This document shows positions 1 to 64,000 of a stretch of DNA of 64,000 nt, piece after piece. A program made the position numbers and the translations under genes. The first letter of the stretch is position 1. The number at the start of each line of letters is the position of its first letter. Where the stretch lies: NCBI GenBank assembly GCA_947493265.1, contig CANLQL010000001.1, positions 372,001 to 436,000 on the forward strand. Reading direction: 5' to 3'. This DNA is from an uncultured Litoreibacter sp. Its GTDB lineage: Bacteria > Pseudomonadota > Alphaproteobacteria > Rhodobacterales > Rhodobacteraceae. The notes beneath the pieces are model-generated. The model ran no database searches. It was given only the letters and a program-made list of their open reading frames with translations, and was not told the DNA's origin.

Positions 1-356
1 CAAGGTCCCAACAGCCAGCCAATGGCCAGCGACAACACCGACATTGCCAATGCGATATACAACCCCCAACGACCGGGGATGCGGCCGGATGGGATCGGGC
101 GGTAGGGTTCGTTGATTGCGTCAACATGGCGGTCGCACCAGTCATTGGCAGCTTGGCTCATCCCGCAAACAACGGGGCCAGCCAAAATGACGCCCAATAA
201 GATCAGGCCCCATTGTCCAGTTGGGCTAACACCGCTGGATACTATCCCGCACAAATACGCCCACATCGGTGGGAACCATGTGATGGGTTTGAGCAATTGC
301 AGCGCCGCTGCGGGCTCCGGGTAGGACCGAGTATGTAAGTTTTCGCTGACACTCAT
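1..356 (-). CDS. bchG: Bacteriochlorophyll synthase BchG, N-terminal part (cut by window start)
   Basis: BchG is the membrane prenyltransferase that esterifies bacteriochlorophyllide a with geranylgeranyl or phytyl diphosphate. About 118 residues are visible, starting MSVSENLHTRSYPEPAA. The UbiA-family signature KPITWFPPMWAYLCG is near residue 23, and the first Asp-rich motif NDWCDRHVDAINEP, which binds Mg-diphosphate, is near residue 70. Two hydrophobic segments surround it. The start at 356 fits the conserved MSV opening of the family as I remember it. The gene lies downstream of ppsR on the same strand, but a PpsR box touches its start codon, so it probably has its own regulated promoter. 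The rest of the gene is beyond the left edge. Confidence 0.95.
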   Translation of the reverse strand, partial: MSVSENLHTRSYPEPAAALQLLKPITWFPPMWAYLCGIVSSGVSPTGQWGLILLGVILAGPVVCGMSQAANDWCDRHVDAINEPYRPIPSGRIPGRWGLYIALAMSVLSLAIGWLLGP

Positions 357-357
357 G

Positions 358-375
358 TGTCAAGTAAACTATACA
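358..375. promoter_or_regulatory. PpsR/CrtJ operator upstream of bchG
   Basis: TGTCAAGTAAACTATACA is a perfect TGT-N12-ACA box, the known PpsR/CrtJ recognition pattern. It ends one base upstream of the bchG ATG, inside the ppsR-bchG gap. Read on the minus strand it also contains TATAGT, a possible -10 element, which would place transcription start almost at the ATG. Assignment rests on the consensus and on position in the photosynthesis cluster. Confidence 0.75.
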
Positions 376-465
376 ATCGAGATTCCAGCAAGACTTATCC
401 GGCGTCTGCTGGCGCGGAGTTCGGGTCTTGGTTGGCTATGGTCGGAATATCGCCGAAAAGCGGGT

Positions 466-1872
466 CTAGTTTTTGTCGATCAGGCCGTATTTGCGCAGCT
501 TCACATACAGGCTTTGGCGACTCAGCCCCAGCATTTCGGCGGCGGCAACGCGATTGTTGTCGGTCAACTCAACTGCCGTTTCGATACAGATCTTTTCGAT
601 CACGTCGGTGGTGGCGGACACGATGTCTTTCAATGGGGACGAGCCTACAAGCTCCACCACGTTTTTCATCTGGTCTTCATTGGATTTTGACGGCACCTCG
701 CGCAGAACTTCGCTGCGGGACGAATCCCGAATGACGAAAGCAAAGCCAGGGTTGTTTTCAAGATAGGTCGTGGAGATGTCGACTGGGATTTCGGTCCCAT
801 GCTTCGTGATCAGTTTGGTTGCAAACATCCGCATCCGCCCGGCGCGCGCAGCGTTTTCCAAAAGTACCCGAAGGTCGACCTGACCGCGTGCCAGATATTC
901 GGCAAAACTGCGATTCTTGACGTCGGCGGTTCGTGCGGCATTGCACAGGTTGAGGAAGGCATCATTGACCGCGCGGATCACGCCTTTCTCATCGCTGAAA
1001 ATGACGCTGTCTGCGCCGTTATTGAACAACGCACCAAGATCGTCTGACAGATCGGCAGCGCCCTTGTCTGTGCTGAATTCTGTCGCCAACCGGCAAAGCA
1101 ATGTTCTGTCGCCCCCAGCCCGGAACAGGGTCGGGAAGATCGCAACGGGGCGGTCTGTTCGTGCAACGCTGAGCTTGATCGACGTTGATCCGTCGCTGCT
1201 TGCGGCTTCTGTCAGGCGATCCAGGAAATCCCCGGATTTGTCTTCGTTGAACTCCCCGACAAACGACCGTCCGGTCAGGCTGTTGGGATCAGTTCCCAGC
1301 AATTTGCCAGCCGGTGAGTTCAGGTCCACGATCCGCCCGGATGCGGCATCGACCAGCACAAGGCATTCATGGGTCGATTCCATCAAGACCCGGTAGCGGG
1401 TCTCAAAATCACGGTGGTTTTCGTAGTCTTTTTCCAGCGCCAGTTGCGCTTTCACAAGGCGTTGCTGCAATTCGGCGATCGGACGCAGATCACGCCCCAG
1501 CATCAGAATAGTTCCGTCACGCCCTGTCGCATGGAACGTGTAGCGGATCGGGAAATCCCAGTTGGTATTGTCGAAGTGATTGATCTCTACCGCGGATGTG
1601 AAGGTCGCCGTTCCTGCGCGGAAATCAGCGATCAGGTCGTTGAACCTGGATTGGCTGTCTTCGCCCAGAAAGTCTTTCAGATCGCGGTTGATCCAATGGT
1701 CAAGCTGACCAATCGTTTGGTTCAACGGATTGACGACAACTGTTTGCACGATACCGGCGTCGTCAATGACAATAGCAATGTCTGACGCCGTTGCGACGAT
1801 TTCATTGAAATGCTCCGGCGCAACCTGCGGTTGACCAGCCTTATTCCAGAAATCTATCTCTCTCGTGTTCAT
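466..1872 (-). CDS. ppsR: Transcriptional repressor PpsR (CrtJ)
   Basis: PpsR is the redox-responsive repressor of bch, crt and puc genes. The 468-residue protein has the usual family length. It has an N-terminal region and PAS repeats (segments near residues 15-120, 150-260 and 275-385), then a Fis-type helix-turn-helix at the C-terminus with the motif LGLSRQSLYVKLRKYG. A cysteine near residue 429, just before the helix-turn-helix, matches the position of the redox-active cysteine known in Rhodobacter PpsR. I chose ATG at 1872 over the in-frame TTG at 1878 because it has a GGTGAT-like ribosome site. It is 25 bases downstream of ppaA and probably cotranscribed with it. Confidence 0.96.
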   Translation of the reverse strand: MNTREIDFWNKAGQPQVAPEHFNEIVATASDIAIVIDDAGIVQTVVVNPLNQTIGQLDHWINRDLKDFLGEDSQSRFNDLIADFRAGTATFTSAVEINHFDNTNWDFPIRYTFHATGRDGTILMLGRDLRPIAELQQRLVKAQLALEKDYENHRDFETRYRVLMESTHECLVLVDAASGRIVDLNSPAGKLLGTDPNSLTGRSFVGEFNEDKSGDFLDRLTEAASSDGSTSIKLSVARTDRPVAIFPTLFRAGGDRTLLCRLATEFSTDKGAADLSDDLGALFNNGADSVIFSDEKGVIRAVNDAFLNLCNAARTADVKNRSFAEYLARGQVDLRVLLENAARAGRMRMFATKLITKHGTEIPVDISTTYLENNPGFAFVIRDSSRSEVLREVPSKSNEDQMKNVVELVGSSPLKDIVSATTDVIEKICIETAVELTDNNRVAAAEMLGLSRQSLYVKLRKYGLIDKN

Positions 1873-1897
1873 AAGCAATCACCATTACGGAGCATGT

Positions 1898-2701
1898 TTA
1901 AGATCCGTCATTACTTTCTAAAGCAGCAAGTGCGGTTTCGCCATAGGCTAGATCGCAAAACTCCAACGCAACCAAGGGGTCTGACGTTGCACAATCGGCC
2001 TTGGTTTTCTCGCACACATCTATGTCCAGAAGCGTCACGCCGCCGCCAACCAGAATTGGCGTGTTGTTGTGCAAGGTCTTGCGTAGGTTCGTGACGATTT
2101 TCGCCGCAGATTTCACAGTTCTCGAGCTGGAGATGGATATGCCGATCATGTCGAACTTATGGCTTTTGGCGAGGCCAACAATTTCCGATGTGGACTGGCC
2201 AATTGACAGATGCACAAAGCAGCCAAGTTTTTCGAACTCTTCGGTTGCAACGAAGGCACCGATCAGATGGTCCTCGTCATGGGGGACGATCATCAGTACT
2301 TCCGGTCCGTTCTTGCCGACCATCCCAAGGCTATCGCGGGATCGCAGGCTGCGCACGGTTTCCTGAAGTCGGGCGACGCCAATTGTGACATCGACGAAAC
2401 TGATCCGGTTGCCGGCCCATAAATCGCCAAGATAACGCGACGTGTCACGGGCGTAGCTACAGATGAATTCAGATTTCGAAATACCGGACCCCAGAAGCTC
2501 TCCGATGATTTGATGGCGCGCAGCAGGGTCATCATCCAAAACCGCTTCTGCCAAAATCCCGAGGCTGTCCTGGTAGTTTTTTTCATCATGCTGGAAGCGT
2601 TCAGGCATAACCCGTGCCAGCGCTTGATTGGCGAGCGCTTCAAAGGCTTTGCCTTCGAATAGTGCGGGCACGTTTTCCGGATTGCCGGAATCTTTCGCCA
2701 T
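1898..2701 (-). CDS. ppaA: PpaA/AerR-type antirepressor of PpsR
   Basis: PpaA/AerR proteins bind cobalamin and antagonise or modulate PpsR. The C-terminal half has the B12-binding/SCHIC Rossmann-like pattern, with MIVPHDEDHLIGAFV near residue 138 and PILVGGGVTLLD near residue 215. The start is uncertain. The reading frame is open to a TTG at 2818 (306 residues), but that codon has no visible ribosome site. ATG at 2701 has GGAAAGG nine bases upstream, giving 267 residues, and it leaves room for a promoter under the PpsR box at 2825-2842. Long and short forms from different starts are known for AerR in Rhodobacter capsulatus, so both may be made here. It lies directly upstream of ppsR. Confidence 0.9.
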   Translation of the reverse strand: MAKDSGNPENVPALFEGKAFEALANQALARVMPERFQHDEKNYQDSLGILAEAVLDDDPAARHQIIGELLGSGISKSEFICSYARDTSRYLGDLWAGNRISFVDVTIGVARLQETVRSLRSRDSLGMVGKNGPEVLMIVPHDEDHLIGAFVATEEFEKLGCFVHLSIGQSTSEIVGLAKSHKFDMIGISISSSRTVKSAAKIVTNLRKTLHNNTPILVGGGVTLLDIDVCEKTKADCATSDPLVALEFCDLAYGETALAALESNDGS

Positions 2702-2786
2702 CTGCTTTGACCTTTCCAGGGTCTGCTTCCAAGTTCTGAGACTGACTTCATCAGCGACAGACCTTTTACGCAAGCGAGTCTTTATC

Positions 2787-2800
2787 AAATTGGCCAATTT
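2787..2800. repeat. 14-bp perfect palindrome in the ppaA 5' region
   Basis: AAATTGGCCAATTT reads the same on both strands. A further half copy, TGGCCAATTTT, follows at 2812-2822. It lies between the PpsR box and the preferred ppaA start, so it could be an operator. If the TTG start at 2818 is used, it is coding sequence instead. Confidence 0.4.
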
Positions 2801-2824
2801 GTCAAAGAAAATGGCCAATTTTGG

Positions 2825-2842
2825 TGTCTATTGTTCCTGACA
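2825..2842. promoter_or_regulatory. PpsR/CrtJ operator, ppaA side
   Basis: TGTCTATTGTTCCTGACA is a perfect TGT-N12-ACA box in the divergent ppaA-bchF region, 124 bases upstream of the preferred ppaA start. Its placement suggests PpsR represses expression of ppaA and, through readthrough, of ppsR itself. Confidence 0.75.
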
Positions 2843-2936
2843 CTCTGGGGCGGCACGGGGCAAAAACCGCCGTATTTCCGGAATCGAGGTCAGCATTTCG
2901 GGTCAGTTTCGAGAAAATCCCCCGAAACACCGCCCA

Positions 2937-2973
2937 AGTGTCAACTTTGCTTGTGTAACTTTTAATTGACACT
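2937..2973. promoter_or_regulatory. PpsR operator and extended inverted repeat upstream of bchF
   Basis: The right part, TGTAACTTTTAATTGACA at 2954-2971, is a perfect TGT-N12-ACA PpsR box. It overlaps a TTGACA hexamer at 2966-2971 that could be the -35 of the bchF promoter. A third half site, AGTGTCAA at 2937-2944, is an exact inverted match to TTGACACT at 2966-2973. Centre-to-centre distance to the other box in this region is 129 bp. Confidence 0.75.
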
Positions 2974-3011
2974 CATTTCGTTAAGGCGATAGCCTGAAAG
3001 CGACAGGAAGG

Positions 3012-3027
3012 CCCTCAAACTTGAGGG
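3012..3027 (+). promoter_or_regulatory. Inverted repeat in the bchF leader
   Basis: Arms CCCTCAA and TTGAGGG, separated by AC, lie just ahead of the ribosome site AAAGGAG (3032-3038) of bchF. In RNA this would fold as a short hairpin close to the ribosome site. Function unknown. Confidence 0.4.
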
Positions 3028-3046
3028 AATCAAAGGAGCGCAACGA

Positions 3047-4794
<1,748 letters not shown>

Positions 4795-4834
4795 GTTTCT
4801 TCTTGCCAAAAATACTCATGTCGAGGGGCCGGCC

Positions 4835-6356
4835 ATGAAGTTGACGGTCTGGACATATGAAGGCCCCCCCCACGTCGGGGCGATGCGCGTCGCGACAGCG
4901 ATGAAAGGTCTGCACTACGTTTTGCACGCCCCGCAGGGGGATACATATGCCGATCTTCTTTTCACGATGATCGAACGGCGTGACCACCGTCCGCCAGTGA
5001 CCTATACGACGTTTCAAGCGCGGGACCTTGGCTCGGACACGGCGCATCTGTTCAAGGATGCGTGTCAGGATGCAATCGACCGGTTTGAGCCCGAAGCGAT
5101 TATTGTTGGCGCGTCTTGTACCGCAGAATTGATTCAGGATGATCCCGGTGGGCTGGCAGAAACCATGGGGTTGTCGATCCCGGTGATCCCGCTGGAACTT
5201 CCCAGCTACCAGCGCAAAGAGAATTTCGGCGCGGACGAAACCTTTTTTCAGGTCGTGCGGCATCTTTCGAAACCATGCGAAAAAACTGCCCGCGTTTCTT
5301 GCAATATTCTTGGGCCGACAGCGCTGGGCTTCCGGCATCGCGATGACATCGAAGAGCTGACTGGCCTGCTGTTTGAAATGGGCATCGACGTCAATGTCGT
5401 CGCACCCTACGACGCCACCCCGTCTGATATCGCCCGTCTTGGGGCCGCGCATTTCAACGTGATGCTCTATCCCGAAACCTGTGAAGCGGCCTGCCGTTAT
5501 CTGGAACGGGAATACAGCCAAGCCTACACCAAAACCGTCCCGATCGGGGTTGGTGCGACGAAAGATTTCATCGCCGAGGTCAACGCGCTAACCGGCTTGT
5601 CTGGCGCGCCAGATGACAGCCGCCTGCGCCTTCCGTGGTATTCAGCCTCCGTCGACAGTACCTACCTGACGGGCAAGCGGGTGTTCCTGTTTGGCGATGC
5701 CACGCATGTCAAAGCCTCCGCGCGGATTGCGCGCGACGAGATGGGGTTCGAGGTCGTGGGCCTTGGATGCTACAACCGCGAATTTGCCCGTGATATTCGC
5801 GCGCTTGCGAAAGACTACGGCGTCGATGCGTTGATCACCGATGATTACCTGGAGGTGGAACGCACCATCGAAGAGCTTCAGCCGGAAATGATCCTCGGCA
5901 CTCAGATGGAGCGGCATATCGGCAAACGTCTGGGTATTCCGTGTGCAGTGATTTCCGCCCCTGTCCATGTTCAGGATTTCCCGGCGCGCTATTCCCCGCA
6001 GGTTGGGTTTGAGGGCGCGAATGTCATTTTCGACACCTGGGTGCATCCGCTTGTCATGGGGTTGGAAGAACATCTGCTGCACATGTTCCGCGATGATTTC
6101 GAGTTTCATGACGCCGCCGGTCCGAGCCATCACGGTGGCCACGCGCCAAAGCCGATGGATGCTGTGCCCGAGACGGCTCCCGACCCTAAACCATCTGGCA
6201 GCGACGTTGTGGTCTGGTTGGCAGAGGCAGAGCGCGAATTGAAGAAGATCCCGTTCTTTGTGCGCGGAAAAGCCCGCCGCAACACGGAAAAATTCGCGGT
6301 GGAACGCGGGGTCGCTGAAATTAGCGTCGACACTCTTTATGAAGCGAAGGCCCATT

Positions 6357-6367
<11 letters not shown>
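4835..6367 (+). CDS. bchB: Light-independent protochlorophyllide reductase subunit B
   Basis: BchB is the partner of BchN. Asp36, in [12 protein letters not shown], is at the position of the unusual aspartate ligand of the NB cluster. The protein is 510 residues, with the nitrogenase-like N-terminal part followed by a small C-terminal domain near residues 445-510 after a His/Pro-rich linker. The open frame extends upstream into bchN, but ATG at 4835 gives the conserved [18 protein letters not shown] start. It sits 40 bases after bchN and overlaps the start of bchH by 11 bases. Confidence 0.97.
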
Positions 6368-10829
<4,462 letters not shown>

Positions 10830-10830
<1 letters not shown>

Positions 10831-11537
10831 TGCACGCAGCTGATCCGAAATATGTCCAAACACGCGCGCGGGTCGAAGACTATTTCGACCGCACCGCGAC
10901 CCGCACTTGGGAGCAGCTGACGTCAGATGCGCCTGTGTCGGGTATTCGCGCGACTGTGCGTGCTGGACGGGAACAGATGCGCAATCTGATTTTGGATCAG
11001 TTCCCGGCTGACATGACGGGTCTGCGTGTGCTTGATGCCGGATGCGGGACAGGCGCATTGGCGTTTGAATTGGCCGCACGTGGGGCGAATGTTGTGGCGG
11101 TGGATATTTCACCAGAGCTGATAAAGATCGCTGAAAACCGCTGCCCCGGGCCACTGAAATCCCGGATTGAATTTGCATCTGGCGACATGCTCAGTACGCG
11201 GCACGGTCTGTTTGACCATGTCGTGGCGATGGACAGTCTGATTTACTACGACGCTGACCAGATCGGGTCTATATTGGCGCAACTGGCCCCTCGGGTGCGC
11301 AGCAAGGTTATCTTTACGATGCCGCCACGCACAAAGATGTTGATGGCGATGTGGCGGGTTGGAAAGCTGTTTCCTCGGTCGAACAGGTCGCCTGTTATGG
11401 TGCCTCATACAGCGCAAGGAATTGCCCAATCGGCCCGCGACGCGCAGGCAAAAGGGATCCTTCGGGAGCTTGGGCAGATCAACTCCGGGTTCTACCATTC
11501 CGCCGCGTTGGAGTTTTCGACGGAGGTGCGCACATGA
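10830..11537 (+). CDS. bchM: Magnesium protoporphyrin IX methyltransferase BchM
   Basis: BchM transfers a methyl group from S-adenosylmethionine to the C13 propionate of Mg-protoporphyrin IX, making the substrate of the AcsF cyclase. The 235-residue protein has the class I SAM-binding motif VLDAGCGTGALAFEL near residue 67, followed by the acidic end VVAVDIS. ATG at 10830 overlaps the bchL stop (TGATG). The TTG three bases earlier is less likely. Its end overlaps lhaA by 4 bases. Confidence 0.96.
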
Positions 11538-12976
11538 GCGATGAACGCCACCCTTTGACCCAATTCACGATCGACATGTTGCCGTTCTCGGACGCAGCAA
11601 GTGATGATCTGCCTATGGGTCAGTTGCTGCGTTTGTCGCTGTTCCAAATCTCTGTCGGTATGGCCGCTGTGATGCTTCTTGGCACGCTGAATCGCGTGAT
11701 GATCGTGGAGCTGTCAGTTCCCGCGTTTTTGGTCGCTTTGATGATCGCGTTGCCGGTCTTGATCGCCCCGTTCCGCGCCATTCTAGGGTTCCGGTCTGAC
11801 ACCTATCGGTCCGCCATTGGCTGGAAGCGTGTGCCTTACCTTTGGTTCGGAACGCTTTGGCAAATGGGCGGTCTGGCAATCATGCCGATGAGCTTGCTGG
11901 TTCTGAGCGGCGACACCGTTCACGACGTGCCATTTGCGGGTGAAGTGCTTGCAGCGCTGGCATTCCTGATGACCGGCCTTGGCATGCATATGACGCAAAC
12001 TGCAGGGTTGGCGCTGGCTGCAGATCGCGCCACTGATGAGACCCGTCCAAGGGTTGTTGCGCTGCTATACGTGATGTTCCTAATCGGCATGGGTCTGTCT
12101 GCTGTCATCGTTGGCTATTTCTTGCAAAACTACAGTGGCACGCGGTTGATCCAGGTGGTTCAGGCGACGGCTGTTGTGACGATTGTCCTGAATACCGTGG
12201 CGTTGTGGAAGCAGGAACGGATTGTCCCGATGAGTGCGGAAGAACGCGCGGCACCGCGACCCAAATTCAAGGATGCCTGGGCAGATTATTCTGCAGGTGG
12301 GCAAGCTGGTCGATTGATCGCGGTTGTGGCGCTCGGGACGCTTGGGTTCAACATGCAAGATGTGCTGTTGGAGCCTTATGGCGGTGAAATTCTTGGCCTG
12401 TCGGTCAGTGCGACGACATTTTTGACAGCACTTTGGGCCGCTGGTGCGCTTGTAGGCTTTGGCCTTGCGGCGAAGTGGCTTGTGGCAGGAACAGACCCGT
12501 TCCGGATGGCGGGACGTGGCTTGCTGGCAGGTGTCATTGCGTTTTGCGCGGTGATCTTTGCCGCACCGATGAATTCGACGCCACTGTTCTTTACAGGTGC
12601 TGCCCTGATCGGATTTGGGGGCGGCTTGTTCAGCGTCGCAACACTAACCGCCGCGATGACAATGCCTGCGCAGGGTCTGGCTGGTCGCGGTCTCGCACTT
12701 GGTGCGTGGGGCGCTGCGCAAGCAACTGCTGCGGGCCTTGGGGTCGCGCTGGGCGGTACCATTCGTGATGTGGTGAACGCATCTGCAACCTCGGGCTATC
12801 TGGGGGAGGCGCTTGCCTCACCGACCACTGGCTACTCAGTGGTTTATCACTTCGAAATTGCGTTGCTCTTCGCGACGTTAATTGTGCTCGGACCGTTGGT
12901 TCGGACCGGGCGCGCTCACTTGAACAAAACCGCGGAAGATACCGGCAAGATCGGGCTTGCTGACTTCCCAACATGA
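11534..12976 (+). CDS. lhaA: Light-harvesting complex 1 assembly protein LhaA (PucC family)
   Basis: LhaA helps insert bacteriochlorophyll-bearing LH1 polypeptides around the reaction centre. The 480-residue protein has about 12 hydrophobic segments of the BCD-family major facilitator superfamily, with characteristic loops (FRAILGFRSDTYRSAIGWKR near residue 80 and MQDVLLEPYGGEILGLSV near residue 275). The start at 11534 overlaps the bchM stop as ATGA. The longer upstream open frame runs antiparallel in phase through bchM and is not used. puhA follows 40 bases later. Confidence 0.94.
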   Translation: MSDERHPLTQFTIDMLPFSDAASDDLPMGQLLRLSLFQISVGMAAVMLLGTLNRVMIVELSVPAFLVALMIALPVLIAPFRAILGFRSDTYRSAIGWKRVPYLWFGTLWQMGGLAIMPMSLLVLSGDTVHDVPFAGEVLAALAFLMTGLGMHMTQTAGLALAADRATDETRPRVVALLYVMFLIGMGLSAVIVGYFLQNYSGTRLIQVVQATAVVTIVLNTVALWKQERIVPMSAEERAAPRPKFKDAWADYSAGGQAGRLIAVVALGTLGFNMQDVLLEPYGGEILGLSVSATTFLTALWAAGALVGFGLAAKWLVAGTDPFRMAGRGLLAGVIAFCAVIFAAPMNSTPLFFTGAALIGFGGGLFSVATLTAAMTMPAQGLAGRGLALGAWGAAQATAAGLGVALGGTIRDVVNASATSGYLGEALASPTTGYSVVYHFEIALLFATLIVLGPLVRTGRAHLNKTAEDTGKIGLADFPT

Positions 12977-13016
12977 CCCGCTTGGATGACGATTCAAGCG
13001 CAACACGGAGGCTAAA

Positions 13017-13787
13017 ATGGTAGAACCATTTTTTGGAAACTTTGATCTCGCGTCACTCAGCTTGTGGCTGTTCTGGGGCTTCTTCGCATTGCTGATCTAC
13101 TATCTGCAGACAGAGAATATGCGCGAAGGCTACCCGTTGGAAGATGATGACGGCAAACCTGCGGCCAACCAGGGTCCGTTCCCGGTGCCAAACCCAAAGA
13201 CATTCAAGCTGGCAAATGGCCGGGGTGAAGTCACAGTGCCAGACCTGCAACCGGAACGGCGCGACCTTCCGCTGGCCCGGACAAACGTGTCGAACGGCTT
13301 CCCGATGGAGCCTACGGGCGATCCGATGATGGACGGTGTGGGCCCGGCGTCTTGGGCCCCGCGCCGCGACGTGCCAGAGCTTGACGGTCACGGCCATCCA
13401 AAAATCGTTCCGATGGCGGGTACGGATAGTTTTGCTGTTGCTGCTGGGCGTGACCCTCGCGGCCTTCCAGTGCAAGCAGCCGACAAAGAAATCGTCGGCG
13501 TGATCACGGATATGTGGATCGACGAGCCTGAGCAGCTGGTGCGCTATTTGGAAATGGAACTGGATGCGGATCACGGTGGCGGCAAGCGCCTTGTACCTAT
13601 CCAGTTGTCCAAGATCAAAAGCGACCGTGTGTCGATCCATTCGTTGTACGGCAAACATTTCGCAGGCGTGCCTAAGCTGAAATCCAGCAATCAGGTCACG
13701 CTTTTGGAAGAGGATAAGATCTGCGGCTATTATTCTGGAGGCAAACTATACGCCTCTAAGGATCGGCAAGAGCCGCAGTTCGGGTAA
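13017..13787 (+). CDS. puhA: Photosynthetic reaction centre H subunit
   Basis: PuhA is the H subunit of the type II reaction centre, needed for assembly and for proton delivery to QB. The 256-residue protein has one transmembrane helix near residues 12-32, followed by [11 protein letters not shown], and a large cytoplasmic PRC-barrel domain. The start is preceded by an ACGGAGG ribosome site. The L and M subunit genes (pufL, pufM) are not in the window. Confidence 0.98.
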
Positions 13788-13799
13788 TTGGGGGCAGCC

Positions 13800-14432
13800 A
13801 TGTCACATGATGATTTCCACGTAGAGCCTATCGAAGGACTTCCAGAGCTTCCGCCAGAGGGGGAAAAGATCCTCTGGCAGGGGCGTCCAAGCTGGTGGGC
13901 CTTGGCGGTGCAAAGTCTCAACCTGTATTGGGTTATGGGCTACTTTGTCCTGTTGGGGGCGTGGCGGTCTGTTGTGCTGGCTGAAACCCGCCCGCTTGAT
14001 GTCAGTATTGCAGGGTCGGTGCCTTTCCTGGTGCTGGGTCTGATTGCATGCGCCTTGCTGGTGATTGTGGCCTATGTGCAGGCGCGCTCCACCGTTTACA
14101 CGATCACCAATCGCCGTGTCGCGATGCGGATCGGCGCGGCGCTGACGGTCACGCTGAACCTGCCATATCGGTGGATCGGCTCGGCGGATATGGACCTACG
14201 CAAGAACGGTGTTGGCACCATCGCGCTGGAGCTGATCGATGAAGGCACGCGGCTGTCTTATCTGACCTGCTGGCCACATGTGCGGCCTTGGCGGATGAAC
14301 CCAGTTCAGCCGGCTTTGCGCTGCATCAAAGATGCCGAAAAAGTTGCCGCTATCCTTGGGGACGCTGCCCGGACGGAAGTGACCCGGCCAGGCGCGCGCA
14401 GCCCGCAGATGGCCGGTGTGGCAGCGGAATAA
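13800..14432 (+). CDS. puhB: Photosynthetic complex assembly protein PuhB
   Basis: PuhB is a membrane protein that assists reaction-centre assembly. It is 210 residues from ATG 13800. A TTG four codons earlier, directly after the puhA stop, is possible but less likely. Three hydrophobic segments (residues 36-56, 68-98 region) precede a soluble PH-like domain with TITNRRVAMRIGAALTVTLN. The opening MSHDDFHVEPIEGLPE is typical of the family. Confidence 0.93.
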   Translation: MSHDDFHVEPIEGLPELPPEGEKILWQGRPSWWALAVQSLNLYWVMGYFVLLGAWRSVVLAETRPLDVSIAGSVPFLVLGLIACALLVIVAYVQARSTVYTITNRRVAMRIGAALTVTLNLPYRWIGSADMDLRKNGVGTIALELIDEGTRLSYLTCWPHVRPWRMNPVQPALRCIKDAEKVAAILGDAARTEVTRPGARSPQMAGVAAE

Positions 14433-14454
14433 GAGCAAGAAGGGAGCAAAAGCA

Positions 14455-14910
14455 ATGAGCCAGCAAGAATTAATTGACCGCGATCGCGAGATGATCCCGA
14501 ACATTTTGTTGCGCGGAATTCTTGCTGTTGTGCTTGCGTGCTTCGCGATTGCGATCTTTGCGTCGGTCACCAACCGTCCCTTGGAAGCGATGCCGCCTGA
14601 GCTTGAAATTGTTCAGGAGCGTCAGATCCAGATTTATGCTACAATGAGTGGTGCAGCGCGGGTGGTCGATATTGACGGCACGCTCATCGCTGATCTCAGC
14701 CCCGAAGAAGGCGGCTTTGTTGCAGGTATTGGTCGCGTATTGGAACGCGAGCGCGGCAAAGTGGGTCTTGCGGCTTCGGAGCCGATCCGGCTGATCAAGT
14801 ATTCGAACGGTCGTCTCGCTTTGCGAGATGATTTCACCGCGTGGCGGGCAGAGCTTCAGGGCTTTGGCCAAACGAACGAAGCCGCGTTTCACAAATTGCT
14901 CAACAACTGA
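14455..14910 (+). CDS. puhC: Photosynthetic complex assembly protein PuhC
   Basis: PuhC is a single-pass membrane protein that supports reaction-centre/LH1 organisation. The 151 residues include one transmembrane helix near residues 17-37 and a periplasmic domain. ATG 14455 gives MSQQELIDRDREMIPN; the purine-rich stretch AAGAAGGGAGCAAAAGC precedes it. It lies between puhB and a small conserved-looking gene, as in other photosynthesis clusters. Confidence 0.9.
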   Translation: MSQQELIDRDREMIPNILLRGILAVVLACFAIAIFASVTNRPLEAMPPELEIVQERQIQIYATMSGAARVVDIDGTLIADLSPEEGGFVAGIGRVLERERGKVGLAASEPIRLIKYSNGRLALRDDFTAWRAELQGFGQTNEAAFHKLLNN

Positions 14911-14923
14911 CGGGAGACAGTTC

Positions 14924-15220
14924 ATGGGAATTTTTACAAAGGAACACGAAACCGCGCCCTGCGAGGTGGAGGTCAGTCATACATTTGACAGCCTGCACGC
15001 GCATGTGAAGTTTCTCAACGGTGCGGTGATCAACCCCGGCGACGAGGTTTTGGTGCATGGTGCGCCTGTGTTGGCAGGCTACGGTGAGGTCATTGTCGAA
15101 GAGCGCACCGCAACGATCACCCGCGCATCACAGATTGAACAATTGTGGACGCGCCTGACCGGCGACATTGAATGTATGGAACTGGCTGAATTTGCCTTCT
15201 CAGAAGGAGCTTTGTCATGA
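14924..15220 (+). CDS. Small unnamed photosynthesis-cluster protein between puhC and acsF
   Basis: The 98-residue soluble protein has no signal peptide or membrane segment. The start ATG 14924 has a CGGGAG site 9 bases upstream and follows puhC by 13 bases. The end overlaps acsF by 4 bases (ATGA), so the two are translationally coupled. It has a beta-rich pattern (VEVSHTFDSLHAHVKF, GDEVLVHGAPVLAGYGEVIV). I do not recognise a named domain. A gene of this size is found at this place in other alphaproteobacterial clusters. Coupling to acsF suggests, but does not show, a role with the cyclase. Confidence 0.85.
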   Translation: MGIFTKEHETAPCEVEVSHTFDSLHAHVKFLNGAVINPGDEVLVHGAPVLAGYGEVIVEERTATITRASQIEQLWTRLTGDIECMELAEFAFSEGALS

Positions 15221-16317
15221 ACGCACATACCGAAATAGACCCTAACGCCCACGATATCATTCCTGAGAACTCCGATCAGGCAACCTCCAAGGCGGCGACC
15301 ACGACACTTCTGGACCCGCGGTTCTACACCACGGATTTCGACGAGATGGACCGTATCGACGTCACACCTGTGCGGGCCCAGTGGGACGAAATGATCACTA
15401 AAATGGCGGCAGACCCGAACAAGGGCCATTTTAAGAAGAACGAAAACTGGGATACGCCGGATTGGGAAAACATGGACCCCGCTTTAAAAGCGGAGCTGAT
15501 CGATTTTCTGGTCTCTTCGCTGACGGCGGAATTTTCCGGCTGCGTTCTCTACAAAGAGATGAAACGCCGCGGCAATAACCCGGACATTTGCCAGTTGTTC
15601 CAGCTGATGGCGCGGGATGAAGCGCGTCATGCCGGGTTCATCAACGACGCACTGCGCGAAGCGGATGTGGCGGTGAATTTGGGCTTTCTGACCAAGGCCA
15701 AGAAATATACCTATTTCCGGCCGAAATTCATCTACTACGCGACCTATCTGTCCGAAAAGATTGGTTATGCGCGGTATATCACGATCTACCGCCACCTAGA
15801 GGCAAATCCCGACAAGATGATCCATCCGATCTTCAAGTGGTTCGAGAACTGGTGCAATGACGAGTTTTCACATGGCGAGGCCTTCGCGCTTCTGATGAAA
15901 ACAGACCCTAAACTGACCAATTCCTTCGTGAACAAACTGTGGATTCGCTTCTTCCTTGTGGCTGTATTCTCGGTGATGTGTATCCGTGATCATCAGCGCC
16001 CGGAATTTCACAAGGCGCTGGGCATCGATATCGATTGGTATGACCGCGAAGTGCTGAAGAAGACCTCCGACATCTCAAAACAGGTGTTCCCGATCGCAAT
16101 TGATCTGGAAAACCCCCGTTGGGAGAAGAACCTGCTGAAGCTGCGCCATGCCTCTGCGGCGATGGATGCGGCCAAGCGCAAGGGCGGTCTTATGGGCAAT
16201 CTGGCGAAAGTACCTGCAGGTCTGCGGGCAGCCAAAGCATTTGCGAGCCTTTACCTGATCCCGGTCAAGTCAGACCATGTGATCGAAGCCGATAGCCGCA
16301 TGGTGCCGAGCTACTGA
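15217..16317 (+). CDS. acsF: Mg-protoporphyrin IX monomethyl ester oxidative cyclase AcsF
   Basis: AcsF is the oxygen-dependent diiron enzyme that closes the fifth ring of the macrocycle. The 366 residues contain the carboxylate/histidine diiron set: LTAEFSGCVLYKEMKRR near residue 100, MARDEARHAGFIND near residue 135, and NDEFSHGEAFAL near residue 214. Presence of acsF rather than bchE fits an organism making bacteriochlorophyll in air. It overlaps its neighbours on both sides. Confidence 0.96.
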   Translation: MNAHTEIDPNAHDIIPENSDQATSKAATTTLLDPRFYTTDFDEMDRIDVTPVRAQWDEMITKMAADPNKGHFKKNENWDTPDWENMDPALKAELIDFLVSSLTAEFSGCVLYKEMKRRGNNPDICQLFQLMARDEARHAGFINDALREADVAVNLGFLTKAKKYTYFRPKFIYYATYLSEKIGYARYITIYRHLEANPDKMIHPIFKWFENWCNDEFSHGEAFALLMKTDPKLTNSFVNKLWIRFFLVAVFSVMCIRDHQRPEFHKALGIDIDWYDREVLKKTSDISKQVFPIAIDLENPRWEKNLLKLRHASAAMDAAKRKGGLMGNLAKVPAGLRAAKAFASLYLIPVKSDHVIEADSRMVPSY

Positions 16318-17129
16318 TGCTAGGTAACCCCTGGATAGCGGCCCTTGCGGCCCTGTTTCTCTGGTGGTTTTCCACTGGGGTGATCTTGATGCTTGTGCGG
16401 CATTCAGATCACAGGGGAACACAGCTGAAAGCGACGCTTCTTAGCCTGCCGATTTTGATCCTAGGCGGGGTCGGAATTTGGTGGAGCGCAGACACTATTT
16501 CGCCTGAAATGGCCTTTGTCGCCTTCCTGTCAGCGGTGGCCATTTGGGGCTGGATAGAACTGGCCTTCCTGTCAGGCGTGATCACCGGGCCGAATACATC
16601 AAAATGCCCGGCTGATATCCCTGAATGGGAGCGTTTCATCCGCGCCTGGGGCACCATTGCGTATCATGAGATCGCGTTGGTGGCGGCATTGATCGCGCTT
16701 GGGTTTGCAACCTACGGGGCTGAAAACAGCTTTGGGTTCTGGACCTTTGGGGTTTTGTTCTTTGCGCGCATCTCGGCCAAGTTGAACTTGTTTTTGGGCG
16801 TGCCCAAAATCAATACGGAATTCCTGCCGTCGCGACTTGCCCATTTGCCAAGCCATTTTCGCAAAGCGTCGATCAGCTGGTTGTTTCCAGTGTCTATTAC
16901 TGCGCTTTCCTTTGCGGTGGCCTGCTGGATGGAACGGATCTACGCAAGCACGCTTTCAGGCGACAAGACCGGGTTCGCGTTGTTGGCGGCACTCACCGCG
17001 CTGGCCCTTTTTGAACATTGGATGATGGTCCTGCCATTGCCTGATGAAAAACTCTGGCGCTGGATGCTCCCCGCCCAAAAAACCGATAAGACACCATCAA
17101 GACTGAACGAGGAAGCCCATGGACTTTGA
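16317..17129 (+). CDS. puhE: Photosynthetic complex assembly protein PuhE
   Basis: PuhE is an integral membrane protein that affects bacteriochlorophyll levels and reaction-centre assembly. The 270 residues form about seven hydrophobic segments (first at residues 5-25). The photosynthesis-cluster DUF3623 family motif region [20 protein letters not shown] is near residue 147. The start overlaps the acsF stop (TGATG) and the end overlaps hemA by 11 bases. Confidence 0.92.
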
Positions 17130-18330
17130 TACCCTTTTCAATGCGCAACTGGATGCGCTGAAAGAAGAAGGCAATTACCGGATTTTTGCCAATCTGGAAC
17201 GCAAATGCGGGAACTTCCCGAAAGCCCACAACCATTCAGATGGTGCGGATGAGGTGACGGTCTGGTGTTCGAACGACTATCTGGGCATGGGCCAGCATCC
17301 TAAAGTGATGCAGGCGATGAAAGATGCAGTGGACAAATGCGGTGCAGGCGCAGGCGGTACGCGAAACATCTCTGGCACCAACCATGCCCATACAGAACTT
17401 GAGGACGAGCTTGCAGATCTCCATGGCAAAGATGCAGCGCTCTTGTTCACGTCCGGCTATGTGTCGAATTGGGCGGCGCTCAGCACGCTTGGGGCACGGT
17501 TGCCAAATGCAGTGATCCTGTCGGACGAATTGAACCATGCCTCAATGATCGAAGGTATCCGCCATTCCCGGGCCGACAAAGTTCTTTGGAAGCACAACGA
17601 CCCGGAAGATCTGGATCGCAAACTGGCGGCATTGCCGGCCAATGCAACCAAGATCGTGGCTTTTGAATCGGTGTATTCGATGGATGGTGACATCGCGCCG
17701 ATAAAAGAAATCCTCGACGTGGCTGAGAAACACGATGCGCTGACCTATCTTGATGAGGTTCATGCGGTCGGCCTTTATGGTGCCCGCGGTGGCGGTATCA
17801 GCGAACGGGAAGGCGTTGCAGACCGGGTCACATTGATCGAAGGAACTTTGGGCAAGGCTTACGGTGTTGTCGGCGGATATATCACTGGATCGGTCGCAAT
17901 GTGTGATTTCATCCGGTCTTTCGCCTCCGGATTTATTTTTACGACGGCGTTGCCACCGGCTGTGGCTGCAGCGGCACAGACGTCTATCGCACATCTGAAA
18001 ACCAGCGATACCGAACGCAAATTGCAACGCCGTCAGGTTGCACGCCTTCGGGCAGCCCTTGATCGCGAAGGCATTCCGCATCTGGAAAACCCAAGCCATA
18101 TTATCCCTGTGATGATCAAAGATCCGGTCAAATGCCGCCAAATTGCGGATATTTTGATGGCGGATCACGGGATTTATGTGCAGCCGATCAACTATCCAAC
18201 GGTTCCAAAGGGCACGGAAAGACTGCGGTTTACCCCGTCACCGCTGCATACGGATGAGGATATTGATAGGTTGGTACAGGCGCTATCTTCCCTTTGGAAG
18301 CAATGCGCGTTGGCCCGCGCAGTCGCCTGA
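17119..18330 (+). CDS. hemA: 5-aminolevulinate synthase
   Basis: This PLP enzyme condenses glycine and succinyl-CoA to 5-aminolevulinate, the first committed tetrapyrrole step. The 403 residues are of family length. The glycine-rich [19 protein letters not shown] is near residue 75, and [16 protein letters not shown] comes before Lys246, the Schiff-base lysine in [14 protein letters not shown]. The start overlaps puhE, so supply of precursor is coupled to the photosynthesis operon. A second isozyme elsewhere in the genome is common in this group but cannot be seen here. Confidence 0.97.
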
Positions 18331-18350
18331 TCGGCTAATTTCCCCGCTTG

Positions 18351-18398
18351 TCACAAGAAATTGTGAACTTTACCTTCTGGAAATTCATACTAAGTATG
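18351..18398. promoter_or_regulatory. Two palindromes upstream of cycA
   Basis: In the 96-base hemA-cycA gap there is a perfect inverted repeat TCACAAGAAATTGTGA (18351-18366) and, 19 bases on, CATACTAAGTATG (18386-18398). They lie 60-30 bases upstream of the cycA ATG, where promoter and operator elements are expected. They do not match the PpsR pattern (TGT-N12-TGA rather than ACA) or the Fnr pattern. Confidence 0.45.
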
Positions 18399-18426
18399 TT
18401 GCGGAACCACTGAGGGAGTTTTCCAC

Positions 18427-18867
18427 ATGAAGTTTACAGCAATTGCTGCAATCACGACGGCTTTTCTGGCGGCACCTGCATTTGCAGATGGCCACGCCAC
18501 TGGCGATGCAGAAGCCGGCGAAAAGGTTTTCAAGAAATGTAAGTCTTGCCACATGATCGTTTCTGACGATGGCGAAGCGATCCAAAAGGGCGGCAAAACC
18601 GGCCCGAACCTGTATGGCGTGTTTGAGCGTGTCGCAGGAACTGCAGATTACAAATACGGCAAATCAATTGTCGCAGCGGGTGAAGCTGGTCTGGCGTGGA
18701 ACGAAGAAGACTTCGTAAACTACGTCGCCGATCCGAAGAAATTCCTCGCGACATATCTCGACGACTCAAAAGCAAAATCGAAAATGTCTTTCAAACTGAA
18801 AGATGCTGAGGATGCTGCAAATGTTTGGGCGTATCTGGTTTCGGTTGGACCACAGCCAGAATCCTGA
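18427..18867 (+). CDS. cycA: Cytochrome c2
   Basis: This periplasmic electron carrier links the cytochrome bc1 complex to the photo-oxidised reaction centre and often also to cytochrome oxidase. It is 146 residues, with a signal peptide cleaved after AAPAFA near residue 20. The haem motif CKSCH is near residue 38 and an axial methionine candidate is in KAKSKMSFKL. It has its own upstream region with palindromes and ends at a terminator, closing the photosynthesis cluster. Confidence 0.96.
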   Translation: MKFTAIAAITTAFLAAPAFADGHATGDAEAGEKVFKKCKSCHMIVSDDGEAIQKGGKTGPNLYGVFERVAGTADYKYGKSIVAAGEAGLAWNEEDFVNYVADPKKFLATYLDDSKAKSKMSFKLKDAEDAANVWAYLVSVGPQPES

Positions 18868-18886
18868 TCACAAACAGATCGATTAG

Positions 18887-18916
18887 AAACGGTGTCCTTC
18901 GGGGCACCGTTTTTTT
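18887..18916 (+). terminator. Rho-independent terminator after cycA
   Basis: The stem AACGGTGTCC / GGGCACCGTT, with a TTCG loop and one G-T wobble, is followed by six or more T. It separates the rightward photosynthesis operon from the convergent MscS gene, and its minus-strand copy may serve that gene too. Confidence 0.85.
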
Positions 18917-20297
18917 ATGCGTGATCCTTTGCGGTGTCGTCTTCGAGCATCCGAACTTCGCGTTGCGGGAAGGGGATGGAGATACCGTTTTCCTGAAACG
19001 CATCCCAAAGGGCCAGATACACATTGCCGCGGATATTGGTCAGGCCCCCGGTTGGGTCTTTGATCCAGAACCGCAGGATATAGTCGACCGAACTGTCGCC
19101 GAACCCCACGATATGGCAAACGGGCGCTTTGAAGCTGAGGACACGGTCCACGCCTTGGGCGGCCTCAATAGCCAGTTTGCGCACTTTGTGGGGGTCATCG
19201 TGATAGGCGGTGCCAAAGTAGATATCGAGACGGACGAATTCGTTTGAGTGGGACCAGTTGACCACCTGCCCGGTAATCAGGTCTTCGTTGGGGATCAGGT
19301 ATTCCTTGCCGTCCCGTGTCACCACAGAGGCGTAGCGCGCGCCGAGCGTGCTGATCCAGCCGAACGTGTCACCAAGACTGATGACGTCACCAGGCTTGAT
19401 CGACTTGTCCAGCAGGATGATGACGCCTGAAACAAGATTAGAGACGACTTTCTGCAGACCGAAACCAAGACCAACACCGATTGCACCTGACAACACGGCA
19501 AGGCCTGTCAGATCGATGCCAATGGCTTTTACACCGAAGAAGAAGGCCAGACCGTAAAAGGCAACCTGGATCACCTTGACGATCAGGACCTGCATAGAGG
19601 GCGAGATTTCTTTGTTACGCTCGATCTGCTGGGTCGTTGTGGTTGAGATCAGCCGGGCAAGTGCGAAGCAGACACCGATGATCACAATGCCTTGGATGAG
19701 CAGCAGCAGCGATAGCCGGAACTCCCCGATTTGCAGGGCGGCGGAATCGAGGATTTGTTCGGTTTCCCCGATAAGCCCCAGAATGCTGAGCGTGACATAT
19801 ATCCAAGCCCCGTAGCGAACCACCTTGCGCAGCCAGAGGCTTCGGATCAGTCGCGTGGCAAAGGCCACGAACAGCCAGGCGGTCGCCAGATTGGCCGCAA
19901 TCGCCAACAGGTGCGACCTGCTGGGCCATGTCATCTCCCGCATGAACAGGACAACGATCCATATCAATGCGACAAAGAAGATCGCCCGAAGCCGTTGGTG
20001 GATAACGACGAGCACCCGCATCCGCCAGGTGGGCCATCCTTCGCGGCTGGCCATCCAGGTCCGCACGCGTGGTCCGAAAATTGCCCGCAAGATATGGGCC
20101 GCGGCAAAAACCGCTAGAATGATGCCGATCTGGTAGCCATTCCAAGGCCGCCACATCAGATCAAAGAGCCGTCCAGCCTGTTCAAACGCCGTGTTGGCGA
20201 GGCCGACCACGTCGATATCAGATGCGGTTTCGAGTGTTTGTTCCAGTGAATCTGGCAGCCCGCTTTCTGTGTCGGACGATTGTGTATGTGATGCCAT
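18915..20297 (-). CDS. MscS-family mechanosensitive ion channel
   Basis: The 460-residue inner-membrane protein is predicted to release solutes on hypo-osmotic shock. It has a soluble N-terminal stretch of about 45 residues and several transmembrane helices (near 55-75, 100-120, 130-150, 165-185, 195-215). The MscS pore helix and beta domain follow, with AVLSGAIGVGLGFGLQKVVS near residue 287 and IKPGDVISLGDTFGWISTLG near residue 320. It is longer than E. coli MscS, as is usual for the MscS/YbdG-like group. It is convergent with cycA. Confidence 0.88.
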   Translation of the reverse strand: MASHTQSSDTESGLPDSLEQTLETASDIDVVGLANTAFEQAGRLFDLMWRPWNGYQIGIILAVFAAAHILRAIFGPRVRTWMASREGWPTWRMRVLVVIHQRLRAIFFVALIWIVVLFMREMTWPSRSHLLAIAANLATAWLFVAFATRLIRSLWLRKVVRYGAWIYVTLSILGLIGETEQILDSAALQIGEFRLSLLLLIQGIVIIGVCFALARLISTTTTQQIERNKEISPSMQVLIVKVIQVAFYGLAFFFGVKAIGIDLTGLAVLSGAIGVGLGFGLQKVVSNLVSGVIILLDKSIKPGDVISLGDTFGWISTLGARYASVVTRDGKEYLIPNEDLITGQVVNWSHSNEFVRLDIYFGTAYHDDPHKVRKLAIEAAQGVDRVLSFKAPVCHIVGFGDSSVDYILRFWIKDPTGGLTNIRGNVYLALWDAFQENGISIPFPQREVRMLEDDTAKDHA

Positions 20298-20607
20298 GCC
20301 TGCTCCTTATTTCTAACTTCGCATTGGCGTCGCTCACTGGCAAGTCGAACGCACAAACGGGTCATTAAGGTAAATGAACCGTTAAATTTTTAGGTAAAGA
20401 CTTGTCGAATACGCGAATAAAAACGTGCAAGCCTGCCTTTGGATTGACATAGTCCACGGCAGATATAGTCAATTTTTGTGCTGAGATACGACATATCGCG
20501 TTGGAAAAAGTTATGTGTCACAGGAAAACCATCAATTTTCCTAAAAATGCACCTGTATCACCTCGCATCACTACCGTGCTGCAAAGAAGAATTGTACTGA
20601 AGGGGCA
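20298..20607. other. 310-base intergenic region between divergent genes
   Basis: No gene is visible. It must hold the promoters of the leftward MscS gene and the rightward membrane-protein gene. TTGACA at about 20444-20449 is a possible -35 for the rightward gene. A perfect inverted repeat AGGAAAA-N7-TTTTCCT lies at 20522-20542. The stretch is AT-rich compared with its surroundings. Confidence 0.5.
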
Positions 20608-21534
20608 ATGAGGGTGTTTTCCGGTAAGAATAAGCGGTCTGTAAAGAGGTCTGCCAAAGATACGCGTGAGCGGACGTGGCCGTCCGCTGCAAAACATGCG
20701 ATGGCCCGGTTCTTCGGGGCTATGGCGCGTGGTTTCTTTGTTCTGCTGTTGATCGCAACACCGTCCCTTCTTTTGCCCGGAACGTCGCTTGATACCAAGC
20801 AAATGGTCATCATGATCGGCCTGTTTGCCGCGATGCTGACCGTGATCGAATACGCGTCCGTCTATCCGAGCCTTGTGGAATTCAGATACGCACCGCCGTT
20901 TAATCGGGTGCGGTTTATCTCTCTCTTCTTGATCGTTTTTGTGCTGTCGATCATTTTCCGTGGCGCGACAGATCCAACAACGCTTAGTCAGTTTGTCCAG
21001 GCGGTCGGGGTCTTGATCGGTCATGTGATCGACTTCCCGTATTCGCCTGTGCGCTTGATCCTGCAGCTTTTGCCAGAAACGGCCCCTGATCAGCATGTGC
21101 GTTTGATGCGCGCGGCCGCTGGCCTGTCCTACTTGATTTCCCTGGTCTCACTTGCCGTGTTCCTGATCCTGATGCGGCTGCATGGTTGGCCAAACCGCCG
21201 GGAAGCCTTCAATGTCTGGACCAATTTGCCGACATTCGACCCTACGATGGGTGGAGACGTCGTCACACGCTTGCGCCGCGATGCGCGCTTTAACATTGCG
21301 TTAGCCTTTTTCCTGCCATTCCTGACACCAGCGGTTGCGAAATCAGCCTCCGGGTTGTTCGACGCCTCGATGGTGTCGTCGCCGCAGACTTTGGTTTGGA
21401 TGATTGCAATATGGGCATTCCTTCCGTCGAGTTTGTTTATGCGCGGGATCGCCATGAACCGGATCGGCGATATGATCGACGAAAAGCGCATGCGCGGGGC
21501 AAACCCTGTGCAAGCCGGTATGTTGCCCGCCTAA
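20608..21534 (+). CDS. Integral membrane protein of unknown function
   Basis: The 308-residue protein has a basic N-terminal cytoplasmic tail and about six or seven hydrophobic segments: residues 38-55, 66-82, 105-120, 136-150, 175-193, 230-250 and 265-280. I do not recognise the family. The start ATG 20608 has GAAGGGG just ahead with short spacing; ATG at 20701 is an alternative. The next gene, an exported endonuclease-fold protein, begins at or inside its 3' end, so the two are probably one transcript leading to leuB. Confidence 0.75.
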   Translation: MRVFSGKNKRSVKRSAKDTRERTWPSAAKHAMARFFGAMARGFFVLLLIATPSLLLPGTSLDTKQMVIMIGLFAAMLTVIEYASVYPSLVEFRYAPPFNRVRFISLFLIVFVLSIIFRGATDPTTLSQFVQAVGVLIGHVIDFPYSPVRLILQLLPETAPDQHVRLMRAAAGLSYLISLVSLAVFLILMRLHGWPNRREAFNVWTNLPTFDPTMGGDVVTRLRRDARFNIALAFFLPFLTPAVAKSASGLFDASMVSSPQTLVWMIAIWAFLPSSLFMRGIAMNRIGDMIDEKRMRGANPVQAGMLPA

Positions 21535-22559
21535 TACGTCTTGTCACATTCCTGATTTTTGCGTCTGGCATGTCCGCCTTTGCGGACACCATCCGCGTTG
21601 CCACGTTCAACCCTGAGCTTTCGCGAAAAGGACCCGGTCTGCTGGTGCGCGATCTGATGCGTGGGGGCGCGGACGATATACAAAACGCTTTGGCCCGGAT
21701 CGTAGAGGCCCGCCCTGACATATTGGTTCTGCAAAGCATTGACTATGACGCGCAAGGTATCGCGCTGGGCTTGTTCCAGGAGGCGTTGAAAACAGAGGGG
21801 CTGGATCTGCCCTATAGCTTCGCCAGCAAGCCAAATGCAGGGCAGGTCACCGGGTTTGACCTCAACCGAAATGGGTATTTGGGGGATGCAGCCGACAAGC
21901 AAAGCTACGGGCTTTTTACCGGACAGGGGGGCATGGCCGTAATTTCCCGGTATCGGATCATGCCGGAGGCCGTTCAGGATTTTTCTGATTTTCTTTGGCG
22001 CGACCTGCCGGGCGCGGTTTTTCCAATGACGACCGAGGGGGCGTATTTTCAACTGGAAGAATTGGCGGTTCTGCGGTTGCATTCGGTTTCAGCTTGGGAC
22101 GTGCCAGTTGAAACCCCATTGGGAATAGTGCGGTTGTTGGCATCCCATGCGAATGCGCCGGTCTTTGATGGTCCGGAGGATCGAAACGGGCTGCGAAACG
22201 CGGCTGAACTCCAGTTTTGGGAGAAATATCTTGCGGGATGGCGACCAGATGGCGCAGCGGCGCATTCAAGCCCGTTTGTGTTGCTAGGTGATTTCAACAA
22301 TGACCCAGTTGGCGGGGAAGGGTTGAAGCCTGCCATAACCGCCCTGCTGAACCATCGCGCTATTCAGGACCCGTTGGCAGAAATTGGACCGACTGTGGTG
22401 TGGGATTTTGCCGGTGGTCCCGGTGTGTTGCGGGTGGACTATGTGCTGCCATCCCGCGATTTGCGGGTTTCAGATGCTGGTATTGGTCCGATGGGTGGCG
22501 CTGGCAAGCCCGGGTCCCGCCACGCTTTGGTTTGGGTTGATATTGCCGCCTCACCTTGA
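21411..22559 (+). CDS. Exported endonuclease/exonuclease/phosphatase-fold protein
   Basis: The DNase I-like fold is shown by IRVATFNPELSRKGPG, PFVLLGDFNNDPVGGEG and VLRVDYVLPSRDLR, which carry the Asn, Asp and catalytic-site residues of the family. Substrate is unknown. The start is difficult. ATG at 21570 sits at the end of a clear signal-peptide-like stretch (LIRLVTFLIFASGMSAFAD), so translation should begin upstream. The only upstream ATG in frame is 21411, which overlaps the previous gene by 124 bases and gives a long basic N-terminus. No good ribosome site is seen for either. Confidence 0.8.
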   Translation: MGIPSVEFVYARDRHEPDRRYDRRKAHARGKPCASRYVARLIRLVTFLIFASGMSAFADTIRVATFNPELSRKGPGLLVRDLMRGGADDIQNALARIVEARPDILVLQSIDYDAQGIALGLFQEALKTEGLDLPYSFASKPNAGQVTGFDLNRNGYLGDAADKQSYGLFTGQGGMAVISRYRIMPEAVQDFSDFLWRDLPGAVFPMTTEGAYFQLEELAVLRLHSVSAWDVPVETPLGIVRLLASHANAPVFDGPEDRNGLRNAAELQFWEKYLAGWRPDGAAAHSSPFVLLGDFNNDPVGGEGLKPAITALLNHRAIQDPLAEIGPTVVWDFAGGPGVLRVDYVLPSRDLRVSDAGIGPMGGAGKPGSRHALVWVDIAASP

Positions 22560-22614
22560 CCCTCTTGCGATGTCAGGCTACGCCCGCTCAAACCAGTTTT
22601 GATGGAGCACAGAC

Positions 22615-23724
22615 ATGGCAGACCCCACCCTTTTGATCCTTCCCGGCGATGGCATTGGCCCAGAAGTCATGGAGCAGGTGGTTCGCATTATCGATTGGTT
22701 CGGCGAAAAGCGGGACCTGAAGTTTGATGTGAAAATCGATTTGGTCGGTGGCGCGGCCTATGACGCCCACGGAACGCCGTTGACTGATGAGACAATGGAT
22801 CGTGCGATGAAGGCAGATGCGGTGCTTTTGGGGGCTGTCGGTGGTCCGGCTTATGACGATCTGGATTTCTCCGTTAAGCCGGAGCGCGGATTGCTGCGTC
22901 TTCGCAAGGAAATGGATCTGTTTTCCAACCTGCGTCCGGCGCAATGCTTTGACGCTTTGGCGGATTTCTCTTCGTTGAAGAAGGATATTGTTGCCGGGCT
23001 CGATATCATGATCGTGCGGGAGCTGACCTCGGGCGTCTATTTCGGTGAGCCGCGCGGCATCCAAGATGACAATGAGGGCGGTCGCATTGGCGTGAACACG
23101 CAGCGCTACACGACAAACGAAATTCGTCGCGTGGCGCGGTCAGCTTTTGAACTTGCCCGTCGTCGCAACAACAAGGTCTGTTCTATGGAAAAGGCCAATG
23201 TGATGGAATCTGGCATCCTGTGGCGCGAGGAAGTGACCTGGGTGCATGAGAACGAATACCCGGATGTTGAGTTGAGCCATATGTACGCCGACAACGGTGC
23301 GATGCAGTTGGTCCGGGCACCAAAGCAGTTTGATGTGATCGTCACGGACAACCTGTTTGGCGATATTCTGTCGGATTGCGCAGCGATGCTGACAGGGTCC
23401 TTGGGAATGCTGCCGTCTGCGTCACTTGGGGCACCCGGTGAAAACGGCCGGCCAAACGCGATGTATGAGCCCGTGCACGGGTCTGCGCCTGATATCACCG
23501 GGCAAGGCAAAGCCAACCCGATTGCCTGCGTTCTGAGCTTTGCAATGGCGCTGCGCTATTCCTTCGATCAAGGGGACGAAGCGACCCGGCTGGAAAAGGC
23601 TGTTGAGAAGGTTCTGGAAAATGGTGCGCGGACGCCTGATCTGATGGGACTGGACGGCGGAACACCGATTACGACCGTGCAAATGGGCGACGCCATTCTT
23701 GGAGCCCTGAACGCAAGCCTTTAG
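22615..23724 (+). CDS. leuB: 3-isopropylmalate dehydrogenase
   Basis: LeuB oxidatively decarboxylates 3-isopropylmalate in leucine synthesis, using NAD+. The 369-residue protein shows the isocitrate/isopropylmalate dehydrogenase fold, with [14 protein letters not shown] at residue 9, the NAD-site block [18 protein letters not shown] near residue 285, and [12 protein letters not shown] near residue 243. A short GC-rich inverted repeat follows the stop but lacks a T run. leuC and leuD are not seen in the window. Confidence 0.97.
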
Positions 23725-23795
23725 CATTTGACCCTCTGGCCGGGCTGTGACATGTCCGGCCTTACGGGAGGCGCGCAAGGTACGGAATTGATCCA

Positions 23796-24749
23796 ATGTC
23801 CAGCAACGCCAAAGGCGCAATTTTTGCGCTAATAGCATTCGGAATTTTCTCAACACATGATGTTTTGATCAAGGTGTTGGGCGGGGCGTATTCGCCTATT
23901 CAGATCGTGTTTTTCATGGTTCTGTTCAGCTTTCCGGTGGCCACACTGTTTTTGATGCGGGATGCGACGCCGGGAACATTGATCCCGAAACATCCCTATT
24001 GGATGGCCGCACGAACTGTTGCGGCGACAATGACGGGGTTTTCAGCGTTCTATGCGTTTTCCGTTTTGCCACTGACGCAGGTCTACGCGATCGTTTTTGC
24101 CTCTCCGTTGTTGATCACCATTCTGGCGATTCCGATCCTTGGTGAGCAGGTACGTCTGCGCAGGTGGCTGGCCGTGATTGTCGGTCTGAGCGGCGTCCTG
24201 ATCGTTCTGCGTCCTGGCAGCGCCGAGTTGGGATTGGGCCATATTGCGGCCCTTGTGGCGGCGGTTTGCGGAGCGTTTGCATCGATTGTCGTGCGCAAGA
24301 TCGGGCGGGAAGAACGCTCCGTCGTGATTATGCTTTATCCGATGATGGTGAATTTCATCGTGATGGGGGCATTGCTGCCGACAGTCTATGTGCCGATGCC
24401 CATCGGGCATTTGGCGTTGGTCGCTGTGGTGGCCCTGATGGCATGGACGGCCGGGCGTTTTCTGATTGCGGCATATAATTCCGGGGAAGCTGCGACGGTG
24501 GCCCCGATGCAGTATTCACAGATTATCTGGGCCACGGCCTACGGGATGCTGTTCTTCAGTGAAACGCCTGATCCCGCAACGATCATCGGGTCCTCCGTGA
24601 TTATTGCGAGCGGGCTATACATCGTGCTGCGCGAAAGCCGGTCGGATGCTTCCGTCAACACGCCGGTGTTGCGCACGCGAAGCCGGCCGGAAACCGGAAC
24701 AACGCCGCGTGTATCCCCCTTTGTTGCCCCGTTTCGATCCAAAAAGTGA
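23796..24749 (+). CDS. DMT (EamA) family transporter
   Basis: The 317-residue protein has ten hydrophobic segments in two EamA repeats (residues about 8-135 and 150-285), typical of drug/metabolite transporters. Substrate cannot be told from sequence. The C-terminal tail is basic and hydrophilic. It starts 71 bases after leuB and is followed within 70 bases by a dioxygenase and a GcvT-type fusion gene, so it may move the substrate or product of those enzymes. Confidence 0.88.
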   Translation: MSSNAKGAIFALIAFGIFSTHDVLIKVLGGAYSPIQIVFFMVLFSFPVATLFLMRDATPGTLIPKHPYWMAARTVAATMTGFSAFYAFSVLPLTQVYAIVFASPLLITILAIPILGEQVRLRRWLAVIVGLSGVLIVLRPGSAELGLGHIAALVAAVCGAFASIVVRKIGREERSVVIMLYPMMVNFIVMGALLPTVYVPMPIGHLALVAVVALMAWTAGRFLIAAYNSGEAATVAPMQYSQIIWATAYGMLFFSETPDPATIIGSSVIIASGLYIVLRESRSDASVNTPVLRTRSRPETGTTPRVSPFVAPFRSKK

Positions 24750-24818
24750 CAGCCCGGGCTTGCCCTGCGCGCCAATCCACGGAACTGTCAGCGCACTGGG
24801 ATTTAGGCGAGGGCGATC

Positions 24819-25619
24819 ATGCATAATTTGCTGACGGAAGATCATGTTGAGGCTTATCAACGCGACGGTGTTGTGCTGATCGAAGGCTTGTTTGCCGATC
24901 ACGTCGATGCCCTTCGTGACGGGATCACGCGCAATATGGACAGGCCGGGTGACTATGCGGCTGAAAATCTGCATCAGGGGGAAAGCGGTCGGTTTTTCGA
25001 TGACTACTGCAATTGGAACCGCATTCCAGAGTTTGAGCAGGTGATCAAAACCGCCCCCGTGGCGGAAGTTGCGGCGGATTTGATGCGCTCGCAAACAGCG
25101 CAGCTTTTCCATGACCATATCCTGATCAAGGAACCGGGGACCAACAAGCCGACCCCTTGGCATCAAGACGGGCCATATTATTTCGTGGAAGGAAGCCAGA
25201 CCGTCAGTTTTTGGACACCGCTTGATCCGGTGCGCGAAGCGACATTGCGTTGCGTGGCTGGATCGCATCATTGGCCAAAACCGGTTTTGCCGATCCGGTG
25301 GTTGTCTGAGGACAGTTTCTATCCAAACGAAGAAGATTACATGCCTGTGCCTGATCCAGACGCGGAAGGGATGGAAATTCGCGAATGGGACATGAAGCCC
25401 GGTGATGCCGTCGCGTTTCATTTCAACATCCTGCACGGGGCCAGGGGCAATCAGACCTCGGACCGGCGTCGCGCGTTTTCGCTGCGCATGGTCGGGGATG
25501 ACGCCCGGTATGTGGAACGTCCTGGAAAAACCTCCCCGCCGTTCCCGGGTCATGGGATGGTTGCGGGTCAGAAACTTCGAGAGGACTGGTTTCCAACGTT
25601 GTTTTCACGTCGCAGCTAG
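24819..25619 (+). CDS. Phytanoyl-CoA dioxygenase (PhyH) family protein
   Basis: This is a 266-residue non-haem iron, 2-oxoglutarate-dependent oxygenase. The iron ligands are seen as His-X-Asp in TPWHQDGPYYF near residue 112 and a distal His in FHFNILHGARGN near residue 205. An Arg for 2-oxoglutarate is in RRRAFSLRMVG. The substrate is unknown. PhyH relatives act on ectoine, methylphosphonate and other small molecules as well as acyl-CoA. The neighbouring DUF1989-GcvT fusion suggests a nitrogenous or methylated substrate. Confidence 0.88.
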   Translation: MHNLLTEDHVEAYQRDGVVLIEGLFADHVDALRDGITRNMDRPGDYAAENLHQGESGRFFDDYCNWNRIPEFEQVIKTAPVAEVAADLMRSQTAQLFHDHILIKEPGTNKPTPWHQDGPYYFVEGSQTVSFWTPLDPVREATLRCVAGSHHWPKPVLPIRWLSEDSFYPNEEDYMPVPDPDAEGMEIREWDMKPGDAVAFHFNILHGARGNQTSDRRRAFSLRMVGDDARYVERPGKTSPPFPGHGMVAGQKLREDWFPTLFSRRS

Positions 25620-25705
25620 AGTGTCAGTCCTGAAAAACTGTCGTTTTTGAAATTGACGGGAAGGCGCTAGCGGGTAGGCTCTTGCTGAAGACCGGAGCAA
25701 ATGAC

Positions 25706-28030
25706 GTGCAGTCAGACCTTCTTTACGCGTTTCAGAACGGCCCCGCGCCTGTGCGGGGGCGCAGCTTTCCCGGATTGCGCGCACCTCACCCTGCGGCTCA
25801 TCTGACAATTGATCCCCGCCGCGCGCAGATGATCGCGCTGCAGACTGGTGATGTGATTTCCATCCTCGGATCCGACCCTGATCACCCGCTAGAGATTTGT
25901 GCATTCGATGCACACGGAAACTCTGCCCTGGGTGGATTAGGCGTGCAGGCGTCCGGATCATTGAGCCAGACCGATTGTGACGTTTCGGAGCTTCTCGCTT
26001 GGATTGCGCGCAACGGTGGAGACCCCTCTGCAGAGATTGCGACTGCAGTGATCCTGTCGGATGAGGATCAATGCGTCTTGAAAGCTGGCACCCCGATGAC
26101 ACTTTGGGCGGCATTGCCTGTGCCGCGAGCAAAGTTGGTGGAGGGGGCGGGGCCGGGTGCCGTATCCCTTTCGGTTAAGAAGGCGGCGCAGAACCACGCG
26201 CTGTTGCCGCCACCGCTTGCAGAGGTACAAGAGGAATTTACCATCAACCGCGCATCGGCGCAGGCGTACGAATTGCGCAAAGGGGACGTGGTTCAGATTA
26301 TCGATGTGGACGGGCAGCAATGCTCAGATTTCATGGCGTTCCGCTCGCGGGGTCTGGAGGCTGGCAGGGAACAGATGATCGACAGCACAGTCACCCGCTC
26401 GATGGTTGGTGGGGCCTATCCCGGTCCTGGTTTGTTTGACAAATTCTTCGACAGTGAGATGCGGCCTTTGTTGAACGTCGTTCAGGATACGGTCGGGCGG
26501 CATGATACCTTTGCGTTGGCCTGCACAGCGCGTGGTTATGAAGAACGTGGGTTTCCGGGCCATGTGAATTGTTCGGACAATATTTCCGACGTTGCCGCGC
26601 CTTACGGTGTCGCGCGGCGCAGCGCCTGGCCTGCCATCAATTTTTTCTTCAACTCCTGGATCAACCCAACTGATAACCGCATCCAATCGGAAGAGGCGCA
26701 GTCCCGTCCGGGGGATTATGTGGCGATGCAGGCAATGGACGATCTTGTCTGCGTCTCAACGGCTTGTCCCGATGATATCGACCCGATCAACGGATGGAAC
26801 CCAACCGATATCCACGTTCGTATCTACCGGCCTGATCAACCCATAAGGCGGGCCATTGCCTACCGAGAAAAGGAAGACGCTTCCGTGTCCATCAGCGAGC
26901 ATTCTGCATTTCATCCCCGCACGTCTGCGCTTACGCAAAACTTTCAACCCGCTCGTGATTTGTGGATGCCCGAAAGCTACCCGTCTGTTGGGTCCACCGG
27001 AGAATACTGGGCCTGCCGGACAGCCGCGACCCTGCAAGACATGAGCAGTCTGCGGAAATACGATATCGCGGGTCCGGATGCCGAAGCCCTTTTGCAGCTG
27101 GTGATGACACGTGATGTGGCGAAGCTGGCGCAGTGGCGGGGGACCTACGCGCTGATCTGCGACGCACAAGGGTCTGTTGTCGATGACGGCACGCTCTTTC
27201 ATATCGGGCCGCATCTTTACCGGTGGTGCTGTGGCACCGAAGAAAGCGGACGCGTGTTGGCGGCCATCGCTGCGGAGCACGGGTTTCACGTGCGCATCAA
27301 AGACATGCGATCTTCAATGCCGAACCTTGCGCTTCAGGGCCCGAAGTCGCGCGATATTTTGCGCGGTTTGGTCTTCACCCAACCTCATGTCCCCGGTCTG
27401 GATGATCTGAAATGGTTCGGCGTGACGATGGCCCGTCTTAAAGACCGCGAAGGTGTCCCGTTCATGCTGGCGCGCTCCGGCTATACCGGGGAGTTGGGGT
27501 ATGAGCTGTTCTGCGACAAATCAGGGGCGGTTGCGCTTTGGGATGCTGTGATGGAGGCGGGAGCTTCCCATGGCCTAAAGCCAATGGGCGGCACAGCGCT
27601 CGAGACGATCCGGATCGAAGCAGGTCTCGCCGCTGCGGGGGCAGAGTTTGCGCCAGATGTAGATGCGTTTGAGGCAGGGCTAGGCTTTGCGGTTGATCTG
27701 CGCAAAACTGATTTCATCGGAAAAGCTGCGTTGGAGCGCAATGCGAAAGACCCTCGCCGCGTTCTGAAAGGGATGATTTTGGACGGCGATGATGTGCCGT
27801 CCCATGGTGCGCATGTTTATTGCGGTGAACGGCCGGTTGGGGTTGTGACCTCGGCCACGCGGTCGCCCACGCATGAAACGGCGATAGCAATTGTGCGCTT
27901 GGCAGTGGAACATTCAAGCACCGAAACCCGTCTGGAGATCGGCCAGATGGATGGCCATATGAAGCGGCTGTCTGGTCGTGTCTGTGACATCCCGTTTGTC
28001 GATCCAACCCGCAGTCGTGCCCGCGCGTGA
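25706..28030 (+). CDS. DUF1989-aminomethyltransferase (GcvT) fusion protein
   Basis: The 774-residue multidomain protein starts at GTG 25706, chosen for GGAG eight bases upstream. Residues about 20-150 look like a diverged copy of the DUF1989 fold. Residues about 165-390 are DUF1989 (urea-carboxylase-associated), with VDGQQCSDFMAF, HVNCSDNISDVA and INFFFNSWINPTDNR. Residues about 400-774 are a tetrahydrofolate-binding GcvT domain, with STGEYWACRTAATL, ARSGYTGELGYELF and KTDFIGKAALERN. GcvT relatives move a one-carbon unit from an amine or sulfonium to folate. The reaction here is unknown; DmdA-like or N-methyl-compound demethylation is possible. Confidence 0.85.
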   Translation: MQSDLLYAFQNGPAPVRGRSFPGLRAPHPAAHLTIDPRRAQMIALQTGDVISILGSDPDHPLEICAFDAHGNSALGGLGVQASGSLSQTDCDVSELLAWIARNGGDPSAEIATAVILSDEDQCVLKAGTPMTLWAALPVPRAKLVEGAGPGAVSLSVKKAAQNHALLPPPLAEVQEEFTINRASAQAYELRKGDVVQIIDVDGQQCSDFMAFRSRGLEAGREQMIDSTVTRSMVGGAYPGPGLFDKFFDSEMRPLLNVVQDTVGRHDTFALACTARGYEERGFPGHVNCSDNISDVAAPYGVARRSAWPAINFFFNSWINPTDNRIQSEEAQSRPGDYVAMQAMDDLVCVSTACPDDIDPINGWNPTDIHVRIYRPDQPIRRAIAYREKEDASVSISEHSAFHPRTSALTQNFQPARDLWMPESYPSVGSTGEYWACRTAATLQDMSSLRKYDIAGPDAEALLQLVMTRDVAKLAQWRGTYALICDAQGSVVDDGTLFHIGPHLYRWCCGTEESGRVLAAIAAEHGFHVRIKDMRSSMPNLALQGPKSRDILRGLVFTQPHVPGLDDLKWFGVTMARLKDREGVPFMLARSGYTGELGYELFCDKSGAVALWDAVMEAGASHGLKPMGGTALETIRIEAGLAAAGAEFAPDVDAFEAGLGFAVDLRKTDFIGKAALERNAKDPRRVLKGMILDGDDVPSHGAHVYCGERPVGVVTSATRSPTHETAIAIVRLAVEHSSTETRLEIGQMDGHMKRLSGRVCDIPFVDPTRSRARA

Positions 28031-28428
28031 ACGGATATGAAGGTGACAGCTTCTTTACCCTGACCGGGGTGCAGCAAGTTGGATTGCTTGGGGTTACCGC
28101 GGTCCTTTCGCTATTGATGGTCACGATTGTCGCGCGCGCTGGGCGTCCGTTGCCCTGGCTTGTTGGCATGGGTCTCAGCTTGTTGGCATTTTATCTATTC
28201 GTTTGGTTGTCGCCTCAGATTTACTATGCGTACTACCGGCAAATCTTCGACGGGTTGCCCCGTCAATGGGTCGTCGGCTTGCCGCCCAGCCCGATGGTTC
28301 CGATCAAGATGCTGATATTTTCGTCGCAGCACAACCTGTCCCATCATGGTCAAGGCTTACTTGGGTGGCTGATGATCCTCGCACCGCTCGTCGTCCGATG
28401 GCGCAAGGCCGTAGGGCGCGACGAGTGA
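28027..28428 (+). CDS. Small membrane protein of unknown function
   Basis: The 133-residue protein starts at GTG 28027, overlapping the stop of the GcvT fusion (GTGA), so it is probably translationally coupled to it. There are three or four hydrophobic segments (residues 15-36, 42-62, 100-122), and the tail is basic. No family is recognised. The last 72 bases overlap the 3' end of the convergent bciB gene. Confidence 0.75.
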   Translation: MNGYEGDSFFTLTGVQQVGLLGVTAVLSLLMVTIVARAGRPLPWLVGMGLSLLAFYLFVWLSPQIYYAYYRQIFDGLPRQWVVGLPPSPMVPIKMLIFSSQHNLSHHGQGLLGWLMILAPLVVRWRKAVGRDE

Positions 28429-29577
28429 CCAGACGTGATCCGGCACCATGTTTTTCATACGGGCGGCGTGTTCGCGGCGCAGGTGCAATACAGTTTCTAT
28501 TGCCTTCATCTCTACCCGTGCGCGGGCAAACTCCAGTCCTTTCGGGCCGATTTTCGGCATCAACCAACCCATAAAGCCGCGCATGAAGTCAGGCATTTTG
28601 CGCAAGGGAAGCCCGCCGGAGGCGCGTTTCGTATTTTCCATGAACCCTTTGACCGGGCCGTTGCGTTTGCCGCTTGATCCGAGCGGGTCCAACCTGACCA
28701 AATCACCAAGTGCATCAAGCATTTCCTGACCGCGGTCATTTCGCACGACCAGCCATTGGTCGCCTTGCCCGGCCATGTAGCCCACGGTGATGTCCGCAAG
28801 AACGTTGGTATAGTCGACGCAGGTTCGGCAGGTCACCGGGAAGAAGTCACCGGGCAGGTCTGACAGCGGCAGCTTGAGAAACGGGATATCTTTTCTTGTG
28901 CCGTCGTCAAACCGTAGTTCCACATGATAGTCCGCGCGAAATTCCAGATAGTTGATGGTGTCCGGACGGTCGGACAGGCGGGCCAGAAATTCGTGGAAAT
29001 TGGCTGTGGTGGTATTGTCAGAACATGGCGTGCCAATCACGTAGATCCGATCAAACCCCAGTTTTTCCTCGATCGCGCGCAGGGCGTAGACCTGACACGG
29101 GATGCCGATCATTGCGATGCGTTTGAACCCTTTTTCTGCGGCAGTTTCCAGCAAGGCCAGAACCGGGGCGTAGCCCATACGCATTCCGCGCGCGTTCTGC
29201 ATCCCCTCGGGAGAGGTCACCAGAATAGGCTGTGGCTTCCAGCGGTCGTCAGGGTCGGGACCCACGCATAAGACCGCCTCGACCTGGCCGTTTTTCAGCA
29301 GAGTTTCGGCAAGCTTCGTCGTGAGCCCGGTCCATTGTGCACCAGGTTCGGGTTGCTTCAAGGCCGCGCGGTGCATGGATTTGAAGGGACCAAAGAATTG
29401 TTCATCCCCACCGCCACGGGTCCGCCCATGCACTTGAGTTTCCAAAGTCGGGTAGTCGGGTTGTATAAACTGGCAGGCCTGACCGCAGGACTTTGCTATT
29501 TTCATCCGCGATAGACCACAATCCGTGCACAGGTTTCGAGCAGCGGGTTGCGGCAGTATCGGGGCGGTGACGCTCAT
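28357..29577 (-). CDS. bciB: 3,8-divinyl (proto)chlorophyllide 8-vinyl reductase, BciB type
   Basis: BciB reduces the C8 vinyl group of the pigment precursor using ferredoxin. It belongs to the coenzyme F420 hydrogenase/dehydrogenase beta-subunit family. The 406-residue protein has N-terminal cysteines in NLCTDCGLSR and KSCGQACQF for an iron-sulfur cluster. More follow in MIGIPCQVYALR, IGTPCSDNTT and FPVTCRTCVDYTN. General FrhB-family membership is certain. The BciB role is inferred from the cysteine pattern, the length and the phototrophic genome. It lies about 9.5 kb from the photosynthesis cluster. Confidence 0.8.
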   Translation of the reverse strand: MSVTAPILPQPAARNLCTDCGLSRMKIAKSCGQACQFIQPDYPTLETQVHGRTRGGGDEQFFGPFKSMHRAALKQPEPGAQWTGLTTKLAETLLKNGQVEAVLCVGPDPDDRWKPQPILVTSPEGMQNARGMRMGYAPVLALLETAAEKGFKRIAMIGIPCQVYALRAIEEKLGFDRIYVIGTPCSDNTTTANFHEFLARLSDRPDTINYLEFRADYHVELRFDDGTRKDIPFLKLPLSDLPGDFFPVTCRTCVDYTNVLADITVGYMAGQGDQWLVVRNDRGQEMLDALGDLVRLDPLGSSGKRNGPVKGFMENTKRASGGLPLRKMPDFMRGFMGWLMPKIGPKGLEFARARVEMKAIETVLHLRREHAARMKNMVPDHVWSLVAPYGLAPSDDERCEDHQPPK

Positions 29578-29618
29578 GAGTGGTCGGGACGCAGGATGTC
29601 AGGCGAGGCTAGTGGCAT

Positions 29619-31382
29619 CTAGACCCCATCGAATTGCAAGCGGTGCAGATTGGTATAGATCCCGTCTTTGGCAAGCAGCTCTTCATGGGTACCCTTTTCG
29701 GCGACCTGGCCTTTGTCCAGCACGATGATTTGGTCTGCGTTGCGGATCGTGGACAGTCTATGGGCAATTACCAACGTTGTTCGTCCCTTGGAAAGACGGT
29801 CCAAAGCTTGCTGGACCAGATGTTCGGATTCTGCATCCAATGCGCTGGTTGCTTCATCTAGCAGCAAGATCGGCGTGTCCCGCAGCAATGCACGCGCAAT
29901 GACAACGCGTTGCCGCTGACCGCCAGATAGGTTCGAGCCGCGTGGTCCCGCAAGACTGTCGAGCCCGTCTGGAAGTTGGTCCAGAAAATCGGTGACATGG
30001 GCGGCCTCGATCGCGGCAAACAAGCGGTCGTCGGGGACATCTGTGCGGCCCAGCAAGATATTTTCCCGGATGGTTTCGTCAAACAGCAGCGCATCTTGCG
30101 AAACGACAGAAAATAACCCGCGCAATGCGTCCAACGGGATTTTCTGAGTGTCTATGCCACCAACACTGACTTTCCCGGTTTGCGGATCGACAAGGCGGGT
30201 CAGCGTGTTGAAGACCGTGCTTTTTCCTGATCCAGATTGGCCCACAAGTGCCGTGGTTTTTCCCATAGGCGCATTGAAGCTCAGATTATGCAAAACGGGC
30301 ATGTCGCCAAAGGACAGCGAAACCGCGTCGAAGGTGACGCCCGTGCTGTCTGGTGCCAAAGCCTCTGCAGGGGCGAGGTCGCGAATCTCTGGTTTCGTGT
30401 CAAACAGCTCAAAAATACGTTCCAGGCTGGCCTGCATAATTTGCCAATACCCGGCCAGACCACCAAGGCGGCGCATCGGCTGGAAGGCAAGCGACATCGC
30501 GGTGAAGAAGCTCATGAACTCCCCGATGGTCTTTTCGCCTGCGATGATCTGGGGGCCGCCATAGATCAACACGCAGAAGAAGCCGAATCCGACGGCCAGA
30601 TCGACGAGACCTGGCACGACCGCGGTGCCACCGTGGATTTTGACCGCACCGGTGACCCATTTGTTCGACAGTTCGGTAAAGCGGGCTGATTGGTAGCTTT
30701 CCATCGCGTTCAACTTGATGGGCGTCACGCCATGGAAAATCTCGTCCAAACGGGTGGTCCGGTGGGCAGCTATTTCGCGGACCGCGACGCCTTTGCGGCG
30801 GATATAGCGTTGAACCGCCAAACTGGGCAGTAGCAGAAGCGGTGCGCCGACAATTGCAACAGCGGTCCATTTCCAATCAATTGAGATTGCAACAACCATC
30901 AAAGAAACCAAGGCAACAGCATCTCGCCCTGCACCTGTGATCAAGATGCCCCAAAGGCCCTGGATCGAGGAGACGTCGCCTTGGACTCGCTCAATCAGGT
31001 TGCCTGGGGAGGTTTTGGAATGAAACGCGTTGTCCAGAGACAACGTATGAGCGAGCAAATCAATTTGCAGATCTGTTGAGGCACGATAGCTGATACGGGT
31101 CATGATCACCCGTTGGGTGACGCCCGCAAAAGCGCGCACAGCGAACAGGCCGAAGATGCCAAAGGCCACGAACCAGATGGCCTCCGCGCGGCGGGCGACG
31201 AAAACCTCGTCGAACATAGGCTGCAACATGTAGCTGAGCAGCCCTAGCGTGGAGCCTTCGACAACCATCAGCAAAGCTGCCAGTACGAGCCACCATTTAT
31301 GGGCCCCCAGATATTCCCGCCAAAGCCTTCGGAAAAGGCCGGTTTTGGCAGTTGTTGCAGTGGAATCTTCGAGATGCGCCAA
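29619..31382 (-). CDS. MsbA-like ABC transporter (fused permease and ATPase)
   Basis: The 587-residue half-transporter has an N-terminal six-helix ABC exporter domain (to about residue 320). Its C-terminal ATPase has Walker A GQSGSGKST, signature LSGGQRQRVVIARALL and Walker B ILLLDEATSALDAES, all intact. It resembles the MsbA/lipid-exporter group, and a homodimer is expected. The start is TTG at 31382, with AGG about six bases upstream; no in-frame ATG is available near. It is 41 bases upstream of bciB on the same strand. Confidence 0.88.
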   Translation of the reverse strand: MAHLEDSTATTAKTGLFRRLWREYLGAHKWWLVLAALLMVVEGSTLGLLSYMLQPMFDEVFVARRAEAIWFVAFGIFGLFAVRAFAGVTQRVIMTRISYRASTDLQIDLLAHTLSLDNAFHSKTSPGNLIERVQGDVSSIQGLWGILITGAGRDAVALVSLMVVAISIDWKWTAVAIVGAPLLLLPSLAVQRYIRRKGVAVREIAAHRTTRLDEIFHGVTPIKLNAMESYQSARFTELSNKWVTGAVKIHGGTAVVPGLVDLAVGFGFFCVLIYGGPQIIAGEKTIGEFMSFFTAMSLAFQPMRRLGGLAGYWQIMQASLERIFELFDTKPEIRDLAPAEALAPDSTGVTFDAVSLSFGDMPVLHNLSFNAPMGKTTALVGQSGSGKSTVFNTLTRLVDPQTGKVSVGGIDTQKIPLDALRGLFSVVSQDALLFDETIRENILLGRTDVPDDRLFAAIEAAHVTDFLDQLPDGLDSLAGPRGSNLSGGQRQRVVIARALLRDTPILLLDEATSALDAESEHLVQQALDRLSKGRTTLVIAHRLSTIRNADQIIVLDKGQVAEKGTHEELLAKDGIYTNLHRLQFDGV

Positions 31383-31461
31383 GTCTTGCCTGCCCTTTGC
31401 GACCCATGAAGCTTGGGGCCAATTTGCGTATTTGGTTTAGCGTGGAAATGGGGGTTGCAGC

Positions 31462-31482
31462 AAGCACATGCAATATGTGCTT
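31462..31482. repeat. Perfect hairpin upstream of asd
   Basis: AAGCACAT and ATGTGCTT are exact inverted copies around GCAAT, in the gap between the divergent ABC exporter and asd genes. It has no T run, so it is not a terminator and could be an operator. Confidence 0.4.
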
Positions 31483-31553
31483 TCCATAAGCGTCACTAGG
31501 GAGTAAGACGCCGCGGCTATCAACTGAAAAGCGAGTAAAAGGACCTCAGGCCA

Positions 31554-32576
31554 ATGGGCTATAATATTGTTGTCGTCGGCGCGACCGGGAATGTCGGTCG
31601 CGAAATGCTGAATATTCTGGATGAACGCCAGTTTCCAATCGAAAAGATTGAAGCGCTTGCAAGCCGCAGGTCGCTGGGAACGGAAGTCAGCTTTGGGGAC
31701 AAAACGCTCACGACCAAGGACCTTGCGACGTTTGATTTCACCGGCTGGGACATTGCTTTGTTCGCCGTAGGCTCTGCGGCGACGAAGGAATTTGCGCCAA
31801 AAGCGGCCGCTGCGAGCTGTGTGGTGATCGATAACTCTTCGCTCTATCGCTACGACCCGGATGTGCCGCTGATTGTGCCGGAAGTGAACCCGGACGCCAT
31901 CATGGGCTATTCGAAGAAGAATATCATTGCGAACCCGAACTGCTCCACAGCGCAGATGGTGGTGGCATTAAAGCCGCTGCATGATCGCGCGCGGATCAAG
32001 CGGGTTGTCGTCAGCACATACCAGTCCGTTTCTGGTGCTGGTAAAGACGGCATTGATGAGTTGTGGGATCAGACCAAGTCGATCTACAACCCGACAGATG
32101 ATAAGCCGCCAGCGAAATTCACCAAGCAGATCGCGTTTAACGTGATCCCGCATATCGATGTATTCATGGATAGCGGTGAGACCAAGGAAGAATGGAAAAT
32201 GGTCGCGGAGACGAAGAAGATCGTCGACACGTCTATCAAGGTCACCGCAACCTGTGTGCGTGTGCCTGTCTTCGTTGGCCATTCCGAAGCCGTGAATATC
32301 GAGTTTGAAGACTTCCTTGATGAAGACGAGGCGCGCGATATCCTGCGCGAAGCCCCGGGCGTCATGGTGATCGATAAGCGTGAAGATGGTGGCTACGTCA
32401 CGCCCGTGGAATGTGTAGGTGATTTCGCAACATTCATCAGCCGCATTCGGCAGGACAGCACCATTGAGAATGGTCTGAACCTGTGGTGCGTCTCTGACAA
32501 CCTGCGCAAAGGCGCTGCGTTGAACGCGATCCAGATTGCTGAGACTTTGGGCACCCGTGTGCTCAAGAAAGGCTAG
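31554..32576 (+). CDS. asd: Aspartate-semialdehyde dehydrogenase
   Basis: Asd reduces aspartyl phosphate to aspartate semialdehyde, the branch point to lysine/diaminopimelate, threonine and methionine. The 340-residue protein has the NADP-binding VVGATGNVGREML at residue 7, the catalytic cysteine in NPNCSTAQMV near residue 130, and the active-site GRSEAV-type block seen here as FVGHSEAVNIEFE. The ribosome site AAAAGGA precedes the start, and a terminator follows. Confidence 0.97.
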   Translation: MGYNIVVVGATGNVGREMLNILDERQFPIEKIEALASRRSLGTEVSFGDKTLTTKDLATFDFTGWDIALFAVGSAATKEFAPKAAAASCVVIDNSSLYRYDPDVPLIVPEVNPDAIMGYSKKNIIANPNCSTAQMVVALKPLHDRARIKRVVVSTYQSVSGAGKDGIDELWDQTKSIYNPTDDKPPAKFTKQIAFNVIPHIDVFMDSGETKEEWKMVAETKKIVDTSIKVTATCVRVPVFVGHSEAVNIEFEDFLDEDEARDILREAPGVMVIDKREDGGYVTPVECVGDFATFISRIRQDSTIENGLNLWCVSDNLRKGAALNAIQIAETLGTRVLKKG

Positions 32577-32585
32577 AACTTATAG

Positions 32586-32614
32586 GCTGCCCGGCGAAAT
32601 GTCGGGCAGCTTTT
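32586..32614 (+). terminator. Rho-independent terminator after asd
   Basis: The perfect 8-bp stem GCTGCCCG / CGGGCAGC with a 9-base loop is followed by TTTT. It sits between asd and the convergent carbonic anhydrase gene. Confidence 0.8.
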
Positions 32615-32623
32615 GCGGGCGTT

Positions 32624-33271
32624 CTAGACGGGAACGAACCCTTGGCCTGGCACATAGTGTTCCAGCCCGCCTTCTCCGATATCTGTCCAAAGGCCATGCA
32701 GGCTGAGTTCATCAGCGTCCATTGCACTTTTGACAAATGGGAAGGACTTTAGGTTCTCCAACGAAATCAAGACTGCCTCTCGTTCCAAGGCCGGGGCCAG
32801 ATCGCCGCCAGCATTGCCCTTGCTGACCTTTTCGTAGCCGGGTTTCAGAATATCCATCCAACGGCCGACAAAGCTTGTCTTTTCCTCAAGTTGCGGGGCG
32901 TTGCCTTCGCACATGTCCAGGCACCCTTTGACCCCACCACAGTTTGAATGGCCCAAAACGATGATGTTGGACACTTTCAGGCTTGTTACGGCATATTCAA
33001 CCGCTGCCGATGTGCCATGGTGGTCCCCATCAGGTAGATACGGGGGCACAAGATTGGCGATATTGCGGTGGATGAAAAACTCCCCCTGTTCTGCGCCAAA
33101 GATCGATGTGACGTGAACACGGCTGTCGCAACATGAAATGACCATGGCGCGCGGACGCTGCCCGTCATCGGCAAGCCTGCGAAACCAGCTGGCATTTTCA
33201 GAATATGTCGTGGCTTTCCAGCCGTGATAGCGCTGTATCAAATAGCTCGGAAGAGGTTTTGTTTCGGTCAT
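32624..33271 (-). CDS. Beta-class carbonic anhydrase
   Basis: The enzyme interconverts CO2 and bicarbonate. The 215-residue protein carries the zinc set of the beta class: Cys with Asp/Arg dyad in SCCDSRVHV near residue 43 and His-X2-Cys in LGHSNCGGVKG near residue 103. It is cytoplasmic, with no signal peptide. It is convergent with asd. In heterotrophic phototrophs it would supply bicarbonate for anaplerotic carboxylases. Confidence 0.95.
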   Translation of the reverse strand: MTETKPLPSYLIQRYHGWKATTYSENASWFRRLADDGQRPRAMVISCCDSRVHVTSIFGAEQGEFFIHRNIANLVPPYLPDGDHHGTSAAVEYAVTSLKVSNIIVLGHSNCGGVKGCLDMCEGNAPQLEEKTSFVGRWMDILKPGYEKVSKGNAGGDLAPALEREAVLISLENLKSFPFVKSAMDADELSLHGLWTDIGEGGLEHYVPGQGFVPV

Positions 33272-33409
33272 GATGATCCCTCGGTTTGCGCCTGAATACG
33301 TACATTTTTCACCAATTTCGAGAGTTTATTCACTTGCTGGGAAACTCTTTTTTCAATTCGGTAGCGCAGGAAAGTCTCTGAACGCTTTCTGAGCGAATTA
33401 GGGTGTGTG

Positions 33410-33790
33410 ATGACAGTTGTAACGAAGATCAAATTGCAGGAACCGGTTTTATTGGACCCCGACCGCCTGGTGGAACTGTGCGTCGAGATGGGTCAGGAGC
33501 AGGCGGAAGCCCTGATTTACCTTTCGCTTGATCATATGAAAAACGGCCTTGCGGCGATTGATGAAGCGTTGGAGGTGCAAGATTTCCAGCGCATCTACGA
33601 TGAAGCGGAGTTGTTATGCGACATGGCACTGACCGCAGGCATGGCGTCCTTCGCGCGGGTCAGCAATGATGTGGCACATTGCGCCAATGTGGGCCGGATC
33701 GTGCCGCTTTGCGCAACCATTAACCGTTTGCGAAGGCTTGGTGAGAAATCCATAAACTCTGCCTGGGATTTGGGGGAAATGATGCGCTGA
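33410..33790 (+). CDS. Small helical protein, degenerate Hpt-like
   Basis: The 126-residue, all-helical protein has no membrane segment. ATG 33410 is chosen over GTG 33407. The segment FQRIYDEAELLCDMALTAGMASFARVSND resembles the helix-turn-helix part of an Hpt domain (A-H-x-L-K-G-x-A-x-x-x-G) but lacks the phosphorylatable histidine. This similarity is my own reading and weak. It could be a phosphorelay inhibitor or scaffold. Nothing nearby is a two-component gene; the next gene is an aminopeptidase. Confidence 0.6.
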   Translation: MTVVTKIKLQEPVLLDPDRLVELCVEMGQEQAEALIYLSLDHMKNGLAAIDEALEVQDFQRIYDEAELLCDMALTAGMASFARVSNDVAHCANVGRIVPLCATINRLRRLGEKSINSAWDLGEMMR

Positions 33791-33861
33791 AACCCTTTCG
33801 GCGCTTGCGCATCCCCGTCACCAGAGTAATTTACCCCGATCTTATGTGACCGAGGGACGAT

Positions 33862-35244
33862 ATGCTGACGTTTGCGCAATCAAGTGACGCGACCTGCCCG
33901 ATTTACCTGATTGAGCAAGAGGGCTGTTCTGATTGGCTGCAAACGCAATCGCAGACCACGCAAGACTGGGCCGCATCGACAGAGTTTTCAGCCAAGAAGG
34001 CGCAGATTTGCATGATCCCTGGCTCAGACGGGTCAGTGTCTGCAGTTCTGGTGGGTCTGGGGAGTGAGGCCACGCGAAACCGGTCACGGTTTCTTCTTGC
34101 GCAAGCCGCCCCGCGATTGCCCGCCGGAGACTATGCGATCGCATCGGATCATTCGTCAGCGTTTCTAGAAGAACAGGCTTTGGGTTGGCTGCTGTCGCAA
34201 TACTGCTTTGATCGCTATGCATCGCGGCCTGCCCACAAGGCCCGGCTGGTCTGCCCAGATGGCCTGGATAGCGCCCGGCTTGAAATCATTGCCAATGGTG
34301 AGGCCTTGACGCGCGATTTGATCAACACCCCTGCCTCCGATATGGGGCCGTCCGATCTGGAAAAAGCGGCCCGCGATCTAAGCGCTCAGCATGATGCCAA
34401 GATTTCCGTCACGACTGGCCCCGATTTGCTGACGCAAAATTTTCCGATGATCCACACAGTTGGCCGCGCCTCCGCTGATGCGCCCCGGCTATTGGATATC
34501 TCTTGGGGGGACACTGGCCCGCAGTTGGTTCTGGTTGGCAAAGGCGTGTGTTTCGACACGGGTGGGCTGAATATCAAACCCGGCAGCTCCATGGGATTGA
34601 TGAAGAAAGACATGGGCGGCGCTGCGGCCGTGCTGGGTCTTGCCGATATGATCATGGGGGCGAAGCTGAAGCTGCGGTTACGTTTGTTGATCCCCGCAGT
34701 GGAAAACGCCATCGACGGGTCTGCCTTCCGGCCACAAGACATCCTGACATCGCGCAAGGGTCTGACCGTTGAGATCAACAACACTGATGCCGAAGGTCGC
34801 TTGGTTTTGGCCGATGCGCTTGCGTTGGCCGACGAAACGCCGCCTGACCTGATGATTTGTATGGCCACGCTGACAGGGGCCGCCCGGGTCGCCGTCGGTC
34901 CCGATCTTGCGCCTTTCTACACTGATGACGACGCGTTTGCGCAGTCTTTGGGTGATGCAGCGGCCGCGGTTGCTGATCCGGTTTGGCGGATGCCGTTTCA
35001 TACCCCCTATGAGCCGATGATTGAGCCGGGGATTGCCGATCTGGACAATGCACCGAAAGGTGGGTTCGCAGGCTCCATCACAGCCGCTTTGTTTCTTCGC
35101 CGCTTTGTCACCGACACACCGCGATTTGCCCATTTTGATATCTATGGATGGCAACCATCGGCTGCGCCTGCACGGCCTGTCGGTGGGGTGGGTCAAGGGA
35201 CTCGCGCGATCTTTGAGGCCTTGCCCAAGGTGCTGAACCTATGA
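33862..35244 (+). CDS. Leucyl aminopeptidase family protein (M17)
   Basis: This is a cytosolic dizinc aminopeptidase of 460 residues. The catalytic domain has the metal-binding GKGVCFDTGGLNIKPG near residue 228, MKKDMGGAAAV, and the family signature NTDAEGRLVLADAL near residue 308. It is somewhat shorter than PepA, as in the PepB-like alphaproteobacterial group. It overlaps the next gene by 4 bases (ATGA), a pairing that suggests joint action on peptides released from cell-wall turnover. Confidence 0.93.
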   Translation: MLTFAQSSDATCPIYLIEQEGCSDWLQTQSQTTQDWAASTEFSAKKAQICMIPGSDGSVSAVLVGLGSEATRNRSRFLLAQAAPRLPAGDYAIASDHSSAFLEEQALGWLLSQYCFDRYASRPAHKARLVCPDGLDSARLEIIANGEALTRDLINTPASDMGPSDLEKAARDLSAQHDAKISVTTGPDLLTQNFPMIHTVGRASADAPRLLDISWGDTGPQLVLVGKGVCFDTGGLNIKPGSSMGLMKKDMGGAAAVLGLADMIMGAKLKLRLRLLIPAVENAIDGSAFRPQDILTSRKGLTVEINNTDAEGRLVLADALALADETPPDLMICMATLTGAARVAVGPDLAPFYTDDDAFAQSLGDAAAAVADPVWRMPFHTPYEPMIEPGIADLDNAPKGGFAGSITAALFLRRFVTDTPRFAHFDIYGWQPSAAPARPVGGVGQGTRAIFEALPKVLNL

Positions 35245-36101
35245 GCGAGCTTGATCCAAGGATAACGCCTTATAACGGTTCGGTCGCGGCCAGTTATCTT
35301 GAGGGGGAAGTTGACGCGAAAACCTTCTCTGATGGGGAGTTGATGCAGTGCACGGCAGCTGCGGCAGATATTCTTGGCAAAGTTCGCGGTCGTCGCACGT
35401 CACAACTGCTATGCGGGGATCTGTTCAACGTCTTTGAGACGCGAGACGGGCATTGTTACGGGCAGGCCGTAAACGATGGTTATTGTGGCTATGTCCGGGC
35501 TGATCTTCTGGGTGAGGCCGAAGACCCGACCCATTGGGTCAGTGTCCCGGCCACGCATCTTTATCCCGGTCCGCATGTCCGCCTGATGACCAGTGGGGCC
35601 TTGTTTTTCGGATCCGAAGTGACTGTTGCGGGTGTTGAAGGGGCGTGGACCCGGCTTGTCGGTGGGTCTTGTGTGCCCAGCGTGCATTTGTTGCCAATTG
35701 AAGAACGTTTGGGCGATCCGGTGACGGTTGCCGATCTTTTGCTGGGCTCGCCCTATTTGTGGGGGGGTGTCACGCGGTATGGCATTGATTGTTCCGGTCT
35801 GGTGCAACTGGCTTGGCGCGCCTGCGGACATGAATGCCCGCGCGACAGCGACATGCAGGAAGCAGAATTGGGGGAACCCCTGGGCTTCGACGAAACACCA
35901 AGGCGCGGCGATTTGGTTTTCTGGAAAGGCCATGTCGGTCTGGTCGCGGCGCATAACATGCTGCTGCACGCCAACGCGCATCACATGGCTGTTGCCTATG
36001 AAAAACTGGATGCTGCGATTGAACGTATCGCGGAAGCAGATGGCGGTCCTGTCACGTCTATCAAACGGGTCGAAGATTTGATGATCAGCCGCCCGGATTA
36101 G
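35241..36101 (+). CDS. NlpC/P60 family cysteine peptidase with SH3-like domains
   Basis: The 286-residue protein is predicted to cut peptidoglycan-type peptides (gamma-D-Glu to diamino acid). The N-terminal about 140 residues form SH3-like repeats. The C-terminal catalytic domain has the active cysteine in GIDCSGLVQLAWRACG near residue 178 and the catalytic histidine in FWKGHVGLVAA near residue 233. No signal peptide is seen, so it probably acts on cytoplasmic muropeptides. It is coupled to the aminopeptidase upstream. Confidence 0.92.
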   Translation: MSELDPRITPYNGSVAASYLEGEVDAKTFSDGELMQCTAAAADILGKVRGRRTSQLLCGDLFNVFETRDGHCYGQAVNDGYCGYVRADLLGEAEDPTHWVSVPATHLYPGPHVRLMTSGALFFGSEVTVAGVEGAWTRLVGGSCVPSVHLLPIEERLGDPVTVADLLLGSPYLWGGVTRYGIDCSGLVQLAWRACGHECPRDSDMQEAELGEPLGFDETPRRGDLVFWKGHVGLVAAHNMLLHANAHHMAVAYEKLDAAIERIAEADGGPVTSIKRVEDLMISRPD

Positions 36102-36109
36102 GTGGCAAT

Positions 36110-36454
36110 CTAGTCGACTGACCGGATTAATTTGCGTTCCAGAACGCGCAAGACCTGCCGCAAATCCGCGCCGCGTTTCAAGATTTGCCCATCCATGCCG
36201 ATCACCGCGTATTGCTGTTTTTTCGCAGCCAGGCGCGGGCGCTTTTCGATCCTGTACATCGGATGCTCGGCCGTGCGTCTGAAGATCGCGAAGATTGCCG
36301 TGTCCTTGAGCATTGAGATGCCGTAGTCGCGCCACTCGCCGGCTGCCACCATCCGCCCATAGAGCGTCAGAATGATCGACAATTCGTCACGCTGAAACGC
36401 CACTTTGTCCGGTGCAGATTTGCTGGGAAACGGGATCGGGGTGCTTTGGTTCAT
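36110..36454 (-). CDS. DUF2794 domain protein
   Basis: The 114-residue soluble protein matches the alphaproteobacterial DUF2794 family, with FQRDELSIILTLYGRMVAAG near residue 20 and EWRDYGISMLKDTAIFAIFR after it. Function is unknown. ATG at 36454 (MNQSTPIPFPSK) is preferred; an in-frame ATG at 36484 would add ten residues. It is convergent with the NlpC/P60 gene, with 8 bases between the stops. Confidence 0.85.
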   Translation of the reverse strand: MNQSTPIPFPSKSAPDKVAFQRDELSIILTLYGRMVAAGEWRDYGISMLKDTAIFAIFRRTAEHPMYRIEKRPRLAAKKQQYAVIGMDGQILKRGADLRQVLRVLERKLIRSVD

Positions 36455-36539
36455 ATTGTCAGAATGTCGCGGAGTTTCGCGCATGGCAAGCTTCGCCTTA
36501 AAAATGTCCTAAAGTCACCTTGAGAATATCTTGATCGTT

Positions 36540-36696
36540 CCCTGCTTCTGACCCGATTGACCGCAATAACTGGCTTTGTAGCGAGCGAGAGCTCAACCCG
36601 GCGCGGTCTTATCAGCCCCCACCCAGATGGCCGCGTCGGATCTACACCTATAAAGATGGACCGTTCGCCCGCACACAGGCGAGCGGTCCATTTTTT
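36540..36696 (+). ncRNA. Candidate small RNA ending in a strong terminator
   Basis: The 262-base gap 36455-36716 has no gene, yet it contains a rightward terminator with no rightward gene before it. Upstream of the terminator, GACCGC (36559-36564) can pair with GCGGTC (36602-36607), enclosing a GAGC-GAGA-GCTC hairpin. The 5' end is a guess. I could not match it to 6S, tmRNA, RNase P or SRP RNA by eye. Confidence 0.35.
36656..36696 (+). terminator. Strong hairpin terminator, best read rightward
   Basis: A 14-bp stem (36656-36669 with 36678-36691, one G-T wobble) and an 8-base loop are followed by six T at 36691-36696. On the minus strand the tail is only CTTTATAG, so it may end the leftward DUF4198 transcript less well. 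Confidence 0.8.
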
Positions 36697-36716
36697 GGTT
36701 TCAGCCGCTAAATTTT

Positions 36717-37535
36717 TTAGTTGGTGAGTGGTTTTTCTGGGACCAGGAAGGTCATTGCTGCCCATAGGGACCACCAAACCGGGCCAGCATCCGGATCGGA
36801 ATTTTCCAGCGGAACCATCGCAACCGCATCCAGAAGATATTCATAGCCGGGTTTTACAGGGATATTGGCGATCCCTTGCGTATCTGTGCGAAAAAGCGTG
36901 ATTTCAACGACATCATCGGGGGATTTTTCAAATACCTCGATCTGCGCGTCAATGCGTGGCTCGCCATCCAGGAAAACCTGTATCGGCAGTTCAGAAATTG
37001 CATCGGTGTAGGGATTGGCGAGGGCCACGATCTCGGTCTTCAGGCCCATTCGGCGATCTTTGCCGGCCCCATTGCCAACCGCGACCATGCTTTTGGCGTA
37101 ACGGCGGTATCGTTCCACAAACTTTTCTTTGGTGATCCCGCGCGTGACGTGATCTTCCAAGGTTGTTGGAAACGCCTTATGGGTCGCAAATTTCACGAAC
37201 TTTGCCCATTCGGTATAGGTCAGACGATTGTCTTTCGTCTCATGCACGATCACCAATAGACCGTCGGCGGGTGTTTCCAGCTGCAATGCAGGCACATCGC
37301 CCAATCGCCCGGGAACCTTAAATACCCGGTCACTTGCAACGATATTGAACTGCTCAAACTGGCTGGGACGGAAGCTGTACGCGCTTCCCTCGAAATTTTG
37401 ACCCACGCGCAGGTCGGCTTTGACTTGTTCTCCGCGCGTGATGACATAAGACTGCGGGGAAATCCAAAATTCGTGTGCGACGGCGCTGTGTGTGCCAAGC
37501 GCGAAGGCTGCAGAAAGGATCAAGGACTTGAACAT
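36717..37535 (-). CDS. Exported DUF4198 family protein (possible metal-uptake partner)
   Basis: The 272-residue protein has a signal peptide, MFKSLILSAAFALGTHSAVA, followed directly by HEFWISP, the usual mature start of DUF4198/NikM-like periplasmic proteins. A C-terminal hydrophobic segment near residues 250-268 may anchor it. The family is linked to nickel and cobalt uptake systems. The open frame extends 74 codons upstream, but that part is antisense to the HupE gene. Only 34 bases separate it from that divergent gene. Confidence 0.82.
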   Translation of the reverse strand: MFKSLILSAAFALGTHSAVAHEFWISPQSYVITRGEQVKADLRVGQNFEGSAYSFRPSQFEQFNIVASDRVFKVPGRLGDVPALQLETPADGLLVIVHETKDNRLTYTEWAKFVKFATHKAFPTTLEDHVTRGITKEKFVERYRRYAKSMVAVGNGAGKDRRMGLKTEIVALANPYTDAISELPIQVFLDGEPRIDAQIEVFEKSPDDVVEITLFRTDTQGIANIPVKPGYEYLLDAVAMVPLENSDPDAGPVWWSLWAAMTFLVPEKPLTN

Positions 37536-37569
37536 GTGTGCATTCTTTTCATTGAAAGGTACCAGCAAG

Positions 37570-38736
37570 ATGCTGGCGCTGTTGGGTGTAATGTCAACCG
37601 TTTTGGCCATCACATTCGCGTCGGCTGTCGCAGCGCATGAAATCAGACCCGCGATCTCGGATGTGGAATTGTCGGAAGAAGAGGTCAATATCACGATCAA
37701 GTTGACCGGTGAGGCGCTGGTTGCAGGTATCGATCTTGCTGGGTTGAACGACACCAATGAAGCGCCGGAAGCCGAACTTTACGATCAGCTGCGTGCATTG
37801 CCGCCCGAGGAATTGGCAGACCAGTTTCGCGGAAGTTGGGACCAGATTGCCCCCGGTTTCATGCTGAAAGCCGGGGACGCGGATGTCGCTTTGGAACTGG
37901 GTGAAGTGTCGGTGGCCGATGTCGACGATCTGGAATTGCCGCGGGACACAACTGTGCGCTTGTCGGGCACGCTGCCAAGTGATGGATCGGACATTCGGTT
38001 CGGATGGGACAGTGCATACGGTCCTTTGATCGTTCGCCAAGCGGGCGGTGGCGATGAAGCCTATGCTGGATTTCTGGAAAACGGAGCGTTGAGTGAAGCG
38101 TTGCCAAGAACCGGCGCGGCAACCGAAAGTGCTGGGGCCGTTTTCTGGCGCTACATTTTTGTGGGGTTCGATCACATTGTGCCGAAGGGACTTGATCACA
38201 TCCTCTTCGTTCTAGGGCTTTTCTTCCTGTCGATGAAAATGCGCCCGCTGCTCACTCAGGTGACGATATTTACGGTGGCCCATACGATCACATTGGCAAT
38301 GGCGTCGCTTGGCCTGGTGACCGTGTCGCCTGCCATCGTGGAACCATTGATTGCGGCGTCTATCGTCTATGTCGCGGTTGAAAACATCTTCGCAAAAGGG
38401 ATTACGCCTTGGCGTCCCGTAGTAATTTTCGTCTTCGGGTTGTTGCACGGGCTTGGCTTTGCCAGCGTTCTGGGAGAGTTCGGACTTGCGCCTGGGCGCT
38501 TCATCGCTGGCCTTATAGGCTTTAACGTGGGTGTTGAGGTTGGGCAGCTTGCCGTGATCCTCGTGGCTTTCGCCTTGGTTGTGCTGGCGACGAAGGCCGC
38601 CGAGATCAAGCAATTGGATGATGAGGAATTGCCGGTCCGCAGCCGCGATGTCACCTTCCGGGCGATCGCGTTGGCAGGATCGATCGTGATCGCAATCATC
38701 GGGGCATATTGGGCGGTCGAGCGGGTCCTGGGATGA
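37570..38736 (+). CDS. HupE/UreJ family membrane protein
   Basis: The 388-residue protein starts at ATG 37570 with AAAGG about 11 bases before it. The N-terminal signal sequence ends at SAVAAHEIRP. A periplasmic domain reaches about residue 185, then six transmembrane helices start with the family motif FDHIVPKGLDHILFVLGLF, whose histidines are thought to bind metal. HupE/UreJ proteins are secondary nickel (or cobalt) transporters. Pairing with a divergent DUF4198 gene supports metal uptake. It overlaps the next gene as ATGA. Confidence 0.87.
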   Translation: MLALLGVMSTVLAITFASAVAAHEIRPAISDVELSEEEVNITIKLTGEALVAGIDLAGLNDTNEAPEAELYDQLRALPPEELADQFRGSWDQIAPGFMLKAGDADVALELGEVSVADVDDLELPRDTTVRLSGTLPSDGSDIRFGWDSAYGPLIVRQAGGGDEAYAGFLENGALSEALPRTGAATESAGAVFWRYIFVGFDHIVPKGLDHILFVLGLFFLSMKMRPLLTQVTIFTVAHTITLAMASLGLVTVSPAIVEPLIAASIVYVAVENIFAKGITPWRPVVIFVFGLLHGLGFASVLGEFGLAPGRFIAGLIGFNVGVEVGQLAVILVAFALVVLATKAAEIKQLDDEELPVRSRDVTFRAIALAGSIVIAIIGAYWAVERVLG

Positions 38737-39659
38737 GTAACACACTGCGCGGCATCCTATGCAAACTAGGTGCCGTCGTGATGTTTATTTGTATGGCCGC
38801 GCTCATCAAAGCGTCGTCTGATCGGGTGCCAACCGGCCAATCGGTTTTTTTCCGATCGTTCTTTGGCATTCCGATTATCTTGCTTTGGTTGGCGTTTCAC
38901 AAAGAGCTGCGAACTGGTTTGCGGACAAGCAATCCACTGGGCCATTTCTGGCGTGGTCTGGTCGGAACCGCAGGGATGAGCTGCGGATTTGCCGCCCTGG
39001 CATTGCTGCCGTTTTCCGAAGTGAAAGCCATACAATATGCCCAACCGGTCCTGGTGGTGGTCTTCGCAGCGATGTTTCTGGGCGAACGCGTTCGCGTTTT
39101 TCGTCTGACGGCGGTGGCATTGGGGATGATGGGCGTCTTGATTATCATGTCCCCAAGGCTGACGGTTCTAACCGAAGGCGGAACGGATGTCCGTTTGGCG
39201 CTGGGCGCAATTCTGGCGTTTGCTTCAGCGACATTTGCAGCGCTCGCGCATGTGTTCGTCAGACGGCTCACGCAGTCAGAGGGGACATCTGCGATTGTTT
39301 TCTATTTTGCAATTACGGCGTCAACACTGTCGCTTATCACGGTTCCATTCGGCTGGGTTGTTCCAACTTGGACGGAAGCTGCAATGTTGGTTGGTGCAGG
39401 TTTGTTTGGCGGTATCGGGCAGATATTCCTGACGTCCAGCTACCGGTTTGCAGATGCGTCACTGATCGCACCATTTGAGTATTCATCAATCTTGTTGGCG
39501 TTGGCGATCGGGTATTTCATCTTCGCGGAAGTGCCGACCGTAATGATGATATTCGGGGTCGTTTTGATCATTGTTGCGGGCGTCTTGATTATCTGGCGCG
39601 AACGTCAGCTTGGTTTGGAGCGCGCGAAGGGTCGCAAGGTGATGACACCTCAGGGATAG
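38733..39659 (+). CDS. DMT (EamA) family transporter
   Basis: The 308-residue protein has ten hydrophobic segments in two EamA domains (residues about 5-140 and 150-290). The start at ATG 38733 overlaps the HupE stop, so the two are cotranscribed. Substrate is unknown. It is distinct from the DMT protein at 23.8 kb, although both are of the RhaT/EamA type. Confidence 0.88.
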   Translation: MSNTLRGILCKLGAVVMFICMAALIKASSDRVPTGQSVFFRSFFGIPIILLWLAFHKELRTGLRTSNPLGHFWRGLVGTAGMSCGFAALALLPFSEVKAIQYAQPVLVVVFAAMFLGERVRVFRLTAVALGMMGVLIIMSPRLTVLTEGGTDVRLALGAILAFASATFAALAHVFVRRLTQSEGTSAIVFYFAITASTLSLITVPFGWVVPTWTEAAMLVGAGLFGGIGQIFLTSSYRFADASLIAPFEYSSILLALAIGYFIFAEVPTVMMIFGVVLIIVAGVLIIWRERQLGLERAKGRKVMTPQG

Positions 39660-39662
39660 CAA

Positions 39663-39686
39663 AAGGGCACCGGTTTGGGTGCCCTT
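39663..39686. terminator. Bidirectional terminator between DMT gene and ilvE
   Basis: AAGGGCACC / GGTGCCCTT form a perfect 9-bp stem with a 6-base loop between two convergent genes. On the minus strand it is followed by TT after the stem's own TT, giving a short T run; on the plus strand the tail is CTGTCGTTT. Confidence 0.7.
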
Positions 39687-39723
39687 CTGTCGTTTCAATT
39701 TTGTCGTCCTAATTCTAGCAGGA

Positions 39724-40593
39724 CTATTCCCGAACCAGCTTTTCATACCCTTCGGAGATGTCGCGGGTCAGCGCACCAACTTCGAAATTGTAGTCGCCGA
39801 TCTTACCAACAGGTGTCACTTCGGCGGCTGTTCCGGTCAGCCAGCACTGCTCAAAGCTTTCAAGTTCTTCCGGCATGATATGGCGTTCGTGCACTTTGAT
39901 CTGACGATCTTTCAGCATTCCGATAACCGTTTGCCGTGTCAGGCCGTTCAGGAAGCAATCGGGGTCCGGTGTATGCACTTCGCCGTCTTTGACGAAGAAG
40001 ATATTTGCACCGGTCGCCTCTGCCACATAGCCGCGATAGTCAAACATCATCGCGTCAGAGCAGCCTTTGGCTTCTGCGGCATGTTTCGACAGGGTGCAAA
40101 TCATATAAAGGCCCGCGGCTTTCGCGTGGCTTGGAATTGTCTCGGGAGAGGGGCGTTTCCATTTCGCGATGTCCAGCTTCGCGCCCTTCATCTTGGCGTC
40201 GCCGTAGTAGTTGCCCCATTCCCAGGCGGCAATGGCGACACGCACTGGGTTTTTGGCAGACGCGACACCCATGTCTTCCCCCGCGCCACGCCATGCAACC
40301 GCGCGCACATAGGCATCGGTCAAGCCATTGGCCGTGAGGACTTCTTGCTTCGCGGCTTCCAACTCGTCGACAGTGTAGGGAATTTCAAAATCCAGCTGTC
40401 CTGCGGAAAAATGCAGGCGTTCGGAATGTTCCCGGCTTTTGAAGATCTTGCCGTTGTAGCACCGCTCACCCTCGAACACAGAACTGGCGTAATGCATCGC
40501 GTGGGTCAGGATGTGGACATTGGCGTCACGCCAATCTGTCAGCTTGCCATCCATCCAAATTTTGCCGTCACGGTCATCATATGCCCCAGCCAT
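39724..40593 (-). CDS. ilvE: Branched-chain amino acid aminotransferase
   Basis: This PLP class IV aminotransferase makes leucine, isoleucine and valine from their 2-oxo acids with glutamate. The 289 residues show WMDGKLTDWRDANVHILTHA at the N-terminus (after residue 12). The class signature block EATGANIFFVKDGEVHTPD is near residue 190. It is convergent with the DMT gene and divergent from the MarR-type regulator. Confidence 0.95.
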   Translation of the reverse strand: MAGAYDDRDGKIWMDGKLTDWRDANVHILTHAMHYASSVFEGERCYNGKIFKSREHSERLHFSAGQLDFEIPYTVDELEAAKQEVLTANGLTDAYVRAVAWRGAGEDMGVASAKNPVRVAIAAWEWGNYYGDAKMKGAKLDIAKWKRPSPETIPSHAKAAGLYMICTLSKHAAEAKGCSDAMMFDYRGYVAEATGANIFFVKDGEVHTPDPDCFLNGLTRQTVIGMLKDRQIKVHERHIMPEELESFEQCWLTGTAAEVTPVGKIGDYNFEVGALTRDISEGYEKLVRE

Positions 40594-40755
40594 CTATCTA
40601 TCCTTCCACTGATGCGGTTTTCATTTGTTGCGCGATTAAGGTCCGTTTCGGACATTTTATTTCATAAAAGCTGCGATTCGGTATCATTGCGGTCTTGGAA
40701 AGTCAATAAGGCTGACATAAACTGGCTCGGAATGAACAGCGAGGGCAAAACCGCA

Positions 40756-41268
40756 ATGTCGGATCGAGGAACGGGACAACAGGTCGTAAGCGGAGAGAGT
40801 CTGCGGTTCCTGACGGATGACCAATTGCGCCGCGGGATCGAAGCAATGTTTTTCGCGTATCGGGGCTTCACGGCTGATCCCGACCGAATTTTGGAAGACT
40901 ATGCCTATGGTCGCGCGCATCACCGGGCGATGCATTTTATCAACCGCACGCCGGGGACGACGGTTAACAATCTGCTCAACATCCTAGGCGTGACAAAGCA
41001 GTCGCTGAACCGGGTTTTGCGGGCGCTGATCGAAGACGATCTTGTGGAATCGCGTGTTGGTGCGCGGGATCGTCGCGAACGGCATCTTTTCCTGACAGAG
41101 GCCGGGGTCGCCTTGGAAAAGGAGCTTTCGGAAGCGCAGCGCGGACGGATGCGTGCGGCTTACCGGGACGCAGGTCCCGAAGCGGTTGCAGGTTTCCGAA
41201 AAGTTCTAGAGCATATTATGGATCCTGAAATGCGCCGGCATTTCCAAGTCGTTAAGGAAAGTGAATAA
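40756..41268 (+). CDS. MarR-type regulator, PetP-like
   Basis: The 170-residue winged-helix protein has GVTKQSLNRVLRALIEDDLV as its recognition region near residue 82 and GARDRRERHLFLTEAG as its wing. ATG 40756 has GAGGG about 10 bases upstream; ATG 40732 is an alternative. The open frame that continues far upstream is antisense to ilvE. It overlaps the response regulator by one base. This MarR plus OmpR-type pair matches petP-petR of Rhodobacter, known upstream of petABC there, but the bc1 genes are not here. Confidence 0.8.
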   Translation: MSDRGTGQQVVSGESLRFLTDDQLRRGIEAMFFAYRGFTADPDRILEDYAYGRAHHRAMHFINRTPGTTVNNLLNILGVTKQSLNRVLRALIEDDLVESRVGARDRRERHLFLTEAGVALEKELSEAQRGRMRAAYRDAGPEAVAGFRKVLEHIMDPEMRRHFQVVKESE

Positions 41269-41975
41269 TGGCTCAACAGCTCAATGACGCGCATCTGCTT
41301 ATTGTGGATGATGACGAGCGTATCCGCGATCTGTTGCAGCAGTTCTTAAATCGGAATGGGTTTTGGACAACTGTTGCCCGCGATGCGGAACATGCGCGCA
41401 AGCTGCTTGCCGGGCTGGATTTCGATCTGATCGTTATGGATGTGATGATGCCCGGCGATGACGGGATCACATTTACCAAGCAACTGCGCGAAACCTTGGC
41501 GACCCCGATCTTGTTGCTGACCGCCAAAGGCGAGTCGACAGACCGGATTGCGGGTTTGGAAGCCGGGGCAGATGATTATTTGCCGAAACCGTTTGAGCCC
41601 AAGGAATTGCTGCTGCGGATCAACGCGATCCTACGTCGGGTGCCGAAGTCCGAAGATATGCCAGAGACACCGAAAGTGCTGCATCTGGGTGATATCCGCT
41701 ACGATATGGAACGTGGGGAGATGTGGCAGGGCGATGACATGGTGCGCCTGACTGCGACGGAAGTGGCGCTGATGCGTATCTTCTCAGCCCGTCCCGGGGA
41801 ACCTGTGAGCCGGAGTAAGCTGGTTGAAGACCTTGGGCGCGACAAAGGCCAGGCGCAGGAGCGTGCAGTGGATGTTCAGATCACCCGCTTGCGTCGCAAG
41901 ATCGAACAGGACCCCAAGCAGCCGCGCTATCTGCAAACTGTGCGGGGGGCCGGTTATATGCTGGCACCGGACTAG
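41268..41975 (+). CDS. petR: OmpR-family response regulator, PetR-like
   Basis: The 235-residue protein has an N-terminal receiver domain (LLIVDDDERIR, phospho-acceptor Asp58, Lys in YLPKPFEPKELL). The C-terminal winged helix has MRIFSARPGEPVSRSKLVED and RAVDVQITRLRRKIE. It is coupled to the MarR-type gene. No histidine kinase gene is adjacent, so it is an orphan in this window. The PetR name rests on gene order and size and is likely but not proven. Confidence 0.85.
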   Translation: MAQQLNDAHLLIVDDDERIRDLLQQFLNRNGFWTTVARDAEHARKLLAGLDFDLIVMDVMMPGDDGITFTKQLRETLATPILLLTAKGESTDRIAGLEAGADDYLPKPFEPKELLLRINAILRRVPKSEDMPETPKVLHLGDIRYDMERGEMWQGDDMVRLTATEVALMRIFSARPGEPVSRSKLVEDLGRDKGQAQERAVDVQITRLRRKIEQDPKQPRYLQTVRGAGYMLAPD

Positions 41976-41978
41976 ATC

Positions 41979-42914
41979 ATGGCCACAGCTTTATTTACCC
42001 ACACGGATTGCCTGCAGCATATCACGCCGCCAGGTCATCCGGAGCGTGTTGACCGCCTGATGGCGATTTATGCAATGCTCGACACAATCGACGACGCAAA
42101 CCTGCTTCGCCTAGATGCGCCGATGGGAACAGATGCGGATATTTTGCGTGTTCACCCGCAAAGCCACATTGACCGAGTGACGCAAGCGGCACCGACAAGT
42201 GGGCAAATTTCGCTTGATGCAGATACGCATATGTCGCCGGGAACGTTAAATGCCGCCTACCGTGGGGTCGGCGGCAATGTCAAAGCTGTCGATATGGTTT
42301 TGGCGGGTGAGGCTGCGAATGCTCTGGTTGCGACCCGTCCGCCTGGGCATCATGCGGAGCGTGAAACGCCGATGGGGTTTTGCCTGTTCGGAAACATCGC
42401 GATTGCAGCAAAACATGCGCTGGATCATCATGGCCTGTCCCGCGTGGCCGTCGTCGATTTTGATGTGCATCACGGCAATGGCACGCAAGATCTTCTGTGG
42501 GACGAGGCGCGCAGCCTGTTTATATCCAGCCACCAGATGCCGCTTTACCCGGGATCTGGTGCCGCACACGAGACCGGGGCGCATGGCAATATCTTCAACG
42601 TACCACTTGATCCATATGCCGATGGAACCAAGCTGAAGCAGGTTTACGAGCGCGAGGTTCTGCCCGCTTTGGATGACTTCAAGCCAGAGCTTGTCTTGAT
42701 TTCCGCCGGCTTTGACGCGCATCGGAATGATCCGCTCGCCAATCTCAATTTCGCGGAAGCTGACTTTGCCTGGGCGACCGAACAGCTTTGCGATATCGCG
42801 GATCGCCACGCGCAGGGCCGTGTTGTCTCCACGCTTGAGGGGGGCTATGATCTTGAAGCGTTGGCGGCTTCCACGGCGGCGCATCTCAAGGTTTTACTCA
42901 AGAGGGGCGCATGA
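41979..42914 (+). CDS. Histone deacetylase-fold hydrolase
   Basis: The 311-residue zinc hydrolase belongs to the class II HDAC / acetylpolyamine amidohydrolase superfamily. Catalytic His pair and metal ligands are visible in TRPPGHHAERETPMGFC near residue 116, VDFDVHHGNGTQD near residue 158, and SAGFDAHRNDPLA near residue 244. The substrate in bacteria is usually an acetylated small molecule. It follows petR by 3 bases and overlaps xseB by 4. Confidence 0.92.
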   Translation: MATALFTHTDCLQHITPPGHPERVDRLMAIYAMLDTIDDANLLRLDAPMGTDADILRVHPQSHIDRVTQAAPTSGQISLDADTHMSPGTLNAAYRGVGGNVKAVDMVLAGEAANALVATRPPGHHAERETPMGFCLFGNIAIAAKHALDHHGLSRVAVVDFDVHHGNGTQDLLWDEARSLFISSHQMPLYPGSGAAHETGAHGNIFNVPLDPYADGTKLKQVYEREVLPALDDFKPELVLISAGFDAHRNDPLANLNFAEADFAWATEQLCDIADRHAQGRVVSTLEGGYDLEALAASTAAHLKVLLKRGA

Positions 42915-43153
42915 CCGACACACCTGTTTCCGAGATGTCATTTGAAGACGCATTGCGCGAGCTTGAGCAAGTGGTGACACAGCTTGATCGTGGCGACGTC
43001 CCATTGGACCAGTCGATCAAAATGTATGAACGCGGTGCGGAATTAAAAAAGCGCTGCGAAGAAAAGCTGAAAGAGGCGGAAGAAAAAGTCGCCTTGATCA
43101 CGCTTGGAACAGACGGTCAACCAACCGGCACGACACCTGCCGAAGGTTTGTAA
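42911..43153 (+). CDS. xseB: Exodeoxyribonuclease VII small subunit
   Basis: The 80-residue helical protein has the family block FEDALRELEQVVTQLDRGDV followed by SIKMYERGAELKKRCEEKL. It joins XseA, absent here, in a nuclease for single-stranded DNA. xseB next to ispA and dxs is the arrangement common in proteobacteria. Confidence 0.95.
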   Translation: MTDTPVSEMSFEDALRELEQVVTQLDRGDVPLDQSIKMYERGAELKKRCEEKLKEAEEKVALITLGTDGQPTGTTPAEGL

Positions 43154-43159
43154 TTTTCC

Positions 43160-44026
43160 ATGTTTGACGCGGCTCTGAAGGACGCGCAATCCCGCGTTCA
43201 GGCAACGCTTGACCATTGCATGTCGGGCCTTGAGGGAACAGTTGCGGACGCGATGCGCTACACCTGTCAGGGCGGCAAGCGCCTGCGGGCGTTTTTGGTG
43301 ATTGAAAGCGCGCGCTTGCATGATGTCGAGCCTTCGCAAGCAGACCGTGCGGCGGCGGCGATAGAGGCGATCCATGCCTATTCCTTGGTTCACGACGACC
43401 TGCCCAGCATGGATGATGACGACCTGCGCCGCGGTAAACCGACAGTTCATGTTAAATGGGACGAAGCCACCGCGGTTTTGACCGGAGACGCGCTTCAGAC
43501 ACTTGCGTTCGAGGTGTTGGCAGACCCTGCAACTTCGCCCAATCCCGAGGTCCGGCTTGCGTTGATATCTTCGTTGGCGAAGGCAAGTGGTGCTGAAGGG
43601 ATGGTGCTTGGGCAGGCGCTTGATATTGCAGCCGAAACGGCTGCAAACCCGTTGACGCTGGACGAGATAACCCGCCTGCAAGCTGGCAAAACCGGTGCAT
43701 TGATCGAATGGTCCGCGATGGCCGGTGGGCGTCTGGCTTCTGCAGATACCGGCCCTCTTCAAGCGTATTCGAAAGCGCTCGGGCTGGCGTTCCAAATCGC
43801 GGATGACATCCTCGATGTTGAAGGTGACGAAGGGCTTGCTGGCAAAAAGCTGCAAAAAGACGCCGACGCGGGGAAGGCAACTTTCGTGTCGCTGCTAGGA
43901 TTGGACGGGGCAAAAGGCCGCGCCCAAGACTTGGTGTCGGAGGCTGAAGATGCGCTATCGTGCTACGGGAATGCGGCGGAAAACTTGCGGGCGGCTGCGC
44001 GCTTCGTTATCTCTCGCAAGGCCTGA
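43160..44026 (+). CDS. ispA: Farnesyl diphosphate synthase (polyprenyl synthetase)
   Basis: IspA condenses isopentenyl and dimethylallyl diphosphate to geranyl and farnesyl diphosphate, precursors of carotenoids, quinones and the bacteriochlorophyll tail. The 288-residue protein has the first Asp-rich motif in [15 protein letters not shown] near residue 77 and the second in [13 protein letters not shown] near residue 213. It is six bases after xseB and 14 bases before dxs. Confidence 0.95.
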
Positions 44027-44040
44027 GGGGACCCCGATTG

Positions 44041-45969
44041 ATGAGCCATAAACCAGATACGCCGATCCTCGATCGTGTTCATGTGCCTGCTGATATGAAG
44101 GGCTTGTCGGACGCAGAACTGTCGCAACTGGCTGATGAATTGCGGGCGGAGACGATCTCGGCGGTATCGGAAACCGGGGGGCATCTTGGGGCCGGGCTTG
44201 GCGTTGTAGAACTCACCGTTGCGCTACATGCCGTGTTTGATACGCCGCGTGACCGGTTGATCTGGGATGTTTCGCATCAATGCTACCCGCACAAGATTTT
44301 AACCGGACGGCGTGACCGTATCCGGACGCTTCGGATGAAAGACGGACTGTCTGGTTTTACGAAGCGCAGCGAAAGCCCGTATGATCCGTTTGGGGCGGCG
44401 CATTCGTCGACCTCAATTTCCGCGGCATTGGGGATGGCTGTTGCGCGTGATCTTGGTGGCACGCCGGAACATGGGCTTGGCGATTGCATCGCAGTGATTG
44501 GTGATGGGTCCATATCTGCCGGGATGGCCTATGAGGCGATGAACAATGCCGGTCATCTGGACAAGCGGTTGATCGTGATCCTCAATGACAATGAGATGTC
44601 GATTGCCCCTCCGGTAGGTGCAATGTCGTCCTACCTATCCCGCCTTTATGCTGGTGCGCCATTTCAGGAATTCAAGGCAGCGGCCAAGGGCGCGGTTTCG
44701 CTTTTGCCCGAACCTTTTCAGGAAGGTGCCCGGCGCGCCAAGGATCTGATCAAGACCGCAACCTTTGGCGGGACGCTGTTTGAAGAGCTTGGGTTTTCCT
44801 ATGTAGGCCCAATTGACGGCCATGACATGGAACAGCTTCTGGCGGTTTTGCGAACCGTAAAAGTGCGGGCCGATGGTCCTGTTCTGATCCACGCGATCAC
44901 CAAGAAGGGCAAAGGCTACGGTCCCGCAGAAGCGGCATCCGACAAAGGACACGCCACCGCAAAATTTGATGTCGTTACAGGGAAGCAGAAGAAAGCGCCG
45001 TCCAACGCGCCCAGCTACACCAAAGTTTTTGCCCAGTCGCTGATCCGGGAGGCGGAAGAGGACAGCAAGATCGTCGCGGTAACCGCTGCGATGCCGGATG
45101 GCACCGGTCTCAACCTGTTTGCGGAGCGTTTTGCGCACCGCTGTTTCGATGTGGGTATTGCCGAGCAGCATGGCGTCACGTTTTCCGCGGGGCTTGCTGC
45201 CGGTGGCATGAAGCCTTTCTGCGCAATCTATTCGACGTTCCTGCAGCGTGGCTATGATCAGGTTGTTCATGACGTGGCTTTGCAGCGATTGCCTGTGCGG
45301 TTTGCGATAGATCGCGCTGGACTGGTTGGGGCAGACGGTGCGACCCATGCGGGGTCCTACGATATTGCGTTTCTTGCCAACCTTCCCGGAATGATTGTGA
45401 TGGCAGCGGCTGATGAGGCCGAGCTGACCCATATGGTCGCGACTGCCGCACAAATCGACGACACGCCTTGCGCGTTCCGGTTTCCACGTGGCGAAGGTGT
45501 CGGGTGCGACATGCCAGAGCGCGGGACGCCCTTGGAGATTGGCAAAGGCCGGATGATCACTGAGGGTAATCGCGTCGCCATCCTGTCCTTTGGGACACGG
45601 CTTTCAGAGGTTCAGACCGCTGCGGAAAGTCTGGCAGCGAAAGGCATCACACCGACGATTGTTGATGCGCGATTTGCCAAACCTCTGGACCAGGATTTGA
45701 TCTTGCAGTTGGCCCGCCATCATGAAGCGTTGATCACCATCGAAGAAGGCGCGGTCGGCGGGTTTGGCAGCCATGTCGCGCAGCTATTGTCCGATCATGC
45801 GGTATTTGATGCTGGCCTGAAATACCGGTCCATGGTTTTGCCGGACATCTTCATTGACCAAGCCAGCCCGGCGGACATGTATGCGACAGCTGCAATGAAC
45901 GCGCCGCATATTGAGGCGAAGGTGCTTGAGGTCCTTGGCGTAACAGACATTAGCAGCCTGCGCGCATGA
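44041..45969 (+). CDS. dxs: 1-deoxy-D-xylulose-5-phosphate synthase
   Basis: Dxs joins pyruvate and glyceraldehyde 3-phosphate using thiamine diphosphate, the first step of the MEP isoprenoid pathway. It is 642 residues, with [14 protein letters not shown] near residue 43 and the thiamine-binding [18 protein letters not shown] near residue 155. The transketolase middle and C-terminal domains follow. ATG 44041 is chosen; the longer frame overlaps ispA out of phase. It is part of the xseB-ispA-dxs operon. Confidence 0.97.
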
Positions 45970-46628
45970 GCCAGACGTCAAAAGGTGTCCGCATCTTTCG
46001 ATGGTTTGTCTTTCTGATCACGCTTGGTTTCTTTCTATACCGTTTTGTCGACACCGCCCCGGGCTTTTTTGGGGCGCAGTTCCGGTTTCTAACAATCTGG
46101 GCGATGACCGCGTCACTTGTTTCGGCCTGGTTCATGGTGCGATTGGCCATGGGTTGGAGCACGTCACGTCACGAGGTCTGGGCCTCTGTCACAGTCGTGA
46201 TGAACGCGACGGTTGTTCTGATGTACTGGAAGATTTATCTGACTGATCCGTCCTTGTTTTATGGTGATGGTGGCCGGGTGAACGCGTGGCACCAGGAATA
46301 TTTTATCCACGGGTTGGGGCCTGCACTGCAAGCGTTTGATGCGCTGTTCATTCTGGGCACGTTCCGCCCGATCAAACGGATTTTTGGCATAACTGTGATG
46401 ATCCCGGTGGCCTATATCTTGTGGATTGAGTTGTTGGTCCACCCGCTCAATACATCGCCTGAGGGGCGCGTGACGGCAGGTTTGCCATACAAATTTCTCA
46501 ACCACCTCGATCTGCCCGGTCGTGTGCAGTTTTATGGCACGACCGTTCTGACCATGCTGGCCCTGATGGCGACCGCATGGGGTATCGCATGGATCTTGCG
46601 GCGGGTGGGCTGGACGAAGATGGCCTAG
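45966..46628 (+). CDS. FAR-17a/AIG1-like integral membrane protein
   Basis: The 220-residue protein has about six transmembrane segments. The conserved-looking [15 protein letters not shown] near residue 39 and [20 protein letters not shown] near residue 108 resemble the Thr and His regions of FAR-17a/AIG1 (Pr6Pr-type) proteins. In eukaryotes these are lipid hydrolases with a membrane-embedded threonine. This is a tentative fold-level match made by eye. The start overlaps the dxs stop as ATGA, and it converges on the sodium channel with a 4-base overlap. Confidence 0.7.
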
Positions 46629-47389
46629 CCCAGCTTCTTTTCGATCGCGATCAAACGTTCAAGCACGTCGTCGCGGTACTTGTCCGTCGCGGCGTTTTCT
46701 TCGACCTGATGAGCGTCTTGCATGGAGTTCACAATCAGACCCACAAGCAGGTTCACGACCGCAAATGTTGTAACCATGATGAAGGGAACGAAGAACGCCC
46801 AAGCGTAGGGGTAGACCTCCATTACCGGGCGGACGATGCCCATCGACCAGCTTTCAAGTGTCATGATCTGAAATAACGAATAGGCCGATTGCGGCAGCGT
46901 CCCGAACCAGTCTGGGAAACTGTCGCCAAACAGTTTTGTCGCCATGACGGAGCCGATGTAGAAGATCAAACTCATCAACAGAAACACGGATCCCATGCCA
47001 GGGAGCGCGGTGATGAAGCCTTCGACCACCCGGCGCAAGCTGGGGGCGACAGAGACGACGCGCAGCAGCCGCAAGATGCGCATCGCGCGCAAAACGGACA
47101 ACCCGGAAGCCCCCGGTGTGAGTGATACGCCGACAATCAGGAAATCAAAGATATTCCAGCCATTCCGGAAGAAGCTGAGCCTGTAGGCGAAGAGCTTTGC
47201 AAGCAACTCGATCACGAAAATAGCCAGACAGACCGCGTCCAGAAACACGATCAGCGGACCGAAATTGGCCATTGCTGATTTTGACGTTTCCAAACCCAGG
47301 AGCACAGCGTTGAACAGGATCACACCGAGGATGAAATTGCGTGTGAACGGTTTTTCTAGGACGTCGGTCAATCGTGCTTGCACTGTCAT
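46625..47389 (-). CDS. Bacterial voltage-gated sodium channel (NavBac type)
   Basis: The 254-residue, six-helix protein works as a tetramer. The S4 voltage sensor has regularly spaced arginines in RAMRILRLLRVV near residue 104. The pore shows the sodium-selectivity filter TLESWSMG near residue 177, as in NaChBac-type channels (LESW). S6 contains MVTTFAVVNLLVGLIVN, followed by a charged C-terminal coiled coil (ATDKYRDDVLERLIAIEKKL). Such channels are frequent in marine roseobacters. Confidence 0.93.
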   Translation of the reverse strand: MTVQARLTDVLEKPFTRNFILGVILFNAVLLGLETSKSAMANFGPLIVFLDAVCLAIFVIELLAKLFAYRLSFFRNGWNIFDFLIVGVSLTPGASGLSVLRAMRILRLLRVVSVAPSLRRVVEGFITALPGMGSVFLLMSLIFYIGSVMATKLFGDSFPDWFGTLPQSAYSLFQIMTLESWSMGIVRPVMEVYPYAWAFFVPFIMVTTFAVVNLLVGLIVNSMQDAHQVEENAATDKYRDDVLERLIAIEKKLG

Positions 47390-47410
47390 TTGGAGTCCGG
47401 ATGTTACGGG

Positions 47411-48613
47411 TTAAAGGGAAAATTGCGCTGCTAATTCCACATGGGATGACCAGCGGAATTGATCAATAGGTTGCACCCAATCAAGGCGATATCCCGCTTG
47501 GGTTAATATTTCAGCGTCTCGGGCAAAGCTGACCGGATTGCAGGACACGGACGCAATGCGCGGAACGTTTGATCCTGCCAACTCGTGCGTTTGTGCTTCG
47601 GCACCCGCGCGCGGTGGGTCAATGATGACTGCGTCAGTTCCTTTAAACTCGGACGCCAGAACAGGTCTGCGAAACAGGTCCCGCGTTACAGCGGTGACTT
47701 TTTTCAAGCCACTTGCCTGTCGCCAGCCTGTATCCAGCGCGGCAATCAGATCATCTTCGCCTTCAAGGGCCCAGACTTCTGCGGTCTTGGCGGCGGGCAG
47801 GGTGAAGGTTCCGCAGCCCGAAAAGAGGTCAACAACCTGTTTGGCTGACCCAATGGCTTCAGCAACGCATTTCTGAAGCTCTGTTTCTGCGTGTGCTGTG
47901 GCCTGAAGGAACGCGCCGGGCGGTGGCACAACGCGGGCGTCACCGAAGAACTGCGCTGGTGGGATGCGCGTGGCAACCGCATCGCCCGCCCAAGACAAGC
48001 GTGCAACCTGATGTGTTTCCACCAGCGCTGACAGCTGTGCAATATCGCGCGGGTCCAAATCCTTGCCGCCGGTGACATCGATGTCGAGACCGTCTTGGGA
48101 TACATTGACGGTGAAAGACACTTCGCTTTTTCTGGATGCTGCAATTTCGGTCAGCGCTTCAAGCATGGGTTGCGCGTCCAGAATATTGGGGTCGAGCAAC
48201 AGGCAAGACGGCACTTCGATCAGCGCGTCAGACCGGCGACCGTGAAAGCCAATTTGCGCGCCTTTTTTCGTGCGCTTGCCATGCAGGACGGCTCGTCTAC
48301 GGGATTGTGCGGGAGACGTTTTGATCGGACGGATTTCCGTTTCGATCCCGCGGGCAGCAAGCCCGGTTTCGATCAACTGTGTTTTCCAGCTTGCCACAAA
48401 CGCATCGCTGGCATGCTGCAATGCACACCCACCACAGGATTTGAAATGCCTGCAGGGGGCCGCAACCCGGTCCGTTGATGGCGTGACGATGCGCGCTGTG
48501 CCATCTGGGGCCAGCGTGATTTCTTCGCCAGGCAAGGTCCGCTCAAAGCTGCGACCGTCAGCGGTCAGACCGTCGGCGGTCAGGTTCAGGCGTTCAATTT
48601 CAAGGTTGCTCAT
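47411..48613 (-). CDS. Class I SAM-dependent RNA uridine-C5 methyltransferase (TrmA/RlmD-like)
   Basis: The 400-residue protein has an N-terminal TRAM-like stretch and an iron-sulfur motif CRHFKSCGGCALQHA near residue 54. The SAM-binding VVDLFSGCGTFTLPAA is near residue 255, IIDPPRAGAEAQTHEL near residue 330, and the catalytic cysteine is in VSCNPVSFARD near residue 357. The rRNA or tRNA target cannot be decided from sequence. ATG 48613 is preferred to the GTG one codon earlier. It is last in a leftward run with two ABC genes. Confidence 0.9.
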   Translation of the reverse strand: MSNLEIERLNLTADGLTADGRSFERTLPGEEITLAPDGTARIVTPSTDRVAAPCRHFKSCGGCALQHASDAFVASWKTQLIETGLAARGIETEIRPIKTSPAQSRRRAVLHGKRTKKGAQIGFHGRRSDALIEVPSCLLLDPNILDAQPMLEALTEIAASRKSEVSFTVNVSQDGLDIDVTGGKDLDPRDIAQLSALVETHQVARLSWAGDAVATRIPPAQFFGDARVVPPPGAFLQATAHAETELQKCVAEAIGSAKQVVDLFSGCGTFTLPAAKTAEVWALEGEDDLIAALDTGWRQASGLKKVTAVTRDLFRRPVLASEFKGTDAVIIDPPRAGAEAQTHELAGSNVPRIASVSCNPVSFARDAEILTQAGYRLDWVQPIDQFRWSSHVELAAQFSL

Positions 48614-48619
48614 CACGGC

Positions 48620-50491
48620 TCATTCGGCTGCATCTGCAATCCCGATAAACCCTCCGGACTGTCTTTGCCAGTAGCGGGCATAAAGCCCCTCTGCGGCAAG
48701 AAGCTCGTTATGGGTGCCGATCTCCGCAATCCGGCCTTCGTTGAGCACAACGATCCGGTCCATCCGCGCAATCGTGGACAGCCTATGGGCAATCGCGATC
48801 ACGGTTTTACCGATCATCGCCGTATTGAGTGCGGCCTGAATGGAGGCCTCAACTTCGCTATCAAGCGCAGACGTCGCTTCGTCCAACACAAGAATTGGGG
48901 CATCTTTCAAAATTGCCCGGGCAATTGCGATCCTTTGGCGTTGACCACCGGACAGTTTGACGCCGCGCTCCCCCAAAAAGGCGTCATATCCTGTGCGCCC
49001 TTTGAAGTCCTCCAACTCACCTATAAAACCATGGGCCTCGGCTTTTGTTGCGGCGGCGATAACCTCGTCCTCGGTGGCATCTGGGCGCCCATACTTAATG
49101 TTGTCCCGGGCGGAGCGATTGAACATCGCGGTTTCTTGCGTGACCATGCCGATCTGACGGCGCAGGCTTTCCTGTGTCACGTCAGAGACGTTTTGCCCGT
49201 CGATCAGAACAGCGCCATCTTCCGCATCATAAAGACGCAGAAGCAGGGCCACCAAAGTTGATTTCCCGGCACCAGATGCCCCAACAAGTCCCAGCTTCTC
49301 GCCTGATTCAATTGTCAGCGACACATCTGTCAGGCCCCCTTTGGTCTTCCCATATGCAAAGCTGAGATTGTTCAGCTCAATCCGACCGTTTGGAACGGTC
49401 AAAGCTGGTGCATTGGGCCTATCGACCAACTGGTGAGGGGGTGTCAGCGTGCGCATACCGTCTTCAATTTCGCCGATATTGGCGTACATCGCCATCAGCG
49501 CAAAACTGACCCAACCTGTCATCTGCGCAATGCGGATGGATACAGCCCCGGCCGCAGCGATATCACCGGTTGAGGCCGCCCCGTTTTGCCACAGAAGCAC
49601 AGTGCCCCCGATCAAAACCACTGGAAGGATGCCCGCGACAGCCATCAATGCAAAGCGAAATCCGGTCGACAAATGCCCGAATTCAAGCGTGCGTTCGCGC
49701 AGAACGGCCATCGCATCCAAAGCAGACTGGTCTTCAAACCGGGCGTGACCGAACAATTTGACGGTTTTGATATTTGTAATCGTATCAACAACTTGTCCGG
49801 TAACGACAGTTCTTGCACCAGCGCGGGCAGCAGATCTTTTGCGGACACGCGGCATGAACCAGCGGATCATGATTACGTAGCCTACCAGCCAGATTGCCAA
49901 AGCCCCGGCGATCCATCCGTTGATGGTGAGCAGAAGAAAGACCGACCCCAGGATAGACGCCAGCGCGAAGGCCACGACGCTGATCATTTCGCTTGCAACA
50001 TCAGTCAATGCGCGGGCTGTTTGCATCTGCTTTTGGGCAATACGTCCTGCGAAATCATTGTCGAAATAGTCTACTGCTTGCCCAAGCGTCCAGCGATGCA
50101 GGCGGCTTTGGATAAGCGGGTAGATATTGGGCGGAACAGCGATCCCGTTGAACGCCGCACTGACCCCGAAAGACACTGGCCGGATGACGAGGAAGAAAAA
50201 TACGAAAAGCGCAACCAGCCCCCAATTGTCGGCAAAGAAGCTTTCAGGCGGTGTCTGGCTTGCTGCGTCGATAACCCAGCCAAGAAGCAATGCTGTCACC
50301 GCTTCCATCGTGCCCGCAATTGCGGAAATGACCGCAGCAAAGATCATTACGGGCCAAGACCCCGCAAGGCACCATTTGCAGAACGCCCAGAGCGTTTTCG
50401 GAGGCGGCGTTTGCGCAGGTTGAAATCCGTCGATCATTCCATCGAGACGGTCCAAGACTGGTTGGAGCATTCGCATGAGTAGGTTGATCAT
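48620..50491 (-). CDS. ABC exporter half-transporter B
   Basis: The 623-residue protein has a six-helix ABC exporter domain (about residues 30-335). Its ATPase has intact Walker A GLVGASGAGKST, signature KLSGGQRQRIAIARAIL and Walker B ILVLDEATSALDSE. It overlaps the next ABC gene by 4 bases and shares its layout, including an aromatic stretch on both N-termini and the shared GRTG[YF]DA block. The two probably form a heterodimer. Substrate is unknown; lipids or drugs are usual for this group. Confidence 0.88.
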   Translation of the reverse strand: MINLLMRMLQPVLDRLDGMIDGFQPAQTPPPKTLWAFCKWCLAGSWPVMIFAAVISAIAGTMEAVTALLLGWVIDAASQTPPESFFADNWGLVALFVFFFLVIRPVSFGVSAAFNGIAVPPNIYPLIQSRLHRWTLGQAVDYFDNDFAGRIAQKQMQTARALTDVASEMISVVAFALASILGSVFLLLTINGWIAGALAIWLVGYVIMIRWFMPRVRKRSAARAGARTVVTGQVVDTITNIKTVKLFGHARFEDQSALDAMAVLRERTLEFGHLSTGFRFALMAVAGILPVVLIGGTVLLWQNGAASTGDIAAAGAVSIRIAQMTGWVSFALMAMYANIGEIEDGMRTLTPPHQLVDRPNAPALTVPNGRIELNNLSFAYGKTKGGLTDVSLTIESGEKLGLVGASGAGKSTLVALLLRLYDAEDGAVLIDGQNVSDVTQESLRRQIGMVTQETAMFNRSARDNIKYGRPDATEDEVIAAATKAEAHGFIGELEDFKGRTGYDAFLGERGVKLSGGQRQRIAIARAILKDAPILVLDEATSALDSEVEASIQAALNTAMIGKTVIAIAHRLSTIARMDRIVVLNEGRIAEIGTHNELLAAEGLYARYWQRQSGGFIGIADAAE

Positions 50492-52329
50492 TCTGCTGCC
50501 TCAGTTTTCAGGAACCCGCCGGATTGATGCCCCCAGAACGAGGCATATAGCCCGTTTTTCTCAAGAAGCGCGCTATGGGTGCCGTCTTCCACAATTTGCC
50601 CATCATCGAGAACGATAATCCGGTCCATATGGGCGATCGTGCTCAGGCGGTGCGCGATTGCAATCACGGTTTTGCCCTCCATGACACCGTAAAGCGTGTC
50701 GAGGATTGCGGCCTCAACCTCGCTGTCCAGTGCGCTTGTGGCTTCGTCCAGGATCAGGATCGGCGCATCTTTCAGGATAACTCGCGCAAGCGAGATCCGC
50801 TGCCGCTGTCCGCCAGAAAGTTTCACCCCACGTTCGCCCACATGGGCGTCAAAGCCAGTACGTCCCTGCGGGTCTTCGAGACCAAGAATGAAATCCATCG
50901 CTTCGGCACGTTTGACAGCGTCCATCATCTCGGCCTCGGTTGCGTCAGGGCGGCCATACAAAACGTTGTCGCGAATGGACCGGTGAAGCAGCGAATTGTC
51001 CTGACTGACCATGCCAATCTGCGCGCGCAAGCTGTCTTGCGTGACGTCAGAAATATCCTGGCCATCGATCAGAATGCGTCCGCCATCGGCGTCATAAAAC
51101 CGCATCAGAAGTTTCACGAATGTTGATTTCCCTGCGCCAGATCGGCCCACAAGCCCAACCTTTTGGCCGGGCGTGATCGTCAGATCCAAGGATTGCAAAC
51201 CTCCTTTTTCGCGTCCGTAATGGTGGGTCAGTTGGTCAAGTTCGATGGTGCCATCGGATAGGACCAATGGTTTGGCATTCGGTTTGTCGAGCAGTGTAAT
51301 CGGTTGCGCGATGGTCTCCATTCCTTCTTGCACGACACCAAGTGAGCGGAAGAAGTTGGACACGGCCCACATGATCCAGCCGGTCATGGCGTTCAGCCGA
51401 AGCGTCAACGCCGCAGCGGCGGCAACGATACCGACCGACGCGGCACCTTGGCTCCACAGAATGATCGCCCAACCCACCACGGAAATAATCAGAAAGCCGT
51501 TGATCGCGACCAACATCAAATCCATCGTCGTGAAAATCCGCATTTCCTTCGCGAAGGTCACTCGGGCCCGTTCAATCGCTTCTTTGGCAAAGTTGATCTC
51601 CCGGTCGTGATGGGCGAACAGCTTTACCGAATGAATATTGGAATAGCTGTCAACGACACGCCCGGTCGTCTCGGACCGGGCATCGGATGACGCCTGAGAT
51701 GCCGGTCCAACATGCCGGATCGTCCACCGAACCAATGCAGCGTAAAGCGCGAGCCAGATCAAAAGCGGTATGACCAGACGTGGATCGGCGTCACTTAGAA
51801 GCAGGATTGCCCCTAGCAAATAGGCCAGCGAGAAGGTGATCGCATCAAAGGCTTGGAACACAGCCTCGCCCGCCGCCGGGGGGGCTTGCATGATCCGGTT
51901 TGCGATCCGTCCCGCAAAATCGTTTTCAAACCAGCCAACAGATTGACGCAAAACATGTTTATGGGCCCGCCACCGGAAGAGCGTGCCGTAATTTGGCAAG
52001 ATTGCGTTGTTCAGGACTGCGACATCAAGCGCTTGAAAAAGCGGCCGGATTATCAGGATGAACAGGGCAAGCAGGATCAGCTCGGTCCCGTATTCACTCA
52101 GGACTGTGTCAGGGGTGCCAGACCCCAAAAGGTCCACCATGCGACCCATATAGTAGATCAACCCAACTTCGATCAGCGCTGAGATCAGCGACAGGAGCGC
52201 AGCAACGACAAACAGCTTCTTGAACGGCTGCGAGTAGGACCACATGAACGGCCAAAGCTTGGTCGGAGGGCGGTCAGTTTCTGTATAGTCGACATAGGGG
52301 TCGACGAGATTCTCGAAAAAACGAAACAT
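50488..52329 (-). CDS. ABC exporter half-transporter A
   Basis: The 613-residue protein starts at ATG 52329, with AGGT six bases upstream, giving MFRFFENLVDPYVDYTE. The open frame extends 29 codons further, but that part lacks family character. The exporter domain is followed by an ATPase with intact Walker A GLVGRSGAGKST, signature KLSGGQRQRISLARVIL and Walker B ILILDEATSALDSE. Both halves of the pair have complete catalytic sites, unlike heterodimers with one degenerate site. Confidence 0.88.
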   Translation of the reverse strand: MFRFFENLVDPYVDYTETDRPPTKLWPFMWSYSQPFKKLFVVAALLSLISALIEVGLIYYMGRMVDLLGSGTPDTVLSEYGTELILLALFILIIRPLFQALDVAVLNNAILPNYGTLFRWRAHKHVLRQSVGWFENDFAGRIANRIMQAPPAAGEAVFQAFDAITFSLAYLLGAILLLSDADPRLVIPLLIWLALYAALVRWTIRHVGPASQASSDARSETTGRVVDSYSNIHSVKLFAHHDREINFAKEAIERARVTFAKEMRIFTTMDLMLVAINGFLIISVVGWAIILWSQGAASVGIVAAAAALTLRLNAMTGWIMWAVSNFFRSLGVVQEGMETIAQPITLLDKPNAKPLVLSDGTIELDQLTHHYGREKGGLQSLDLTITPGQKVGLVGRSGAGKSTFVKLLMRFYDADGGRILIDGQDISDVTQDSLRAQIGMVSQDNSLLHRSIRDNVLYGRPDATEAEMMDAVKRAEAMDFILGLEDPQGRTGFDAHVGERGVKLSGGQRQRISLARVILKDAPILILDEATSALDSEVEAAILDTLYGVMEGKTVIAIAHRLSTIAHMDRIIVLDDGQIVEDGTHSALLEKNGLYASFWGHQSGGFLKTEAAE

Positions 52330-52443
52330 CGAAATACCTATCGATATGCCCAAAAAGGGATTTGTAAATTTTGATTTTTCAGGAGGGCGCAGAAGAACAA
52401 CGTTCAAAAAACGCACAAGGTTCGGACCGCCGCTAACAGTGTT

Positions 52444-53589
52444 CTAGCGCAAAAGTTCTGATTTGGACAGGGTGAAACCGGAGTTGATCCACCGCGTTTC
52501 GAGACTGCGCAGTGTCTTGCCGATATCGGGGCCCGAAAGATCAGCTGGCAGGTCCGTGGCACGGACAGGAAAAACCGCGGTAGCGGCGTCTGAAATATCC
52601 GCCTTCTGAGAAAGAAATTCAGGGTCTTCAAACATGGCGGCGCGCAGCAGCAAAACATCCCAAGCCATATCCGCACTCTGTCGATACGCGATTTCTGCAG
52701 CGCTTGTAGTTTCGCCTATAAGGTCACGCATCAGGGATATCGTCTTTGCTTCTTTGCGTGAAAGTCGCCAAGCGTCAGAAACGTTTTCGCCGCCCATCAC
52801 AGCTGCACGGCGGAGCCAGTTCGGGGGTGTGTCATCTTCCAGATGGACCAACGGCGCGAGAGCTTTTGGATCAGCCCCTTGCATGACCTGCCCAAGTACA
52901 CCCGATTGCGCCATCGCAGCGATACTTGGCGCAGGGTCCGGTGCGGAAAGAAGTTTGCGCATTTCGGCACCCACGCGTTCGCAAGACAGGTTTTCGATCT
53001 GATCGGCATGCGACGCGCAAGCCGCAAGCGCATCGGGGTCAAGCCCGTCCGCCGGATCGCCGTACCATGCATGAAACCTGAAAAATCTGAGGATCCGGAG
53101 GTGGTCTTCAAGAATACGAGCGTCAGCATCCCCGATAAAGCGCACGCGACGGCGCTTGATATCTGCAAGCCCGCCAACAGGGTCCAGAACCGTGCCATCA
53201 GCATCTGCATAGATCGCATTCATTGTGAAGTCCCGGCGGGCTGCGTCCTGCGCGATGTCTTTAGAAAAGCTGACCTGCGCATGGCGTCCGTCGGTTTCAA
53301 CGTCGGACCGAAAGGTCGTAATTTCGATGGGGTCTGCCCCCATCAGGAAGGTAATCGTCCCATGATCTTTTCCGATTGGCAGCGTCGGCAGATCCGCAGA
53401 TATGGCCAAGACTTCCATCTGATCCGGTGTCGCATCGGTTGCCATGTCGATATCGCTGGCATTGGTGCCAATCAGCGCGTTTCGAACGCATCCGCCGACA
53501 TAGAAAAGCTGGAAACCAGCATCGGTGAACAGCCGAAAGAGCGTCTTGTGGCTTTTGGTGTTCAGCCAATCGACCTGCAGTTTCGTCAT
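52444..53589 (-). CDS. cca: CCA tRNA nucleotidyltransferase
   Basis: The enzyme adds or repairs the CCA end of tRNA. The 381-residue protein has the class II nucleotidyltransferase block FYVGGCVRNALIG near residue 27 and SDIDMATDATP with the catalytic aspartates. ARRDFTMNAIYAD and the helical RNA-binding part with EDHLRILRFFRFHAWYG follow. ATG 53589 overlaps the Nudix gene stop. The upstream extension of the frame belongs to that gene in another phase. Confidence 0.94.
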   Translation of the reverse strand: MTKLQVDWLNTKSHKTLFRLFTDAGFQLFYVGGCVRNALIGTNASDIDMATDATPDQMEVLAISADLPTLPIGKDHGTITFLMGADPIEITTFRSDVETDGRHAQVSFSKDIAQDAARRDFTMNAIYADADGTVLDPVGGLADIKRRRVRFIGDADARILEDHLRILRFFRFHAWYGDPADGLDPDALAACASHADQIENLSCERVGAEMRKLLSAPDPAPSIAAMAQSGVLGQVMQGADPKALAPLVHLEDDTPPNWLRRAAVMGGENVSDAWRLSRKEAKTISLMRDLIGETTSAAEIAYRQSADMAWDVLLLRAAMFEDPEFLSQKADISDAATAVFPVRATDLPADLSGPDIGKTLRSLETRWINSGFTLSKSELLR

Positions 53590-54182
53590 GGTGAGACTTG
53601 CGCGGCAAAGGCGCGCAAAATGCGCGCGGTTGCGCCCCAGATATAGTAGGGGCCATATGGCACCGTGTAGTATTGCCGGCGTTGCCCCCGCCACCTGCGG
53701 CCTTCGACACGGTAATTTTCCGGATTGAGGACATGCGCTAGCGGGACCGCAAAAACCTCTGCCACTTCGCCTGCTTCGGGGATTGGGTGGAAGGGTTCAA
53801 CAAGGGCAACAATCGGTGTCATCCGAAAGCTGGTGACGGTTTCATGACAGGGAAGCTGGCCAAGTATCTGCGCAGACTGGCTAGGCAGACCAATTTCTTC
53901 CCGGGCTTCGCGCAGTGCTGTTTGAATGAGGTCCGCGTCGGTATCATCGCGCTTGCCCCCAGGAAACGCGATTTGCCCGGGGTGATGTTTGAGGTGTGAC
54001 GCGCGCTTGGTGAGGATCACTTGCAACCCGGCGTCCGTTTCCAACACTGGCACCAAGACAGCGGCAGGTCGCAGGACCCGCCCCTCTGGCAAAACCACGC
54101 CAGGGTTCAGGTCGTAGTCAGAAGAAGCTGCGCCGGACCTTGCCAGCGCAGCTTCAATGGTTTTCACGTCGATGCTAGGCAT
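53586..54182 (-). CDS. Nudix hydrolase, CoA pyrophosphatase type
   Basis: The 198-residue protein has the NudL-type opening LTKRASHLKHHPGQIAFPGG directly before the Nudix box. The box has GGKRDDTDADLIQTALREAR then EEIGLPS, with catalytic glutamates present. The NudL group hydrolyses CoA and acyl-CoA to 4'-phosphopantetheine and 3',5'-ADP. It overlaps hslO by 8 bases and cca by 4, in one leftward operon. Confidence 0.92.
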   Translation of the reverse strand: MPSIDVKTIEAALARSGAASSDYDLNPGVVLPEGRVLRPAAVLVPVLETDAGLQVILTKRASHLKHHPGQIAFPGGKRDDTDADLIQTALREAREEIGLPSQSAQILGQLPCHETVTSFRMTPIVALVEPFHPIPEAGEVAEVFAVPLAHVLNPENYRVEGRRWRGQRRQYYTVPYGPYYIWGATARILRAFAAQVSP

Positions 54183-55173
54183 CCGCCTCGCCGCGTGCGG
54201 CTTCGAAACCGAGTGATTTCGGGTCCATCACATAATGCGCGCCGCAGAACTGGCAATCGGCCGTTAGCGTGCCGTCTTCGAGGGTCATATGCTCGATATC
54301 CTTGGCGGAGTAGATCGACATGGATTGCCGGACTTTGTCTTCAGAACAGGTGCATCCGAACTTCACCGATTGCGGATCGTAGGCAATCGGTTTTTCTTCA
54401 TGAAACAACCGCACAATCAAATCTGTCGGAGAAATGCTAGGGCCGATCAATTCCAATTCCTCGACTGTGTCGAGCAGGATATTGACGCGGGACCAATTCT
54501 CATTCTCTTCCGGATCAAGAATGTCATCTGCATTCATCAGACCTTCCTCACCGCTTGCACCGTCTTTCGCCATAAGCGGGGACGCCTTCGGCATGTGCTG
54601 CAGCATAATCCCTCCGGCACGCCAACTTTCGGCAACGCTGGGCTCGGAGCTTTCGCCATAGGTCAACGAGAACCGGGTGGGCAACTGCTCCGACTGTGCG
54701 AAATAAGTTTCGGCACACGCCGACAGGCTGCCACCCGCCAAAGGCGTTATGCCTTGATAAGGTGTCATGTCATTGCCCTGATCGATCAGGATCGCGAAAA
54801 ACCCTTTGCCAATTTGCTCAAAGCCCGGACCGGTCGGATCAAGTTCGTCCTTGTCATAGCTTGCATAAGCGCGAATGCGGGCAGGCTGACCATCGGCCGT
54901 CGGACCATAGTAGTCCGTTGCGATAAGGCGCAAAGGCCCGTCGCCGCGGATTTGCAGGGACAGCTTCCAGCGCAACTTGACCGTTTGGCCGATCAACGCA
55001 GTCAGCAACGCGGCTTCCGCCACCATCGCTTCAACAGCGGGCGGGTAATTGTGTTGTTCGAGCACCTGATCAAGCACACCGTCCAGGCGCGCAATGCGCC
55101 CACGGATGTCTGGCAGGTCAAGCTGGAACGGCAGGACTGTGTCGTCCCACGCGATTTTTTGTCCAAGTGTCAT
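54175..55173 (-). CDS. hslO: Redox-regulated chaperone Hsp33
   Basis: Hsp33 is activated by oxidation plus unfolding, when its zinc-binding cysteines form disulfides. The 332-residue protein has the C-terminal zinc site CTCSEDKVRQSM and CQFCGAHYV intact. The N-terminal Hsp33 core has PPAVEAMVAEAALLTALIG near residue 42. It is somewhat longer than the E. coli protein at both ends. First gene of the leftward run to 47.4 kb. An oxidative-stress chaperone fits a cell making photosensitising pigments in air. Confidence 0.95.
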   Translation of the reverse strand: MTLGQKIAWDDTVLPFQLDLPDIRGRIARLDGVLDQVLEQHNYPPAVEAMVAEAALLTALIGQTVKLRWKLSLQIRGDGPLRLIATDYYGPTADGQPARIRAYASYDKDELDPTGPGFEQIGKGFFAILIDQGNDMTPYQGITPLAGGSLSACAETYFAQSEQLPTRFSLTYGESSEPSVAESWRAGGIMLQHMPKASPLMAKDGASGEEGLMNADDILDPEENENWSRVNILLDTVEELELIGPSISPTDLIVRLFHEEKPIAYDPQSVKFGCTCSEDKVRQSMSIYSAKDIEHMTLEDGTLTADCQFCGAHYVMDPKSLGFEAARGEADA

Positions 55174-55272
55174 GATATTTCCTAAAGCCTTGGGATTGGC
55201 ATATCGCGTCTATATAGGTGGAGCAATGAAATCCCCAAGGGGCAGGCATGGAATGCAGATCAGGGTTGCAAG

Positions 55273-55716
55273 ATGATCAGACGTGAAGGCGAACGTGTTC
55301 GGGCAGGGGTCAACTACACGCTTCGGCCGGGTGCTTACGCAATCTTATGGGATGGACGCGCGCTGCTTTTGACCTTCCAAGCCGGGCCGGAGCCAGAGTT
55401 TCAATTGCCCGGTGGCGGGATTGATGCGGGCGAGGCACCCGTGGCCTCGCTTCACCGGGAAGTGATGGAAGAAACCGGGTGGACTATGTTTGGTCCTCGA
55501 CGGTTAGGCGCATTTCGACGGTTCGTTTATATGCCGGAATACGATCTTTGGGCCGAAAAGCTGTGTTCAATTTATCTTGCGCGGCCAGTATTGCGGCGCT
55601 CTGATCCTCTGGAAGAAGACCATACCGCTATTTGGGTCCATCCGGAACGCGCGATTGAGCTATTGGGAAACCCCGGAGATCGCCGGTTTGTTGCGCAATG
55701 GTGGGCGGGGCGGTGA
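55273..55716 (+). CDS. Nudix hydrolase
   Basis: The 147-residue protein has a complete Nudix box, GGGIDAGEAPVASLHREVME followed by ETGW, near residue 48. The ADP-ribose pyrophosphatase/MutT-like group is likely. Substrate is not predictable. It is monocistronic, divergent from hslO, and ends 9 bases before the convergent phosphatase gene. Confidence 0.9.
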   Translation: MIRREGERVRAGVNYTLRPGAYAILWDGRALLLTFQAGPEPEFQLPGGGIDAGEAPVASLHREVMEETGWTMFGPRRLGAFRRFVYMPEYDLWAEKLCSIYLARPVLRRSDPLEEDHTAIWVHPERAIELLGNPGDRRFVAQWWAGR

Positions 55717-55725
55717 TGGCCCGGA

Positions 55726-57060
55726 TCAGCTTGGCGCGCCCGTGAAATCGAAAATCAAAGCGGAAACGTCGTCTTCGAAACCGTCTCTCTTGGAATAGCT
55801 GCGCAGTAGGCCCGGCAGCTTATCCAGGAGCGCGAGCGCTTCGGTCTGGCGGTTTTGTTCCAGAAATTTCAGAAACCCTTCATTTTCAAGAAGGTCACCC
55901 TCCGGGTTGGCGCATTCTGTGATGCCATCGGAATGCAGGATGAGGCGATCACCTGGCTCCATCTGCAGCGAAAAACTTTCGAATTCTGCACCGGGGATCA
56001 GCCCTATCGGCATGCCGCCCGTACCCAGAATTTCAGGTAGCTTTCCCTCTGCGAGCAAATAGGGGTGGGGGTGGCCGGCCTGCACCATGTGGGCGACACC
56101 AGTTTTGGAATTCAGAATGCACAGCGCCATTGTAAAATAAAGATCCGTGTCGAATTCACGAAGGAGCAATTCATTCAAGAGTGACGCGGTTTCCGCAGGA
56201 TCCCGGGCGGTGAACGACCCGTCCGGTTCCTCCCGAAGGGCGATGTTTTGTGCGGCTGTTCGCCCGCTGAGGTGACCGGCAAGGCGGGCGGTCATCAACG
56301 CCGAACTGACGCCGTGCCCCGAAACATCGAGTGAAAACAGCCCGATCGTGTCCTTGTCGACCGGGAAGTGTCCCACCAGGTCGCCGCCAACATGGCCGCT
56401 GGGCAGGAGTAAAAAAGCGGCCTCACCACCATCGCGCACCATTCGCGTTTCTCGGACCAGCGATTGCTGAAGCTTTCGCGCTTCTTCCAAATCCTTGTCG
56501 AGGCTTTCATAAAGCGATTTGATTTCATCGAACGCCCGGTTCACAACCCGGTTCTTTTCGACCAGTTGCGATTGCATGCGCACGATCCGTTCCCCGGCCC
56601 GCAGACGGGCCTTTAGTTCCCCGAAACTAACGGGTTTGGTTAGAAAATCGTCTGCGCCAGAGTTCAGGCCCTGGGTGACCTCCTGGCTGTCACTTTTGCT
56701 GGTGAGCAAAACAAAATATCCGTATTCGCGGCGATCCAGTTGTCGAAATGCGTGGCAGAATTCGGGACCGTTCATCCCCGGCATGATCCAATCACTGATC
56801 ACCATGGAGATATTGTGTTCCTTGACCAACGCCAGTCCCTCAGCGCCGGAGCTGGCTTCCAGAACGTCATAGCCCCATTTCTTCAGTGACGTGGTCAGCA
56901 ATTTGCGCTGCAGTCGACTGTCATCGACCACCAAAACCATCTGCGGCGCGTTTGGATCGGTGACGTCTTCCCCCAGCAGATCGCCCCCGAACAAGTCTTC
57001 TTGGTCAAGCGGGTCAACATCGTCCGGGTTCGCATCGGTTTTGGGTAGGAAATCTCTCAT
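55726..57060 (-). CDS. Response regulator with PP2C-type (RsbU/SpoIIE) phosphatase output
   Basis: The 444 residues start with an acidic linker (residues 1-38). A receiver domain with Asp90 in ISDWIMPGMNG and Lys in DFLTKPVSFGELK follows, then a coiled coil near 155-200 and a SpoIIE/PP2C domain with GHVGGDLVGHFP and SLDVSGHGVSSALMTARLAG. Such proteins dephosphorylate an anti-sigma-factor antagonist (STAS protein) when their receiver is phosphorylated. No STAS or anti-sigma gene is visible. A divergent Hpt protein gene 130 bases away is the likely phosphodonor. Confidence 0.92.
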   Translation of the reverse strand: MRDFLPKTDANPDDVDPLDQEDLFGGDLLGEDVTDPNAPQMVLVVDDSRLQRKLLTTSLKKWGYDVLEASSGAEGLALVKEHNISMVISDWIMPGMNGPEFCHAFRQLDRREYGYFVLLTSKSDSQEVTQGLNSGADDFLTKPVSFGELKARLRAGERIVRMQSQLVEKNRVVNRAFDEIKSLYESLDKDLEEARKLQQSLVRETRMVRDGGEAAFLLLPSGHVGGDLVGHFPVDKDTIGLFSLDVSGHGVSSALMTARLAGHLSGRTAAQNIALREEPDGSFTARDPAETASLLNELLLREFDTDLYFTMALCILNSKTGVAHMVQAGHPHPYLLAEGKLPEILGTGGMPIGLIPGAEFESFSLQMEPGDRLILHSDGITECANPEGDLLENEGFLKFLEQNRQTEALALLDKLPGLLRSYSKRDGFEDDVSALIFDFTGAPS

Positions 57061-57190
57061 GAGTCGATCTGTGCGCGAGCAATCTTAAAATCCTGTGAAA
57101 GATAAAATTCAGCCGAAAAATTCTGGCTGTGTGTCCATATTTGTTAGGAATTTACTGCAATTCTGACCGCACATTTGACGGAGAGACGAC

Positions 57191-57487
57191 ATGCTGAATT
57201 GGGAGCGAATCAAGGAACTGAAGGATGATTTTGGGGAAGAAGATTTCCATGAAGTGGTGTCGCTTTTTCTGACCGAGGTTGAGACCAGTTTCGAAAACCT
57301 GATGGCCGGTGGGGCCGAAAACCTCGGCGATGAATTGCACGCGTTAAAAGGCAGCGCTGCAAATCTGGGGTTCGAGAAACTGAAAAGCGCCTGCGAAATG
57401 GCGGAGAAGGCCGGACCTGATACGGACTTGCCCGGACTTCGGGACATCTTCGATCAATCGAAAGCCCAATTCATGGCTGAGATTTAA
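57191..57487 (+). CDS. Single-domain Hpt phosphotransfer protein
   Basis: The 98-residue four-helix protein has the phosphorylatable His50 in DELHALKGSAANLGF. It has no kinase or other domain. It has an ACGGAGAGACGAC ribosome site. It is divergent from the receiver-PP2C gene, so the two may form the last steps of a phosphorelay fed by a hybrid kinase elsewhere. It ends 3 bases before the convergent ilvA stop. Confidence 0.9.
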   Translation: MLNWERIKELKDDFGEEDFHEVVSLFLTEVETSFENLMAGGAENLGDELHALKGSAANLGFEKLKSACEMAEKAGPDTDLPGLRDIFDQSKAQFMAEI

Positions 57488-57490
57488 CCG

Positions 57491-58738
57491 CTAGATCAGG
57501 AATTCCGACAGCACGGCGTCGTCCGTGATATCGCGGTAGTCAAAACCGGCTTTTTCCATTCGCGCGAAAAGATCATCGAACGCTTCAGCCTTTTTCGTTT
57601 CAATACCAATCAGGACAGACCCGAAATTTCGTGCTGATTTCTTCAGGTACTCAAACCGTGCGATGTCGTCATCTGGGCTGAGGAGCCCCAGAAAATCTTT
57701 CAGGGCACCGGGCCGCTGGGGCATTCGCAGAATGAAGTATTTCTTTATTCCGGCATATCTAAGAGCGCGTTCTTTGACTTCCGGCAAGCGTTCAAAATCA
57801 AAATTCCCGCCAGAGGTCACGCAGACCACTGTTTTGCCTTTTACGTCACCCGCCAGATCGTCAAGAACATCTATCGACAAGGCTCCGGCGGGTTCCAGAA
57901 CCATGCCCTCGACATTCAAAAGCTCCAGAATCGTCTCACAGATTCGGTTCTCTGGGGCCAGATGAACGTCTTCCGGGCGAACGTCTTTGAGCGCTGAATA
58001 GGTATGATCGCCGATACGGGCAACGGCGGCGCCGTCGACGAAGGAATCGATATTGTTCAGCGTTATTGGTCCGCCTTGGCGCAGCGCCGCAGTCAGGCTG
58101 GCCCCCCCTTTGGGTTCGACATAGCGAAACTGAGTCTTGGGCGCTGTGGACCCAAAATACCTTGTCATCCCGGCGGACAGGCCGCCACCGCCGACTGGCA
58201 GAATGATGATGTCAGGGGCGTCTTTGATCTGATCCAACAGCTCAACAGCGACAGATGCCTGCCCTTCGATCACGTCCGGATCATCGAACGGGGCTAAAAA
58301 ATGCGCGCCGATTTCGGAGCAATGACTTTGGGCAGCTTCCAAGGTTTGATCGAAGTAGTCCCCCGTCAGCCGAATTTTGACATTCTCACCGCCGAATGCG
58401 CGGGTCTTGTCGATCTTTTGCTGTGGTGTCGTGATCGGCATGAAAACCTCACCCTGAACACCGAAATGGCTGCACGCATAGGCAAACCCTTGGGCATGAT
58501 TGCCAGCGCTGGCGCAGACGAAGCGGGTCTGGTCAGGCCGGGCCGCCAGTGACTTTCCCATCGCATTGGAGGCGCCTCGGATCTTGTAGGACCGTACCGG
58601 CGACAGGTCTTCGCGCTTCAGGTAAATCTCTGCACCGTACTTCGTGGACAAGTAATCATTGCGCTGCAGCGGTGTCGGCTCAAAGAGCGCGCGCATTTTT
58701 TGGGTCGCGGATTTAGCGGCATTTGTGAAGTCAGACAT
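57491..58738 (-). CDS. ilvA: Threonine ammonia-lyase
   Basis: This PLP enzyme converts threonine to 2-oxobutanoate for isoleucine synthesis. The 415-residue protein has the lysine motif PVRSYKIRGASNAMG near residue 53 and the glycine-rich phosphate loop LPVGGGGLSAGM near residue 182. A single short ACT-like regulatory domain begins after about residue 325 (KYFILRMPQRPGALKDFLG). The length fits the single-ACT type (E. coli IlvA has two). Confidence 0.94.
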   Translation of the reverse strand: MSDFTNAAKSATQKMRALFEPTPLQRNDYLSTKYGAEIYLKREDLSPVRSYKIRGASNAMGKSLAARPDQTRFVCASAGNHAQGFAYACSHFGVQGEVFMPITTPQQKIDKTRAFGGENVKIRLTGDYFDQTLEAAQSHCSEIGAHFLAPFDDPDVIEGQASVAVELLDQIKDAPDIIILPVGGGGLSAGMTRYFGSTAPKTQFRYVEPKGGASLTAALRQGGPITLNNIDSFVDGAAVARIGDHTYSALKDVRPEDVHLAPENRICETILELLNVEGMVLEPAGALSIDVLDDLAGDVKGKTVVCVTSGGNFDFERLPEVKERALRYAGIKKYFILRMPQRPGALKDFLGLLSPDDDIARFEYLKKSARNFGSVLIGIETKKAEAFDDLFARMEKAGFDYRDITDDAVLSEFLI

Positions 58739-58871
58739 AAGCGCGGATTAAGGGGACAAATGGCGGTGGCGTCAATTGCGGAATATGGCTGTGCGCTGCG
58801 CTGGGCCTTGCACTGGCGGGACAGGCGCGGTATCGCGCCGCAAGTCTTTCATACATTCTCGGAGAGTTTCG

Positions 58872-60101
58872 ATGCCTGCCCCTAAGAAAGTTGTTCTCGC
58901 CTATTCCGGTGGCCTGGATACCTCGATCATTCTGAAATGGCTCCAAACCGAATATGACTGTGAGGTCGTGACATTTACCGCCGATCTGGGCCAGGGCGAA
59001 GAACTTGAACCAGCGCGCAAGAAAGCGGAATTGCTGGGGATCAAGCCAGAGAATATTTTCATCGAAGATGTGCGGGAAGAATTCGTCCGCGATTTCGTGT
59101 TCCCGATGTTCCGGGCAAACGCTGTTTATGAAGGTCTATACCTTCTGGGAACATCTATTGCGCGTCCGCTGATTTCCAAACGGCTGATCGAGATTGCGGC
59201 CGAAACTGGCGCAGATGCTGTCGCGCATGGTGCAACGGGCAAGGGCAATGATCAGGTTCGGTTCGAATTGTCTGCCTATGCGTTGAACCCTGACATTGAA
59301 GTTATCGCACCTTGGCGGGAATGGGACTTGTCTTCGCGCACCAAGCTTTTGCAATTTGCTGAAGATCACCAGATTCCAATTGCCAAAGACAAGCGCGGCG
59401 AAGCGCCGTTTTCTGTCGACGCAAACCTTCTGCACACGTCTTCAGAAGGCAAGGTTCTGGAAGATCCAGCGGATGATGCGCCGGATTATGTCTATCAGCG
59501 GACCGTGCATCCCGAGGATGCGCCGAACGAACCGGAATTCGTTGAAATCGGGTTCGAGCGTGGCGATGCCGTGTCGATCAACGGCGTTGCGATGTCACCT
59601 GCAGAGATCCTGACCAAGCTGAACGAGCTTGGCGGCAAACACGGATGTGGCCGACTGGATTTGGTGGAAGGCCGTTTCGTTGGCATGAAGTCCCGCGGGA
59701 TTTATGAAACACCAGGTGGCACGTTGCTTCTGGAAGCGCATCGCGGGATCGAGTCGATCACGCTGGATCGCGGCGCGGCGCATTTGAAAGACCAGCTGAT
59801 GCCGCAATATGCGGAGATCATCTATAATGGTTTCTGGTACAGCCCTGAGCGCGAAATGCTGCAAGCGCTCATCGACAAAAGCCAGGAGCACGTCACAGGG
59901 ACCGTTCGCTTGAAGCTTTACAAAGGCTTGGCCCGGACCGTTGGTCGGTGGTCAGATCATTCGCTTTATTCAGAAGAGCATGTGACCTTTGAAGATGACG
60001 CGGGCGCGTATGATCAAAAAGATGCAGCCGGGTTTATCAAACTGAACGCCTTGCGGTTGCGGCTGTTGGCAATGCGCGATCGCCGTCTGAAAGGACGCTA
60101 G
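58872..60101 (+). CDS. argG: Argininosuccinate synthase
   Basis: ArgG joins citrulline and aspartate using ATP in arginine synthesis. The 409-residue protein opens with [20 protein letters not shown], the PP-loop ATP site, and has [15 protein letters not shown] near residue 117. ATG 58872 (MPAPKKVV) is chosen; the upstream open frame is not conserved in character. It overlaps the convergent sulfotransferase-like gene by 4 bases. Confidence 0.97.
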
Positions 60102-60802
60102 TCCGAAAGCCGCTTGGAAAGAAGCGCTTCGTAGTAGGGCAGCGCTTCTTCCAACAAAGCTTCACAATCTTTAGGCAATTCTGGCAATTCGCCCTCCGGC
60201 GCAGCAAACCCGGTCGATGCATGTGCCGATCCGTACCAATGGGATGCCCAAACACCATCGAAGTCTTTTGGCCCGGCTGGCCATGACAACATCGCCGTGT
60301 CAAATGGGATATCGATCTGCGCACATAGGAGGCGCAGCATCTTTTCCGCGTTCGCCCGAATGTCTGCGCTATCGATGACGGGGCCGCCGAATTTTTCAAA
60401 CATCTCCAGCTGCTGCACAAACCCCAGATCACCCAACTCGACCTTTGTGCGCTTGGCTGCGTAACTTGCGATGACACGGGCTGGGTGACGGATTAGAAAC
60501 ACGTTCGTGCAGTCCCGAGCCCACTCAGTTGGAAAATCAGGCAGCATGTGGTGACACATGTGTTTCTGGTAGTGCAGAAGGGTCTTCGCATTTGGTGATG
60601 CACAGGCCCGCGCGACCATCATAGGGTCGGTTTCCTGTGCTTTCAGTATCGCATTTTGCATCGGATGGGTTTCTCCGGATGCGGTAAGGTAGGCGGCGTA
60701 GAACGGTTCGTCCACGGCCGTGCAATCGGCGCGGCTGGCAAAGGAATACATCATCGCGGTGGACAGGTTACGAGGTCCTGACCACATCGCGATCCGTTTC
60801 AT
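60098..60802 (-). CDS. Sulfotransferase-like protein
   Basis: The 234-residue protein has the P-loop-like PAPS-binding opening [20 protein letters not shown] and a second nucleotide-contact region [18 protein letters not shown] near residue 106, as in sulfotransferase families. The acceptor is unknown. ATG 60802 is preferred; an in-frame upstream start at 60859 would overlap the yggT end. It is downstream of yggT on the same strand, 16 bases away. Confidence 0.85.
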
Positions 60803-60818
60803 AGCGGTTTCCTTTGGC

Positions 60819-61106
60819 TCAGAGGAACGCAGCTGCGTTGTTGCGCAAGATGATCTCAAGCGCGTAGACGATCAGCAACGCAACAATCGGGCTTAGGTCG
60901 AGACCGCCCATGTTCGGCAAAAACCGTCGTATTGGCGCATAAATCGGTTCAAGCAAGCGGCTCAGTCCATCCCAGATTTGCGCAACGATCGGCTGACGGA
61001 GGTTCAGGACCTGAAAGCTGATCAACCAACTCATGATGAAATGGGCGAAGATGACAAATCGCACCACACCCAGGATCAACATCAAGATCTGAAACAAAGA
61101 GGTCAT
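60819..61106 (-). CDS. YggT family membrane protein
   Basis: The 95-residue protein has two transmembrane segments (residues about 3-28 and 70-92), and the family loop GLSRLLEPIYAPIRRFLPNMGGLDLSP is partly visible between them. The family is linked to cell division and osmotic adaptation, but its exact role is not settled. ATG 61106 (MTSLFQILML) is chosen over an upstream in-frame ATG at 61166. Confidence 0.93.
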   Translation of the reverse strand: MTSLFQILMLILGVVRFVIFAHFIMSWLISFQVLNLRQPIVAQIWDGLSRLLEPIYAPIRRFLPNMGGLDLSPIVALLIVYALEIILRNNAAAFL

Positions 61107-61244
61107 TGGGGTGTGCTCCGCTAAATCCGTTTTCAGACAGGTAATGTGACCGATTGCGTTTCGCAAGCGATTGGTGACGTCAGGTCCTTGTTGTCGCGTC
61201 TTGCCAACACGCTAACTTGCAGCAGGTCAGAAGGAAAACTTGTC

Positions 61245-61802
61245 ATGTATCCAATCTTCCGCCTTGCCCTGTCGATATTGAATGCCAAACGCGCTGGCCC
61301 GCTGGAACCTTTGGGAACAAACGTCTCGACGCATATCTGCTGGCCTTGGGATCTGGATTTCTATTTTGAGCTGAACAACGGCAGGACGCTGACGCTGAAT
61401 GATCTCAACCGCATTCCCTTGGCGCTTCGCACCGGTCTGATTTCGGTCATGCGACGTGAAAAGTGGGGCCTGACGGTTGCCGGGGCCTCGGTTCGATACC
61501 GTCGCCGCGTGCGGATGTTTGACCGGATCACGATCACGTCTCGTTTGGTCTGCTGGGACGACAAATTCTTCTACCTAGAACAAAGCATGTGGGTCCGGGG
61601 TAACGCTACGTCAAACGTTCTGTACCGGATTGCTTTGGTTGATAGCTCCGGTATCGTAAAAACAGAATTGATTACCAAATCGCTTGGGTTTGAGGGACCT
61701 TCCCCAGAAACACCGAGCTGGATAGAGGCCTGGATTGAGGCAGAGCGGCGGCGACCATGGCCACCGGAAGGCGACTATTTGCCTGACAACAAAAAGAAAT
61801 AG
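61245..61802 (+). CDS. Hot-dog fold acyl-CoA thioesterase-like protein
   Basis: The 185-residue protein belongs to the 4HBT/THEM6-like group, with HICWPWDLDFYFELNNGRTL near residue 28, where the Asp/Asn pair matches the catalytic region of 4-hydroxybenzoyl-CoA thioesterases. ATG 61245 has AAGGA ten bases upstream; the longer frame start at 61146 is less likely. It is 53 bases before the MFS gene on the same strand. Confidence 0.87.
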   Translation: MYPIFRLALSILNAKRAGPLEPLGTNVSTHICWPWDLDFYFELNNGRTLTLNDLNRIPLALRTGLISVMRREKWGLTVAGASVRYRRRVRMFDRITITSRLVCWDDKFFYLEQSMWVRGNATSNVLYRIALVDSSGIVKTELITKSLGFEGPSPETPSWIEAWIEAERRRPWPPEGDYLPDNKKK

Positions 61803-61855
61803 CTTGCCTCGGGACGTGCTGGCGTCAATATTTGCGCACGGTCTGGGGAAGTCTC

Positions 61856-63247
61856 GTGCACGCGCAATCGCAAAAGAAGAAAATATTTGGGTGGATGATG
61901 TTCGACTGGGCCAGCCAGCCGTACAATACGCTTCTTCTCACGTTTATTTTCGGACCTTATTTTGCGGAAGTTTTGTCAAATCAGGGCATCGCGGCAGGGG
62001 TTGAACCAAGCTTGGCAAAAGCCAACGCGCAAGGTGTCTGGACACTTGGGCTGACGATTTCTGGATTGTTCATCGCATTGCTTGCGCCGATTTTGGGGGC
62101 TGTCGCCGATAGCACGGGTCGGCGGATGCCGTACATCTACGTGTTTTCGCTGCTGTATGTCGTGGGCTCCGGCAGTTTATGGCTGGCATATCCAGACGCA
62201 TCAAACACGACACTGATCCTTGCGTTTTTCATCATCGGACTGATCGGGATGGAATTCGCAACGGCGTTCACAAACGCGATGTTGCCCGAGCTGGGTGGTC
62301 CCGATGAGATTGGACGGATTTCAGGGTCCGGCTGGGCCATCGGTTATGTCGGCGGTTTGGTAGCTCTGGTGATCGTTCTGTTTTTCCTTGCTGAAAATGC
62401 GCAAGGCCGGACGCTGATCGGGATCAAACCACTGTTCGGGCTTGATACAAGTCTGCGCGAAGGGACCCGGTCGGTGGGGCCGTTTACTGCGCTTTGGTAT
62501 GCCGTTTTCATGATCCCATTCTTTCTTTGGGTGCAAAGCAACCAACCCAAGAACGTCAAGGTGCGCGGGTCAGTCAAGGAAGGCTTGGAGGACCTGAAAA
62601 AGACCCTTCGAAAGCTTCCGGAAAGCCCGAGCTTTGCAGCCTATCTGGGGTCATCAATGCTTTACCGCGACGGGTTGAGCGGTATGTACACAATCGGCGG
62701 GGTTTACGCGTATGGTGTTCTCGGCTGGTCTGTTGTGGATGTCGGGATATTTGGCATTCTGACGGTCACCTTCGGCGCAATCTTTGCCTATATCGGCGGG
62801 TTCGCAGACAGCCGTTACGGCCCAAAACCTGTGATCACCACCTGTGTCATCCTGTTGTGTCTTGCAGCGCTTGGCATCGTTTCGATCTCTCGTGAGGCGC
62901 TGTTGGGCTTCCCTGTTGCCGAAACCTCGACACTGCCAGACATCGCGTTTTATGTGAATGGTGCGATCATTGGAGCGGCGGGCGGTGTCTTGCAGGCGGC
63001 GTCGCGTACAATGCTTGTGCGTCAGGCAAATCCGAACCGGATGACGGAAGCGTTCGGTATTTACGCATTGGCCGGAAAAGCGACTGCTTTCTTGGCACCT
63101 GCGCTGATCAGTTTGGCAACAGCGATTTCCGGTAGCCAACGGGTTGGTGTTTCTCCGGTACTGGGTCTTTTCCTTATCGCCCTCCTGCTGTTAATCTGGG
63201 TGAAACCAGAAGGAGAGGATAAGACCGTATGGGACGCATCCACCTAG
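61856..63247 (+). CDS. Atg22/UMF1-like MFS transporter
   Basis: The 463-residue protein has about 12 hydrophobic segments, with the family opening GWMMFDWASQPYNTLLLTFI near residue 13 and the MFS loop GAVADSTGRRMPYIY near residue 80. Homology is to the yeast vacuolar amino-acid effluxer Atg22; bacterial substrates are not known. I chose GTG 61856, with GGGGA a few bases before it, over TTG 61832. It overlaps mepA by 19 bases. Confidence 0.88.
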   Translation: MHAQSQKKKIFGWMMFDWASQPYNTLLLTFIFGPYFAEVLSNQGIAAGVEPSLAKANAQGVWTLGLTISGLFIALLAPILGAVADSTGRRMPYIYVFSLLYVVGSGSLWLAYPDASNTTLILAFFIIGLIGMEFATAFTNAMLPELGGPDEIGRISGSGWAIGYVGGLVALVIVLFFLAENAQGRTLIGIKPLFGLDTSLREGTRSVGPFTALWYAVFMIPFFLWVQSNQPKNVKVRGSVKEGLEDLKKTLRKLPESPSFAAYLGSSMLYRDGLSGMYTIGGVYAYGVLGWSVVDVGIFGILTVTFGAIFAYIGGFADSRYGPKPVITTCVILLCLAALGIVSISREALLGFPVAETSTLPDIAFYVNGAIIGAAGGVLQAASRTMLVRQANPNRMTEAFGIYALAGKATAFLAPALISLATAISGSQRVGVSPVLGLFLIALLLLIWVKPEGEDKTVWDAST

Positions 63248-64000
63248 CTATCGCAGCCTCACTTTGTTTTTCATGGATCACCGGACCCGCAGCAGCTGAG
63301 CCTTTGGCCAAGCAGTTATTCGGGCGTATGGATGAAGGGTCCTCCCAACGGGCAAGGGCCCATGGCAGCTACGCAAAAGGGTGTGCTGCCGGTTTGGAGC
63401 AATTGGCGGAATCCGGGCCAAGCTGGCAGGCGATGCGTCTGTCACGAAACCGAAATTGGGGTCACCCTGAATTGGTGGATTTTGTTCAAGACCTTGGACG
63501 CAATGCGCAGAAGGCCGGTTGGGCTGGTATTTACGTGGGCGACATGTCCCAGCCGCGCGGCGGTCCGATGCTGACGGGACACCGGTCGCATCAGATTGGG
63601 CTGGACGCGGATATCTGGCTTTATCCCGTGCGTGATCTGAACCTCAGCCGCAATGCCCGTGAAAATCTTTCTGCAGTGTCGATGCGTCGGGCGGGTGGAG
63701 CCTACGTCAACAAAAGCTGGACGAAAGCGCATATGAACGTTGTGAAGGCGGCGGCAAAAGACAAACGGGTCGCCCGCATTTTTATTTTTCCCGGCGCGAA
63801 AGTCGCGATGTGCGATGCGGAGAAAGGCAACCGAGCCTGGTTGCGGAAAATCCGTCCTTGGTGGGGGCATCACTATCATTTCCATGTGCGTTTGAATTGC
63901 CCGAAAGGGTCCCCGGGATGTGAAAACCAAGCCCGCCCACCTGCGGGCGACGGGTGCGCGGATGCCCGTAAATGGGTGCAGGATATCTTGAACCCGCCAG
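63229..64000 (+). CDS. mepA: Penicillin-insensitive murein endopeptidase MepA (runs off window end)
   Basis: MepA is a periplasmic zinc LD/DD-endopeptidase (M74) that cuts cross-links between peptidoglycan peptides. The frame from ATG 63229 stays open to the window end (257 codons). It has a signal peptide ending near PAAAEP (residue 24). Zinc ligands are seen in TGHRSHQIGLDADIWL near residue 117 and in WWGHHYHFHVRLNCP near residue 213. Cysteines near the C-terminus fit the disulfides of the family. Only the last residues are missing. Confidence 0.93.
   Translation, partial: MGRIHLAIAASLCFSWITGPAAAEPLAKQLFGRMDEGSSQRARAHGSYAKGCAAGLEQLAESGPSWQAMRLSRNRNWGHPELVDFVQDLGRNAQKAGWAGIYVGDMSQPRGGPMLTGHRSHQIGLDADIWLYPVRDLNLSRNARENLSAVSMRRAGGAYVNKSWTKAHMNVVKAAAKDKRVARIFIFPGAKVAMCDAEKGNRAWLRKIRPWWGHHYHFHVRLNCPKGSPGCENQARPPAGDGCADARKWVQDILNPP

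Follow-up and report, generated by a model that had tools for sequence, protein, structure and literature searches.

Tdm2, a clade of DUF1989-GcvT fusion proteins sister to TMAO demethylase, and its usual LacI-ABC operon

The window, a stretch of 64,000 nucleotides from an uncultured Litoreibacter sp., contains four ORFs on the + strand that are spaced by 69 and 86 bases and then overlap by 4 bases, a layout which the ORF list confirmed as the earlier note had given it. The locus raises the question of whether these genes form an undescribed catabolic module, as proposed in that note, or whether the central gene, which encodes a DUF1989-GcvT fusion, belongs to another system. The features are as follows.

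23796-24749, + strand: EamA transporter gene (ORF, Pfam EamA in two stretches); resident flank, outside the system
24819-25619, + strand: PhyH-family gene (ORF, Pfam PhyH); adjoins tdm2 in this genome
25706-28030, + strand: tdm2, the central gene, encoding a Tdm-clade DUF1989-GcvT fusion of 774 aa; GTG start
25781-26191, + strand: N-terminal diverged DUF1989-like domain of tdm2, residues 26-162 (hhalign 80.6% to the DUF1989 region)
26240-26749, + strand: Pfam DUF1989 match of tdm2, with ligands D208, C273, H286 and C289 inside and C354 and D357 just beyond
26912-28003, + strand: GCV_T and GCV_T_C domains of tdm2 (Pfam)
28027-28428, + strand: small membrane protein gene, 133 aa; resident flank, outside the system

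The longest ORF of the fusion begins at a TTG at position 25682, and the 774-residue chain is read from the GTG at 25706. Pfam confirmed that DUF1989 (140.1 bits) and a GcvT domain (GCV_T 200.9 bits, GCV_T_C 48.7 bits) lie in one chain, and it gave no family match for the 133-aa membrane protein. A second, diverged copy of DUF1989 had also been suspected, and this gained support: the profile of residues 26-162 matched the DUF1989 region with a probability of 80.6% over 54 columns, as against 0.2% for the GcvT region used as a control, and passages of PMC12560246 describe a third, DUF1989-like domain in the AlphaFold model of M. silvestris Tdm as well. The fusion as such is not undescribed, its architecture being the known one of Tdm (NF053776; PDB 9q59; passages of PMC12560246).

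The best NCBIfam model for the window protein is that of TMAO demethylase, NF053776, at 1048.8 bits, which is below the cut-off of 1100. Of the solved proteins, Tdm 9q59 is the closest in sequence (full-length alignment, E 5e-179); the entries 9q59, 9q5a and 9q5l were found by sequence, none of them being among the matches listed in the fold searches. With Tdm (NF053776; M. silvestris, 9q59/9q5a/9q5l) the protein shares the domain order, the N-terminal DUF1989-like domain, the metal ligands and alignment over the full length, but it falls in a separate clade, below the curated cut-off and with fixed residue changes. This was seen in a set of 72 sequences, built from the 71 of 100 full-length fusion reads left after removal of duplicates, from which the window copies were dropped and to which the window protein and the M. 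silvestris chain were added: one branch with a support of 100 (SH-aLRT, quick method) separates 40 proteins of the new clade, here called Tdm2, from 32 Tdm proteins. All nine Tdm2 proteins that were scored fall 7 to 75 bits under the 1100-bit cut-off and all three scored Tdm proteins lie above it, so that annotating such genes as TMAO demethylase needs caution. The window fusion is thus Tdm2, a protein of known kind and of a new clade, sister to TMAO demethylase. To our knowledge, Tdm is the sole enzyme of the DUF1989-GcvT type. No description of a second Tdm clade was found in the openly licensed literature searched, which is weak evidence of absence.

The genome of the window encodes a second full fusion (G000:C2:380512), 41% identical to the first, which at 1213.4 bits is a true Tdm. 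It lies near FMO-type, glutamine-synthetase-type and MttB-type genes, the first two of which are called Tmm and GmaS here from family and context. Tdm2 was detected in 19 of 394 genomes of the family, the window's own genome counted, and in two of 20 genus-mates; named carriers include Cognatishimia, Amylibacter, Jannaschia, Planktomarina, Paracoccus, Roseibium and a Granulosicoccaceae MAG.

Linkage in relatives had been set beforehand by the earlier note as a refuting test of its module, and among 39 other distinct Tdm2 loci the four genes are not linked. Counting a window-type EamA or PhyH of more than 40% identity within 2.5 kb upstream on the same strand, and any match to the membrane protein 2 to 3.5 kb downstream on the same strand, none of the three neighbours adjoins the fusion in any of the 39. 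Three genus-mates without Tdm2 (G001, G010, G012) show the order LeuB, EamA, an ORF judged cupin-like by eye and the membrane protein, followed after other sequence by an ABC protein and Asd; from this gene order, PhyH-tdm2 occupies the place of the cupin-like ORF of the mates, either by insertion or by replacement. EamA thus lies close to the membrane protein without Tdm2 in 3/3 genus-mates whose fetched stretch contained the two genes (the stretch fetched from G005, G006, G017 and G018 being without EamA), and a homologue of the membrane protein is present in 19 of 20 genus-mates. The PhyH-family gene is widespread, with matches (E up to 1e-30) in 175 of 394 family genomes, and its orthologues occur in 12/19 Tdm2 genomes vs 163/375 others (p 0.10). 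Across eight PhyH loci no conserved neighbourhood was found beyond a LysR-like gene in two. In one genome (G249) an orthologue and Tdm2 are about 8 kb apart on opposite strands, and at locus L108 a 23% PhyH-family match lies 4.2 kb upstream of Tdm2 on the other strand. Residues H115, D117, H206 and R218, which we take to have the roles of the PhyH D, H and R residues, are invariant or nearly so in nine sequences, and the nearest solved relative is MysH (E 5.7e-27). PhyH is a possible partner of tdm2 in this genome, and a loose link between PhyH and Tdm2 may exist.

Tdm2 has a different usual neighbourhood in its relatives. A divergent LacI gene precedes tdm2, and genes for an OpuAC-type binding protein and for ProV-like and ProW-like subunits come after it. 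Divergent LacI was found at 28, the binding protein at 27, ProV at 28 and ProW at 27 of the 39 loci, and all four together at 25/39, or 25/33 when counting the loci with enough flank; the full operon is missing at 14 of the 39, at some owing to short contigs. Cultured carriers of the operon are Cognatishimia sp. SS12 and Paracoccus zeaxanthinifaciens. At a locus outside the 39 with a partial Tdm2 (L115), the binding protein is encoded together with ProV and ProW. The palindrome TGTAN6TACA occurs upstream of 26/39 Tdm2 genes, more than once in 14, and at none of seven true-Tdm loci; at one locus (L099) two sites were found where 0.02 were expected. LacI probably acts on these sites. Gene clustering revealed no conserved next enzyme downstream of the operon, as clusters beyond the operon genes span at most three loci; some of the downstream genes were listed by sequence only. 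Most relatives differ from Tdm loci in placing the gene in a LacI-ABC operon, and the clade shows no link to Tmm. Beside the tdm2 of the window there is no LacI, operator or importer. The palindrome has no exact match in the whole 64,000 nt, and a search allowing one mismatch gave one match, away from tdm2, as expected by chance; a sigma-70 scan of the region found 0 sites vs 2.4 expected, a difference that says little. In the window's genome, loss of the partners of tdm2 would account for this rather than the arrival of a bare gene. The association of a transporter with the fusion, as put forward in the earlier note, holds to the extent that most relatives pair the gene with an importer; that importer is of another type than EamA.

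The frame of the window tdm2 is open and every published metal ligand is present. The Zn/Fe ligands of Tdm are D198, C263, H276, C279, C343 and D346 in M. silvestris numbering, and their window equivalents are D208, C273, H286, C289, C354 and D357 in the numbering of the 774-aa chain. Five of the published ligands are invariant in 72/72 sequences, and D346 is kept in 39/40 Tdm2 and 31/32 Tdm. Clade-fixed changes from Tdm to Tdm2 near the metal site include Y237 to F247, Y273 to F283, R194 to Q204 and A350 to I361. Because the published ligands are kept, it is likely that Tdm2 demethylates a methylated solute. The earlier note had suggested that one carbon is taken from a methylated solute of seawater by demethylation, and this agrees with the protein's homology to Tdm and with its intact metal site.

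The transfer of that carbon to folate, also suggested there, was not supported. According to passages of PMC12560246, L618 and F487 of M. silvestris Tdm are equated with R223 and Y101 of E. coli GcvT; the window residues aligned to them are G629 and F498, so that the Arg and Tyr positions of GcvT hold Gly and Phe. A lack of folate-binding residues, which the earlier note had named as a point against itself, was thus found in part, at these two positions. The fusion differs from the folate-dependent methyl or aminomethyl transferases GcvT and DmdA also in its attached DUF1989 domain and in scoring below both cut-offs (GcvT PRK00389, 221.5 bits against 300; DmdA, 142.3 bits against 410). Earlier work, as reported in passages of PMC12560246, ascribes to THF a slight effect on formaldehyde release by Tdm. 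In view of the altered residues on the one hand and this effect on Tdm on the other, a folate role in Tdm2 is doubtful but may exist.

The binding protein of the operon was aligned for 29 distinct sequences of the 38 found, which fall into three clades. An aromatic cage of three Trp and one Tyr is present in 29/29, and in 29/29 Glu is absent at the position aligned with E113 of DmpX. This residue would correspond to TmoX E131, the Glu that binds the N-oxide; a non-aligned Glu stands three residues ahead of the TmoX-Glu position in 17/29. In HTCC1062 TmoX, the exchange E114A abolished binding (passages of PMC8918994). Profile comparison (TmoX 1.6e-11, DmpX 2.1e-17, ProX 3.4e-17) indicated distant relationships, and the fold is about equally close to TmoX, ProX and DmpX. 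The operon protein thus resembles those of TmoXWV, DmpXWV and ProU (importers of TMAO, DMSP and glycine betaine) in its OpuAC family, fold and Trp/Tyr cage, but it is distant from them in sequence and is without the Glu at the DmpX E113 position; no such importer lies beside the window tdm2.

The substrate was approached through 61 genomes, drawn from listed matches and not at random: 21 with Tdm2 (8 of them also with true Tdm), 21 with true Tdm alone and 19 lacking both. Tmm, the marker of the TMA pathway, is present in 29/29 genomes with true Tdm, in 0/13 with Tdm2 only and in 0/19 with neither. The respective counts are 27/29, 2/13 and 3/19 for a GmaS-like protein, and 16/29, 0/13 and 0/19 for PF11927 at a score of at least 210 bits. 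In the eight genomes that carry both fusions, Tmm is also present, as it is beside the true Tdm in the genome of the window. The absence of Tmm from all 13 Tdm2-only genomes, together with an importer without the TmoX-type Glu, points to a substrate other than TMAO, probably a different methylated solute of the onium or oxide type. TMAO as the main substrate is disfavored by the Tmm, GmaS-like and PF11927 profile and by the missing Glu.

The explanation that we prefer, at slightly better than an even chance as a whole, is that Tdm2 is a sister of Tdm serving a LacI-linked uptake-demethylation operon, that its substrate is probably not mainly TMAO, and that the copy in the window is bereft of its partners. 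The aromatic cage of the OpuAC-type protein would bind a methylated onium or oxide solute, the ProV/ProW-like ABC importer would bring it in, and the DUF1989 Fe/Zn center of Tdm2 would demethylate it, with formaldehyde probably released near the GcvT domain, as in Tdm. In the window, tdm2 would have lost LacI, operator and importer and come to adjoin PhyH between the resident EamA and membrane protein genes. The chances are judged to be even that Tdm2 and its operon make up an uncharacterized system, found chiefly in marine Rhodobacterales-type bacteria, that takes up and demethylates a non-TMAO methylated onium or oxide osmolyte such as another amine N-oxide or a sulfoxonium (DMSOP).

The chief rival, which we regard as rather unlikely, takes Tdm2 for a second TMAO demethylase under different regulation. 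Tmm, Dmm and GmaS would be dispensable in this case, since formaldehyde would give energy and dimethylamine would be excreted, and Tdm2-only genomes could indeed cleave TMAO and excrete dimethylamine. The ligands are the same as in Tdm, the nine scored proteins miss the Tdm cut-off by just 7 to 75 bits, the importer fold is close to that of TmoX, and SAR11 strain HTCC1062 has tdm without any dmmDABC homologue (PMC8918994). Against this stand the Tdm2-only profile (Tmm 0/13, GmaS-like 2/13), the clade-fixed changes near the metal site, the TmoX-type position that is not Glu in 29/29, and the eight genomes that keep both enzymes. A different reaction without demethylation, for example C-N or C-S cleavage of a zwitterion such as a sulfonate, is quite improbable. 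DUF1989 does score with the urea-amidolyase-associated model TIGR03424 (85.2 bits, below its cut-off), and a gene for CuyA, a cysteate sulfo-lyase, lies inside the operon at 2/39 loci (L087, L113); however, Tdm2 aligns with Tdm over its full length with the published ligands kept, and CuyA is found in 11/21 Tdm2 genomes vs 13/40 others (p 0.17).

The module in which EamA would take up the compound, PhyH hydroxylate it and the fusion demethylate it, with help from the membrane protein, is very improbable. Its short gaps on one strand, the intact PhyH residues (9 sequences) and the presence of PhyH in 12/19 Tdm2 genomes speak in its favor; it was rejected because linkage is absent (0/39) and EamA and the membrane protein stand together without Tdm2, while PhyH has no conserved neighbourhood in eight loci and the nearest thing to the arrangement is the 23% match at L108. 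Solutes with methylated nitrogen or sulfur rank among the important labile compounds of seawater. A Tdm2 clade with its own regulator, operators and importer, in genomes that lack the TMA pathway, points to a solute of unassigned breakdown, for the finding of which the operon is a small, cloneable handle; if the osmolyte is indeed other than TMAO, metal-center demethylation of the Tdm kind would extend beyond TMAO.

A link to cysteate was also considered and was given no weight in the verdict, as the genome-wide association is weak: CuyA scores over its cut-off in 11/21 Tdm2 genomes, 7/21 with Tdm only and 6/19 with neither. The tested cysteate importer of R. pomeroyi is cuyTUVW, SPO3040-3043, according to passages of PMC10130141. 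About 27 kb beyond the end of the window lies an importer related to that of the operon (binding protein 49%, ProV 60%, ProW 51%), and the same row of genes includes one for CuyA, which scores 526.5 bits against a cut-off of 450.

In three genus-mates (loci L143, L144 and L145), the place held by PhyH and tdm2, the gene of the DUF1989-GcvT fusion, in the window is occupied by a cupin-like ORF of about 220 aa, as judged by eye, lying between EamA and the small membrane protein. In the window, the membrane-protein gene and the gene listed below overlap, the former at its end and the latter at its 3' end; the latter has a 66% relative close to the true Tdm (TMAO demethylase) of genome G021.

Window 28357-29577, - strand: FrhB/FdhB-type protein with coenzyme F420 hydrogenase beta-subunit domains

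In 26 loci, for example at L099:7939-7976, a TGTAN6TACA palindrome is present upstream of tdm2, with copies often paired at a spacing of 21-33 bases; it is a candidate operator for LacI, which is encoded divergently. In two of the 39 other distinct Tdm2 loci, CuyA (cysteate sulfo-lyase) separates Tdm2 from the importer genes.

L113:6820-14108, and L087: CuyA-containing Tdm2 loci, hosted by a Rhodospirillales MAG and genome G328

The window's own genome carries a CuyA row adjoined by a divergent LysR, which looks like an operon for cysteate uptake and desulfonation.

L142:7422-12905 (G000:C1, ~462.4-467.9 kb): CuyA, OpuAC binding protein, ProV, ProW, alpha/beta hydrolase

In the same genome, an MttB-family gene is flanked by the true Tdm and a Tmm-like gene; with the pyrrolysine trimethylamine methyltransferase model it scored 230.7, below the cut-off of 525.

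L004:12039-13571 (G000:C2): MttB-family gene, 655 bits

Genome G220, which holds both Tdm and Tdm2, carries a GmaS-like gene with a split reading.

G220:C123:7626-8944: GmaS-like gene, read as two pieces, with a TGA within one
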